From the NCBI RefSeq assembly GCF_028010285.1, contig NZ_CP116304.1, forward strand, positions 4,914,501 to 4,978,500: a stretch of DNA of 64,000 nt, read 5' to 3'. Shown here piece by piece: positions 1 to 64,000 of the stretch (the stretch's first letter is position 1; each line of letters starts with the position of its first letter). Under the pieces are notes generated by a model that saw only the letters and a list, made by a program, of their open reading frames with translations, searched no databases and was not told the origin of the DNA. The DNA is from Pseudomonas sp. Q1-7. GTDB lineage: Bacteria > Pseudomonadota > Gammaproteobacteria > Pseudomonadales > Pseudomonadaceae. The translations under genes were made by a program, and so were the position numbers.

Positions 1-527
1 TCCAGTCGCTGATGAGCTTCGCCCACGCCGGCGGCCGCCAGCAGGCCAGCGAGCCGGTGTGCCTGGCCGAGGTCACGCAGGACGCCATCGGACTGCTGTC
101 GCTGAACAAGCGCAGCGTCGAGGTGAACTTCTTCAACCTCTGCGACCCGCACCACATTGCCGAAGGCGATCCGCAGCGCCTCGCCCAGGTCCTCATCAAC
201 CTGCTGTCCAACGCCCGCGACGCCTCCCCCGTGGGCAGCGCCATCCGTGTGCGCAGCGAAGCCTCGGAACACACGGTCGACCTGATCGTGGAAGACGAAG
301 GCAGCGGCATCCCAAAGGCGATCATGGACCGCCTGTTCGAACCCTTCTTCACCACCAAGGACCCAGGGAAAGGGACCGGCCTTGGCCTTGCACTGGTCTA
401 TTCGATCGTGGAAGAGCATTATGGACAGATAACCATCGAAAGCCCGGCCGACTCCGAGCATCAGCGCGGCACCCGCATCAGGGTGACGCTGCCTCGTTTT
501 GTCGAAGCGACATCCGCCGTGAGCTGA
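1..527 (+). CDS. cbrA: CbrA sensor histidine kinase, C-terminal fragment
   Basis: Carboxy-terminal ATP-binding (HATPase) part of a histidine kinase; the 5' part, including the phospho-accepting His and the membrane/transporter part, lies left of the window. The frame is open from base 3 and ends with TGA at 525-527. Visible motifs are the N box ([12 protein letters not shown]), G1 (DEGSGIP), F box (LFEPFFTTK) and G2 (GTGLGLAL), so the ATP site looks intact. Assignment as CbrA rests on position: 22 bases upstream of a CbrB-type regulator followed by crcZ. CbrA/CbrB senses carbon/nitrogen balance and drives crcZ and catabolic genes in pseudomonads. Confidence 0.93.
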
Positions 528-549
528 GACCGTCTAGAGAGCCGAATTA

Positions 550-1977
550 ATGCCACATATTCTGATCGTCGAAGACGAAACCATCATTCGCTCTGCCCTG
601 CGCCGCCTGCTGGAACGCAACCAGTACCAGGTCAGCGAGGCGGGTTCCGTGCAGGAAGCCCAGGAGCGATACAGCATTCCCGGTTTCGACCTGATCATCA
701 GCGACCTTCGCCTGCCTGGCGCCCCCGGTACCGAACTGATCAAGCTGGCCCAAGGCACTCCGGTGCTGATCATGACCAGCTACGCCAGCCTGCGCTCGGC
801 GGTCGACTCGATGAAGATGGGCGCGGTGGACTACATCGCCAAGCCCTTCGACCATGACGAAATGCTCCAGGCGGTCGCACGCATCCTCAAGGAGCGTCAG
901 GACGCCAAATCGGCCCCGAGCGAGCGCCCCAGTGGCAGCCGTGGCGGCGACAAGGCGGCTGCCGCCAACGCCGACGGCGAAATCGGCATCATTGGTTCTT
1001 GCTCGGCGATGCTCGAGCTCTACAGCAAGATTCGCAAGGTCGCCCCCACCGACTCCACCGTACTGATCCAGGGTGAGTCCGGCACCGGCAAGGAACTGGT
1101 GGCCCGCGCCCTGCACAACCTCTCCCGCCGCGCGAAGGCTCCGCTGATCTCGGTGAACTGCGCGGCCATTCCGGAAACCCTGATCGAGTCCGAACTCTTC
1201 GGCCACGAGAAAGGCGCCTTCACCGGCGCCACCGCGGGCCGGGCCGGCCTGGTGGAAGCCGCCGACGGTGGCACCCTGTTCCTCGACGAGATCGGCGAGC
1301 TGCCCCTGGAAGCGCAGGCCCGCCTGCTGCGCGTGCTGCAGGAAGGCGAGATTCGCCGCGTCGGCTCCGTGCAGTCGCAGAAGGTCGATGTGCGCCTGAT
1401 CGCCGCGACCCACCGCGACCTCAAGACCCTGGCCAAGACCGGCCAGTTCCGCGAGGACCTCTATTACCGCCTGCACGTCATTTCCCTGAAGCTGCCCGCC
1501 CTGCGCGAGCGCGGCAACGACGTGCTGGAAATCGCCCGTGCCTTCCTTGCACGCCAGTGCGCGCAAATGGGTCGCGACAACCTGCGCTTCGCCACGGATG
1601 CCGAACAGGCCATCCGCCACTACAACTGGCCGGGCAACGTACGTGAACTGGAGAACGCCATCGAGCGCGCAGTGATCCTCTGCGAGAGCCCGGACATCTC
1701 GGCGGACCTGCTGGGCATCGACATCGAACTGGACGATCTGGAAGACGAGGACTTCAACGAGACCGCTGGCGCCTCCCAGACCAACAACACCGCCCATGAG
1801 CCCACCGAGGATCTGTCGCTGGAAGACTATTTCCAGCACTTCGTGCTGGAGCATCAGGACCACATGACCGAAACCGAACTGGCCCGCAAGCTGGGCATCA
1901 GCCGCAAATGCCTGTGGGAACGCCGCCAGCGCCTGGGTATACCGCGGCGCAAATCCGGTGCCGCAGCCGGGCCTTGA
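550..1977 (+). CDS. cbrB: CbrB, NtrC-family sigma-54-dependent response regulator
   Basis: 475 aa. Receiver domain about 1-115 with acidic pocket E8/D9, phospho-acceptor D52, T76 and K98. AAA+ sigma-54 activation domain about 145-385 with Walker A GESGTGKE (175-182), the sigma-54-contacting GAFTGA loop (222-227) and Walker B FLDEIG (D246/E247). A Fis-type helix-turn-helix at about 441-465 binds DNA. Phosphorylated by CbrA, it activates sigma-54 promoters. The crcZ promoter (2147-2165) with a matching upstream palindrome (2024-2050) lies directly downstream, the known main target in Pseudomonas. Start ATG at 550, 22 bases after cbrA. Confidence 0.96.
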
Positions 1978-2023
1978 GGGCCCCTCGAGGGTGACAACCC
2001 GGGACGGATTCGGTTCCCTCGTC

Positions 2024-2050
2024 TGTTACCCCGCCTAACACCCCGTAACA
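2024..2050 (+). promoter_or_regulatory. Candidate CbrB upstream activating site for crcZ
   Basis: Perfect inverted repeat TGTTAC-N15-GTAACA, with another GGTAAC half-site at 2065-2070. It lies about 100-125 bases upstream of the sigma-54 promoter, a normal enhancer distance, and resembles the TGTTAC/GTAACA sites I recall as reported for CbrB. Its downstream half touches the cbrB terminator. Confidence 0.75.
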
Positions 2051-2087
2051 AAGCCGGGTTCAAAGGTAACGAAAACCCGGCTTTTTT
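2051..2087 (+). terminator. Intrinsic terminator of cbrB
   Basis: Stem AAGCCGGGTT (2051-2060) / AACCCGGCTT (2074-2083) followed by a T run. Its loop contains the GGTAAC half-site, so terminator and CbrB enhancer are interleaved. Confidence 0.85.
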
Positions 2088-2146
2088 ATGCCCGCTCATT
2101 GGCCAAAAAACCTCGCAAGCCCTTGTTTTACAAGGAAACGCAAAAG

Positions 2147-2165
2147 TTGGCACGGCATCTGCTTT
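2147..2165 (+). promoter_or_regulatory. Sigma-54 promoter of crcZ
   Basis: TTGGCACGGCATCTGCTTT: GG at 2149-2150 and GC at 2161-2162 with the obligatory N10 spacing, close to TGGCAC-N5-TTGCA. It predicts a start near 2174, exactly where the ACAACAACAATAACAA head of CrcZ begins. Confidence 0.9.
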
Positions 2166-2173
2166 ATCTGGCG

Positions 2174-2545
2174 CACAACAACAATAACAAACGCTGAACC
2201 CCACAATAAAAACAAGACGTATCGACTCCAGCACAACAAAAACAAGACAGCGGAGGCGCAGCTAACTGATTCTTTTGGAGAGGAGTTGCCATTGGGGCTT
2301 GCCCCACAACCAGGCAGAGAACAACAAAAACTGCTTCCACAGCAGCGCCCGTACTGGTTGGGTCAGGGAATGATCACGGCACCATCAGCGTCCAAAGCAA
2401 TCCGTTTGCTACTCACCCTCGATTGGAGGGCATATCCAGAGGCGAAATGCCTGCTGGAACGGGTCGAACAACAAAAACACCAAGCCCGAAACAATAAAAA
2501 CAAAGCACGCACCAATTTGGGGGGGAGCTTCGGCTCCCCCAGTAG
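2174..2545 (+). ncRNA. crcZ: CrcZ small RNA, Hfq/Crc decoy of catabolite repression
   Basis: About 370 nt between cbrB and pcnB, the conserved crcZ position. The RNA carries six A-rich AANAANAA-type motifs: 2177-2190, 2205-2215, 2235-2245, 2320-2330, 2467-2479 and 2490-2504. In Pseudomonas such motifs bind the distal face of Hfq with Crc and free target mRNAs when preferred carbon sources run out. It starts 12 bases after a sigma-54 -12 element and ends at a stable GC hairpin (2521-2540). Ends are inferred from promoter and hairpin. No credible coding frame is present despite a long open frame across the region. Confidence 0.92.
2521..2540 (+). terminator. Terminator hairpin of crcZ
   Basis: GGGGGAGC-TTCG-GCTCCCCC: eight GC-rich pairs capped by a UUCG tetraloop. 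The following T run is poor, so the 3' end may be formed by processing down to this hairpin. Confidence 0.8.
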
Positions 2546-2659
2546 CTTTGACACCTTTCAGACCTTTTCTTCTACATCCCCCCTCCCAGTGCTAGAATCC
2601 GCGGCCATCGTGCGCCCATATCCCTTTCTGGCCGTCCATCCCGCAAAACAGTGCATCCC

Positions 2660-4063
2660 ATGCTGAAGAAGCTGTTCCAGTCTTTCCGCTCCCCCCTTCG
2701 CCGCGCCCAGCATCCGCGCAGCACTCCCGAAGTACTGGGCAACAATCAGCATTCGCTGCGCCGTCCGGACATCAGCCGCAACGCGGTGCTGGTCGTCGAA
2801 CGCCTGCAGAAGGCCGGCTACCAGGCCTATCTCGTCGGCGGTTGCGTCCGCGACCTGCTGCTGAACATGCGCCCCAAGGACTTCGACGTGGCCACCAACG
2901 CCACCCCGGAGCAGGTCCGCGCCGAGTTCCGTAACGCCCGGGTCATTGGCCGCCGCTTCAAGCTGGCCCACGTGCAGTTCGGTCGGGAGATCATCGAAGT
3001 CGCCACCTTCCGCGCCAACCATCCACAAGGCGAGGACGAGGAAGACAGCAGCCACGCCGCGCGCAACGAGAGCGGCCGCATCCTGCGCGACAACGTCTAC
3101 GGTAGCCTGGAAGACGACGCCCAGCGCCGGGACTTCACCATCAATGCGCTGTACTACGACCCCACCACCGAGCGCATCCTCGACTACGCCCACGGCGTAC
3201 ATGACATCCGCAACCGCCTGGTACGCCTGATCGGCATCCCCGAACAGCGTTACCAGGAAGACCCGGTACGCATGCTGCGCGCCGCGCGCTTCGCCGCCAA
3301 GCTGGGCTTCGAAATCGAGAAGCACAGCGCCGCGCCGATCCGCCGCCTGGCTCCCATGCTGCGGGAAATCCCCTCTGCACGCCTGTTCGACGAAGTGCTC
3401 AAGCTGTTCCTCGGCGGCAAGGCCGAGCGCACCTTCGAACTGCTACTGGAATACGACCTCTTCGCCCCGCTGTTCCCGGCTAGCGCCGAGGCGCTGAAAC
3501 GAAACCCCGAATACGCCGGCCGGCTGATCCGCCAGGCGTTGATCAACACCGACGAGCGCATCCACCAGGGCAAGCCGGTCACCCCTGCCTTCCTGTTCGC
3601 CGCCCTCCTCTGGCCCGCCCTGCCCGCCCGCGCGGCGCAGTTGCAGGAACGCGGTATGCCGCCCATCCCCGCCATGCAGGAGGCGGCCCACGGCCTGATC
3701 ATGGAGCAAGTCCAGCGCACTGCGATCCCCAAGCGCTTCAGCATTCCGATCCGCGAGATCTGGGACATGCAGGAACGCCTGCCACGGCGTAACGGCAAAC
3801 GCGCCGACCAGCTGCTGGAGAACCCGCGCTTCCGCGCCGGCTACGATTTCCTTCTGCTGCGCGAAAGCGCCGGCGAGGAGACCGACGGTCTGGGCGAGTG
3901 GTGGACCGACTACCAGGACGCCAGCGACAGCCAGCGCCGCAACATGATCCGCGACCTCAGCGCCAAGGATGACCAGCCCAGCGGCCAGCGCCGTCGCCGT
4001 GGCGGCAGCCGCCGCCGTCGCGGCCCACGCAGCGACGGTGCCCCTGGCACCTCGGGCGAGTGA
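2660..4063 (+). CDS. pcnB: Poly(A) polymerase I
   Basis: 467 aa from ATG 2660 (a GTG at 2651 would add MHP). Adds 3' poly(A) tails that mark RNAs for decay by PNPase and RNase E. Nucleotidyltransferase head with LVGGCVRDLLL and the catalytic carboxylates in KDFDVATNA, then the RNA-binding region typical of class II tRNA-nucleotidyltransferase-like enzymes (RDFTINALYY, EDPVRMLRAARFAAKLGF). The C-terminus is a very basic Arg-rich tail (RRRRGGSRRRRGPR), probably RNA-binding. Its stop lies just before folK, suggesting one transcript. It could be confused with tRNA CCA-transferase, but the long basic tail and the position favour PcnB. Confidence 0.93.
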   Translation: MLKKLFQSFRSPLRRAQHPRSTPEVLGNNQHSLRRPDISRNAVLVVERLQKAGYQAYLVGGCVRDLLLNMRPKDFDVATNATPEQVRAEFRNARVIGRRFKLAHVQFGREIIEVATFRANHPQGEDEEDSSHAARNESGRILRDNVYGSLEDDAQRRDFTINALYYDPTTERILDYAHGVHDIRNRLVRLIGIPEQRYQEDPVRMLRAARFAAKLGFEIEKHSAAPIRRLAPMLREIPSARLFDEVLKLFLGGKAERTFELLLEYDLFAPLFPASAEALKRNPEYAGRLIRQALINTDERIHQGKPVTPAFLFAALLWPALPARAAQLQERGMPPIPAMQEAAHGLIMEQVQRTAIPKRFSIPIREIWDMQERLPRRNGKRADQLLENPRFRAGYDFLLLRESAGEETDGLGEWWTDYQDASDSQRRNMIRDLSAKDDQPSGQRRRRGGSRRRRGPRSDGAPGTSGE

Positions 4064-4065
4064 CC

Positions 4066-4566
4066 ATGGAGCGCGTGTATATCGGTCTCGGCAGCAATCT
4101 GGCCGAGCCCGTCAGCCAACTGCGTGGCGCCCTCGCCGCGCTTGGCGAGATTCCGAGGACGCATCTCGCGGCGGTTTCCTCACTTTATGCCAGCGATCCG
4201 CTCGGACCGCCGGACCAGCCGCGCTACGTCAACGCCGCGGCCGCCCTGGACACCGGGCTCACGCCCTTGGAGCTCCTGGATGCGCTGCAGGCCATCGAGC
4301 TTTCCCAAGGTCGCGTGCGCAAGGATGAGCGCTGGGGGCCACGCACCCTGGACCTGGACATCCTGCTGTTCGGCCAACGGCGCATCGACGAACCCCGGCT
4401 GCAGGTTCCGCACTACCACATGCACGCCCGCGCCTTCGTGCTCTACCCCCTGGCCGAGCTCGCCAGCGACCTGCGATTGCCCGACGGGCGCCCGCTCCAG
4501 GCTCTGCTGGAGCGTTGCCCCTTCGAAGGCCTCGAGCGCCTGCCGGAGATGGCGGTAACGCCGTAA
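4066..4566 (+). CDS. folK: HPPK, 6-hydroxymethyl-dihydropterin pyrophosphokinase
   Basis: 166 aa. Transfers pyrophosphate from ATP to 6-hydroxymethyl-7,8-dihydropterin, the step before FolP in folate synthesis; folP is also in this window (31940-32791). Visible are the N-terminal GLGSNL and the HPPK signature RWGPRTLDLDILLFG with the paired Asp residues that bind magnesium. The ATG at 4066 is two bases after the pcnB stop; a GTG at 4060 overlapping that stop is an alternative start in the same frame. Confidence 0.94.
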   Translation: MERVYIGLGSNLAEPVSQLRGALAALGEIPRTHLAAVSSLYASDPLGPPDQPRYVNAAAALDTGLTPLELLDALQAIELSQGRVRKDERWGPRTLDLDILLFGQRRIDEPRLQVPHYHMHARAFVLYPLAELASDLRLPDGRPLQALLERCPFEGLERLPEMAVTP

Positions 4567-4586
4567 CAGGTCGGTAACACCTGCAA

Positions 4587-4618
4587 TTGACACCATGCCC
4601 CCCCATCGGGACTATAAG
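4587..4618 (+). promoter_or_regulatory. Possible sigma-70 promoter of panBC
   Basis: TTGACA at 4587-4592 and TATAAG at 4613-4618 in the folK-panB gap. The 20-base spacer is longer than the usual 16-18, so this is tentative. Two GTAACA hexamers precede it (4563-4568, 4574-4579). Confidence 0.35.
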
Positions 4619-4668
4619 CGTCCCGTTGCCCCGCGCCGGTGCGATCCGGCGCCGATGAGGACGTTTTC

Positions 4669-5469
4669 ATGCCTGATGTGACCCTGACCACCCTGCAAGC
4701 GCTCAAGCTGAAAGGCGAGAAAATCGCCATGCTGACCGCCTACGACGCCACCTTCGCCCAGGCTGCCTGCCGGGCGGGCGTGGATGTGCTGCTGGTGGGC
4801 GATTCCCTTGGCATGGTCCTGCAGGGCCATGACAGCACCCTGCCGGTCAGCGTGACCGACATGGCCTATCACACCGCCGCAGTGAAACGCGGTAACGATG
4901 GGGCGTTGATCATCAGCGACCTGCCCTTCATGGCCTATGCCAGCCTCGAGCAGACCTTCGCCAATTGCGCCGCCCTGATGCAGGCCGGCGCGCACATGGT
5001 CAAGCTGGAAGGCGCGGCCTGGCTGGCAGATCCCATCCGCCTGCTGGCCGAGCGCGGTGTGCCGGTCTGCGCCCATCTGGGCCTGACCCCGCAAGCCGTG
5101 AACATCTTCGGCGGCTACAAGGTCCAGGGCCGCCAGGAAACCCAGGCGCGCCAACTGCGCGCCGACGCCATGGCCCTGGAACAGGCCGGCGCCGCCATGC
5201 TGCTGCTGGAATGCGTACCCAGCGAACTGGCCGCCGAAATCACCCAATCGGTGAAGATCCCGGTCATCGGCATCGGCGCCGGCAGCGCCACCGACGGCCA
5301 GGTGCTGGTCCTGCACGACATGCTGGGCCTCTCCCTCACCGGCCGCGCACCCAAGTTCGTGAAGAACTTCATGGAAGGCCAAGGCAGCATCCAGGCTGCC
5401 ATGGCGGCCTATGTCCAGGCCGTCAAGGACGTCACCTTCCCTGCCGCCGAACACGGATTCTCCGCATGA
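4669..5469 (+). CDS. panB: 3-methyl-2-oxobutanoate hydroxymethyltransferase
   Basis: 266 aa, the usual length. Ketopantoate hydroxymethyltransferase: uses methylene-tetrahydrofolate to convert alpha-ketoisovalerate to ketopantoate, the first step of pantothenate synthesis. Visible are [10 protein letters not shown], the metal-binding [11 protein letters not shown] region, GAHMVKLEG and the PVIGIGAG strand of the TIM barrel. ATG at 4669 follows a GATGAGGA ribosome site (4654-4661). The stop TGA overlaps the panC start by four bases (ATGA at 5466), so the two are translationally coupled. Confidence 0.97.
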
Positions 5470-6326
5470 TCACCGTCAAGACCGTTCGCGAACTGCGTGC
5501 TGCCGTCGCCCGGGCCCGTGCCGAAGGCAAGCGCATCGGTTTCGTTCCCACCATGGGCAACCTCCACGCCGGGCACGTCGCCCTGGTGGAAAAGGCCAGC
5601 CAGCGCGCCGATTTCGTGGTCGCCAGCATTTTCGTCAACCCGCTGCAGTTCGGGCCCAGCGAAGACCTGGCCACGTATCCGCGCACCCTGGTCGCCGACC
5701 AGGAGAAGTTGGTCGCCGCCGGTTGCCAACTGCTGTTCCATCCGGATGTGGAAGAAATGTACCCGGATGGCATGGACGGCCAGACCCGAGTCAACGTCCC
5801 ACTGGTGTCCGAAGGACTCTGCGGCGGCAGCCGCCCTGGCCATTTCGAGGGCGTCGCCACTGTGGTCAACAAGCTGTTCAACATGGTCCAGCCCGACCTC
5901 GCGGTGTTCGGCGAGAAGGACTTCCAGCAACTGGCGGTGATCCGCAAGCTGGTGCGCGACCTGAATATGCCGATTCAGATCATCGGCGAGCCCACGGTCC
6001 GCGCCAACGACGGCCTGGCGCTGTCTTCGCGCAACGGTTACCTGGACGACGCCCAGCGCGCCGCCGCCCCCGCCCTGTACCGCACGCTGCAACAACTGGC
6101 TTCGGCCATCCGCGCGGGCCGTCGCGATTTCGCCGCGCTGGAGCAGGAAGGCCGGGCTCAATTGGCCAGCGCCGGCTTCCGTGCGGACTACCTGGAAGTG
6201 CGTGAGGCGCTGAACCTGCGCCCCGCCAATGACCAGGACCAGCATCTGGTGATCCTGGGGGCCGCCTTCATGGGGGTCACCCGCCTGATCGACAACCTTG
6301 CCTTCGACCTCGAAGCGCAAGCCTGA
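5466..6326 (+). CDS. panC: Pantothenate synthetase
   Basis: 286 aa. ATP-dependent ligation of pantoate and beta-alanine to pantothenate through a pantoyl-adenylate. The nucleotidyl-transferase HIGH-like motif HAGH sits in [12 protein letters not shown], followed by [31 protein letters not shown] and the SSRNGYL segment contacting substrate. Starts inside the panB stop codon. PanD, which makes its beta-alanine substrate, is the next gene. Confidence 0.97.
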
Positions 6327-6346
6327 TCGACACCCGCCGCAACCTT

Positions 6347-6364
6347 GAACCCCCTCGGGGGTTC
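6347..6364 (+). terminator. GC hairpin after panC
   Basis: GAACCCCC-TC-GGGGGTTC, a perfect 8-bp stem in the panC-panD gap without a T run. It may only partly terminate or protect the panBC 3' end. Confidence 0.4.
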
Positions 6365-6406
6365 GGGCAAACTCAGCCGCCGCCTGCGTACAGACGAGGA
6401 AACGCC

Positions 6407-6787
6407 ATGCACGCCATCATGCTCAAGGCCAAACTGCACCGCGCCGAAGTGACCCACGCCGTGCTCGATTACGAAGGTTCCTGCGCCATCGATGGTGACT
6501 GGCTCGACCTCGCCGGTATCCGCGAATACGAGCAGATCCAGATCTACAACGTCGACAACGGCGAGCGCTTCACCACCTACGCCATTCGCGCCGAGAACGG
6601 CTCGCGGATGATCTCGGTGAACGGGGCCGCCGCGCACAAGGCCAAGGTCGGCGATCGCGTGATCATCTGTGCCTACGCCCACTACAGCGAGGCCGAACTG
6701 GCCAATTTCAAACCGCGTATGCTGTACATGGCTCCGGGCAACGAACTCAGCCATACCAGCAATGCGATTCCGGTACAGGTCGCCTGA
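6407..6787 (+). CDS. panD: Aspartate 1-decarboxylase
   Basis: 126 aa. Makes beta-alanine from aspartate for PanC. It is a pyruvoyl enzyme made by self-cleavage of a proenzyme; the cleavage pair is G24-S25 in DYEGSCAID, where S25 becomes the pyruvoyl group. K9 and H11 in the [12 protein letters not shown] head and the YNVDNGERF and [16 protein letters not shown] segments are typical. ATG 6407 follows GAGGAAACGCC. A strong terminator (6811-6834) ends the pan cluster. Confidence 0.97.
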
Positions 6788-6810
6788 GACCGAACGACCG
6801 AATGCCCCGA

Positions 6811-6834
6811 AGCCCGGACTTTTCCGGGCTTTTT
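6811..6834 (+). terminator. Intrinsic terminator after panD
   Basis: AGCCCGGA-CTTT-TCCGGGCT followed by TTTT. Confidence 0.88.
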
Positions 6835-6857
6835 CATAAGCCGCACACAGGTACGCC

Positions 6858-8522
6858 ATGGACCATCACCTGACGCCGCTCGATGTCACCCAATTGCCCA
6901 GCTGGGGCGCGCTCCACCGGCATCGCCAGGAGCTGGCCGGTTTCAGCCTGCGCCACGCCTTCGCGGCGGACCCCGAGCGCTTCAAGCACTTCAGCCTCAG
7001 CGCCTGCGGGTTGCTGCTGGACTTCTCGAAGAACCTGATCCGCGCCGATACGTTGGCGCTGCTGGTCAAACTGGCGGAAGAGGCCCGGCTCAGCGACGCC
7101 ATCGCGGCGATGTTCCGGGGCGACGCGATCAATGCCTCCGAGCGCCGCCCGGTGCTGCACACCGCCCTGCGCCGCCCCATCGGCGACAAGGTGCGGGTGG
7201 ATGGCACGGACGTGATGCCCGAAGTGCACCGCGTACTCCACCAGATGACCGAGCTGGTGAGCTACGTACACAACGGCCTGTGGCGTGGCTACACCGAGAA
7301 GCCCATCACCGACGTGGTGAACATCGGCATCGGCGGTTCCTTCCTAGGCCCGCAACTGGTGTCCGAAGCGCTGCTGCCTTTCGCCCAGAAAGGTGTGCGC
7401 TGCCATTACCTGGCGAATATCGACGGCAGCGAATTCCGTGAGCTGGCCAGTCGCCTGAACGCCGAAACCACGCTGTTCATCGTGTCCAGCAAGTCCTTCG
7501 GCACCCTGGAAACCCTGAAGAACGCCCAGGCCGCCCGCGCCTGGTACCTGGCCCAGGGCGGCAGCGAGGAAGAGCTCTACCGCCACTTCATCGCCGTTTC
7601 CAGCAACAAGGAAGCCGCGGTCGCCTTCGGTATCCGCGAAGAGAACATCTTCCCCATGTGGGACTGGGTGGGCGGCCGCTACTCGCTCTGGTCCGCCATC
7701 GGCCTGCCGATCGCCATGTCCATCGGCATCTCCAACTTCAAGGAACTGCTGTCCGGCGCCTACAGCATGGACCAGCACTTCCAGAGCACGCCCTTCGACC
7801 GCAACATCCCGGTGATCCTCGGCCTGCTCGGCGTCTGGTACGGCGACTTCTGGGGCGCGCGCAGCCACGCGATCCTGCCCTACGACTACTACCTGCGTAA
7901 CTTCACCGACCACCTGCAGCAGCTGGACATGGAATCCAACGGCAAGAGCGTACGCCAGGACGGCACCCCGGTCAGCGCCGGCACCGGCCCGGTGATCTGG
8001 GGTGGGGTCGGCTGCAACGGCCAGCATGCCTACCACCAGTTGCTGCACCAGGGCACCCAGTTGATCCCGGCGGACTTCATCGTCCCGGTATCCAGCTACA
8101 ACCCGGTGGCCGACCATCACCAGTGGCTGTTCGCCAACTGCCTGTCCCAGAGCCAGGCACTGATGCTCGGCAAATCCCGCGCGGAGGCCGAAACCGAACT
8201 GCGCGCCCAAGGCCTGCCTGAAGCCGAAGTGCAGCGCCTGGCGCCGCACAAGGTGGTTCCTGGCAACCGCCCGAGCAACACCCTGGTGATGGAGCGCATC
8301 AGCCCCCGCCGTCTGGGCGCCCTGATCGCCATGTACGAGCACAAGGTCTACGTGCAGAGCGTGCTCTGGGGCATCAACGCCTTCGACCAGTGGGGCGTCG
8401 AGCTGGGCAAGGAGCTGGGCAAGGCGGTCTACTCTCGCCTCACCGGCCAGGAAGAGTCCACCGCCGAGGACGGTTCCACACAGGGACTGATCGAATTCTT
8501 CCGCGCACGGCATCGCGGTTGA
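6858..8522 (+). CDS. pgi: Glucose-6-phosphate isomerase
   Basis: 554 aa. Interconverts glucose-6-phosphate and fructose-6-phosphate; in pseudomonads, which lack a full EMP glycolysis, it mainly serves gluconeogenesis and the Entner-Doudoroff cycle. Visible motifs are [21 protein letters not shown] (phosphate binding), [15 protein letters not shown] and [10 protein letters not shown] with the lysine of signature 2. Odd point: the segment usually read as WGEPGTNGQH is [10 protein letters not shown] here, so the position of the proposed catalytic-base Glu holds Gly (see findings). Start ATG 6858, 23 bases after the panD terminator. Confidence 0.95.
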
Positions 8523-8787
8523 CCCCTTCGGCCCTTCCCCAGGGCCCGTGGTGGAGAATGTATTCGCAAGGGGCCGCACGACGGCCCCGCCCCCCACCTG
8601 GATCGGCATTCCGGTCAGCGAATGCGTTCGCCTCCGCGTCAAGCCTTGCCCTTTTGCATTGATGGCGGCCACCGCTGAAGGATCCGGGGCTCCGCTCGCG
8701 CAAAACTCCATGGACAACCCTTGAACCCGACGACGGCTTGGATGCACCCTTGTTGCCATCTCGGCTACACAACAACAAGGACCCGCC
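8523..8787. other. pgi-acs intergenic region
   Basis: 265 bases. It holds a GC hairpin GGGGCCG-CACGA-CGGCCCC (8570-8588) without a T run, possibly the pgi 3' end, and an A-rich AACAACAA motif immediately before acs (listed separately). I see no convincing promoter consensus. Confidence 0.5.
8771..8778 (+). promoter_or_regulatory. Candidate Hfq/Crc (CA) motif at acs ribosome site
   Basis: AACAACAA fits the AANAANAA catabolite-activity motif and abuts the AAGGA ribosome site, ten bases before the acs ATG. The same motif type occurs six times in CrcZ at the other end of this cluster. This is consistent with acetate use being under Crc control in Pseudomonas. Confidence 0.6.
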
Positions 8788-10725
8788 ATGTACGAGATCA
8801 GCCTCCACCCCGTGCCAGACGCCGTGCGCAAGCACGCCCTCATCGACAATGATGCCTACCTGCGCCTCTACCAGCAGTCCATCGAGCAGCCCGAGCTGTT
8901 CTGGGGTGAGCAGGCCACCAGTTTCCTCACCTGGTTCCAGCCCTGGGAGCAGGTGCACCGCAGCGACCTGAAGAAGGGCGAAGCCGAGTGGTTCAAGGGC
9001 GGCAAGCTGAACGTTGCCTACAACTGCATCGACCGCCACCTGGAGCAGCGCGGCGACCAGATCGCCATCATCTGGGAAGGCGACAACCCCAGCGAGTCCG
9101 CACAGATCACTTACCGCAAGCTGCACAGCCACGTGACCCGCCTGGCCAACGTACTGAAGAGCCGCGGCGTGAAGAAGGGTGACCGGGTCTGCATCTATAT
9201 GCCAATGATTCCCGAGGCGGCCTACGCCATGCTGGCCTGCGCGCGCATCGGCGCAGTGCATTCGGTGGTGTTCGGCGGCTTCTCCCCGGACGCCCTGCGC
9301 GACCGCATCCTCGATGCCGACTGCCGCACCGTGATCACCGCCGACGAAGGCGTGCGCGGCGGCAAGTACATCCCGCTCAAGCAGAACGTCGACAAGGCCC
9401 TGCAGGACTGCCCGAATGTGTCCTCGGTGCTGGTGGTGCAGCGCACCCAGGGCACCATCGCCTGGGCCGAAGGGCGCGACATCTGGTACCACGAGGCCCT
9501 GCGCGACGCCAGCGAGGACTGCCCGCCGGAATGGATGGACGCCGAAGACCCGCTGTTCATCCTCTACACCTCCGGCTCCACCGGCAAACCCAAGGGCGTG
9601 CTGCACACCACCGGCGGCTACCTGCTGGGCGCGGCCATGACCCACAAGTACGTGTTCGACTACCACGACGGCGACATCTACTGGTGCACCGCGGACGTGG
9701 GTTGGGTCACCGGCCACAGCTACATCGTCTACGGCCCCCTGGCCAACGCCGCCACCACCCTGATGTTCGAAGGCGTGCCGAACTACCCGGACGCCTCGCG
9801 CTTCTGGCAGGTGATCGACAAGCACCAGGTGAATATTTTCTACACCGCCCCCACCGCCATCCGCGCCCTGATGCGTGAAGGCGAGGAGCCAGTGAGGAAG
9901 ACCGCCCGCAGCAGCCTGCGCCTGCTTGGCAGTGTCGGCGAACCCATCAACCCGGAAGCCTGGGAGTGGTACTACAACGTGGTCGGCGACTGTCGCTGCC
10001 CGATCGTCGACACCTGGTGGCAGACCGAAACCGGCAGCATCCTGATTACCCCGCTGCCCGGCGCCACCGCCCTCAAGCCGGGCTCGGCGACCCGCCCCTT
10101 CTTCGGCGTGCAGCCGGTACTGCTGGATGAAAAGGGCAAGGAAATCGACGGCCCCGGCTCAGGCGTACTGGCGATCAAGGCCAGTTGGCCGAGCCAGATC
10201 CGCAGCGTCTACGGCGACCACAAACGGATGATCGACACCTACTTCTCCGCCTACCCCGGCTACTACTTCACCGGCGACGGTGCTCGCCGCGACGAGGATG
10301 GCTACTACTGGATCACCGGCCGCGTCGACGATGTGATCAACGTTTCCGGCCACCGCATCGGCACCGCCGAAGTGGAAAGCGCCCTGGTGCTGCACGATGC
10401 CGTGGCCGAAGCGGCGGTGGTGGGCTATCCCCATGACCTCAAGGGCCAGGGCATCTATGCCTTCGTGACGCCGATGGCCGGCCTGGTGCCCAGCGAGGAG
10501 CTGAAGAAGGAATTGCTGGCCCTGGTCAGCAAGGAAATCGGCAGCTTCGCCAAGCCCGAGCTGATCCAGTGGGCGCCAGGGCTGCCCAAGACCCGCTCGG
10601 GCAAGATCATGCGGCGCATCCTGCGCAAGATCGCCTGCAACGAACTGGACAACCTGGGGGACACCTCCACCCTGGCCGACCCGTCGGTTGTGCAGAACCT
10701 GATCGACAAACGCCTCAATCAGTAA
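8788..10725 (+). CDS. acs: Acetyl-CoA synthetase, AMP-forming
   Basis: 645 aa. Activates acetate via acetyl-AMP to acetyl-CoA. ANL superfamily: P-loop [11 protein letters not shown] at about residues 262-272, the [11 protein letters not shown] and WWQTETG motifs, the YYFTGD hinge region, and the C-terminal [11 protein letters not shown] whose lysine is the residue that acetylation switches off in this family. Pseudomonads often carry two acs genes; this synteny matches the second (acsB-type) copy. Has its own leader with an A-rich motif over the ribosome site and a strong terminator after it. Confidence 0.96.
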
Positions 10726-10735
10726 GCCCCGCCGT

Positions 10736-10768
10736 GGCGCCAGCGCCCTCCGGGCGCTGGCGCCTTTT
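10736..10768 (+). terminator. Intrinsic terminator of acs
   Basis: GGCGCCAGCGCCC (10736-10748), a short loop, GGGCGCTGGCGCC (10752-10764), then TTTT: a perfect 13-bp stem. Confidence 0.9.
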
Positions 10769-10787
10769 GCCTGGAAGCGCGTCACCC

Positions 10788-11672
10788 ATGGAATGCCTTC
10801 GCCGCCGTATCGAAAGCCAGATCATCGGCCTCACCGGCCTCGCCCTCGGTCAACTCGACTTCGAAAACCCCAAGGGCGATCCCGGCCTGTTCGGCCCCGA
10901 CTCGGTGACCTGGAAGGTCCACGGCGACTTCACCTCGATGATGATCGGCGGCATCAGTGCCCTGCTCCTGCAGATGCTGCATCCCCTGGCCCTGGCCGGC
11001 GTCTGGGACCACTCCAACTTCCGCGAGGACATGCTCGGCCGCCTGCGCCGCACCGGCCAGTTCATCTCCGGCACGACCTACGGCACCCGCAAGGACGCCG
11101 ACTGGCTGATCGACAAGGTGCGCGACATCCACCTGCACGTGGTGGGTACAGCGCCCGACGGCCGCCCCTATGCCGCCAGCGACCCGGCCCTGCTGACCTG
11201 GGTACACGTGGCCGAGGTCAGTTGCTTCCTCAAGGCCCACCTGCGTTACCTCAACCCTGAGCTTTCCGGCGAAGAGCAGGACCGCTACTACGCCGAGATC
11301 GCCCTGGTCGCCGAGCGGCTCGGCGCGCGGGACGTGCCCAAATCACGGCAGGCGGTGGCGGACTACTTGGAGGCGATGCGCCCCCAATTGCTCTGCACCG
11401 AGCGCAGCCTGGAGGTGGTGCGCCTGCTGCTCGGCGCCCCGGCCCCCAGCGCCATGGCCAAGCCTTTCGGCGTGCTGATGATGCAGGCGGGCATCGATCT
11501 CCTGCCGGGCTGGGCCAGCGCCATGCTCGGCCTGCACCAGCGCCCCTGGCAGCGCCGCGTGGTGCGTGCGCTGGTCTGGCGGGTGGCGCCGCTGTTGCGC
11601 TGGGCCATGCGCAATGGCGCCGTCCACCGCGCGCGCCGCCGCATGGGTCTGCCTCCCCAGGCAACGCGATGA
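10788..11672 (+). CDS. DUF2236 / MpaB-like oxygenase family protein
   Basis: 294 aa. The sequence fits the DUF2236 (latex-clearing/MpaB-like) family of mostly alpha-helical, heme-binding putative oxygenases: the N-terminal block VTWKVHGDFTSMMIGGISALLLQMLHPLALAGVWDH, the TTYGTRKDADWLIDKVRDIH block and the LLTWVHVAEVSCF block with conserved His residues. No signal peptide. ATG 10788 chosen because it lies just after the acs terminator; the open frame runs further upstream into acs. Substrate unknown. Alone on its transcript as far as can be seen. Confidence 0.7.
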   Translation: MECLRRRIESQIIGLTGLALGQLDFENPKGDPGLFGPDSVTWKVHGDFTSMMIGGISALLLQMLHPLALAGVWDHSNFREDMLGRLRRTGQFISGTTYGTRKDADWLIDKVRDIHLHVVGTAPDGRPYAASDPALLTWVHVAEVSCFLKAHLRYLNPELSGEEQDRYYAEIALVAERLGARDVPKSRQAVADYLEAMRPQLLCTERSLEVVRLLLGAPAPSAMAKPFGVLMMQAGIDLLPGWASAMLGLHQRPWQRRVVRALVWRVAPLLRWAMRNGAVHRARRRMGLPPQATR

Positions 11673-11747
11673 ACGTCGGGCTCGGCAGAATCCTGCGCCT
11701 CCTCCTGCTTTGTTAAACTGCGCGCCCTTTTCCGCGAGACGCCGCGC

Positions 11748-12767
11748 ATGTCCCACGCTCTCCTCCAGGCGCTGCGCGCCGCCTTCGACGCCCGCCAGCC
11801 GCTGCTGGCCGAACTCCATGCCCAGGGCACCGACTGCTACCGGCTGTTCCACGGCAGCCAGGAGGGCGTCCCCGGCCTGACGGTCGACCGCTACGGCCCG
11901 CAGTTGATGGTGCAGAGCTTCCACCAGCCGCTGGAGCGCGAAGCCCTGCTGGATCTGGCCGCCGCCGTGCACGCATTTCTCGGCGAGCCCCTGCTGCTGG
12001 TTTACAACGACCGCTCCCAGGGCAACTCGCGCATCGACCGCCGCGATCCGGTGTACCAGGCCGATCCCGCGGCCCTGTCCGACCTGGTCGGCCGCGAGTG
12101 GGGCCTGAACTACCGGGTGCGTGGCCGCCATCCCGGCCAGGACCCGCTGCTGTTCCTCGACCTGCGCAATGCCCGTGGCTGGGTGAAGGCCAACAGCGCC
12201 GGCAAATCCGTGCTCAACCTCTTCGCCTACACCTGCGGCGTCGGCCTTAGCGCAGCGGCCGGCGGCGCCAGCGAGGTGTGGAACCTGGATTTCGCCGAAG
12301 GCAACCTGGCAGTCGGCCGCGAGAACGGCGCGTTGAATCCGCAGCTGCCGCCCATGCGTTTCGTGCAGTCGGACTACTTCCCGGCTATCCGCCAACTGGC
12401 TGGCCTGGCCATCGCCCGTCGCCATGGCCAGAAACTGCCCAGCTACCCGCGCCTGGAACCGCGCCAGTTCGACCTGGTGTTCCTCGACCCACCGGCCTGG
12501 GCGAAGAGTGCCTTCGGCACCGTGGACCTGCTGCGCGATTACCAGAGCCTGCTCAAGCCCGCGCTGCTGGCGACCGCTGATGGAGGCGTGCTGGTGTGCA
12601 ACAACAACCTGGCCAAGGTGGGCCTGGAAGACTGGCGCGAGCAGGTGCTGCGCTGCGCCAGCAAACTGGGCCGGCCGGTCCGACACTGCCAGCAGTTGCC
12701 GCCCGCCGCCGACTTCCCGTCCACGGACGCTCGCCCACCGCTCAAGACCCTGGTGCTGCAACTCTGA
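11748..12767 (+). CDS. Class I SAM-dependent methyltransferase, RlmI/RlmK-like
   Basis: 339 aa. Rossmann methyltransferase related to 23S rRNA 5-methylcytosine/7-methylguanine methyltransferases. A PUA-less N-terminal part (GVPGLTVDRYG, VYNDRS) is followed by the SAM site VLNLFAYTCGVGLSAAAGGA at about 156-175, the acidic LDFAEGN strand and the catalytic LDPPAWAKS motif near 250. The LDPP motif is the N/C-methylation type motif IV. Target not assignable from sequence; rRNA is the likely class. ATG 11748 follows a GCGAGACG-rich leader and a TAAACT box. Confidence 0.75.
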   Translation: MSHALLQALRAAFDARQPLLAELHAQGTDCYRLFHGSQEGVPGLTVDRYGPQLMVQSFHQPLEREALLDLAAAVHAFLGEPLLLVYNDRSQGNSRIDRRDPVYQADPAALSDLVGREWGLNYRVRGRHPGQDPLLFLDLRNARGWVKANSAGKSVLNLFAYTCGVGLSAAAGGASEVWNLDFAEGNLAVGRENGALNPQLPPMRFVQSDYFPAIRQLAGLAIARRHGQKLPSYPRLEPRQFDLVFLDPPAWAKSAFGTVDLLRDYQSLLKPALLATADGGVLVCNNNLAKVGLEDWREQVLRCASKLGRPVRHCQQLPPAADFPSTDARPPLKTLVLQL

Positions 12768-12858
12768 CAGCCGCGCGATAACGCGAGCCAGGCGTCAGGC
12801 GGAACCCCGAGGCCGTGCCATAATCCAACGCACTCTTTGCCGGGATAGTTGACGCCTC

Positions 12859-15777
12859 ATGTACAAAGGATTGAAACGGGCCGCCTGCGCCCTGCTGATC
12901 GTCGTTGCCCTCTACAGCCTGCTTGGCTTTCTGATCGTCCCGGGGGTCGCCCTGCGGGTGGCCAACCAGCAATTGGCCCAGTACGCCACCGTTCCCGCGC
13001 GACTGGAGCGCATCCAACTCAATCCCTACAGTCTGGAACTGACCCTCTGGGGCCTGCACATCGGCGACGACAAAGCCGAACAACTGGGCTTCGAGCGGCT
13101 CTATGCCAACCTCCAACTGGACAGCCTCTGGTCCGGCACACTGCACCTGGCGGAAGTGGCGCTGGACAAGTCGAACACCGACATCCTGTTCGCCAAGGAC
13201 GGTACGCTCAACCTGACCCAACTGTTCAAGCTGCCGCCCAGCGAGGCCGAACCGCAAGAGCCGGCGGGCGATCCCTTTCCCCTGCGTATCGACCGCATCA
13301 CCCTCAGCGAAGGCGGGCTGCACTTCCAGGACCTGCGCCCCAGCGAGCCGATTGAGTTCGTCTACGACGCCCTCAATCTGGAGCTGCACAACCTCAGCAC
13401 CCTGCCCGACGACAGCTCCGAAATGTCCCTGGTGGCCACCGGCCCTCACGGCGGGCGCATTGACTGGGAAGGACAGATCAGCCTTTTCCCGTTCAGCTCC
13501 AACGGCCAGTTGAAACTCACCGATGGCAATCTGAAAGCGATCTGGCCCTACGTCCGCGACGCCGTTCCCCTGGTGCTGGAGCACGGTGTCATCAGCCTCT
13601 CCACTGATTACCGCCTGAGCCTGGCCGAAGGCACCCAGCTCAACCTGGACAAGGCCTGGATCAAGGTCGCGCCCTTCGCCATCAAGGCGCCGGACAACCG
13701 CCCCCTGGTCAAACTGGAGTTGCTGGAAGTCAGCGACAGCTCGCTGGACCTGGCCAAACAGGACGTGGTGGTGGGCAAGATCCACAGCCAGAACCTGGAA
13801 ACCTGGGCCGCCCGCGAGTCCGACGGCCAGTTGGACTGGCAGAAGCTCTTCGCCAGCGAGGCACGTCCGGCGCCCAAGTCCGAAAGCGAACCGGCCCCCG
13901 GCGCGGCCGACGCCCAGGCCGAACCTGGCAAACCCTGGCGGGTCCTGCTGAGGGACACCCAGTTGCGCGGCTACAAGGTGCATCTGGCCGACCGCACCCC
14001 CAAGGAGCCGGTGCAACTGGACCTCGGGCCGCTGAACCTGGACATCAAGGACTTCGACAGCCGAGGCGAATCGCCTTTCAACCTCAGCCTGGACACCGGC
14101 CTCGGCAAGCAGGGCAAGGTGCAGGCGGTCGGCCAGGTGCAGCTCAAGCCCACCACCGCCAAGCTGCAGGTGCAGACCCGCGACATCGACCTGCGTGTGG
14201 CCCAGGCCTACCTCAGCCCCTTCGTGCGCCTGGAACTGCGCAGCGGCCTGCTCGACAGCGACCTCAACGTCGACCTCAAGAGCACCGAGCCCCTGGCCCT
14301 GGGCATCACCGGCCGGGCCCTGGTCAACCAGTTGCACACCCTGGACACCCTCAAGGCGCGCGACTTCGTCAAATGGCAGCAGTTGCTGGTAGACGGCCTC
14401 AACTACCAGCACGGCGACAGCCTGAACATCGACAAGGTGAGCCTGAACCAACCCTATGCGCGCTTCATCATCAACGAGGACCTGACCACCAACGCCAGCG
14501 ACCTGGTGATCAAGCAACCGGCGGAGGCCGGCGCCAAACCCGCCGCCAGTGCCACGGCGGAACCGGCCGGCAAACCCCTGGGCATCCACATCGGCGGCAT
14601 CGAGATCAAGGACGGCTCGGCCAACTTCGCCGACTTCAGCCTGACGCCGAACTTCGCCACGGCCATCCAGCAACTCAACGGTGAAATCGGCACCCTCGAC
14701 AACCGCCATCCGCAACCGGCCAAGGTGGCGGTGAACGGCAAGGTGGATCGCTACGCCCCAGTGACCATCAAGGGCAGCCTGAACCCCTTCGACCCGCTGG
14801 ACAGCCTGGACATCGCCACCAGCTTCAAGCGCGTCGAGCTGACCACCCTGACCCCTTATTCCGGCAAGTTCGCCGGCTACCGCATTCGCAAGGGACGGCT
14901 GAACCTGGACCTGCACTACCAGATCGAGAAGGGCCAGTTGAAAGCCAAAAACCACCTGGTGCTGGAGCAATTGCAGCTCGGCGAACAGGTCTCCAGCCCC
15001 GATGCGGTGGACCTGCCGGTGCGCCTGGCGGTGGCCCTGCTGAAGGACACCGAGGGCAAGATCGATATCGAGCTTCCAGTCGCCGGCAATCTCAACGACC
15101 CGCAGTTCAGCGTCGCCCCCATCGTCTGGCAGACCCTGCGCAACCTGGTGCTGCGCGCGGCGCAGGCGCCCTTCAAGTTCGTCGCCGGCCTGGTTGGCGG
15201 CAGCAGCGAAAACCTCGGCCAGGTGCCCTTCACAGCCGGCAGCAGCGAACTGGACGCCGATGCGCAAAAGGCCCTGGATACCCTGGCCGAAGCCCTCAAG
15301 CAGCGCCCCGCCCTGCGCCTGGAAGTCGAAGGCGCCAGCGCCAAGGCGGCGGACGGCCCGCTTCTGGCCGAACAGCGCCTGGAGCGTGAATACCAGAACA
15401 CCTACTACAAGATCGCCCAGCGCCGGGGCGACAAAGTGCCCGCCGAAGCCAAGCAGATCGAGGTCCCGGACGACGAGAAAGCGCCTATGCTGGAAGGCAT
15501 CTACCGCACCCGCCTGAAGCAGCAGCCACCGGTGCAATGGCAGGAGCTGGACAGTGAGCAGCGCACCGCGAAGCTGCGTGAAGCGGTGCTGAACTCCTGG
15601 GCCCAGAGCGAGCTGCTGCTGCGTCAGCTCGGCCAGGCCCGAGCCGCCAGCATCAAGGATTACCTGGTGGACCGCGGCGGCCTCACCGACGAACGCGTCT
15701 TCCTGCTGGATGTCAGCCTGGTGGAGCCGAATCAGGCCGGTGAAGTGATCACGCCGCTGCATCTGGACAGCGAGTAG
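12859..15777 (+). CDS. DUF748 AsmA-like envelope protein
   Basis: 972 aa. One N-terminal membrane helix at about 8-30 (CALLIVVALYSLLGFLIVPGVALRV) and a very long beta-rich periplasmic body with DUF748/AsmA-type segments (LTLWGLHIGD, FNLSLDTGLG, LNLDLHYQIEKG), a family linked to envelope bridging and lipid transport. Near 790-835 there is an OmpA-like stretch (VPFTAGSSELDADAQKALD...LRLEVEGAS), the peptidoglycan-binding fold type, and the C-terminus (ASIKDYLVDRGGLTDERVFLLDVSLVE) also looks OmpA-C-like. A plausible role is envelope integrity; no direct function known. The three DUF2845 genes follow closely. Confidence 0.75.
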   Translation: MYKGLKRAACALLIVVALYSLLGFLIVPGVALRVANQQLAQYATVPARLERIQLNPYSLELTLWGLHIGDDKAEQLGFERLYANLQLDSLWSGTLHLAEVALDKSNTDILFAKDGTLNLTQLFKLPPSEAEPQEPAGDPFPLRIDRITLSEGGLHFQDLRPSEPIEFVYDALNLELHNLSTLPDDSSEMSLVATGPHGGRIDWEGQISLFPFSSNGQLKLTDGNLKAIWPYVRDAVPLVLEHGVISLSTDYRLSLAEGTQLNLDKAWIKVAPFAIKAPDNRPLVKLELLEVSDSSLDLAKQDVVVGKIHSQNLETWAARESDGQLDWQKLFASEARPAPKSESEPAPGAADAQAEPGKPWRVLLRDTQLRGYKVHLADRTPKEPVQLDLGPLNLDIKDFDSRGESPFNLSLDTGLGKQGKVQAVGQVQLKPTTAKLQVQTRDIDLRVAQAYLSPFVRLELRSGLLDSDLNVDLKSTEPLALGITGRALVNQLHTLDTLKARDFVKWQQLLVDGLNYQHGDSLNIDKVSLNQPYARFIINEDLTTNASDLVIKQPAEAGAKPAASATAEPAGKPLGIHIGGIEIKDGSANFADFSLTPNFATAIQQLNGEIGTLDNRHPQPAKVAVNGKVDRYAPVTIKGSLNPFDPLDSLDIATSFKRVELTTLTPYSGKFAGYRIRKGRLNLDLHYQIEKGQLKAKNHLVLEQLQLGEQVSSPDAVDLPVRLAVALLKDTEGKIDIELPVAGNLNDPQFSVAPIVWQTLRNLVLRAAQAPFKFVAGLVGGSSENLGQVPFTAGSSELDADAQKALDTLAEALKQRPALRLEVEGASAKAADGPLLAEQRLEREYQNTYYKIAQRRGDKVPAEAKQIEVPDDEKAPMLEGIYRTRLKQQPPVQWQELDSEQRTAKLREAVLNSWAQSELLLRQLGQARAASIKDYLVDRGGLTDERVFLLDVSLVEPNQAGEVITPLHLDSE

Positions 15778-15788
15778 GAGGCCTCATC

Positions 15789-16079
15789 ATGCCAAGGCTG
15801 CCGTTCGCCTTGTTGGTACTCGCCCTGGCCGCGCCGGCCGGAGCGGAAACCATGCGTTGTGGCAGCAAGCTGGTCAGCCTCGGCGACCGTGCATTCGAAG
15901 TCCTGCAGAAGTGTGGCCAGCCGGCGCACCGCGACCAGATCGGCTACACCCTGGGCTCCTACGACCGGCGCGAGTTCACCGTCGAAGAGTGGGTCTACGG
16001 TCCCAACAACGGCATGCTCAGCATCCTCACCTTCGAAGCCAATCGCCTCGTGCGCATCGAGACCCGGCGCAACCGCTGA
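15789..16079 (+). CDS. DUF2845 secreted protein, copy 1
   Basis: 96 aa. Signal peptide MPRLPFALLVLALAAPAGA then a mature domain with two cysteines (MRCGSKLVSLGD, LQKCGQPA) and the family signature VEEWVYGPNNGML. Periplasmic or secreted; function unknown. ATG 15789 follows GGAGGCC and lies 11 bases after the DUF748 gene, so it is probably cotranscribed. First of three tandem paralogues. Confidence 0.8.
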   Translation: MPRLPFALLVLALAAPAGAETMRCGSKLVSLGDRAFEVLQKCGQPAHRDQIGYTLGSYDRREFTVEEWVYGPNNGMLSILTFEANRLVRIETRRNR

Positions 16080-16136
16080 CGCCCCTCGGCACCGGGTGTA
16101 GGCTGTAAGCTCCCTTTGCGCACTTCGGACAGCCCC

Positions 16137-16442
16137 GTGAAACTCCGTGCCCTGCTCTGTCTGCCCCTGCTCCTGGTGCTGGACCATGCCCAGGCATCCT
16201 CCACCCTGCGCTGCCAAAGCAGCCTCGTCAGCCTCGACGACACCACGGGCGAGGTGCTGGAGAAATGCGGCGAGCCGGTCAGTCGCAGCAGCCTGGGCTA
16301 CAAAGAGGTGGTCGACGCGTATTACCGACGCAATGAAGTGCTGGTCGAGGAGTGGGTCTACGGCCCGCGCAACGGCATGTACCAGTTCCTCCGTTTCGAG
16401 GGCAATCGCCTGCGCAATATCGACAGCAAGCGGGGCAACTGA
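16137..16442 (+). CDS. DUF2845 secreted protein, copy 2
   Basis: 101 aa from GTG 16137, chosen because it places a clean signal peptide (KLRALLCLPLLLVLDHAQAS) at the N-terminus; a TTG at 16116 would add seven residues. Mature part repeats the pattern of copy 1: LRCQSSLVSLDD, LEKCGEPVSRSS, VEEWVYGPRNGMY, RNIDSKRG. Two conserved cysteines could form a disulfide. Function unknown. Confidence 0.75.
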   Translation: MKLRALLCLPLLLVLDHAQASSTLRCQSSLVSLDDTTGEVLEKCGEPVSRSSLGYKEVVDAYYRRNEVLVEEWVYGPRNGMYQFLRFEGNRLRNIDSKRGN

Positions 16443-16503
16443 CAGCCCGTCGGGCACAATGCTAGGCTCTCTCGCTCACGCCACCGGACAGGAAGCCCGC
16501 GCC

Positions 16504-16794
16504 ATGAACCCCCTCGCCTGCCTCATCGCAACCGCTTTGCTCCTGCCCTTCGCGGCCAACGCCAGCACCTTCCGCTGCGAAAGCAGGCTGGTCAGCCTGG
16601 GAGACCGCAGCGCCGAGGTGCAACGCACGTGCGGCGAACCCGCTTCGCGCAGCTTCATCGGTTATACGGAAACCACCGATGGCCGCCAGGAGATGCAGGT
16701 GGAGGAATGGGTCTACGGCCCCACCCACGGCATGTACCACTACCTGAGATTCGTCGGCGGACGCCTCGAGGAAATCGACAGCAAGCGCAACTGA
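16504..16794 (+). CDS. DUF2845 secreted protein, copy 3
   Basis: 96 aa. Signal peptide MNPLACLIATALLLPFAANA, then FRCESRLVSLGD, QRTCGEPASRS, VEEWVYGPTHGMYHY and EEIDSKRN. Closer to copy 2 than to copy 1 in the C-terminal half (both end IDSKR). ATG 16504 selected by the signal peptide; the frame is open further upstream. Followed after ten bases by the rhomboid gene. Confidence 0.78.
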   Translation: MNPLACLIATALLLPFAANASTFRCESRLVSLGDRSAEVQRTCGEPASRSFIGYTETTDGRQEMQVEEWVYGPTHGMYHYLRFVGGRLEEIDSKRN

Positions 16795-16804
16795 GCCGCG
16801 CGCC

Positions 16805-18259
16805 ATGATCATCCTGCCCGCCGATCAACCCCTCGACTGGCGGCGACCGCCGGTCATCACCCTGTTTCTCATCCTGCTCAACACGCTGATCTACGTCGTC
16901 TACCAGGGCGGCGACCAGGCGCGCGTCGAAGCGGCCCAGGCACGCTATCTGGACGGCGGCCTGCTCAACCGGGAACGAGCCCTGTTCGTCGACCACCTGG
17001 CGGGACGCGAACACTTTGACGCGGCTCAGCGCCGAGCCATCGATGCGATGCGTCGCCAGGACCTGGCGACCATCATCCTGCATGACCTGGAGTTCGAGGA
17101 CTGGCTGCACCGCTATCCGGCCTACCGGGCCGATGATGCCTGGCAACAGGCACGGCAGAAAGCCGAGGCCGCACGGGACAGGATCAGCGCCCAGCGCTTC
17201 GGGTTCATCCCCAACAAGTTCAGTGTCCAGGGCCTGTTCGGTGCCATGTTCCTCCATGGCAGTTTCGATCACCTGCTGGGCAACATGATCTTTCTGTTCA
17301 TCTGCGGCTTCGCCCTGGAGGCGGCGCTCGGGCGCTGGGTCTACCTGGGCCTCTACCTCGCCAGCGGGCTGGCTTCGCACCTGCTCTGGTGGGCCCTGGA
17401 CCCGGTCTGGGTGGCGGGCATCGGTGCTTCGGGAGCTGTCTCGGGGCTGATGGGCATGACGATTGGCGTCTATGGCCTGCGAACGATCCGCTTCTTCTAC
17501 TGGCTGGGTCCGCTGATCGGCTACTTCAAGGCCCCGGCTCTGTGGATCTTCCCCGCCTGGCTCGGCAAGGAGCTGTACGGCGTGCTGCTGGCCGATGACC
17601 ATGTGAACTACTACGCCCACCTCGGCGGCCTGGCGTTCGGCTTCCTCGCGACCTGGTTGCTGCGCCTGTCCGGCTTCCTCAGGGTGGATGAAGCCTATCT
17701 GAACAAGGAAGACCCGGACGCCCCCTTCAAGCGCGAACTGGCCGCCCTCGACCAGTCGATCAGCCGCTTCGCCCTCGACCAGGCAGTATCTCGCGGGCTC
17801 GATCTGCTGCAACGCTACCCTGGCCGGCTGGCGCTGCTGGAACGTCTCTATCCGCTGGCCAAGAACCGCCAGGACAAAGCCCTGCTCGCCGCAGTGCTGA
17901 AGCAGCTGTTCAGCCTGCCGGAACCGGCCGCCGCCCTGCCCTTGCTGCAGAAACTGGCGGACGATGTCGCCGACCCGCAGCAACGCCTGCTGCAGCACCC
18001 GGCCGTACTCCTGCATCTGCTGCAACGCTTGATCAAGGCCGGCGACAGTGCCCGCGCAGTCGCGCCCTGGCGCCGACTCTGCCAGGCGACGCCGGTACCG
18101 CCGCAGTTCCCCGGCCTCACGCTGCAACTGGCCAAGCAACTGGGCCAGCGCCAGGACCTGCGTGGCGTCGGCGAACTCAGCCAATACCTGCGCCGGGCCT
18201 TCCCCGAGGCGGAGCAGACCCGCCAGTTGGCGCTCTACCAGCAACACTTGGCACGCTGA
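16805..18259 (+). CDS. Rhomboid-family intramembrane serine protease with long cytosolic tail
   Basis: 484 aa. First membrane helix at about 19-36 (VITLFLILLNTLIYVVYQ), a hydrophilic insert of about 90 residues, then the rhomboid core: FLHGSFDHLLGNMIFLF, catalytic serine in GIGASGAVSGLMGM (about residue 205) and catalytic histidine in YYAHLGGLAFGF. Both dyad residues are present, so an active protease is expected. After the last helix (about 290) come roughly 190 residues of Leu/Ala-rich alpha-helical repeats resembling a TPR-like solenoid. Substrate unknown. Confidence 0.85.
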   Translation: MIILPADQPLDWRRPPVITLFLILLNTLIYVVYQGGDQARVEAAQARYLDGGLLNRERALFVDHLAGREHFDAAQRRAIDAMRRQDLATIILHDLEFEDWLHRYPAYRADDAWQQARQKAEAARDRISAQRFGFIPNKFSVQGLFGAMFLHGSFDHLLGNMIFLFICGFALEAALGRWVYLGLYLASGLASHLLWWALDPVWVAGIGASGAVSGLMGMTIGVYGLRTIRFFYWLGPLIGYFKAPALWIFPAWLGKELYGVLLADDHVNYYAHLGGLAFGFLATWLLRLSGFLRVDEAYLNKEDPDAPFKRELAALDQSISRFALDQAVSRGLDLLQRYPGRLALLERLYPLAKNRQDKALLAAVLKQLFSLPEPAAALPLLQKLADDVADPQQRLLQHPAVLLHLLQRLIKAGDSARAVAPWRRLCQATPVPPQFPGLTLQLAKQLGQRQDLRGVGELSQYLRRAFPEAEQTRQLALYQQHLAR

Positions 18260-18278
18260 TCCCCTCCGGACACCACAA

Positions 18279-18300
18279 GGCCCCCGCCATGGCGGAGGCC
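18279..18300. terminator. Hairpin between convergent rhomboid and BON genes
   Basis: GGCCCCCGCCATGGCGGAGGCC: near-palindrome between two convergent stops. T runs are weak on both strands. Confidence 0.5.
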
Positions 18301-18319
18301 TCGTGGTATGGCCCGAATG

Positions 18320-18679
18320 TTACTCGGCGGACTTCAGACCGTCGGCGGAAACCGCGCTCACGCCCTTGATGCTCTCGGCGGTTTCGATAGCCAGCTCACG
18401 CTCGGCATCGGTCTTCACCATACCGGACAGTGCGACCACACCTTTGTTGGTTTCGACCTTGATGTCCATGCCGCTGAGGTTCTTGTCAGCCAGGAACGTC
18501 GACTTGACCTTACTGGTGATCCAGGTGTCCGAGACAGCCTCTTCGGCCTTCTGAACGGTGTCGCTGGCTGCCAGCATGGTGTGTCCGCTGGTTTCTGCGT
18601 AGGCGCCGGAAGCGAACGGCAGGCTGAGGGCGGCGGCAGTAACAGCGGCAAAGGCCCACTGGGTGAAAGACTGTTTCAT
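18320..18679 (-). CDS. BON-domain periplasmic protein (OsmY-like)
   Basis: 119 aa. Signal peptide at 1-25 (MKQSFTQWAFAAVTAAALSLPFASGAYA) and one BON domain (SDTWITSKVKSTFLAD...VVALSGMVKTDAERELAIETAES). BON proteins bind phospholipids or membranes and are typically osmotic or envelope-stress induced. ATG 18679 has an ideal GAGGAGAACC ribosome site. A sigma-54 promoter match lies about 58 bases upstream of the ATG and a 14-bp perfect inverted repeat lies about 100 bases further upstream, implying activator-dependent control. Confidence 0.85.
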   Translation of the reverse strand: MKQSFTQWAFAAVTAAALSLPFASGAYAETSGHTMLAASDTVQKAEEAVSDTWITSKVKSTFLADKNLSGMDIKVETNKGVVALSGMVKTDAERELAIETAESIKGVSAVSADGLKSAE

Positions 18680-18748
18680 GAGGTGGTTCTCCTCTCTTCT
18701 TCGGAACAGCTGCAACACGTTCCCGGCTGCAGGGTCACCCGGAACATC

Positions 18749-18763
18749 GCAAAGCCTGTGCCA
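18749..18763 (-). promoter_or_regulatory. Sigma-54 promoter of the BON gene
   Basis: On the minus strand TGGCACAGGCTTTGC: GG-N10-GC with both conserved boxes (TGGCAC, TTGC). Predicted start near 18737. Confidence 0.75.
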
Positions 18764-18829
18764 GCTTGCCTCGAAGACAAAAGCCCAATCGAATCAATAA
18801 CATGGAAGAACAGGCCGACCGACCTCGAC

Positions 18830-18873
18830 GTGCAGTCTGCAAGTTCGCCCCTCAGCGGGCTTGCAGACTGCAC
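18830..18873. repeat. 14-bp perfect inverted repeat, possible enhancer or terminator
   Basis: GTGCAGTCTGCAAG (18830-18843) and CTTGCAGACTGCAC (18860-18873) around a 16-base loop. It lies 13 bases after the stop of the upstream gene and about 115 bases before the sigma-54 start of the BON gene. No T run, so enhancer-protein binding is as likely as termination. Confidence 0.6.
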
Positions 18874-18885
18874 GACAGAACTGCC

Positions 18886-20301
18886 TCAGCGAGAGGCACC
18901 GAGCCGGGCGATGGTGCCCTCCAGGGCACTGACCTGCTCGAGCAACGGCGAGGCGGGATACCGCGTGCGAATGAAGGTGAGCAGTTTCTGCGCCGACTCC
19001 AGTTGACCGAGGCCTTCGGCGAAACCTCGGGCCGCCAGCAGGTACGCACGGGGGATGTCCGGGTAGTCGGGGAAACGCTGGTGCAGGTTGCGCAGCAGGC
19101 TCAGCGCCTCGCGCACCTTGTGACGATCCAGCAGCGCGGCGGCGACCTGCTCGCAAACCAGAGCATCGGCCGGCAGGAAATCGGCCTTGAACTGGCGGCC
19201 ATTGAGCAGTGCCGTGGCCGCCAGGGGCGGTGTCTGCCGCGCGGCCAGCGGCAGGTAGTGCTCCAGGTGGCGCAGGCAGCGCTCACGGGCCCCCAGGCCG
19301 TACAGCAACTGGTGATAGCGCTCGTTCAGGCGCAAGTCGTCGGGATCACGCTGCAGCGCATTGAACAGGGTTTCCAGGGCACCGTCACTCTGCCCCTCCT
19401 TCAAGCGGATCTCGGCTTCGGCCAGGGCCTTGCGGCGCCGCCAGTCGCCTTCGGGCAGCCCCTGCTGGCTGCCCTCTTCGGCGATGGCAAAGCCCAGAGC
19501 GCCCTGATACTGGAACACGGCGTAGCCCATCATGCTGCACATCACCACGCCGAAGTAGCCGAAGAGGAAGGTGGCGATGGGCATCAGCACGACTTTCGGC
19601 AGGCCGCTGGAAAGCATCCAGGCGACGTAGCCGGGAGACTGCCAGAGGATGAAGAGGAAGGCACAGAGGATCAGGTAGCGCCAGCCCATGGCCTTGATCA
19701 CTTCTCCCACCTGATCGGGGCTCAGCGCGGCCCCCAGTTCCTTGCTCAGCGCCAGGCGGATGATGCTGGCGGGCAGCAGCAGCACGATGGCGATGTTCGC
19801 CACCCAGAAAATGCTCTCGCTGTTGAAGTCCGCTGCCAGCCAGAGCGCGCCCAGGGCGATGAGGAAGACCGCCATCTGCTTGAAGAACAGTGAGAAACCT
19901 TCCCCGCTGAAGGCACTGAGCAGGCTCGGCGCCTCGCGCACGCCCTCACTGCTGGCTTCGATCACGCTGTGGAAATACTTGGTGGCGATGCTCAGCAGGA
20001 TGATCCAGAGCACCAGCGACCGTGGCATGAACAGACCGGCCAGAGCCAGCAAGGCACTGAAGGCCAGCGGACCGGCCTGCAAGCCGTAGCTGAAGAATTG
20101 CGGCAGACGCTCCCAGAAAGGCTGGGCCGTGTTGGCGGCGCCGAGGAAGGTCAGTTGGCCGCGGCACAGCGGGCAAGTCGGGCTGTCGTCCGGAACGTCG
20201 GCGTTGAGTGGAATGCAGCAGTCGCCATAGTGGCGCTGACAGGGCACGCAGTGCCAGGTTGCGGGTTGGGTGGGGTGGTACTGGCAGAGCGTCTTGTCCA
20301 T
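18886..20301 (-). CDS. Membrane protein with zinc-finger head and helical-repeat tail
   Basis: 471 aa from ATG 20301, chosen because the zinc-finger begins at once; an upstream start would add 14 residues. N-terminus carries a B-box-like metal site (CQYHP...WHCVPC...DCCIP...H-less) and a further CPLC pair near residue 45. Four to six membrane helices follow at about 70-290 (LAFSALLALAGLFM, VLWIILLSIATKYF, AVFLIALGALWLAA, NIAIVLLLPASIIRLAL, LILCAFLFILWQ, IATFLFGYFGVVMC). The last 170 residues look like TPR-type helical pairs (ALAEAEIRLKEGQSDGALETLFNALQRDP). I do not recognise a characterised homologue. Confidence 0.7.
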   Translation of the reverse strand: MDKTLCQYHPTQPATWHCVPCQRHYGDCCIPLNADVPDDSPTCPLCRGQLTFLGAANTAQPFWERLPQFFSYGLQAGPLAFSALLALAGLFMPRSLVLWIILLSIATKYFHSVIEASSEGVREAPSLLSAFSGEGFSLFFKQMAVFLIALGALWLAADFNSESIFWVANIAIVLLLPASIIRLALSKELGAALSPDQVGEVIKAMGWRYLILCAFLFILWQSPGYVAWMLSSGLPKVVLMPIATFLFGYFGVVMCSMMGYAVFQYQGALGFAIAEEGSQQGLPEGDWRRRKALAEAEIRLKEGQSDGALETLFNALQRDPDDLRLNERYHQLLYGLGARERCLRHLEHYLPLAARQTPPLAATALLNGRQFKADFLPADALVCEQVAAALLDRHKVREALSLLRNLHQRFPDYPDIPRAYLLAARGFAEGLGQLESAQKLLTFIRTRYPASPLLEQVSALEGTIARLGASR

Positions 20302-20341
20302 GACTGTTCCAGGCACGATGGCGGTTTGCCATTCTCCAGGC

Positions 20342-20370
20342 AAAAAAAGAGGGCCCGCAAGGGGCCCTCT
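20342..20370 (-). terminator. Intrinsic terminator of pnp
   Basis: Minus strand AGAGGGCCC-CTTGC-GGGCCCTCT followed by seven T: nine perfect pairs. Confidence 0.93.
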
Positions 20371-20390
20371 CCTTCACCGGCTGGCGATTA

Positions 20391-22499
20391 TCAGACGCCC
20401 GAAGCCTCGGCGGCTTCCACGTCCTTCATCGACAGCTTGATGCGACCACGGTTGTCGACGTCCAGAACCAGGACTTTGACTTCCTGGCCTTCCTGCAGCA
20501 CGTCGGTGACCTTGTCGATGCGCTTGTCGCTGATTTGCGAAATGTGCACCAGACCGTCCTTGCCCGGCAGGATGTTGACGAAGGCGCCGAAGTCGACGAT
20601 GCGCTCGACCTTGCCCACGTACACCTTGCCGATCTCGGCTTCGGCAGTGATGCCCAGCACGCGCTGACGGGCAGCTTCGGCCGCTTCCTTGGTCTCGCCG
20701 AAGATCTTCACGCTGCCATCGTCTTCGATGTCGATGGACGCCTTGGTCTCTTCGCAGATGCCGCGGATGGTGGCGCCGCCCTTGCCGATGACGTCGCGGA
20801 TCTTGTCCGAATCGATCTTCATGGCAATCATGGTCGGGGCGTTGGCGGACAGCTCGCTGCGGGACTCGGAGATGACCTGGTTCATCTGGCCGAGGATGTT
20901 CAGGCGTGCTTCCAGCGCCTGCTCCAGGGCGATTTCCATGATCTCTTCGGTGATGCCGTTGATCTTGATGTCCATCTGCAGCGCGGTCACGCCCTTGGCG
21001 GTACCGGCGACCTTGAAGTCCATGTCGCCCAGGTGGTCTTCGTCGCCCAGGATGTCGGTCAGGACGGCGAACTTGTCACCTTCCTTGACCAGGCCCATGG
21101 CGATACCGGCCACCGGCGCCTTCATCGGCACGCCGGCGTCCATCAGTGCCAGGGAAGCGCCACAGACCGAAGCCATGGAGCTGGAACCGTTGGATTCGGT
21201 GATCTCGGACACCACGCGGATGGTGTAGGGGAACTCGTCGCCCTTCGGCAGCATGGCGGAAACGCCACGACGGGCCAGGCGGCCGTGGCCGATTTCGCGG
21301 CGACCGGCGCTGCCCATGCGGCCGCACTCACCCACCGAGAAGGGCGGGAAGTTGTAGTGCAGCATGAAGGCGTCCTTGCGCTCGCCTTCCAGGGTGTCCA
21401 GCAACTGGGCGTCACGGGCGGTGCCGAGGGTGGCAACCACCAGGGCCTGGGTTTCACCACGGGTGAACAGGGCGGAACCGTGGGTCTTGTCCAGCACGCC
21501 GACTTCGACCTTCAGCGGACGCACGGTGCGGGTGTCACGGCCGTCGATACGCGGCTTGCCGTTGACGATGTTCTCGCGGACGGTGCGGTACTCCAGCAGG
21601 CCGAATGCGTCTTTAACCTCGCCAGCCGGGAACTGACCGGCTTCTTCGCCGGCGAAGCGGGCGACGACCTGGTCGCGCAGCTCGTCCAGGCGGCTGTAGC
21701 GGTCCTGCTTGATAGTGATGGTGTAAGCCTGGGAGATGGCTTCGCCGAACTCGGCCTTGATGGCGCTGAGCAGGGCAGTGTTCTCGACCGGAGCGGTCCA
21801 GTTCCAGGCCGGTTTGCCGGCTTCGGCAGCGAATTCCTTCACAGCCTGGATAACGGCCTGGAATTCCTGGTGGGCGAACAGCACGGCGCCCAGCATCTGG
21901 TCTTCGGTCAGCTCCTGGGCCTCGGATTCAACCATCAGCACGGCGTCTTCGGTACCGGCGACGACCATGTCCAGGGCGGAGGCTTTCAGTTGCTCGTAGT
22001 TCGGGTTCAGCAGGTAGCCGGCGTCCTCGTGGTAGGCCACGCGAGCAGCGCCGATCGGACCGGCGAAGGGAATGCCGGAGATGGCCAGGGCCGCGGAAGT
22101 ACCGATCATGGAAGCAATGTCCGGATCGGTCTTCTTGTTGGTGGAAACCACGGTGCAGATGACCTGAACTTCGTTCAGGAAGCCTTCCGGGAAGAGCGGA
22201 CGGATCGGGCGGTCGATCAGGCGGGAGGTCAGGGTCTCCTTTTCGGAGGGACGGCCTTCACGCTTGAAGAAACCGCCGGGGATGCGGCCAGCCGCGTAGG
22301 TTTTTTCCTGGTAGTGCACGGACAGCGGGAAGAAGCCTTTGCCCGGGTCGGCCTGCTTGGCGCCAACCACGGTCACCAGAACGGTGACGTCTTCGTCCAT
22401 GGTGACCAGAACGGCACCGGAGGCTTGACGGGCGATACGGCCAGTCTCGAGGGTTACGGTCGATTGACCGAACTGGAACTTCTTGATTACCGGGTTCAC
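20391..22499 (-). CDS. pnp: Polynucleotide phosphorylase
   Basis: 702 aa. Phosphorolytic 3'-5' exoribonuclease of the degradosome. Two RNase PH-like domains (first about 12-230, second about 310-550, with [12 protein letters not shown] and the FFSVGE-type [23 protein letters not shown] segment), an alpha-helical linker, then KH ([15 protein letters not shown]) and S1 ([31 protein letters not shown]) RNA-binding domains. Start is GTG 22499 behind GAGAAGGAA. Downstream partner of rpsO in the usual order; the gap between them holds a large hairpin. Confidence 0.98.
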
Positions 22500-22583
22500 G
22501 GTGTTTTCCTTCTCTGTGTTGCCTTGGGGGAAATCCTGGGAGTGGCGGGAGTCGGACCCGTTTCAATCCCTTAAAAAGCCAGA

Positions 22584-22633
22584 AGCTGGAAAGCCGAAAG
22601 CTGGAACGATGTCCAGCTTCCGGTTTTCCAGCT
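22584..22633. repeat. Large imperfect palindrome in rpsO-pnp gap
   Basis: Left arm 22584-22605 and right arm 22612-22633 match over 20 of 22 positions around a 6-base loop (core AGCTGGAAAGCCG). It lies between rpsO and pnp, where enterobacteria carry the RNase III site of pnp autoregulation. Related sequences occur at 24354-24407 and 41871-41906. Confidence 0.8.
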
Positions 22634-22652
22634 TCCAGCTCATCTGTGTCGC

Positions 22653-22922
22653 TTAGCGACGCAGACCCAGACGACCGATCAGGGCGCTGTAACGAGAGGT
22701 GTCCTTACCCTTCAGGTAGTCCAGCAGCTTGCGGCGCTGGTTAACCATGCGGATCAGACCACGACGGGAGTGGTGGTCCTTGCCATTGGCCTTGAAGTGT
22801 TCCTGCAGCTTGTTGATGTTGGCGGTCAGCAGGGCAACCTGCACTTCCGGAGAACCGGTATCGCCTTCAGCTTGCTTGTACTCGTTAACGATCTGGGCTT
22901 TTTCAGCAACGCTCAGTGCCAT
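22653..22922 (-). CDS. rpsO: 30S ribosomal protein S15
   Basis: 89 aa, the exact family length. Binds the central domain of 16S rRNA early in 30S assembly and contacts 23S rRNA in bridge B4. Visible: [50 protein letters not shown] and [16 protein letters not shown] 22922 chosen over upstream in-frame starts by homology and GAGGAA ribosome site. Confidence 0.98.
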
Positions 22923-23017
22923 GATGGGCTTCCTCTGAGAGTAATAGGCCGGGACCTGCGCCCCGTGTTCAAGAAAAGAGGACTGACCGTGCCTATTAAC
23001 AGCCATCCTCGGATCGG

Positions 23018-23935
23018 TCATTCCGACCGAATCAGTCGACGCGGCGCTATGCGCCCGTCATCGCTCACCTCACCGATACCGATGAAGCGACCGGTATGAT
23101 CCTGCACTCGCATCATGCCGAACTTCGGCGCTTCCGGAGCCCGCACCGGCTGGCCGTGAAGCCAGTAGTAGGCGCTATGCTCGGTCAGTTGGACCAGCGG
23201 CCAGTGTTCCAGTCCGCTGTCGACCGGCAGGAGGAACTGATCCAGTGCCTCGTTGCCGCCGTCAGCGTGGGCCTTCTCCAACGTCTCCAGGCTGATTGCC
23301 TGGGCCAGTCCGAAGGGGCCTGCCTGGGTCCTGCGCAGCTCCGCCACATGGGCTCCGCATCCCAGCGCCTGACCGAGGTCCTCGACCAGGGTGCGGATAT
23401 AAGTGCCCTTGCTGCAGGCTACGGCCAGTCTTGCCTGGCTGTTTTCACACGCCAGCAATTCCAGGCGCGCAATAGTAACAGAACGCGCCTCGCGCTCCAC
23501 TACTTCGCCTGCACGCGCCAGCTTGTAGAGGGGCTGACCGTCCTTCTTCAGGGCCGAGTACATTGGCGGTATCTGTTTGATTTCACCACGAAAACGCGGC
23601 AAATACGCCTCGATCTCCTGGCGACCGACGGTCACCTCGCGACGCTCGACCACTTCGCCCTCGGCATCGCCGGTGGACGTGGTGACCCCCAGCTGGGCGA
23701 GCGTCTCGTAGCCCTTGTCGGCATCCAGCAGGTACTGGGAGAACTTGGTCGCCTCGCCGAAGCACAACGGCAGCACGCCGGTGGCCAGGGGATCGAGGCT
23801 GCCGGTGTGGCCAGCCTTCTCGGCATTGAGCAGCCAGCGTACTTTCTGCAGGGCGGCGTTGGAACTCATGCCGCGCGGCTTGTCGAGGATCAGCACACCG
23901 CTGACATTGCGACGGATACGTTTTACCTGGGCCAC
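23018..23935 (-). CDS. truB: tRNA pseudouridine-55 synthase
   Basis: 305 aa. Makes pseudouridine-55 in the T loop of tRNAs. Catalytic Asp is D48 in [15 protein letters not shown]; the [10 protein letters not shown] and [18 protein letters not shown] motifs follow, then a C-terminal PUA-like part. GTG start at 23935, four bases after the rbfA stop, so coupled translation is likely. Confidence 0.97.
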
Positions 23936-23939
23936 GCCA

Positions 23940-24329
23940 TCACTCCTCGTCGCTGCCCTGGTGCTTGCGGTCTTCCGCCACGGCGCGCTCGATCAGCGCC
24001 GACAGCTCCGCGCCGCGGCGAATGCTGGCGTCGTAATGGAAATGCAACTGCGGCACACTGCGCAGCTTCATGGCCTTGCCCAGTTGCATGCGCAGGAAGC
24101 CGGCGGCGTCCTGCAGGATGTCCAGGTTCAGTTGGACCTTTTCGACGTTGTCGTCCTGGCCCATCACGGTGATGAACACCTTCGCGTGGGAGAGGTCGCG
24201 ACTCACGTCGACCGCGGTGATGGTCACCAGGCCCAGGCGCGGGTCCTTGATTTCCCGCTGGATAAGCAGTGCCAGTTCGCGCTGCATCTGATCGCCGATG
24301 CGCTGGGTACGGCTGTAGTCTTTAGCCAT
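23940..24329 (-). CDS. rbfA: Ribosome-binding factor A
   Basis: 129 aa. Single KH-fold protein needed for 16S rRNA 5'-end maturation and cold adaptation. Visible: [61 protein letters not shown]. Lies in the nusA-infB-rbfA-truB order and has an ATG start at 24329. Confidence 0.96.
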
Positions 24330-24353
24330 TTCATTTCACTCATGAACGCTGAA

Positions 24354-24407
24354 AAGCCGAAAGCCAGGAGAGGAAAGCGATGGCTTCCAGCTCCTGGCTC
24401 CCGGCTT
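24354..24407. repeat. Hairpin repeat in infB-rbfA gap
   Basis: Outer arms 24354-24370 and 24391-24407 match at 15 of 17 positions (AAGCCGaaAGCCAGGAG versus AAGCCGggAGCCAGGAG); an inner GGAAAGC/GCTTCC stem continues it. Same AAGCCG/CTGGAAGC vocabulary as 22584-22633 and 41871-41906. Confidence 0.7.
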
Positions 24408-24423
24408 GTGGCAAGCGCGGCAC

Positions 24424-26955
24424 TTACAGCGTGCGCGCCACCTGGACCTTCTCGAAGACTTCGATCTTGTCGCCGACCTTGACGTCGTTGTAGCTCTTCA
24501 CGCCGATACCGCACTCCATGCCGGCACGCACCTCGGACACGTCGTCCTTGAAGCGGCGCAGGGACTCCAGTTCGCCTTCGAAGATCACCACGTCGTCGCG
24601 CAGCACGCGGATCGGACGGTTGCGGTGTACCAGACCCTCGGTAACCATGCAGCCGGCGACCGCGCCGAACTTCGGCGAGCGGAACACGTCGCGCACCTCG
24701 GCGATACCCAGGATGTTCTCCCGGACTTCGCTGCCCAGCATGCCGGACAGTGCCTTCTTAACGTCTTCGATGATGTCGTAGATGATGTTGTAGTAACGCA
24801 GGTCCAGACCTTCCTGCTCGACGATCTTGCGCGCACCGGCATCGGCACGCACGTTGAAGCCGAACAGCACGGCGTTGGACGCCAGCGCCAGGTTAGCGTC
24901 GCTCTCAGTGATACCACCGACGCCGCCACCAACCACGCGCACCTGCACTTCTTCGTTGCCCAACTCGGACAGGGCGCCCTGCAGGGCTTCGAGAGAGCCG
25001 CGCACATCGGACTTGAGCACGATGTTGAGGGTCTTCTTCTCGTCCTGCCCCATGCTTTCGAAAATATTCTCCAGCTTGGAGGACTGCTGGCGAGCCAGCT
25101 TGACCTCGCGGAACTTGCCCTGACGGAACAGAGCCACTTCACGGGCCTTCTTCTCGTCGGCAACCACGGTCAGCTCATCACCGGCATCCGGCGTGCCATC
25201 CAGGCCAAGGATCTCGACCGGAATGGCCGGACCAGCTTCCTTCACCGGCTTGCCGTTCTCGTCGAGCATGGCGCGGACGCGGCCATAGTTGACGCCACAG
25301 AGAACCATGTCGCCCTGGCGCAGGGTACCGTCCTGGACCAGCACGGTGGCTACCGGGCCACGGCCCTTGTCCAGGCGGGACTCGACCACTACACCACGGC
25401 CCGGGGCCGACGGGGTTGCAGTGAGTTCAAGAACCTCGGCTTGCAGCAACACGGCTTCCAGCAGGTCTTCGACGCCGGTGCCAGCCTTGGCCGACACGGG
25501 GACGAACTGGGTGTCACCGCCCCACTCTTCCGGAATCACGTCCAGCGCGGCCAGGCCGTTCTTGATGTGGTCCGGATTGGCTTCCGGCTTGTCCATCTTG
25601 TTGATCGCAACCACGATCGGCACGCCAGCCGCCTTAGCGTGCTGCACGGCTTCCTCGGTCTGCGGCATCACGCCATCGTCGGCTGCCACCACCAGGATGA
25701 CAATGTCGGTGGCCTTGGCTCCACGGGCACGCATGGCGGTGAACGCCGCGTGGCCGGGGGTATCCAGGAACGTCACCATGCCGCGATCGGTTTCCACGTG
25801 GTAGGCGCCAATGTGCTGAGTGATGCCGCCGGCTTCGCCGCTGGCCACCTTGGTCCGGCGGATGTAGTCGAGCAGCGAGGTCTTGCCGTGGTCGACGTGA
25901 CCCATGACGGTCACGACCGGCGCACGGTTCACCGCCACGCCTTCGAACTTCAGGGATTCGGCCAGTTGCTCTTCCAGAGCGTTCTCGTTGACCAGCTTGA
26001 CCTTGTGGCCGAGTTCTTCGGCAACCAGTTGGGCGGTTTCCCGATCGAGTACCTGGTTGATGGTCACCGGGGTGCCCATCTTGAACATGAACTTGACGAC
26101 TTCTGCGCCCTTGACTGCCATCTGGGCGGCCAGTTCGGCCACGGTGATGGTTTCGCCAATGCTGACTTCACGCACGATCGGTCCTGTCGGGCTCTGGAAC
26201 CCGTGCTGGTTACGCTTCTTCAGCTTGGACTTGCCGCCACGGCCACCGCCGCGACGACCAAAGGAATCGCTCTCTTCGTCGGTGCTGCGCGGGGCAACAC
26301 GAGGCGCAGGAGCCTTTTCCTTCTCCTTGAGCGAAGGACGGTGCTGCGCATGCTTGCGATCGCGGCGATCGTCTTCGTCGCGGGCGCGCTCGGGACGGCG
26401 AGGCTCTTCCTTCTTGCGCTCGGCGGCAGCGCCGGTTTCCGTCGCGGGCGCGGCTGCCGCAACGGCAACTGGCTCGACGGCCGCAGTCACGGCCACTGCA
26501 TCGACCTTGGCGACCTCGACCGCCTCCTTCGCGCGGGCCTCGACCTCGCGGCGAGCAGCCTCTTCGGCACGCTTGCGAGCTTCTTCTTCGGCCTTCAGGC
26601 GCGCCGCTTCTTCCGCGGCACGCTGCTCTTCGAGTTCGCGCTGGCGCTCAGCCTCGATCTCGTCAGGGCTTCGCTTGACGTAGGTTTTCTTCTTGCGTAC
26701 TTCAACGTTGATGGTCTTGCTGCCAGCGACCTTCAGCGTGGTAGTGGTCTTGCGCTGCAGGGTAATCTTGCGCGGCTCTTCCAAGCGCTCGCCATGGCTG
26801 CTCTTGAGATGAGCCAGCAGGGCCTGCTTCTCGTTGTCGGTCACTACTTGCTCGGCGCTGGTGTGCGGCAGACCCGCCTCACGCATCTGCAGCAGCAGGC
26901 GCTCCACCGGTGTGTCGACCACCTGGGCCAGTTCTTTCACCGTGACTTGCGTCAT
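24424..26955 (-). CDS. infB: Translation initiation factor IF-2
   Basis: 843 aa. GTPase that places fMet-tRNA on the 30S subunit and promotes subunit joining. Two N-terminal IF2-N-type segments ([40 protein letters not shown]) flank a highly charged Glu/Arg/Ala-rich linker at about 90-250. G domain: G1 [10 protein letters not shown]3 DTPGHAAF, G4 NKMD. C-terminal C2 domain ends with [18 protein letters not shown]. The initiator tRNA gene is upstream in the same cluster. Confidence 0.98.
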
Positions 26956-26981
26956 GCACTTCTCTCCTCAGGCCGCGATAC

Positions 26982-28463
26982 TTACTCGAACCAATGGGCT
27001 CGGGCGGCCATGATCAGCTTGCCGGCACGCTCTTCGTCCATGCCGTCGATGTCGAGCAGGTCGTCGATCGACTGCTCGGCCAGGTCTTCGCGGTTAATAA
27101 CGCCCCGCACGGCGAGTTCGACAGCCAGGTCCTTGTCCATGCCATCCAGGGAAAGCAGGTCTTCGGCAGGCTGGGCATCCGCCAGCTTCTCTTCGGTCGC
27201 GATGGCCTTGGTCAGCAGGCGGTCCTTCGCACGCGCACGCAGCTCATTGACGATCTCCTCGTCGAAGCCGTCGATGCTGAGCATTTCTTCCATGGGTACG
27301 TAGGCGATCTCTTCCAGGCTGGTGAAACCCTCTTCAACCAGTACCTGTGCCAGCTCCTCGTCTACTTCCAGCTCTTCAACGAAGGCACGCAGGATGTCGC
27401 CAGTCTCCGCCTGCTGCTTGGCCTGGATGTCCGCTTCGGTCATCACGTTCAGGGTCCAGCCAGTGAGCTGACTGGCCAGGCGCACATTCTGACCGCCACG
27501 GCCGATGGCCTGGGCCAGGTTGTCCTCGGCGACGGCGATATCCATGGCGTGGGCGTCTTCGTCGACGATGATCGCCACCACTTCGGCCGGAGCCATGGCG
27601 TTGATCACGAACTGCGCGGGGTTGTCATCCCACAGGACGATATCCACACGCTCGCCGCCCAGTTCGCCGGAAACCGCCTGGACGCGAGAGCCACGCATAC
27701 CGATGCAGGCGCCCTGCGGATCGATGCGCTTGTCCTTGGAGCGGACCGCGATCTTGGCGCGGGAACCCGGATCGCGGGAAGCGGCCATTACCTCAATCAG
27801 CTCTTCGGCGATCTCCGGCACCTCGATGCGGAACAGCTCGATCAGCATCTGCGGAGCAGTGCGGGACAGGATCAGCTGCGGACCGCGATTCTCAGTGCGG
27901 ATTTCCTTCAGCAGGGCACGGACTCGGGCGCCGACACGGAAGGTTTCGCGTGGAATGATGTCCTCGCGAGCCAGCAGTGCCTCGGCGTTGTTGCCCAGGT
28001 CGACGATCACGTTGTCGCGAGTAACCTTCTTCACAGTGCCGGAAATGATGTCGCCCAGCTTCTCGCGATAGGCTTCGACCACCTGCGCACGCTCGGCTTC
28101 ACGCACTTTCTGCACGATGACCTGCTTGGCGGTCTGGGCAGCGATGCGGCCGAACTCGATGGACTCGATCTTCTCTTCGAGGACGTCGCCGATCTTCGCG
28201 TGCTCGTCACGCACCTGGGCCTGATCAAGGGTCAGCTGGATGGCCGGATCCTCGAAATCGCTTTCTTCGACCACGGTCCAGCGACGGAAGGTGTCGTAGT
28301 TACCGTTATGACGGTTGATCGACACGCGCAGGTCGACCTCGTCCTCATAGCGCTTCTTGGTAGCAGTGGCCAGGGCCAGCTCCAGCGCCTCGAAAATCAC
28401 GCTGGCCGGTACACCCTTCTCGTTGGATACCGACTCAACAACCAGCAGTACTTCTTTGCTCAT
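26982..28463 (-). CDS. nusA: Transcription elongation/termination factor NusA
   Basis: 493 aa from ATG 28463 (in-frame starts further upstream give only a poor leader). NTD binding RNA polymerase, S1 domain at about 135-200 ([21 protein letters not shown]), two KH domains ([42 protein letters not shown]), then two C-terminal acidic HhH repeats ([32 protein letters not shown]) as in gamma-proteobacteria. Confidence 0.98.
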
Positions 28464-28510
28464 CGTACGCCTCGCCTTTCGCAATCCATTGGATCCGCGG
28501 GATCCGCGTC

Positions 28511-28969
28511 TCAGTCAAAACGGGGAATGATGTTGGCCTTGTCGATCAGCTCGATCGGCAGGAGGAATTCGCGGTCTTCGATGAGGACCACCACGTCCTG
28601 CTCCTCCACCCCGCGGAGAAGCCCCTGAAAATTGCGTCGCCCCTCGAAGGGAGAACGCAGCTTGATCTTGACCAGTTCACCCGCGTGGGCCGCGAACTGT
28701 TCAAGGGTGAACAGAGGACGGTCCATGCCCGGCGACGATACTTCGAGGGTGTATTCGCTGCTGATCGGGTCCTCGACATCGAGCACACCACTGATCTGCC
28801 GGCTCACCTTCTCGCAGTCGTCGACCAAGATGCCGTTTTCGTGATCGATATAGACTCGCAGCAGCGAATGCCGCCCCTGGGACAGGAACTCGATACCCCA
28901 GCACTGATAACCGAGCGCTTCGACTACCGGGGCCAACAAGGCCTGCAACTGTTCTAGCTTGCTCGACAC
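28511..28969 (-). CDS. rimP: Ribosome maturation factor RimP
   Basis: 152 aa. Late 30S assembly factor. Visible: [54 protein letters not shown]. Start GTG 28969 with an AGGCGATCAGG leader. First gene of rimP-nusA-infB-rbfA-truB; two terminator-like hairpins precede it (28994-29019, 29067-29090), so expression may depend on read-through from the tRNA-fMet transcript or on antitermination. Confidence 0.95.
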
Positions 28970-28993
28970 CTGATCGCCTCTCGCATGCTGTGC

Positions 28994-29019
28994 AAATAAA
29001 AAATGGGCGAAACGCCCAT
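28994..29019 (-). terminator. Terminator/attenuator hairpin in rimP leader
   Basis: Minus strand ATGGGCG-TTT-CGCCCAT followed by TTTTTATTT, ending about 25 bases before the rimP start codon. Confidence 0.75.
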
Positions 29020-29066
29020 CCCTTCAAACCGCCTGATCTGTGATCGGAGGCCAACTGTCCAGCTAG

Positions 29067-29090
29067 CAAAAAGCCCCTAAAAAGGGGCTT
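29067..29090 (-). terminator. Terminator after initiator tRNA
   Basis: Minus strand AAGCCCC-TTTTTA-GGGGCTT plus TTT, beginning ten bases after the tRNA 3' end. Confidence 0.8.
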
Positions 29091-29099
29091 CGCGACTAC

Positions 29100-29176
<77 letters not shown>

Positions 29177-29240
29177 TCAAAGCTGGTGCGAGAGTATACG
29201 GCCAGCACCTTGCATGGTCAACCGAACATCCCGCGAAGAA

Positions 29241-29262
29241 GAAAGCCCGCATCGCTGCGGGC
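29241..29262 (-). terminator. Hairpin between tRNA-Leu and tRNA-fMet
   Basis: Minus strand GCCCGCA-GCGA-TGCGGGC followed by TTTCTTCTT. Confidence 0.65.
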
Positions 29263-29273
29263 CTCTCTTTGTA

Positions 29274-29359
29274 TGGTACCGAGGAGGGGACTCGAACCCC
29301 TACAGCCTATGGCCACTACCACCTCAAGGTAGCGTGTCTACCAATTCCACCACCTCGGC
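29274..29359 (-). tRNA. tRNA-Leu (GAG)
   Basis: 86 nt with encoded CCA and the long variable arm of class II tRNAs. Acceptor GCCGAGG/CCTCGGT, anticodon loop TTGAGGT giving anticodon GAG, T loop GTTCGAGTC. Sits directly after secG, as in E. coli and Pseudomonas. Confidence 0.96.
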
Positions 29360-29369
29360 AAAACTTGCC

Positions 29370-29753
29370 TTACTTCTGCTCCGGAGCCTGCGGCACGTCA
29401 CCCGACTGGGTGGACGACTTCTGCTCTTCGAGCACCGGCACATCATCAGCTGCCGGTCTGGCGGGCTGAACCTCAAGAGCTGCCGGATCCGGCAGACCTA
29501 CGTTGCTCAGCGCCTCAGCCTTTTCTTTAGCGAAGAACGCTAAACCCAGGCTGGTAATGAAAAAAACCGCGGCGAGTATAGCAGTAACTCGACTCAAAAA
29601 GGTAGCAGAACCTTGACTCCCGAATACGGTTGCCGAAGCACCGGAACCAAAGGAGGCGCCAGCATCCGCACCCTTACCCTGCTGAACCAACACCAGACCC
29701 ACAACGCCCAGAGCAACCAGCAGGTGCACCACAATTACGACAGTTTCCAGCAT
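29370..29753 (-). CDS. secG: Protein-export membrane protein SecG
   Basis: 127 aa from ATG 29753. Two membrane helices (about 2-22 and 52-72) with the conserved [36 protein letters not shown] loop between them; part of the SecYEG channel. The tail after residue 75 is longer than in E. coli and rich in Pro, Ala, Glu and Gln. The ATG lies four bases after the tpiA stop, implying cotranscription. Confidence 0.95.
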
Positions 29754-29757
29754 CTCG

Positions 29758-30513
29758 TCAGCTTCCTGCGGCGCGACAAATCGCACCGAACTCATCCGCA
29801 TTCAGGGAAGCCCCACCAACGAGCCCCCCATCGATATCCGGCATGCCGAACAAATCGACCGCACTGGCCGCTTTTACACTGCCGCCGTACAGAATTCGCA
29901 CCCCGCGCGCCACCTCGGCATTTTCCGCCGACAATTGCGCACGAATCGCCGCATGGACTTCCTGCGCTTGCTGCGGCGAGGCCGTCAGCCCCGTACCTAT
30001 CGCCCAAACCGGCTCATAGGCAATTACCGCCTGCACGAACGCGCCCACACCCAACTCTTCGATCACACAACCCAGCTGACGCCCGACAACTTCAAGCGTC
30101 TGACCGGCTTCGCGCTGCTCCCGGGTCTCACCGACGCACAGCACCGGAACCAGACCACAGGACTGAGCAGCAGCAAACTTGCGACTCACAACTTCGTCGC
30201 TCTCGCCCAGTATCAGACGACGCTCCGAATGACCGACCAGAACGAGCTTGCAACCTGCGTCTGCCAATTGACTCGCCGCGATCTCCCCGGTGAGGGCACC
30301 CTGCACCGGCTCCACCGCACAATCCTGCGCACCAACGGCAATCGACTTGCCCTCCAGATCCCGAATGACCTGATTGATGTGCAGACAGGGCGGCATGACC
30401 GCAACTTCGACACCAGCCGGCAAGGCCAACTGGCGCAAGCCCCTGATCAGCTCTGCGACACTGGCGCGGGTACCGTGCATCTTCCAGTTACCGGCTACCA
30501 GAGGTCGGCGCAT
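29758..30513 (-). CDS. tpiA: Triose-phosphate isomerase
   Basis: 251 aa TIM barrel. Interconverts dihydroxyacetone phosphate and glyceraldehyde-3-phosphate. Catalytic residues visible: K11 (GNWKMHG), His in VGHSERR, Glu in [11 protein letters not shown]; phosphate loop YGGSVKAAS. Good family length; order glmM-tpiA-secG is as in other pseudomonads. Confidence 0.98.
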
Positions 30514-30578
30514 GCTTTATCTCGTCGATCAAAGTGGGCGCAGATATTACCCAAGAGAAATTCAACTAGCAAGACAAA

Positions 30579-31919
30579 TCAAGCACATACCTCTGCCACG
30601 ACTTTCGCCAACTCTTCGGCATAGCCCTGCACCAGCTTTTCGTCGTCGCCTTCGACCATCACGCGCACCAACGGTTCGGTTCCGGATTTTCGCAACAGGA
30701 CACGGCCACGCCCTGCCATCCGGTCCGTGACGCGAGCACAGGCGTCCTGAACCGCCGGGTGCTTGACCGGGTCCACCTCCCCGCCGGCGTAGCGGACGTT
30801 GATCAGCACCTGAGGGCACTTGCGCATCCCCTGGCGCGCCTCGGCAAGGGACTGGCCACTGCGCTGCAGTGCCATCAGCACCTGCAGGGCGGACACGATG
30901 GCATCCCCGGTAGTCGTGAAGTGACTGCAGACGATATGGCCGGAGTTCTCGCCCCCCAGGATCCAACCGTTGGCCTGGAGTTCGCTCATCACGTAGCGAT
31001 CGCCAACCTTGGCCCGCACGAAAGGCACTTCAAGTTCCTTGAGCGCCAGTTCGAGCCCAAGATTACTCATCAACGTACCGACCACGCCGCCGTGAAGCTT
31101 GTCACGCCCATGGAGGTCACGGGCGATCAGGTAGATCAGCTCGTCGCCATCCACGACAGCGCCCGTGTGATCGACCATCAGCACGCGGTCGCCATCGCCA
31201 TCGAAGGCGATGCCAATATCGGCGTTCTGCGCCACCACGGCCGCCTGCAGACTGGCCATGTGCGTGGAACCGCACTCGTCGTTGATGTTGAGGCCGTTAG
31301 GTTGCGCCGCCAGGACATGCACCTGGGCACCAAGCTCGCGGAAAACGCTCGGTGCAACCTTGTAGGTAGCGCCATGCGCACAATCCACCACCAGCTTGAG
31401 ACCAGCGAAGTCGGTACTGATGGGGGTGGTACTCTTGCAGAACTCGATATAGCGCCCCGCAGCGTCATTGATGCGGGTGACCTTGCCCAGTTGCTCCGAC
31501 TCCACCACTGTCATCGGCTGGTCCAGCAACTCCTCGATCATCAGCTCCACTTCGTCCGAGAGCTTGGTGCCCTTTCCGGAGAAGAACTTGATGCCGTTGT
31601 CATGATGCGGATTGTGCGAGGCGCTGATGACGATGCCTGCGTCCGCCAGGAAAGTGCGAGCCAGATAGGCAATGGCCGGGGTCGGCATGGGGCCCAACAG
31701 CATTACGTCGGCGCCGGCGGCCAACAGACCGGCCTCAAGAGCGGACTCGAACATGTAGCCGGAAATCCGCGTGTCCTTGCCAATCAGGATGCGGCACTTG
31801 CCCTGCTTGCGAAATGCGGTGCCGGCGGCCCAACCAAGCTTGAGCATGAAATCCGGAGTAATCGGGTACTGCCCTACACGCCCGCGAATACCGTCGGTGC
31901 CAAAATACCTTCTGCTCAT
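30579..31919 (-). CDS. glmM: Phosphoglucosamine mutase
   Basis: 446 aa. Converts glucosamine-6-phosphate to glucosamine-1-phosphate for UDP-GlcNAc. Four-domain hexomutase: FGTDGIRG head, phosphoserine loop [12 protein letters not shown] (Ser near 101), metal site DGDGDRVL, sugar loop GGENSGHI, phosphate loop [12 protein letters not shown]. Follows folP by 20 bases on the same strand. Confidence 0.98.
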
Positions 31920-31939
31920 GGGAGGTGCTCCGTATTGTC

Positions 31940-32791
31940 TTATTCCGCCGCTTGTACCGCGGCGATCATGCGTACCACGTCGACGGTTTCCGCGACATCG
32001 TGTACGCGCAGTATGCAGGCGCCCTTGGCCACGGCGAGGGCAGCCAGGGCAAGACTGCCGGCAAGCCGCTGCTCAACTTCGCGCCCCAGGGCCTGGCCAA
32101 TCATGCTTTTGCGTGAGACGCCGACCAGGAGGGGACGCCCCAACGCATGCAGAGCCTCCATGTGCCTAAAGAGGCTGAGGTTGTGGGCAAGCGTCTTGGC
32201 GAATCCGAAGCCCGGGTCCAGGACGATCCGCTCGGCCGGGATCCCCGCCGCCAGACAAGCCTGCATGCGCTCGGAAAGAAAGGCCCCGACTTCGCTCGTG
32301 ACGTCCTGATAGCGCGGGTCCTGCTGCATGTTTCCCGGTTCGCCGAGCATGTGCATCAGGCAAACCGCCAAGCCGGTATCGGCAGCGGCATCCAGGGCAC
32401 CATCACGGCGCAGCGCCCGCACGTCATTGATCATGCCGGCCCCCAGGCGCGCGCCTTCGCGCATCACGGCGGGCGTGGAGGTATCCAGAGATATCACCAC
32501 ATCCAGCTCGCGGGCGATGGCTTCGACCACCGGCGCAACCCGCTCCAGCTCTTCGGTCGGAGACACTGGCCGGGCACCGGGGCGAGTCGACTCGCCCCCC
32601 ACGTCGATCAAGGTAGCACCAGCGGCGACCATTTCCTCGGCATGACGCAAGGCGGCGTCGCGCGCATTGAAGCGGCCGCCATCGGAAAAGGAGTCCGGAG
32701 TAACATTGAGAATGCCCATCACTTGCGGCTGGGCCAAATCAAGAACCCGGTTGCCGCAAGGCAACCGGGTCTGATGCTGCACTGACGTCAT
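31940..32791 (-). CDS. folP: Dihydropteroate synthase
   Basis: 283 aa from ATG 32791 (a TTG six bases upstream is in frame). Joins the pterin pyrophosphate from FolK with p-aminobenzoate; target of sulfonamides. TIM-barrel motifs: [49 protein letters not shown] and [10 protein letters not shown]. No insertions in the sulfonamide-contact loops that I can recognise as resistance changes. Ten bases after ftsH. Confidence 0.96.
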
Positions 32792-32800
32792 CGACAAGCC

Positions 32801-34723
<1,923 letters not shown>

Positions 34724-34884
34724 TTAGCTACCCTCTGGAACGGGCCCCTTCCCGGAGCGCACCCCGCATGACGGCTGGTGATTAACCGGCCTAACTTACT
34801 ACACAACCCCTGCCCCTGGCAGGCGCCGTCTGTAACCCTTTATGAGACCCTGCGGCCTCTCTGCAGTATCCCGCGCCTGCAGAA

Positions 34885-34907
34885 GGGGACTGACGCGTCA
34901 GGTCCCC
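34885..34907. terminator. Palindromic hairpin between rlmE relic and ftsH
   Basis: GGGGAC-TGACGCGTCA-GGTCCCC: near-perfect palindrome with core TGACGCGTCA, no T run. It lies nine bases past the relic's stop codon. Confidence 0.5.
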
Positions 34908-34915
34908 GTTGCAGT

Positions 34916-35171
34916 CTATTCCCCATGGAAGCCACGCGCGAGCAGGTATTGCTCGCGGGAACGATCACGCGACGAAAGCAGCTTGCGCATCTGCCTGCCG
35001 TAGCCTCGTCGGCGACCCTTATGCCACTCATATTGGGGACGATATCGAAAGTCACAAGGTCTACCGGGTTTTCGCCGATGCATGAGAAGCGCGCGAGCGG
35101 TAGCCACTCTCCTCACAGAGGTTGTCGAAGTGCTCTTTCCGCCAGCGATGGCTAGTCTTGGAACGGGCCAC
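34916..35171 (-). pseudogene. rlmE: Decayed rlmE (23S rRNA Um2552 methyltransferase)
   Basis: 256 bp relic in the normal rlmE place before ftsH; an intact gene is about 620 bp. Three colinear blocks survive. From GTG 35171: MARSKTSHRWRKEHFDN to GYRSRAS, matching the RlmE N-terminus. Then, in another frame, IGENPVDLVTFDIVPNMSG and IRVADE, matching the region normally read as PVDLVISDMAPNMSG. Then, in a third frame, QMRKLLSSRDRSREQYLLARGFHGE, the C-terminus, stopping at TAG 34916-34918. Two internal deletions removed the SAM-binding GAAPGG region and the catalytic KIFQGEG region, and the frames no longer join. It cannot be functional. Confidence 0.88.
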
Positions 35172-35247
35172 GGGATACCTCGTGTTCGGCTGTGCGCCCC
35201 GGAATCACTCGGGTAAACTAGCAGCCTTTTTTCGCAGGGGTCTGATT

Positions 35248-35562
35248 ATGGCGCTCTCACAGGAGCACAAGAAGCAATACAAATCTATCGGTCATCACCT
35301 GAAGCCGGTATTGACAGTGGCCGAGAACGGTCTGACCGAAGGCGTGCTGGCCGAGCTGGAACGCGCACTGAACGATCACGAGTTGATCAAGGTTCAGTTC
35401 CGCATTACCGAACGCGATGACCGCCGTGCCCTGATCGAGGAGCTCTGCGCCGCCGGCAACTGCGAACTGGTCCAGGTCATCGGCAAGATGGCACTGGTGT
35501 ACCGCCGCAATCCCAAGCCGAATCGCAACCTCTCCAACATCAGCCGTTTCAGCGGCCTCTGA
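35248..35562 (+). CDS. yhbY: YhbY/CRM-domain RNA-binding protein
   Basis: 104 aa. Single CRM domain associated with pre-50S particles: QEHKKQYKSIGHHLKPVLTVAENGLTEGVLAELERALNDHELIKV, ending with a basic tail. ATG 35248 follows CGCAGGGG. Divergent from the rlmE relic as in other gamma-proteobacteria, where the pair functions in 50S maturation. Confidence 0.93.
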   Translation: MALSQEHKKQYKSIGHHLKPVLTVAENGLTEGVLAELERALNDHELIKVQFRITERDDRRALIEELCAAGNCELVQVIGKMALVYRRNPKPNRNLSNISRFSGL

Positions 35563-35584
35563 GCCCCTTCCCCTGGGCGCGCGC

Positions 35585-36004
35585 TCAGCGCGCCTGGCCC
35601 TTCATAGGCTTCGCCGGCAGAGGCTGGACCACCAGCAGCAGGCCACAGAAAGCCAGCAGCAGGTAGCTGAAGTTCAGCCAGTACAGCGCCTCAGGCATCC
35701 AGAAACGCACCAGCAGGAACACCACCACCAAGGCCAGCACTGCAGCCAGCAACTGCGCGCGCGCATCGCGCCAAAGACGCGCAAGCCCTGCGTGCTGGAT
35801 GAGCAGCAGGGCCTGGAGCAGCGCACAGAATCCGGTGAAGGCCACCAACAGCGGCCGCAGCGTGGCCGCCACCTCCTCCACCAGCATCGGCGCCAGGCCT
35901 ATACGACCCAGCGCCGGCAGCACGACGAAGTGCAGCAACCAGAGGCCGCCAACCCAGAAGGTCTGGGCCAGCTGCCAGGCGATGGCGCCGGCCCGGAAAG
36001 GCAA
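35585..36004 (-). CDS. DUF4149 membrane protein
   Basis: 139 aa from TTG 36004, four bases after the greA stop; no ATG is available near the start of the conserved part. Four predicted membrane helices (IAWQLAQTFWVGGLWLLHFVVLP, LLVAFTGFCALLQALLLIQ, LLAAVLALVVVFLLVRFW, LYWLNFSYLLLAFCGLLLVV). Pattern fits the DUF4149 family found after greA in pseudomonads. Function unknown. Confidence 0.75.
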   Translation of the reverse strand: MPFRAGAIAWQLAQTFWVGGLWLLHFVVLPALGRIGLAPMLVEEVAATLRPLLVAFTGFCALLQALLLIQHAGLARLWRDARAQLLAAVLALVVVFLLVRFWMPEALYWLNFSYLLLAFCGLLLVVQPLPAKPMKGQAR

Positions 36005-36008
36005 ACGC

Positions 36009-36478
36009 TCAGAGGTGACGAACTTCGACAATCTCGTACTCGACAACACCGCTGGGAGTCTTGACCGCCACCACGTCCCCTTCTTCCTTGCCCACCAGGG
36101 CGCGGGCGATAGGGGAACTGACCGACAACTTGCCCAGTTTGATATCCGCCTCGTCGTCACCCACGATCTGGTAGGTCACCGATTCGTCGGTATCGACATT
36201 GGCGATATCCACGGTCACACCGAAGATCACCTTGCCACTAGGCGGAATGCTGGTGACATCAATGACGTGGGCATTCGACAGCTTGGCTTCGATATCGCGT
36301 ATGCGCGCCTCAGCCAGCCCCTGCTGCTCGCGCGCAGCATGGTACTCGGCGTTTTCCTTGAGATCGCCCAGCTCGCGCGCTTCGGCGATAGCCTGACTGA
36401 TCTTCGGCCGCTCGGCCTTGAGGGCTTTCAGCTCGTCTTCCAGGGCGCGAGCGCCCTGGATGGTCATCGGAAATTTGG

Positions 36479-36482
<4 letters not shown>
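36009..36482 (-). CDS. greA: Transcript cleavage factor GreA
   Basis: 157 aa. Binds the RNA polymerase secondary channel and stimulates cleavage of backtracked RNA. N-terminal coiled coil with the acidic tip ([18 protein letters not shown]) and C-terminal FKBP-like domain ([35 protein letters not shown]). ATG overlaps the carB stop by four bases, so coupled to carB. Confidence 0.98.
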
Positions 36483-39700
<3,218 letters not shown>

Positions 39701-39740
39701 TTTTACTCACTCGAATCCGTAGGTCAGTCGTCAGGCGTGC

Positions 39741-40877
39741 TTAGCGGCGCTTGGCCATGGCTTCGATGAAGCGGTCGAACAGCGGGGCGACGTCATGTGG
39801 ACCGGGGCTGGCCTCGGGGTGGCCCTGGAAGCTGAAAGCCACCTTGTCGGTGCGCTCGATGCCCTGCAGGGTGCCGTCGAACAGCGACTTGTGGGTGGCA
39901 CGCAGGTTGGAGGGCAGGGTCGACTCATCCACGGCGAAACCGTGGTTCTGGCTGGTGATCATCACCACACCGGAATCCAGGTCCTGCACCGGATGGTTGG
40001 CGCCGTGGTGGCCATGGCCCATCTTCACGGTCCTGGCGCCCGAGGCCAGGGCCAGCAGCTGATGGCCGAGGCAGATGCCGAAGACTGGGATCTCGGTGTC
40101 GAGGAACTCGCGAATGGCCTGGATGGCGTAGTCGCACGGTTCGGGGTCGCCAGGGCCGTTGGAGAGGAAGATGCCGTCCGGGTTCAGCGCCAGCACGTCA
40201 CTGGCCGGGGTCTGGGCCGGCACCACAGTCAGACGGCAGCCGCGGGCCACCAGCATGCGCAGGATGTTCAGCTTGACGCCGAAGTCATAGGCCACCACAT
40301 GGTAAGGCAGCTCGCTGGCAGCGATTTCCGGATGACTGTCGGTTTCCAGGTTCCAGACGCTGGAGCGCCACTCGTAACGCTCTTCGGAGGACACCACCTT
40401 GGCCAGGTCCATTCCCTTCAGGCCCGGGAAGCTGCGAGCCAGCTCCAGCGCCTTCTCTTCGGTGGCGTCTTCACCCGCGAGGATGCAGCCGTTCTGGGAA
40501 CCCTTCTCCCGCAGAATGCGGGTCAGGCGGCGGGTATCGATGCCGGCGATGGCGACGGTGCCGTTTTCTTTCAGGTAATCCGGCAGCGACTGCTTGTTAC
40601 GCCAGTTGCAGGCCAGCAGCGGCAGGTCGCGGATGATCAGGCCGGCGGCCCAGACGCGATTGGACTCGGCGTCCTCCGGCGTGGTGCCGGTGTTGCCGAT
40701 GTGCGGGTAGGTCAGGGTAACGATTTGCTGGGCATAGGAAGGATCGGTAAGGATTTCCTGATAGCCGGTCATGGCAGTGTTGAACACTACCTCGCCGATG
40801 GTATGGCCATCGGCCCCAATGGCTTCGCCGCGAAAAATGCTGCCGTCGGCAAGCGCGAGTATGGCTGGCTTAGTCAA
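39741..40877 (-). CDS. carA: Carbamoyl-phosphate synthase small subunit
   Basis: 378 aa. Glutaminase subunit: class I amidotransferase domain from about 190 with nucleophile Cys in [15 protein letters not shown] and the HxE pair in [13 protein letters not shown]. Starts with TTG at 40877 behind a perfect GGGAGG site, as in E. coli carA. Preceded by a short leader frame overlapping a terminator hairpin, suggesting attenuation. Confidence 0.97.
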
Positions 40878-40894
40878 GAAGACCTCCCGTAGAT

Positions 40895-40972
40895 CTAAGG
40901 CTGAAGCAAACGCAGGTTGTAAAAAAGCGGGATGACGTTCATACCGTCACCCCGCTTTTTTATCTGAGCCAT
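40895..40972 (-). CDS. Candidate carA leader peptide (25 aa)
   Basis: Short frame ATG (40972) to TAG (40895-40897) ending 17 bases before the carA start codon. The peptide is [19 protein letters not shown] followed by LRLLQP; an inner ATG at 40942 gives [15 protein letters not shown]. The codons CTT TTT TAC are written by the U run of the terminator itself. Transcript coupling of a leader peptide to pyrimidine control has been described for P. aeruginosa carAB as I remember it; this frame fits that role but has only a weak ribosome site. Confidence 0.5.
40921..40955 (-). terminator. Terminator/attenuator between dapB and carA
   Basis: Minus strand GCGGGGTGACG-loop-CGTCATCCCGC then six T, preceded by six A, so it can act in either direction. 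It lies inside the leader-peptide frame and 44 bases before carA. Confidence 0.85.
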
Positions 40973-41061
40973 TTCTGCGTAACTTTTAGTGGACACACTA
41001 AAGCTGCAGTTTACAGGAATGCGTCATTTCGGTCCACCCGAAAGACATCCTGAACGACACA

Positions 41062-41916
<855 letters not shown>

Positions 41917-41945
41917 TCAGCCCCGCACCGACTTCCAGTCCATCG

Positions 41946-43073
41946 TTAGAGATCGCCGAAGAAGCGCTTCATACCCTCGAACCAACTGCTGGCCTTGGGC
42001 GAGTGAGAACCATCGCTCTGCAGCGTCTTGCGGAACTCATCGAGCAGCTCGCGCTGGCGCTTGTCCAGGTTGACCGGCGTTTCCACCACCACCCGACACA
42101 TCAGATCACCGGCACCCCCGCCACGCACCGGGGCCACACCCTTGCCGCGCAGACGGAACAGCTTGCCGGTCTGGGTCGCTTCCGGAATCTTCAGCTTGAC
42201 CCGGCCATCCAGGGTCGGCACTTCCAGCTCACCGCCCAGCGCCGCATCCGCGAAACTGATCGGCACCTCGCAGTAAAGATGCTTGCCGTCGCGCTGGAAG
42301 ATCGGGTGCTCACGCACATTGACCACCACATAGAGGTCGCCCGACGGACCACCCAGAGCACCGGCCTCGCCCTCTCCGGACAGACGGATGCGGTCGCCGG
42401 TATCGACACCGGCCGGCACCTTCACCGACAGGGTCTTGTGCTCTTCCACACGCCCCTGGCCATGACAGCTGCCACAGGGGTCGCTGATCATCTTGCCGCT
42501 GCCGTGGCAGCGCGGGCAGGTCTGCTGCACCGAGAAGAAGCCCTGCTGCATGCGCACCTGGCCGATGCCGCCGCACGTGGTACAGGTAACCGGACTGGTG
42601 CCTTTCTTGGCGCCCGAGCCATCGCAGGTCTTGCAGTTGACCAGGGTCGGCACCCGGATGGTCACGGTGGTGCCGCGCACCGCCTCTTCCAGGTCCAGCT
42701 CCAGGGTGTAACGCAGGTCGCTGCCACGCTGCGGACCACCGCGCTGGCCGCCACGCTGGCCGCCGAAGAAATCGCTGAACACATCGCCGAAGATGTCGGA
42801 GAAGCTGGCCCCACCGAAGCCGGCTCCAGCGCCCGCGCCCATCTGCGGATCGACGCCGGCATGGCCGTACTGGTCGTAAGCCGCGCGCTTGCTGGCGTCG
42901 GAAAGGATTTCGTAGGCCTCGTTGGCTTCCTTGAACTTCTCTTCCGCCACCTTATCGCCCGGATTGCGGTCCGGATGGTGTTTCATCGCCAGGCGGCGAT
43001 AGGCCTTCTTCAGCTCAGCCTCGCTGGCCCCCCGCTCGACACCGAGGATTTCGTAAAAGTCACGTTTAGCCAT
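41946..43073 (-). CDS. dnaJ: Chaperone DnaJ
   Basis: 375 aa. Hsp40 co-chaperone that stimulates DnaK ATPase through the HPD motif ([11 protein letters not shown]) of the J domain (5-70). A Gly/Phe-rich linker follows, then a zinc-binding domain with four CxxCxGxG units ([32 protein letters not shown]) and the two C-terminal beta-sandwich domains. ATG 43073 chosen at [11 protein letters not shown]. Confidence 0.98.
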
Positions 43074-43114
43074 AGTTTTCTGCACTCTAGAATTCATCAG
43101 CCCCAGACACGCCA

Positions 43115-43173
43115 ACGCGGGAGCAAGCTCCCGCGTGGCGGATCAGGCGTACGGGGCGCTTAGCCCCGCACGC
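43115..43173 (-). terminator. Two GC hairpins between dnaK and dnaJ
   Basis: ACGCGGGAGC/GCTCCCGCGT at 43115-43136 and CGGGGC/GCCCCG with outer GCGT/ACGC at 43147-43173. No T runs, so partial termination or RNA protection setting the dnaK:dnaJ ratio is plausible. Confidence 0.5.
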
Positions 43174-43196
43174 CGGGACGGAAGCAAGCGTGACAC

Positions 43197-45110
<1,914 letters not shown>

Positions 45111-45210
45111 ATTCTCTCTCCCGAAACTTTGGATTCTCCGTGGCCTCGCTTCACGGACCACGGCAGCACATAAACGCTTGATCTAACAGATGGGGGCCCG
45201 AGCCCCGATT

Positions 45211-45780
45211 TCAAGCCTGCTCGTCGATCGACGGCGGCGTGGCACTCGGAGCCTTGCTGACCACCACCATGGCGGGGCGCAGCAGACGTCCATTGAGCAG
45301 ATATCCCTTCTGGAACACCTTGAGTACGCTGCCCGGCTCGACATGGGTGCTCTCTTCCATGGCCATGGCCTGGTGGTGCTCGGGATTGAAGGGCGCGCCG
45401 TGGGGGTCGACGACCTCCAACTGATAACGCTTGAGGGTGTCGTGGAACAGCTTGAGGGTCAGCTCCATGCCTTCGCGCACCGGCTTGATCGCCTCATCGG
45501 TGTCGCTGGACAGTTCCAGGCCACGCTCCAGGCTGTCGACCACCGGCAGCAGGTCGTTGGCGAACTTCTCCAGGGCGAACTTGTGCGCTTTCTCCACGTC
45601 CTGCTCGGCGCGGCGACGGATGTTCTGCAGCTCGGCGGCCACACGCAGCGACTGATCCTGGGCCGCGGCCAGCTGCTCCTCCAGCACCTGAACGCGGGCG
45701 GCGAGGTCTTCGCCGGATGCGGTGTCGGCAGCAGGGTTCGCTTCGGGGGTCTGGTTATCCAGGGTCTGTTCGTCGGCCAT
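45211..45780 (-). CDS. grpE: Nucleotide exchange factor GrpE
   Basis: 189 aa from ATG 45780. Long N-terminal coiled coil (about 35-85) then the compact beta domain ([33 protein letters not shown]...[25 protein letters not shown]). Dimer that drives ADP release from DnaK. First gene of grpE-dnaK-dnaJ with an RpoH promoter upstream. Confidence 0.97.
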
Positions 45781-45835
45781 GCCTTCCTCCTCATAAAAGA
45801 CAGCTGCGGGCAAAGACCCGCTGATATGTCCGCCT

Positions 45836-45864
45836 ATATGGGGCCGCCGTTTTGTCGCTTCAAG
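45836..45864 (-). promoter_or_regulatory. Heat-shock (sigma-32/RpoH) promoter of grpE
   Basis: Minus strand CTTGAA (CCCCCTTGAAG) and CCCCATAT separated by 15 bases, an almost perfect RpoH promoter. Predicted start near 45827, about 47 bases before the grpE ATG. Confidence 0.9.
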
Positions 45865-45897
45865 GGGGAGGGGCGATTGTCAGCCAGAAAACAAACA

Positions 45898-45913
45898 CTG
45901 TATAAATACACAG
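45898..45913 (+). promoter_or_regulatory. LexA (SOS) box upstream of recN
   Basis: CTGTATAAATACACAG: exact CTG-N10-CAG with the AT-rich TATA core, 25 bases before the recN ATG and overlapping a plausible -10 (TATAAA). Confidence 0.93.
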
Positions 45914-45937
45914 CCAACTCAGCGCGGGAGTCGCACC

Positions 45938-47611
45938 ATGCTGGTACACCTGTCGATCCATAACTACGCCATCGTCGAGCACCTGGACCTGGAACTCGAG
46001 GGCGGCATGTCCGTGATCACCGGCGAGACCGGCGCCGGCAAGTCGATCATGCTCGACGCCCTCGGCCTGACGCTGGGCGATCGCGCCGACAGCGGCGTGG
46101 TACGCCCCGGCGCCGACAAGGCCGACATCCTCGCCAGCTTCGACATCAGCCGCATCGCCGAAGCCCGCGACTGGCTGGCCGAACGCGACCTAGAACAGGA
46201 CGGTCCCTGCCTCCTGCGCCGGGTGATAACTGCCGAAGGCCGCTCCCGCGCCTATATAAATGGAACCCCCTGCCCGCTCGGCGACCTGAAGAGCCTCGGC
46301 GAGCTGCTGATCGACATCCACGGCCAGCACGAGCACCAATCCCTGCTAAAGGCCGACCCCCATCGCCGCCTGCTGGACGAATTCGCCGGAGCCAGCGAAC
46401 TCGCCCGCCAGGTGCAACTGGCCGCCCAGCGCTGGCGGCAAACCCGCCAGGAACTGGAGCGCCTGTCCCGCGCCGGGGATGAACAGCGCGCTCGCCACCA
46501 GTTGCTTACCTACCAGCTGGACGAACTGGAAAACCTCGCCCTGGGCGAGAACGAACTGGCGCAACTGGAACAGGAACACAAGAACCTGGCCAACGCCGAA
46601 AGCCTGTTGGCGGCCTGCCGCCAGGTGATCGACATGTGCAGCGAAAGCGACGCCGGCAACGTGCTCAGCGCCCTGACTGCCAGCCTCAACCGCCTGACCG
46701 CCTTCCACGCCCAGCCCGGCGCCCTGGCCGAGGCGGTGAACCTGCTCTCCAGTGCCCAGATTCAGGTGGAAGAAGCCATGGGCGAGCTGAACCGTTTCCT
46801 CGACCACTTCGATGCCGACCCCGAACGCCAGCAGGCACTGGAAGAGCGCCTCGACGCCATCTACACCCTGGCACGCAAGCACCGAGTGCAGCCCAATGAC
46901 CTGGGGGAACTGCAACAGCGCCTGCTGGACGAACTGGAAGCCCTCAACGCCGATGACGAGGCCGCCGACCGGCTCGCCGAGGAACTCGCCGCCTACGAAC
47001 GCCACTATCAGGAGAAGGCCGCGGAACTGAGCCGACTACGCGGCGTGGCCGCCGACCAACTGGCGGCCGGGGTGGAAACCGAGATGCAGCGCCTGGGCAT
47101 GCCCGGAGGGCGATTCAGCATCCAGCTGCACACCAGCCAAACCGCCGAACCCCAGCAGCAAGGCCTGGAGCTGGTGGAATTTCTGGTCAGTGCGAACCCC
47201 GGCCAACCGCTCAAGGCACTGGCCAAGGTTGCCTCGGGCGGCGAGCTATCCCGTATCAGCCTGGCCATCCAGGTGATTACCGCGCAGACCTCGCGCGTCC
47301 CCACCCTGGTGTTCGACGAGGTGGATGTTGGCATCGGCGGCCCTACCGCCGAAGTGGTGGGCCAGTTGCTGCGGCGCCTTGGCGAACGCGGCCAGGTGCT
47401 GACCGTCACCCACCTCCCGCAGGTCGCCGCCCAGGGCCATCACCATCTCTTCGTGCACAAGGAACGCGGCACCCTGGAAACCCGCACAGCGGTCGCCAAG
47501 CTGCAGGAAACGCCACGCATCGAAGAGATCGCGCGAATGCTGGGCGGAGTGGACCTGACCGAGGAATCCCTGGCCCACGCCAGGAAAATGGTCACCAGCG
47601 CCCAGAACTGA
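45938..47611 (+). CDS. recN: DNA repair protein RecN
   Basis: 557 aa. SMC-like ATPase acting early in double-strand break repair. Walker A ITGETGAGKS (G29-S36), a long central coiled coil (about 150-370), ABC signature VASGGELSRISLA and Walker B LVFDEVDVGIGG, then the His switch LTVTHLPQVAAQGHHH. SOS induction is predicted by the LexA box. It ends at a bidirectional terminator shared with fur. Confidence 0.98.
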   Translation: MLVHLSIHNYAIVEHLDLELEGGMSVITGETGAGKSIMLDALGLTLGDRADSGVVRPGADKADILASFDISRIAEARDWLAERDLEQDGPCLLRRVITAEGRSRAYINGTPCPLGDLKSLGELLIDIHGQHEHQSLLKADPHRRLLDEFAGASELARQVQLAAQRWRQTRQELERLSRAGDEQRARHQLLTYQLDELENLALGENELAQLEQEHKNLANAESLLAACRQVIDMCSESDAGNVLSALTASLNRLTAFHAQPGALAEAVNLLSSAQIQVEEAMGELNRFLDHFDADPERQQALEERLDAIYTLARKHRVQPNDLGELQQRLLDELEALNADDEAADRLAEELAAYERHYQEKAAELSRLRGVAADQLAAGVETEMQRLGMPGGRFSIQLHTSQTAEPQQQGLELVEFLVSANPGQPLKALAKVASGGELSRISLAIQVITAQTSRVPTLVFDEVDVGIGGPTAEVVGQLLRRLGERGQVLTVTHLPQVAAQGHHHLFVHKERGTLETRTAVAKLQETPRIEEIARMLGGVDLTEESLAHARKMVTSAQN

Positions 47612-47626
47612 TTCGGCCTGAAATGA

Positions 47627-47652
47627 AAAAGGCGACCTGCGGGTCGCCTTTT
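47627..47652. terminator. Bidirectional terminator between recN and fur
   Basis: AAAAGGCGACC-TGCG-GGTCGCCTTTT, flanked by A and T runs on both sides of convergent genes. Confidence 0.92.
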
Positions 47653-47668
47653 CTTTCGCGCGTAGCGC

Positions 47669-48073
47669 TTACTTCTTCTTGCGGATGTAGAGCACCAGAT
47701 TGTGGTCTACCAGCTCGTAGCCGCGCTCCTTGACGATCTCCTTCTGGCGCTTCTCGATTTCCGGGTCGAAGAACTCGATCACCTCACCGGTATCGACGCA
47801 CACCATGTGGTCATGATGGCCGCTGTCAGCCAGTTCGAACACCGCATGGCCGCCGTCGAAGTTGTGGCGCACCACCAGACCTGCCGCCTCGAACTGGGTC
47901 AGGACCCGGTAGACAGTGGCCAGACCGACGTCTTCGCCGGCTTCCATCAGGGCCTTGTAAACGTCCTCCGCGCTCATATGGCGTTGCTCGGTGGAGTCGA
48001 GCATCTGGAGGATCTTGACCCGAGGCAAGGTCACCTTCAGGCCGGCTTTACGCAGTTCGTTGTTTTCAACCAT
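47669..48073 (-). CDS. fur: Ferric uptake regulator Fur
   Basis: 134 aa. Iron-dependent repressor; winged helix at 1-80 (DVGLATVYRVLTQFEAAGLVV recognition region) and dimerisation/metal domain with HHDHMVCVDTGEVIEF. As in P. aeruginosa Fur, the second CxxC of E. coli Fur is absent and the C-terminus is the short LVLYIRKKK. Divergent from bamE. Confidence 0.98.
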   Translation of the reverse strand: MVENNELRKAGLKVTLPRVKILQMLDSTEQRHMSAEDVYKALMEAGEDVGLATVYRVLTQFEAAGLVVRHNFDGGHAVFELADSGHHDHMVCVDTGEVIEFFDPEIEKRQKEIVKERGYELVDHNLVLYIRKKK

Positions 48074-48172
48074 GGTCAGCTTTCTCGAGGAATGCGGCTT
48101 TCGCAGCTTCCCTTAATGCAGGTATGATCGGGACTTTTGATGCCCAGCCAAGATAGTGGAAGTCTCCCCTTG

Positions 48173-48697
48173 ATGCAAAACACCAAGCTCCTGCTGACCA
48201 GCCTCTCCTTCGCAGGCTTGCTCGCACTCGCCGGTTGCTCGTTTCCCGGGGTCTACAAAATCGATATCCAGCAGGGCAACGTCGTGACGCAGGACATGAT
48301 AGACCAGTTGAAGCCCGGAATGACCCGGCGTCAAGTGCGGTTTATCATGGGTAACCCGCTGATCACCGACACCTTCCACGCCAAGCGTTGGGACTACCTC
48401 TACAGCATCCAGCCGGGTGGCGGCCAACGCCTCCAGGAACGCGTCAGCCTGATGTTCGACAACAACGACCAACTGATTGGTCTGGCGGGCGACTTCATGC
48501 CCGGCGTGAGCCGCGACGAGGCGATCCTCGGCAGCGAAGGCACCACCCAGGTCAAGCCGGAACAGCCGCAAGAGCAGCCCAAGGCGGAAGAACCCGCCGC
48601 GCCGAGCTCCCTCCTGGAGAAGATCCAGCAGGAAGTGGACAGCGCAGAACCGGTGCCGGTACCGATTCCGGAGCCGCTGGAAACCTCGCCGCAATAA
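48173..48697 (+). CDS. bamE: Outer-membrane lipoprotein BamE/OmlA
   Basis: 174 aa from ATG 48173. Lipoprotein signal peptide with lipobox LAGCS (Cys near residue 20), SmpA/OmlA domain ([39 protein letters not shown]) and a Pro/Glu-rich C-terminal tail. Subunit of the BAM machine that inserts outer-membrane beta-barrels. The omlA-fur divergent arrangement is typical of Pseudomonas; TATGAT at 48123-48128 is a likely -10. Confidence 0.95.
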
Positions 48698-48710
48698 GCA
48701 GGCGGCAATG

Positions 48711-48738
48711 AAAAGCCCGGGCTGGTCCCGGGCTTTTT
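48711..48738. terminator. Bidirectional terminator between bamE and ratB
   Basis: AAAAGCCCGGG-CTGGT-CCCGGGCTTTTT between convergent genes. Confidence 0.93.
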
Positions 48739-48750
48739 CATGGGCGGGAA

Positions 48751-49071
48751 TCAGGCGTCCCGCTCGCCCCCACGGGCCTGGGCAGCCTTTGCCGCACGTT
48801 GCTTGCGCACTTCCTTGGGATCAGCAATCAATGGCCGGTAGATTTCCACCCGGTCACCCTCCTCCAGCAGACGCTCTTCAGGCCGGGGCAGCGCCCTGCC
48901 GAAAATGCCCAGCGGGCAGGTGGCCAGGTCCAGTTCCGGGAAGTGCGCCCCCATCCCGGAGCACAGCGCAGCCTCACGAGCATTGATGCCCTTACGGACG
49001 ACGACGCGCAGCACCTTCTGACAGTTGGCCAGCGCATAGACCACTTCGACCTGGATCACGTCCTCAGCCAT
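48751..49071 (-). CDS. ratB: RnfH/RatB family ubiquitin-fold protein
   Basis: 106 aa from ATG 49071. Small beta-grasp protein of the UPF0125/RnfH family: IQVEVVYALANCQKVLRVVVRKGINAREAAL, FGRALPRPEERLLEEGDRVEIYRPLIADPKEVRKQRA. Overlaps the ratA stop by eight bases. RatB is the neighbour of RatA in many gamma-proteobacteria, though an antitoxin role is doubtful. Confidence 0.9.
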   Translation of the reverse strand: MAEDVIQVEVVYALANCQKVLRVVVRKGINAREAALCSGMGAHFPELDLATCPLGIFGRALPRPEERLLEEGDRVEIYRPLIADPKEVRKQRAAKAAQARGGERDA

Positions 49072-49498
49072 AAAGCTGCTTCGCCCGCTGACAGAAGGCA
49101 TCCACCATGGTGTTGGCGGCCTGGTTGAACAGAGGCCCCAGCGTCGCCTTGATGATCGGCCCGGCGTAGTCGAAACGCAGGTCCAGGCTGATCTTGCAGG
49201 CCTTGTCCCCCAGCGCCTTGAAATGCCAGACACCGTGCAACTGGCTGAAAGGTCCCTCCTCCAGGTTCATCTCGATGGTCTGGCCGCCGTCCAGCTTGTT
49301 GCGCGTGACAAAGCGCTGACTGAGGCTGCCCTTGGCCACTTCCAGACTGGCGAGCATGTGGCTCTCGCTCTGCTCCATCACGGTGGCGGCCGCGCACCAG
49401 GGCAGGAACTCTGGATAGCGCGCCACATCGTTGACCAGGTCGTAGAGCGCCTGCGCAGGGAACGGCAACAGGGCGGAGCGCTGGATATGGGTGGTCAT
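49064..49498 (-). CDS. ratA: RatA, START/COQ10-like ribosome-associated protein
   Basis: 144 aa from ATG 49498. Coenzyme Q-binding COQ10/START fold: SALLPFPAQALYDLVNDVARYPEFLPWC, ending with FNQAANTMVDAFCQRAKQLYG. E. coli RatA blocks 70S formation; the wider family binds ubiquinone, so either role is possible. Divergent from smpB, the conserved ratAB/smpB arrangement. Confidence 0.92.
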   Translation of the reverse strand: MTTHIQRSALLPFPAQALYDLVNDVARYPEFLPWCAAATVMEQSESHMLASLEVAKGSLSQRFVTRNKLDGGQTIEMNLEEGPFSQLHGVWHFKALGDKACKISLDLRFDYAGPIIKATLGPLFNQAANTMVDAFCQRAKQLYG

Positions 49499-49637
49499 CT
49501 TGGCCTCGAACTGAGTTCCGACCCGCATGGCGCAAGGGCGCGACGGGTCGGACTGATCCAAAAAAGTGCCGCATTGTCGGGGATTCGCCCACATCGCTCA
49601 AGCCTACGCCGCCGTAGCCGCGCCGTCTGCGACTCCC

Positions 49638-49643
49638 TATAAT
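49638..49643 (+). promoter_or_regulatory. -10 box of smpB (TATAAT)
   Basis: Exact TATAAT ending nine bases before the smpB ATG, with no recognisable -35 17 bases upstream. It predicts a transcript starting within a few bases of the start codon. Confidence 0.6.
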
Positions 49644-49652
49644 GCGCCGCCT

Positions 49653-50132
49653 ATGGCTAAGCAAAAGAAACATCCCCAAGGCACCATCGCCCTCAACAAG
49701 AAGGCGCTGCACGACTACTCCATCGAACAGAAGTTCGAGGCCGGGCTGGCCCTCGCCGGCTGGGAAGTGAAGAGTCTGCGCGCCGGCAAGGCACAGCTGG
49801 TGGACAGCTACGTGCTGCTCAAGGACGGCGAAGCCTGGCTGCTGGGCAGCCACATCACCCCATTGAAGACCGCGAGCACCCATGTGATCGCCGACCCGGT
49901 GCGTACCCGCAAGCTGCTGCTGCACAAGCGCGAGCTGGGCAAGCTGTTCGGCGCGGTGCAGCAGAAGGGCTACGCCTGCGTGGCGCTGTCGCTCTACTGG
50001 AAGAAACACCTGATCAAGTGCGAGATCGCCCTGGCCAAGGGCAAGAAGGAGTTCGACAAGCGCGCCACGGAGAAGGAGCGCGACTCCGACCGCGAGATCG
50101 CGCGGGCCATGCGCACCAAGGGCAAGGAATAG
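49653..50132 (+). CDS. smpB: SsrA-binding protein SmpB
   Basis: 159 aa. Binds tmRNA and brings it to stalled ribosomes for trans-translation; ssrA is also in this window (60644-61018). OB-fold core: [48 protein letters not shown], and the basic C-terminal tail [18 protein letters not shown] that reads the mRNA channel. ATG 49653. Confidence 0.98.
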
Positions 50133-50145
50133 GCCCTGAAAGAAC

Positions 50146-50172
50146 AACGCCGGGCATCGCCCGGCGTTTTTG
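50146..50172. terminator. Terminator between smpB and lldR
   Basis: AACGCCGGGC-ATC-GCCCGGCGTT followed by TTTTG on the plus strand, between convergent genes. Confidence 0.92.
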
Positions 50173-50178
50173 TTTGCG

Positions 50179-50946
50179 TCAGATGCCTTGCCGCCGCTGC
50201 GCCCGCGCCAGGCGCTGCGCCTCCAACTGGCCTTCTTCCAGCACTTCCTGAACGTACTGGATGTGCTGATGGGAAATCTCCCGCGCATCCTCGGCACGCC
50301 GCTCGATGATCGCCTCGTAGAGCGCGCGGTGCTGCCTGGTCAGCATTTCCCGGGTTTCGCCACGCTGCAGGTACATCCCACCGATGTTGGTCACCACGTT
50401 GTGCTTGAGCAGGTCGAACAACCCGCGAATGGTGTGCAGCAGCACGGCATTGTGGCTGGCCTCGGCGATCGCCAGGTGGAAGCGCGCATCCGCCGCGCCT
50501 TCCTCCGCTCGGGTCGCCTTGCTGTCCGGCGCATAGCAGGCCTGCAGATTCTCGTAGGCCGCGGTAAGTCGCTCGTGGTCTACTGGGGTCGCCCGCTGCG
50601 CCGCGTAGTACGCACAGGAACCTTCCAGGGTGTGACGGAACTCCAGCAGGTCGCGTTGGGCCTCGGGATTGCTCTCCAGCAACTGCAGCAGCGGGTCGCT
50701 GAAGGTCGTACCCAGCTCGGCGGCCACATAGGTGCCGCCCCCCTGGCGACTGACCAGCAGTCCCCTGGCCACCAGCTTCTGAATCGCCTCCCGCAGAGAG
50801 GGGCGTGACACGCCGAACTGCTCGGCCAATGCACGCTCCGCCGGCAGGCGCTCACCCGCCTTCAAGGTGCCTTCGAGGATCATCGCCTCCAACTGGCTGA
50901 CGATATCGTCCGACAGACGGCGCTGACGCACCTGACCGAATCCCAT
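50179..50946 (-). CDS. lldR: LldR, FadR-type GntR lactate regulator
   Basis: 255 aa from ATG 50946. Winged-helix HTH at about 10-75 (LKAGERLPAERALAEQFGVSRPSLREAIQKLVARGLLVSRQGGGTYV), then an FCD ligand domain with metal-binding His residues (RFHLAIAEASHN, QHRALYEAI). Represses the divergent lldP-lldD-dld operon and is released by lactate. A palindromic operator lies at 51139-51157. Confidence 0.95.
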   Translation of the reverse strand: MGFGQVRQRRLSDDIVSQLEAMILEGTLKAGERLPAERALAEQFGVSRPSLREAIQKLVARGLLVSRQGGGTYVAAELGTTFSDPLLQLLESNPEAQRDLLEFRHTLEGSCAYYAAQRATPVDHERLTAAYENLQACYAPDSKATRAEEGAADARFHLAIAEASHNAVLLHTIRGLFDLLKHNVVTNIGGMYLQRGETREMLTRQHRALYEAIIERRAEDAREISHQHIQYVQEVLEEGQLEAQRLARAQRRQGI

Positions 50947-51092
50947 TGTTCTCCCCACCCTCTCGCGCCACATCGGGCGGCCTTCTGGTACGGCGCCCAA
51001 GGCGCATGACGCCGCAGCCTAACCAGCCCACCGGACGCGCACAAGCAGCACATCCAGACTCCGCCCCTCGACCAAAGTCGCAACGCGGCAAA

Positions 51093-51122
51093 TTGACACA
51101 AGGATAGTCCGGCTTTTACCCT
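51093..51122 (+). promoter_or_regulatory. Candidate sigma-70 promoter of lldPD-dld
   Basis: TTGACA at 51093-51098 and TACCCT at 51117-51122, 18-base spacer. The predicted start (about 51129) puts the LldR operator at roughly +10 to +28, a repressing position. Confidence 0.55.
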
Positions 51123-51138
51123 TGGCCGTCGATTTTGT

Positions 51139-51157
51139 AAATTGGTCTTACCAATTT
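51139..51157. promoter_or_regulatory. LldR operator
   Basis: AAATTGGT-CTT-ACCAATTT: perfect 8-bp palindrome containing the FadR/LldR-type consensus TNGTNNNACNA (TGGTCTTACCA). Lies in the lldR-lldP divergent region. Confidence 0.9.
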
Positions 51158-51245
51158 AACCGGCATTCAGCGCCGACTCGGTCTTCGCCTGCCGCCGTGC
51201 CACAAGCACGAACGGTTATTGCCCGATCCGGCTAACAGGCACTCC

Positions 51246-51253
51246 AAAAACAA
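51246..51253 (+). promoter_or_regulatory. Candidate Hfq/Crc motif at lldP ribosome site
   Basis: AAAAACAA fits AANAANAA and lies two bases before the TAGGGAG ribosome site of lldP. Confidence 0.5.
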
Positions 51254-51271
51254 TTAGGGAGCCACCCCACG

Positions 51272-52957
51272 ATGCAAACCTGGCAGCAGCTCTACACCCC
51301 CCTTGGCAGCCTCTGGCTGTCGGCGCTCGTCGCACTGATTCCGATCATATTCTTCTTCCTGGCCCTGGCGGTGTTCCGCCTGAAAGGCCACGTGGCCGGC
51401 ACCATTACCCTGGCACTGTCGCTCGCGGTCGCCATCTTCGCCTTCCAGATGCCGGCCGACATGGCCTTCGCCGCCGCCGGTTACGGTTTCGCCTACGGCC
51501 TCTGGCCCATCGCCTGGATCATCGTCGCGGCGGTGTTCCTCTACAAACTCACGGTCAAGAGCGGCCAGTTCGAGGTGATCCGCAGCTCCGTGCTGTCCAT
51601 CACCGACGACCAGCGCCTGCAGGTGCTGCTGATCGGCTTCTCCTTCGGCGCCTTCCTGGAAGGCGCGGCCGGCTTCGGCGCCCCGGTGGCGATCACCGCC
51701 GCCCTGCTGGTCGGCCTGGGCTTCAACCCGCTCTATGCGGCCGGCCTGTGCCTGATCGCCAACACCGCGCCCGTGGCCTTCGGCGCCCTGGGCATCCCGA
51801 TCATCGTCGCCGGCCAGGTGACCGGCATCGACGCGTTCAAGATCGGCGCCATGACCGGCCGCCAGTTGCCGCTGCTGTCGATCATCGTGCCCTTCTGGCT
51901 GGTGGCCATGATGGATGGCTGGCGCGGCATCAGGGAAACCTGGCCGGCAGCCCTGGTGGCAGGCGCCAGCTTCGCCATTACCCAGTACTTCACCTCCAAC
52001 TTCATCGGCCCGGAGTTGCCCGACATCACCTCCGCCCTGGTGAGCCTGGTGTCCCTGACCCTGTTCCTCAAGGTCTGGCAACCCACGCGCGCCGAAGACC
52101 GCGAAGTGGTCGGCATCTCCGGCGGCGCAGCCGTGATGGGCGGCTTCGGCGGCCCGCGCAGCACCACGCCCTCGCCCTACAGCTTTGGTGAAATTCTCAA
52201 AGCCTGGTCGCCCTTCCTGGTGCTGACTGTGCTGGTGACCATCTGGACCCTCAAACCCTTCAAGGCCCTGTTCGCCCCAGGCGGCGCCATGGAGCAGTTC
52301 GTCTTCCTGTTCGCCATCCCGCACCTGGACCAGTTGGTGATGAAAGGCGCGCCGATCGTGGCCACCGCCACCGCGATTCCAGCCGTGTACAAGTTCGATC
52401 CGATCTCCGCCACCGGCACCGCGATTTTCCTTTCAGCCCTGATCTCCATGGTCATTCTTTCCATTCGAATTAAAATTGGTCTGACCACTATCAAGGAGAC
52501 CTTCGTCGAGCTGAAATGGCCGATCCTGTCCATCGGCATGGTGTTGGCCTTCGCCTTCGTCACCAACTTCTCCGGCATGTCCACCACCCTGGCCCTGGTC
52601 CTGGCCGGTACCGGCGCGGCCTTCCCGTTCTTCTCGCCGTTCCTCGGCTGGCTGGGCGTGTTCCTGACCGGTTCGGACACCTCTTCCAACGCCTTGTTCG
52701 GTTCCCTGCAGGCCACCACCGCACACCAGATCGGCGTCAACGACACCCTGCTGGTCGCCGCCAACACCAGCGGTGGCGTGACCGGCAAGATGATCTCGCC
52801 GCAGTCCATCGCGGTTGCCTGCGCGGCCACCGGCATGGTCGGCAAGGAATCGGACCTGTTCCGCTTCACTCTGAAGCACAGCCTGATCTTTGCCGCCATG
52901 GTCGGTCTGATTACCCTGGCCCAGGCCTACGTGTTCACAGGCGTGCTCGTACATTGA
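51272..52957 (+). CDS. lldP: L-lactate permease
   Basis: 561 aa. Proton-coupled lactate uptake carrier of the LctP family with about 13 membrane helices throughout. Signature stretches [47 protein letters not shown] and [16 protein letters not shown] are visible. First gene of lldP-lldD-dld, with an A-rich motif before its ribosome site. Around residues 398-408 the codons become AT-rich (ATT CGA ATT AAA ATT) over a second LldR-operator-like sequence. Confidence 0.97.
52473..52491. promoter_or_regulatory. Second LldR-operator-like site inside lldP
   Basis: Matches the lldP upstream operator at 16 of 19 positions and keeps the full TNGTNNNACNA core (TGGTCTGACCA). It sits in a local AT-rich patch of codons within an otherwise GC-rich gene. 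Confidence 0.5.
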
Positions 52958-52965
52958 TCGAGCAC

Positions 52966-52999
52966 CCGGGCCGCTCCACGCGGCGGCCCGGTACTTTTT
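52966..52999 (+). terminator. Hairpin with T run between lldP and lldD
   Basis: CCGGGCCG (52966-52973) / CGGCCCGG (52984-52991), then TACTTTTT. May reduce transcription into lldD or stabilise the lldP mRNA end. Confidence 0.65.
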
Positions 53000-53031
53000 C
53001 ACCACCCTGAAGCCCGACCCGGACCCATGAC

Positions 53032-54177
53032 ATGATCATCTCCGCCTCCACCGACTACCGCGCCGCCGCCCAGCGCAAGCTTCCGCCCTTCCTGTTCCAC
53101 TACATCGACGGTGGCGCCTATGCCGAGTACACCTTGCGCCGTAACGTCGAGGACCTGGCCGGCATCGCCCTGCGCCAGCGCGTGTTGCGGAACATGTCCG
53201 AGCTGAGCCTGGAGACCAGGCTGTTCGGCGAGACCCTGTCGATGCCGGTGGCCCTTGCCCCGGTGGGCCTGACCGGCATGTACGCCCGTCGCGGCGAGGT
53301 GCAGGCGGCCAAGGCAGCGGCGGCCAAGGGTGTGCCTTTCACCCTCTCCACCGTGTCGGTCTGTCCAATCGAGGAAGTCGCGCCGGCCATCGACCGCCCC
53401 ATGTGGTTCCAGCTCTATGTGCTGAAGGACCGCGGCTTCATGAAGAACGCCCTGGAGCGCGCCAAGGCCGCCGGCGTCACCACCCTGGTGTTCACCGTCG
53501 ACATGCCGGTACCCGGTGCCCGCTACCGCGACGCCCACTCCGGCATGAGCGGCCCCAACGCCCCGCTGCGCCGCATGCTGCAGGCCATGACCCACCCCTT
53601 CTGGGCCTGGGACGTGGGCCTGCTGGGCAAGCCCCACGACCTCGGCAACATCTCCACCTACCGGGGCAACCCGACGGGGCTGGCCGACTACATCGGCTGG
53701 CTGGGCGCCAACTTCGACCCGTCGATTTCCTGGAAGGACCTGGAGTGGATCCGCGACTTCTGGGACGGCCCCATGGTGATCAAGGGCATCCTCGACCCGG
53801 AAGATGCCAGGGACGCGGTAAAATTCGGCGCCGACGGCATCGTCGTCTCCAACCACGGCGGCCGCCAGCTCGACGGCGTGCTCTCCAGCGCACGCGCCCT
53901 GCCGGCCATCGCCGATGCGGTCAAGGGCGATCTCGCGATCCTCGCCGACTCCGGCATCCGCACCGGCCTGGACGTGGTGCGCATGCTCGCCCTCGGCGCC
54001 GACACCGTGATGCTCGGCCGCGCCTTCGTCTACGCCCTGGCCGCCGCCGGCGGTGCCGGTGTGAGCAACCTGCTGGACCTGATCGAGAAGGAGATGCGCG
54101 TGGCCATGGTGCTAACCGGTGCCAAGACTATCGGCGAGATCAACGCCGACTCCCTGGTCCGCGAACTCGGCCGCTGA
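53032..54177 (+). CDS. lldD: L-lactate dehydrogenase, FMN-dependent
   Basis: 381 aa. Membrane-associated flavoenzyme oxidising L-lactate to pyruvate with electrons to quinone. Alpha-hydroxy-acid oxidase TIM barrel: [43 protein letters not shown], active-site [12 protein letters not shown] with catalytic His, and [22 protein letters not shown] for FMN phosphate. ATG 53032; 74 bases after lldP. Confidence 0.97.
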
Positions 54178-54226
54178 CGAACAATCCGGCGGGCCGCGAG
54201 GCCCGCGAAAACCGATGGGAAAACCC

Positions 54227-57040
<2,814 letters not shown>

Positions 57041-57080
57041 GGGCGAACCCGCTCACCAGGGGCGGCGCAGCGCGCCCAGC

Positions 57081-57190
57081 AGGGCGGGTGGATGGCGCGT
57101 CTTCCATCCACTCGCGGCGCCATGCCCGACCGTGACGAGTGGACCCGTGAAGCGCAGCCCGCCCTACACATCGGGAGGCGAATTCATTCG
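57081..57190. repeat. Composite inverted-repeat (REP-like) segment
   Basis: Outer arms AGGGCGGG (57081-57088) / CCCGCCCT (57158-57165), inner hairpin GTGGATGG-CGCGTCTT-CCATCCAC (57088-57111), then the palindromic GCGAATTCATTCGC. These words resemble dispersed intergenic repeats common in Pseudomonas genomes. The rest of the 57041-57298 gap shows no gene. Confidence 0.6.
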
Positions 57191-57298
57191 CGGCTGAAAT
57201 CGCTCACGGGCCGTCCAGCCCTTTCGAATCACGCTCAGCGGCAGGTGCGCGGGGCTTTCCTATACTGCTCTGCGATCAACCCGAAAAGGAGGTTCGAC

Positions 57299-57544
57299 AT
57301 GCACCGCATTGCCCTTCTGCTCGCCGCCGCCCTGCTCAGTGCCCCGGTTCTCGCCTCGCACTGCCCGGCGGATATGGCGAAGATCGACCAGATCCTCAAA
57401 TCCGATCCACCCGCCGATCCCAACGTGCTCGAGCAAGTGAAAAAACTCCGCGCCGAAGGCGAAACGCTGCACAACACCGGTGATCATGCCGAGTCCGAGA
57501 AAGTGCTGGCCGAAGCGCTGAACCTGCTGCAGTCCAGCGAATAG
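57299..57544 (+). CDS. Small exported protein, unknown function
   Basis: 81 aa. Signal peptide MHRIALLLAAALLSAPVLA, then a short helical mature part with one Cys (SHCPADMAKIDQILKSDPPADPNVLEQVKKLRAEGETLHNTGDHAESEKVLAEALNLL) resembling one TPR-like helical hairpin. Excellent ribosome site AAAAGGAGG (57284-57292) and a TATACT box at 57261-57266 support it as real. Family not recognised. Confidence 0.7.
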   Translation: MHRIALLLAAALLSAPVLASHCPADMAKIDQILKSDPPADPNVLEQVKKLRAEGETLHNTGDHAESEKVLAEALNLLQSSE

Positions 57545-57583
57545 CAAAGGGGGCAGGGTCCGACTGGCGCCGGACCCTGAACC

Positions 57584-60502
57584 TCAGGCCTCCTGCCCCA
57601 GTAACGAGAGCGCCATCCGGCGTACCTGCTTCAGGTCCACCGGCTTGCTCAGACAAGCGTCGGCCCCACGCCGGCGTGCTTCGGCCAGGACCTTGTCATC
57701 CACCGCCGCACTCACCACCAGCACCGGCGTCATCGCCAGGCGCGGGCTGGAACGCACGAAGTCGAGCACATCCAGGCCATCGCCGTCGGGCAAGTCCAGG
57801 TCCAGCAGCAGGAGGGACGGCGTGGAATCCGCCAACATCCCCAGCGCCTTGCCGACCGTGCCTGCGCCGCGCACGTCCGCCATGTCCCGCAGGCCCTCCT
57901 GCAGCACCTTGAGGCAGGCGGGGTGGTCCTCCACGCAGAGCACCGTCGGCAGCACCGTCGGCTCCTCCACCTCGGACCTGGCCGGTGCCGGTGGCTCGAA
58001 ATCATCCCGTTCGTTGACGCTGGGCAGGTCGATCCAGAAGCGACTGCCGATATCCGGCGCGCTACTGAAGCCCATCTCGCCGCCCATCAGCTCCGCCAGC
58101 TCGCGGCACAGCACCAGGCCGATGCCTGTGCCGGGAATGGTGGAATTCTCCCGTCCCAAGCGCTGGAAGGGCTGGAACAGCATGGCCTGCTGCTCCTGGC
58201 TGAGGCCCGGGCCGCTGTCGGCCACCCACAGGCGCACGGCAGCCGGACGGACTTCGTAGCCCATACTCACCATCCCCTGCGGACTGTTGTACTTCACCGC
58301 GTTGGACAGCAGGTTCAGCACCACCTGACGCAGGCGCCGGGCATCGGCCATCACATGCAGGGACGGCACCGGCGGCGGCATCAGTTGCAACTGCAGGCGG
58401 CGGGCCTGCAGCTCCGGCTGGATCAGCTCGCCGCAACTGGCCAGCAGCGGCCCGACATCCACCGGCTTGAGCTGCAGCTTCTGACGGCGGTTCTCGATAC
58501 TCGACAGGTCGAGGATGTCATCCACCAGCGAGGTGAGGTGGCGGCTGGCATTGACGATTTCCTGGGCGTAGTCGCCCTCCACTTTGCGTTCTTCCTGGCC
58601 CTCAGCCTCCAGGGCGATCAGCTGCGCGAAACCGTTGATGGCGTTCAGCGGCGTGCGCAGTTCGTGGCTCATGCTGGACAGGAAGCGGCTCTTGGCCTGG
58701 CTTGCCGCCTGGGCCTCGCGGCTGGCGACGCGCAGCTCTTCCTCCACCTGCTTGAGCCGGGTGATGTCCACGTGGGTGCCGGCCACGCGCAGCGCGCGAC
58801 CGTCGGAATCGCGCTCCAGCACCTTGCCGCGGCTGAGCAGCCAGGAATAGCGGCCTTCGACGTCGGCGAAACGGTATTCGGCATCGAAATTGTCCTGGTC
58901 GCTGACCGAGAACAGCATCCGCAGGCGACGCACCCGCTCCACGTCGTCCGGGTGCACGCGGTCGTTGAATTCGGCGAAGGTGATGCTGTCGCTGCGCAGC
59001 CCGAAGCGTTTGACGAAGCGCCCGCTCATCTTGATCGTCAGGGTGATCGCATCCACTTCCCAGAGGCTTTCCGTGGTGCTTTCCAGCACCAGGTCGAGAT
59101 TGCGTCGGGCCTCCAGCCGCTCCTCCTCGCTGGCCTGCAACTGCGCCCCGCTGAGCTGCACGGCTTCGGCCAGCGCCTGCAGCTCGGCGATGCGGCTGCT
59201 GGGCGCCGGCGGCCGGAAGTCACCCTGGCCGATGCGTTTCATCATGCCCATGATCGACACCATGGGCGTAGCCAACTCGCCGCTGAGGCGCCGCGAGCGC
59301 GCCCACATCCAGGCGAAGAACAGCGCATAGAAGAAGCCCAGCCCGGCGATCAGCATGTAGCCGATCTGCTGGTAGCGCTCGGCGAGGCGATTGGTTTCCT
59401 TGAAGATATTGGCCTCGTCCACCACCATCATCAGCCGCCAGCCGGTCTGCGGAATCTCGCTCCAGGCCACCAGTTGCTTGCGGCCGCGCAGCACCACCTC
59501 CTGCACATTGCCCTTGCCGGCAGCCATGGCCTCCAGCAACGGCTGCATCTCGCGATGGCGCGTCAGGTTGAAATCCTCGGGCTTGAGCACCTCGCGGCGC
59601 ACCGCCTCGTCGTAGGAGAAGCGCGTCAGCTCGCGCAGGCCGAAGTCGCGCTCGCCCGCCTCCGGCAACGCCATGATGCTGTGGTCGCGGCTCACCAGCA
59701 TCGCGTAGCCCTGCCACGGCACCTTCAGGCTGCCGATCTCGGCGAGCATCTGCCCCACGGTGATATCCAGGCCCACCACCCCTTCGAGGAAGTCGCCGCG
59801 GTACACCGGGGTAATGGCCGACATCATCCAGCCGAGGCCCGCCGGGTCGAGGTAGACATCGGTCCAGACCGTCTTGCGCTGCGGGTTGTGCTTGGCGTCG
59901 GCGAGGTAATAGAAGTTGTAGTTGGGTATCACCATGTCATGGGGATACTGCTCGGGCGTCATGAAAAAGGGATAGATGCGGTTGTAGCTGTCCCAACTGT
60001 TGAAATACACCGCCGCCACCAGCGGGTTGGCCTCGCGAATGGAGCGCATCAGCGGATCGACCTGGGACAGGCGCAGGGCCTTCTCGTGGTCCTGCTTTTC
60101 CACCGGCGTACTGCTGGCATAGAAGGACGCGGCGCGGCCATCGTCGGTGCGGGTGTAGTAGACGCCATCGGAACTCAGCACATGGCGCTGGCGCTCCAGC
60201 TCATCGGGCTGGAAGCTGCGGTCCTGCAGGGCCCGGCCCACCGAATCGCGGAACAGCCGCGTGGGCACTTCGATGCCCTGCAGGCGCATATCGATCACCT
60301 TGCCCTCGCGCAGCACCGCGCTGCTCAGGTCCTCCAGCGCGCTCTGCTGCAGGTAGTCCACCTGGGCATCGCGAATTGCGCCGTTGGTCAACAGATACGC
60401 CGTGATCAGCACCGATTCGACCAGAATCAGCGGGATCAGGGCACTCTGTACGAAGGCGCGCCAGATCCACTGGCGCAGGGGGGTTCGGGCAGAACGCGGC
60501 AT
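57584..60502 (-). CDS. Hybrid sensor histidine kinase with dCache sensor
   Basis: 972 aa from ATG 60502 (no good ribosome site; upstream in-frame starts exist). Membrane helix near 15-40, a large periplasmic dCache-like domain (about 45-390), second helix near 390-410, HAMP-like region, PAS domain (about 485-605, ending VAGTHVDITRLKQVEEEL), HisKA with phospho-His in SSMSHELRTPLNAINGF, HATPase (NLLSNAVKYNS, DSGPGLS, GTGIGL) and a C-terminal receiver with phospho-Asp in LLLLDLDLPDGDG. No DNA-binding regulator is adjacent, so its output partner is elsewhere. Stimulus unknown. Confidence 0.9.
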   Translation of the reverse strand: MPRSARTPLRQWIWRAFVQSALIPLILVESVLITAYLLTNGAIRDAQVDYLQQSALEDLSSAVLREGKVIDMRLQGIEVPTRLFRDSVGRALQDRSFQPDELERQRHVLSSDGVYYTRTDDGRAASFYASSTPVEKQDHEKALRLSQVDPLMRSIREANPLVAAVYFNSWDSYNRIYPFFMTPEQYPHDMVIPNYNFYYLADAKHNPQRKTVWTDVYLDPAGLGWMMSAITPVYRGDFLEGVVGLDITVGQMLAEIGSLKVPWQGYAMLVSRDHSIMALPEAGERDFGLRELTRFSYDEAVRREVLKPEDFNLTRHREMQPLLEAMAAGKGNVQEVVLRGRKQLVAWSEIPQTGWRLMMVVDEANIFKETNRLAERYQQIGYMLIAGLGFFYALFFAWMWARSRRLSGELATPMVSIMGMMKRIGQGDFRPPAPSSRIAELQALAEAVQLSGAQLQASEEERLEARRNLDLVLESTTESLWEVDAITLTIKMSGRFVKRFGLRSDSITFAEFNDRVHPDDVERVRRLRMLFSVSDQDNFDAEYRFADVEGRYSWLLSRGKVLERDSDGRALRVAGTHVDITRLKQVEEELRVASREAQAASQAKSRFLSSMSHELRTPLNAINGFAQLIALEAEGQEERKVEGDYAQEIVNASRHLTSLVDDILDLSSIENRRQKLQLKPVDVGPLLASCGELIQPELQARRLQLQLMPPPVPSLHVMADARRLRQVVLNLLSNAVKYNSPQGMVSMGYEVRPAAVRLWVADSGPGLSQEQQAMLFQPFQRLGRENSTIPGTGIGLVLCRELAELMGGEMGFSSAPDIGSRFWIDLPSVNERDDFEPPAPARSEVEEPTVLPTVLCVEDHPACLKVLQEGLRDMADVRGAGTVGKALGMLADSTPSLLLLDLDLPDGDGLDVLDFVRSSPRLAMTPVLVVSAAVDDKVLAEARRRGADACLSKPVDLKQVRRMALSLLGQEA

Positions 60503-60643
60503 GGCGACGTCTCGGCTCAAAGGTCTTCCTGACAATAGCCTGCAATCATATAGCAAGCACCCATGACATTAGGCCAAAACCTTGGTCGACGCTGGCGGCC
60601 CTTCTGCTGTACACTGCGCACCGTTGTACACCCTGCAGTTCTT

Positions 60644-61018
60644 GGGGCCGATTAGGATTCGACGCCGGTAACAAAACTCTAGGGGCATGCCGAGCTGGTA
60701 GCAGACCTCGTAAATTAGCTGCTGCAAACTATTAGTTGCCAACGACGACAACTACGGGGCGGCCCTCGCGGCCTAACCCTTCTGGCGGCTTCGGCTGCCA
60801 GCAGTCATGAGGGGATGCCTGTAAACCCGAAATGACTGTCAGATAGAACAGGATCGCCGCCAAGTTCGCTGTAGACGTAACGGCTAAAACTTATACAGCT
60901 CGCTCTGAGCACCCTGCCAGTCGGGCCGCAAAGAGCTAACTCAGTAGACTTGGCTAAGCATGTAGTCCCGAAAGCGGAGAGCTGGCGGACGGGGGTTCAA
61001 ATCCCCCCGGCTCCACCA
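60644..61018 (+). ncRNA. ssrA: tmRNA (SsrA)
   Basis: 375 nt. Rescues stalled ribosomes with SmpB. 5' GGGGCCGATTAGGATTCGAC and 3' GTTCAAATCCCCCCGGCTCCACCA form the tRNA-like acceptor and T arm. The tag frame 60738-60776 reads ANDDNYGAALAA-stop. Pseudoknot-rich middle. Start taken at the acceptor stem; the primary transcript probably starts upstream. Its 3' end is the insertion site of the element that follows. Confidence 0.96.
60991..61018 (+). other. Probable attachment site (attL) in ssrA 3' end
   Basis: The last 28 bases of tmRNA, T arm through CCA, are the usual target of P4-type integrases, and an integrase gene starts 186 bases downstream. The matching right-hand copy would lie beyond the window, so the core length cannot be fixed. 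Confidence 0.6.
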
Positions 61019-61029
61019 AATAATCATCT

Positions 61030-61055
61030 AAAGACGTCCTCGGACGTCTTTTTTT
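61030..61055 (+). terminator. Terminator of ssrA
   Basis: AAAGACGTCC-TC-GGACGTCTTT followed by more T; ten perfect pairs, 12 bases after the tmRNA CCA. Confidence 0.92.
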
Positions 61056-61131
61056 GTGCCTGAAACCCAGTAAATACGAGGCCTACAGCGTCATCACGAT
61101 CCGATAGCGTCCAGCGGGATCCATGAGATTC

Positions 61132-61201
61132 GGTATTCCAAGTGGTATTCCAAGCCATCCGCTGGTAATTTTTGGAATACCGAAACCGTTCTTGGAATAC
61201 C
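61132..61201. repeat. Four GGTATTCCAA decamers before the integrase
   Basis: GGTATTCCAA at 61132-61141 and 61144-61153, and its inverse TTGGAATACC at 61172-61181 and 61192-61201. Two direct copies face two inverted copies just before the integrase ATG. Likely integrase arm-binding or autoregulatory sites. Confidence 0.75.
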
Positions 61202-61203
61202 CC

Positions 61204-62460
61204 ATGTGCGCCCAAGCCACCCGCCTCTCGGACCTCAAGGTCAAAGCCGCCAAGCCTCAAGAGAAGGACTATGTCCTGAGCGATGGTGACGGCCTGCAGA
61301 TGCGAGTGAGAAGCAATGGCTCCAAGCTCTGGAACTTCAACTACCGGCACCCGGTGACGAAGAACCGGATCAACATGGGCCTCGGGACCTTCCCCGAAGT
61401 TTCATTGGCGCAAGCCCGCAAGCGCACTGTTGAGGCACGTGAGCTCCTCGCCCACGGTATCGATCCCAAAGAGAAACGGGACGCCGTGCAGCAAGCCAAG
61501 AAAGCAGCGACTGAACACACCTTCCAGAATGTGGCGACGTCTTGGTATGAGCTGAAAAAGGATGCGGTTACACAAGCCTACGCCGAGGACATCTGGCGCT
61601 CCCTCACGCTGCACGTCTTCCCCGACTTGGGCACCACTCCGATCTCCGCCATCAACGCTCCCAAGGTCATCAACCTGCTCCGGCCACTTGAAACCAAGGG
61701 CAGCCTGGAAACCGTTAAACGGCTGACACAGCGACTCAACGAGATCATGACCTACGGGGTCAACTCGGGGCTGATTCATGCGAACCCGCTCAGCGGGATT
61801 CGCTCCGTTTTCAAGAAGCCAAAGAAAAAGAACATGGCGGCGCTCCCCCCCGATGAGCTGAAAGAGCTCATGGTGGCGATCGCCAATGCCAGCATCAAAA
61901 GAACAACTCGTTGCCTGATCGAATGGCAGCTTCACACCATGACTCGGCCAGCCGAGGCAGCAACTGCTCGCTGGGCGGACATCGACATCGAGAAGAAGAC
62001 CTGGACGATTCCCGCTGAACGCATGAAGAAACGCCGTACTCATATCGTCCCGCTCACGGAACAGGCTCTCGCGCTCCTGGAGGCGATCAAGCCCTACAGT
62101 GGACACCGGGAATATGTGTTCCCTGCAGACCGGAACCCACGCACCCACTGCAATAGTCAGACCGCCAACATGGCGCTAAAACGCATGGGCTTCGAAGGGC
62201 GCCTGGTCAGCCACGGCATGCGCTCGATGGCAAGCACCATCCTCAACGAGCATGGCTGGGATCCAGAATTGATTGAGGTGGCGCTTGCCCACGTAGATAA
62301 AGACGAAGTCCGTAGCGCCTACAACCGGGCGGACTACATCGAGCGCAGACGGCCGATGATGAGTTGGTGGAGCGAGCACATTCAGGAGGCAGCTACTGGC
62401 AACCTGTCGGTGTCAGCTATCAAAGAGAATCGGGATAGAAAAGTCGTTTCGATACGCTGA
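61204..62460 (+). CDS. int: P4-type tyrosine integrase
   Basis: 418 aa from ATG 61204. N-terminal DUF4102 arm-binding domain (RLSDLKVKAAKPQEKDYVLSDGDGLQMRV), SAM-like core-binding domain about 110-190, catalytic domain with Arg in QLHTMTRPAEAATARWADID, the His-x-x-Arg block RLVSHGMRSMASTILNEHG, His in LAHVDKDEVRSAYNRADY and the nucleophile Tyr in that last segment. Upstream in-frame starts would run through the GGTATTCCAA repeats and are less likely. Mediates integration at ssrA. Confidence 0.93.
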   Translation: MCAQATRLSDLKVKAAKPQEKDYVLSDGDGLQMRVRSNGSKLWNFNYRHPVTKNRINMGLGTFPEVSLAQARKRTVEARELLAHGIDPKEKRDAVQQAKKAATEHTFQNVATSWYELKKDAVTQAYAEDIWRSLTLHVFPDLGTTPISAINAPKVINLLRPLETKGSLETVKRLTQRLNEIMTYGVNSGLIHANPLSGIRSVFKKPKKKNMAALPPDELKELMVAIANASIKRTTRCLIEWQLHTMTRPAEAATARWADIDIEKKTWTIPAERMKKRRTHIVPLTEQALALLEAIKPYSGHREYVFPADRNPRTHCNSQTANMALKRMGFEGRLVSHGMRSMASTILNEHGWDPELIEVALAHVDKDEVRSAYNRADYIERRRPMMSWWSEHIQEAATGNLSVSAIKENRDRKVVSIR

Positions 62461-62538
62461 TCAACGGGCTACTACCAACCAAGAGCAGTCATCGAACCCC
62501 CAGGCCCTACTAGCTAGGCAGCGGTACTAAAACTGAGG

Positions 62539-62558
62539 GTAGATCAACCGTGATCTAC
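62539..62558 (-). terminator. Hairpin after the JAB gene
   Basis: GTAGATCA-ACCG-TGATCTAC, perfect 8-bp stem starting three bases after the JAB stop; on the minus strand it is followed by CCTCAGTTTTAG. Probable end of the incoming operon. The rest of the 62461-62560 gap shows nothing. Confidence 0.6.
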
Positions 62559-62560
62559 TC

Positions 62561-63073
62561 CTAGCCCCTGGCCGGCATCAATGCCCAGTGGATAACGCGA
62601 GTAAGCGACACTGTCCATAACCCAAGCCCGGCACATCCCTTGGAACGGCCAACAATTAGCATCAACAGGGCATCGGTATTCAGCTTGGAGCCCGAGAGAA
62701 TCTTGCGCATGGCAGCATCATCTAGATTGGACGCACCGGGTCGATCTTCGGCGTGCGTGTGCCACTCCCCCAGGTAGATCAGCCCCCTCTCACTTTGCTG
62801 TTCAATTGCCCGCTGAGCTGCTGCGGGATCAGACCGGTAGCGGTATCGACTACGTTCATCTCCAGGATATGGCCCCGAGGCAGCAAGGACATGCACCCTA
62901 TCTGGCAAAATAGTCCCGAATAGCTGTCCGCCAGCCTCCTTTGCCCACATTGCAGCCTGGCGATGGCTGCGGACATGGTCGAGCACCACGGGGGTTATCA
63001 AGATATCTTGACCCACGCCCTCTAATCGCCCCAGAACACCACCAGCAGCACCATCCTCTCGAAGCCCACTCAC
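62561..63073 (-). CDS. JAB/JAMM (Mov34/MPN) metalloprotease, Cap3-like
   Basis: 170 aa from GTG 63073, whose GTGA overlaps the E1 stop by four bases; GTG 63076 is next best. JAMM zinc motif is complete: upstream Glu in KEAGGQLFG, then EWHTHAEDRPGASNLD, i.e. HxH-x7-S-x2-D. Such proteins cleave ubiquitin-like conjugates; in type II CBASS, Cap3 removes cGAS-like enzyme conjugates made by Cap2. Length and partner fit Cap3. Other bacterial ubiquitin-like operons carry similar JAB proteins, so the name is provisional. Confidence 0.85.
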   Translation of the reverse strand: MSGLREDGAAGGVLGRLEGVGQDILITPVVLDHVRSHRQAAMWAKEAGGQLFGTILPDRVHVLAASGPYPGDERSRYRYRSDPAAAQRAIEQQSERGLIYLGEWHTHAEDRPGASNLDDAAMRKILSGSKLNTDALLMLIVGRSKGCAGLGLWTVSLTRVIHWALMPARG

Positions 63074-64000
63074 CACGCGTACTCTTGAACAGTATTGGCC
63101 TTGTCGAAAGCCGCTCTGAGCGTGCCCCCTAGGGGCTCTACACGCTCCCGGCTTCCCATCCAGACTCTTCGGCAGGAGTTCGGGACTCGCCCCAATAAAG
63201 CGTCCAAGGCCAGCCCTGCAGCCATGCCAATTGTAGGATGCAGATCCACAGCACCATGCGGCTGGAAAACATTCCCACATCCTGCCTCGACGACGATCGC
63301 CCCCGATTCATCCGGCCAGTCAGTGAGCCGAAAAGACGGGCGTTCATCAACGTCGAATTGAGACATTAGCCTTTCAGGACCGTATAGCAACACAGCATGC
63401 CCAGCCATCGCGTAGGCCTCCGCCCAGGCACTCAAGTATGCAGGGGGACAGGGCAGTGAAGCGCGCCACGCATCGAGAGCCGCCTCGCCCTCCAAATCGA
63501 GACCTGCGGCAATGATCAGATCCGCATCTGCGATTCTGGCTAAGTGCTGAACTGGAAGCCGCTCAAAGCGAGATGGATACGCGTGGTCGAATGTCAAATG
63601 AGGAAACTTGCGAGCCAAAGCCCTGGCGAGTCCTGTCACTTTGTCAACACGCAGGCTATCTACTCCAAGAAAATGGCGAGACGCATTGGCCGAGTGAATC
63701 TCATCACCATCCACAAATATCAGCTCACCCACCCCCGCCTGGGCAAGAAGATTGGCAACGGCCGATCCAATAGCGCCGCACCCCACCACCACCACCCGCC
63801 GGCGGTTGAGCTCAAGGAAGTCCGAAGAATGGTCCCGGCCATGTATCCAGGGTCCATCCACTCTATTAACCACGACACGTTCGATGGCACGCCCCTTGAA
63901 CCACCCTCTGATGCGGTCACCCGGCACATGTGTGATGTTACGAAACCCTCTTGTGAGAGCATCTATAGCCCCGCTCTTGTAGATAACGGCCACAAAGGCG
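63070..64000 (-). CDS. E1-like ThiF adenylyltransferase, Cap2-like, 5' end outside window
   Basis: About 310 C-terminal residues; the frame stays open to the edge, so the start and any N-terminal E2-like domain lie beyond base 64000 (a GTG at 63993 is not required). Linker with RVDGPWIHGRD, then the ThiF Rossmann loop VVVVGCGAIGSAVANLLAQAGVG, FVDGDEIHSANASRHFLG with Asn/Arg, and DSLRVDKVTGLA with Lys, the ATP site residues of E1 enzymes. A later EAGCGNVFQPHGAVDLHP block holds Cys (codon 63277-63279) as the likely catalytic thioester residue. Coupled to the downstream JAB gene. Best match in architecture is Cap2 of type II CBASS. Confidence 0.82.
   Translation of the reverse strand, partial: AFVAVIYKSGAIDALTRGFRNITHVPGDRIRGWFKGRAIERVVVNRVDGPWIHGRDHSSDFLELNRRRVVVVGCGAIGSAVANLLAQAGVGELIFVDGDEIHSANASRHFLGVDSLRVDKVTGLARALARKFPHLTFDHAYPSRFERLPVQHLARIADADLIIAAGLDLEGEAALDAWRASLPCPPAYLSAWAEAYAMAGHAVLLYGPERLMSQFDVDERPSFRLTDWPDESGAIVVEAGCGNVFQPHGAVDLHPTIGMAAGLALDALLGRVPNSCRRVWMGSRERVEPLGGTLRAAFDKANTVQEYAW

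Follow-up and report, generated by a model that had tools for sequence, protein, structure and literature searches.

A complete type II CBASS operon, capV–CD-NTase–cap2–cap3, is almost certainly carried as cargo by a genomic island in ssrA of Pseudomonas sp. Q1-7. The genes and their order, the open frames, the catalytic residues, the glycine at the end of the cyclase, and the relatedness of Cap2 were obtained directly, and the operon is a divergent example of a well-described kind of system. The analysis began from the window, a stretch of 64,000 nucleotides (bases 4914501-4978500 of a single-contig genome of 5,780,855 bases), whose right end cuts through cap2. Coordinates above 64000 are counted on past the window end, using DNA from the same genome. 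The sequence-only reading of the window had proposed a defence operon like type II CBASS from its last two frames; cap2, cap3, the cyclase and capV are all found. The features are as follows.

60644..61018, plus strand: tmRNA gene (ssrA), the integration site, intact (ARAGORN; tag ANDDNYGAALAA)
61003..61020, plus strand: left attachment repeat, 18 bp, at the tmRNA 3' end (exact 18-base match)
61123..62460, plus strand: tyrosine integrase, 445 aa (Phage_integrase 107, Arm-DNA-bind_3 88, Phage_int_M 83 bits)
62561..63073, minus strand: cap3 (JAB/JAMM isopeptidase), 170 aa (Prok-JAB and PADLOC JAB; GTG start overlaps the cap2 stop)
63070..64761, minus strand: cap2 (fused E2-E1), 563 aa (Prok-E2_B and ThiF; in-window part 63070..64000)
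64762-65808, minus strand: CD-NTase, 348 aa, ending GGGRFG (PF21654, PADLOC cyclase)
65821-66924, minus strand: capV patatin lipase, 367 aa (PF01734, PADLOC phospholipase)
91670-91687, outside the window: right attachment repeat, 18 bp (exact 18-base match)

Gene content and catalytic residues of the operon

Read 5' to 3' on the minus strand, the order is capV, CD-NTase, cap2, and cap3, with the CD-NTase directly upstream of cap2 and capV 12 bases further upstream on the same strand. This order and spacing suggest that the four genes form one transcription unit; a simple scan of 601 bases upstream of capV found no promoter-like site. All four proteins exceed their Pfam cut-offs and have strong PADLOC scores.

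The in-window frame of cap2 (63070-63993) is open and continues past the window end, and its ThiF domain scores 62 bits (PF00899, cut-off 28.1). The full-length protein, encoded in one frame, combines a Prok-E2_B domain (PF14461, 34.0 bits, cut-off 25.4) with ThiF (60.5 bits), as had been expected of an E2 domain fused upstream, to the right of base 64000. The PADLOC E1-E2 model gives 359 bits for the in-window part and 560 bits for the full protein; the former, together with the 234 bits of the PADLOC JAB model for Cap3, means that the matches are not due to chance. The ATP loop of the E1 domain, GCGAIG, is intact, as was read from the window, and GxGxxG is present in all 18 rows of one alignment. 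The Cys of the EAGCGN block, proposed earlier as catalytic, is Cys495 of the full protein, in a column where 60 of the 61 distinct rows, all but L089, have Cys, and the catalytic Cys of the E2 domain is Cys93, in a column with Cys in 59 of the 61 rows and gaps in the other two. In addition, the in-window linker carries RVDGPWIHGR, which had been singled out as a possible mark of a subgroup; the corresponding pattern, R.D..W.HGR, does mark relatives: 32 of the 46 loci from the scan with the Cap2 alignment described below carry it.

The stop codon of cap2 (TGA, 63072-63070) lies within the GTGA at 63073-63070 where the JAB frame begins; this frame runs to 62561. The overlap and the JAB assignment of the sequence-only reading are confirmed. 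Cap3 matches Prok-JAB (PF14464, 32.3 bits, cut-off 25) and PADLOC JAB (PDLC00888, 234 bits), and its JAMM motif is likewise complete, HTHAEDRPGASNLD, with the full HxH...SxxD. The HxH..SxxD pattern recurs in each of the 22 loci with a Cap3 match among the 46. The one-chain cap2_3 of 6A-MBL (NF058523) was rejected as a model, with 56.7 of 320 bits; Cap2 and Cap3 are two genes here.

The third gene encodes the DncV-like nucleotidyltransferase predicted to lie to the right of base 64000 (DncV-like_NTFase, PF21654, 82.1 bits, cut-off 24.9; PADLOC cyclase, 489 bits). Residues G58, S59, D72, D74, D76, and D135, which we take to be the catalytic nucleotidyltransferase positions, do not vary across the 11 aligned rows. 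Among solved chains, 7ljo is the closest (57.9 bits as a single sequence; 119 bits and ranked first with a profile), and the single-sequence search gives 35 bits against the cyclic AMP-GMP synthase 4u0n, presumably DncV. The chain 7ljo is BfCdnB, described as making mainly 3'3'-cGA (PMC10442399). The 'lid 3' Asp of BfCdnB discussed in the same source appears to fall opposite a Ser/Asn stretch of the Q1-7 cyclase, and because the alignment there is uncertain the nucleotide product is not predicted from it. The cyclase ends in GGGRFG, its final residue being Gly, in agreement with the Gly or Ala reported as the last residue from 1,583 cyclases encoded with Cap2 and Cap3 (PMC10097602). A terminal Gly or Ala is also found in 38 of 40 cyclases of the 46-locus set (exceptions L086 and L090) and in eight of nine of an earlier locus set (exception L045).

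The effector, which had also been sought to the right of base 64000, is a patatin-like protein (PF01734, 86.5 bits, cut-off 27.7; PADLOC phospholipase, 314 bits) that matches solved CBASS/CapV phospholipases with E values of 1.4e-26 to 3.8e-20. The best of these, 9kh7, is named a CBASS cGAMP-activated phospholipase (E 1.4e-26). Judged from its sequence, the patatin gene fits the role of the predicted cyclic-nucleotide-activated effector of type II CBASS. Three of the proteins stay below curated NCBIfam cut-offs, i.e., the cyclase against cGAS NF041078 (123.5 of 150), CapV against NF041079 (189.6 of 200), and Cap3 against NF050170 (68.2 of 200); the cGAMP product in those family names is therefore unsupported, and cGAMP is not assigned.

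CxxC pairs of Cap2 and alternative readings

Two CxxC pairs, one internal and one C-terminal, are absent from the Cap2 of the operon. CxxC pairs of this sort bind zinc in MoeB, and those of Cap2 probably form a structural zinc site by analogy. Across the Cap2 alignment (65 rows, reduced to 61 distinct rows by leaving out the duplicates L057, L077, L088, and L094), both pairs are present in 38 rows, neither in 21, and one only in two, i.e., the pairs come and go together. In a tree of 59 rows, from which the Cap2 fragments L046 and L086 were also left out and which was midpoint-rooted for drawing only, the Cap2 of the operon falls into an eight-row clade with L039 (identical in sequence to L057), L056, and L058-L062; the clade has a support of 100/100, and its branch is long, at 1.24 changes per column. 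This clade is fair support for the divergent subgroup suggested by the sequence-only reading. The whole clade is without both CxxC pairs, and since the loss is common to it and extends to 21 of 61 rows, it is tolerated over long times.

The absence of the pairs, together with the divergence under the NCBIfam cut-offs, could point to an operon that is intact in sequence and yet non-working or working differently, for example with the zinc site of Cap2 lost or with the cyclase answering another cue. We consider this unlikely, because none of the four frames is interrupted, the catalytic columns are conserved, and the loss of the pairs is the common property of a well-supported clade.

Far less probable is a Bil-type or other ubiquitin-like conjugation operon with separate E2, E1, and JAB genes, even though all three kinds of enzyme are present. 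Bil operons have separate E2 and E1 genes together with a ubiquitin-like protein, whereas here E2 and E1 are on one chain, the partner gene is the CD-NTase, and capV adjoins; moreover, neighbouring genes of the four either overlap or are separated by 0-12 bases, which leaves no room for a further gene between them.

That the island carries a metabolic E1 (ThiF, MoeB, or cysteine synthesis with JAB) is less credible still: single-sequence matches to MccB, MoeB, and ThiF (with MccB, MoeB, and UBA5 ranking above Cap2 among solved structures) and weak matches to the NCBIfam ThiF and MoeB models point that way, but these models reach only 43.7 of 159 and 43 of 266 bits, far under their cut-offs, the 18-row Cap2 profile places solved Cap2 chains first (7to3 at 87.1 bits, 7tsq, and 7tsx) and MccB (64.5 bits), MoeB (61.1 bits), and ThiF (56.1 bits) below all of them, and the adjoining genes encode a cyclase and a lipase. 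The 20 Pfam-scanned proteins to the right, which are part of the frames of the island, include no ThiS/MoaD or sulfurtransferase family and none of thiamine, molybdopterin, or cysteine synthesis, the signs that the sequence-only reading had named as contrary to its proposal.

The ssrA island and the relatives of the operon

The type II CBASS operon adjoins the island integrase, which comes after the intact tmRNA gene. A second copy of the 18-base repeat from the tmRNA 3' end lies at 91670-91687, which gives the island a length of about 30.7 kb. Among 17 other genomes from the genus, eight have an empty site, the right-flank DNA lying within 7 bases of the tmRNA match; the flank match spans about 300 bases in G070, G122, and G141 and 63-80 bases in G011, G040, G052, G062, and G086. 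Since it never exceeds about 300 of the 1413 query bases, the DNA further right differs in those genomes. The right flank is separated from the tmRNA gene by 39 kb in G078, 77 kb in G108, and 13 kb in G127, with matches of 290, 80, and 50 bases, respectively. This looks as though other islands occupied ssrA, which may be an integration hot spot, the matches being short in two of the three; the remaining six of the 17 genomes gave no informative flank match. The integrase, the repeats at both ends, and the empty site in relatives bear out the mobile-element setting that had been read from the window.

Elsewhere in the genome, a 158-base stretch (G000:C1:969874-970031) matches a portion of the integrase gene at 91% identity. 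The island has further cargo. A SIR2 protein of 1203 aa (85982-89593, plus strand) has a SIR2_2 domain near its N-terminus and matches the ThsA-like PADLOC model with 108.8 bits; it is possibly a second anti-phage gene of the same island. An MmeI-like type IIG restriction-modification enzyme of 861 aa (77873-80458, minus strand; PADLOC, 905.6 bits) is followed just downstream, on the same strand, by a helicase gene and a T5orf172 gene, the latter presumably encoding a GIY-YIG-type protein. What the ssrA island contributes is a complete type II CBASS operon of a divergent sort, alongside other genes with an apparent role in defence.

A scan of genome contigs with the Cap2 alignment gave 46 loci, in eight of which all four genes share a strand and follow the order seen here (L056, L057, L058, L060, L061, L062, L064, and L088). 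The loci L056-L062, from beta- or gammaproteobacteria or unclassified Pseudomonadota, have Cap2 proteins 56 to 37% identical to that of the operon. Six of these seven share its four-gene order, the contig of L059 being without DNA for the cyclase, and five share the cyclase tail GGGRFG (L056, L057, L058, L060, and L061). L062, with the tail RRFG, is unlike the operon in being without the R.D..W.HGR pattern. Of nine loci in the earlier set without a match to the cyclase of the operon, four were scanned (L040, L041, L043, and L047; L046, L049, L052, L054, and L055 were outside the scan), and another PADLOC cyclase stands beside Cap2 in all four.

In a search of 398 genomes of the same family, 14, with Q1-7 among them, matched at E 1e-20 or below; the best of the others is 33% identical, and the genus gave no match in its 17 further genomes. 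At E 1e-30, PADLOC model PDLC00836 matched five of 369 genomes sampled across the class and 13 of 398 sampled across the phylum, each count including Q1-7 itself, and none of 14 control genomes. Among plasmids, 142 records match, all below 60% identity; the phages searched have no Cap2 match, and the E. coli genomes have no cap2-cyclase DNA match. Exact peptide patterns taken from the single protein, used to look for close relatives, gave 34 candidate stretches, none of which was confirmed.

A separate observation concerns Cap3. In 24 of the 46 loci (among L065-L097, mostly alphaproteobacterial) Cap2 occurs without a Cap3 match, and none appeared in the locus DNA even when a profile built from 39 Cap3 sequences, with L048 excluded from the seeds, was run at E up to 1. 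At least 650 bases are available downstream of Cap2 in 23 of the 24; L068, with only 99, cannot be judged. A loose JAMM-like pattern is present in frames of four (L070, L077, L085, and L097), without a match to the Cap3 profile. CapV and cyclase matches are present in 22 of the 24 (as fragments in L086), L071 having neither and L087 being without CapV, and GGGRHA ends 16 of 23 cyclases of these loci. Two of the 24, L065 and L094, have identical Cap2 proteins. In the tree, 21 of the 22 rows from such loci fall into one group of 22 (support 100/100), in which L064 keeps Cap3; L087 lies outside. Most named members of this group are, we presume, Alphaproteobacteria. The group and the Cap2 clade of the operon are together among 38 rows (95/94), in a tree that does not establish a sister relation between them.

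In a library of open-access papers, searched by a few set phrases, no description of operons without Cap3 was found; the phrase 'absence of Cap3' has a single occurrence among the papers listed, in PMC11153139. We tentatively suggest, as a possibility that is somewhat doubtful, that the wider Cap2 group has split into mechanistic variants undescribed in that literature: the beta/gamma clade of the Q1-7 operon, whose E1 has lost the paired CxxC (probable structural zinc) site, and a related, mostly alphaproteobacterial clade with capV-cyclase-cap2 and no Cap3. If so, conjugation of the cyclase in the latter clade would be one-way or reversed by another enzyme. The comparative value of these lineages is that Cap2 proteins without CxxC pairs and operons without detected Cap3 are natural tests, bearing on the need for the probable zinc site and for deconjugation.

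Proposed mechanism and comparison with known systems

In studied type II systems, Cap2 forms a thioester with the C-terminal Gly of the cyclase, the cyclase is then conjugated to targets, and Cap3 undoes the conjugation (PMC10097602, PMC11153139). By analogy to such relatives, each biochemical step of the Q1-7 operon, including the nucleotide product and conjugation, and its function in anti-phage defence may be proposed as follows. The E1 domain of Cap2 would prime the cyclase by adenylating its C-terminal glycine, and the cyclase would be passed via thioesters, on Cys495 and then on Cys93 of the E2 domain, onto a target lysine; Cap3 would cleave the cyclase-target bond again. Phage infection would activate the CD-NTase to make a cyclic oligonucleotide, which would turn on the CapV patatin lipase, and the lipase would degrade the cell's own membrane and so stop the infection.

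The best-scoring solved structures for the Cap2 profile, 7to3, 7tsq, and 7tsx, are of what we take to be Enterobacter cloacae Cap2, and the alignment covers the linker and the adenylation core (profile positions 276-435), whereas the E2 part and the region of the E1 Cys do not align. Type II CBASS with CapV is known from V. cholerae, where the gene order is capV-dncV-cap2-cap3. The Q1-7 operon has the four kinds of gene in common with that system and with the one of E. coli TW11681 (PMC10097602), as well as a cyclase ending in Gly, a fused E2-E1 Cap2, and a separate JAB Cap3. It differs from them in its cyclase, which is closer to 7ljo than to 4u0n, and in having cGAS, CapV, and Cap3 matches below the NCBIfam cut-offs. 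For the B. cereus type II CBASS, the main text of PMC11153139 has no occurrence of CapV, and the cyclase tail is KPGGFA, ending in Ala, in contrast to GGGRFG, ending in Gly, in Q1-7. Both systems have the E2 and E1 catalytic Cys residues and a Cap3, which in B. cereus reverses the conjugation (PMC11153139).
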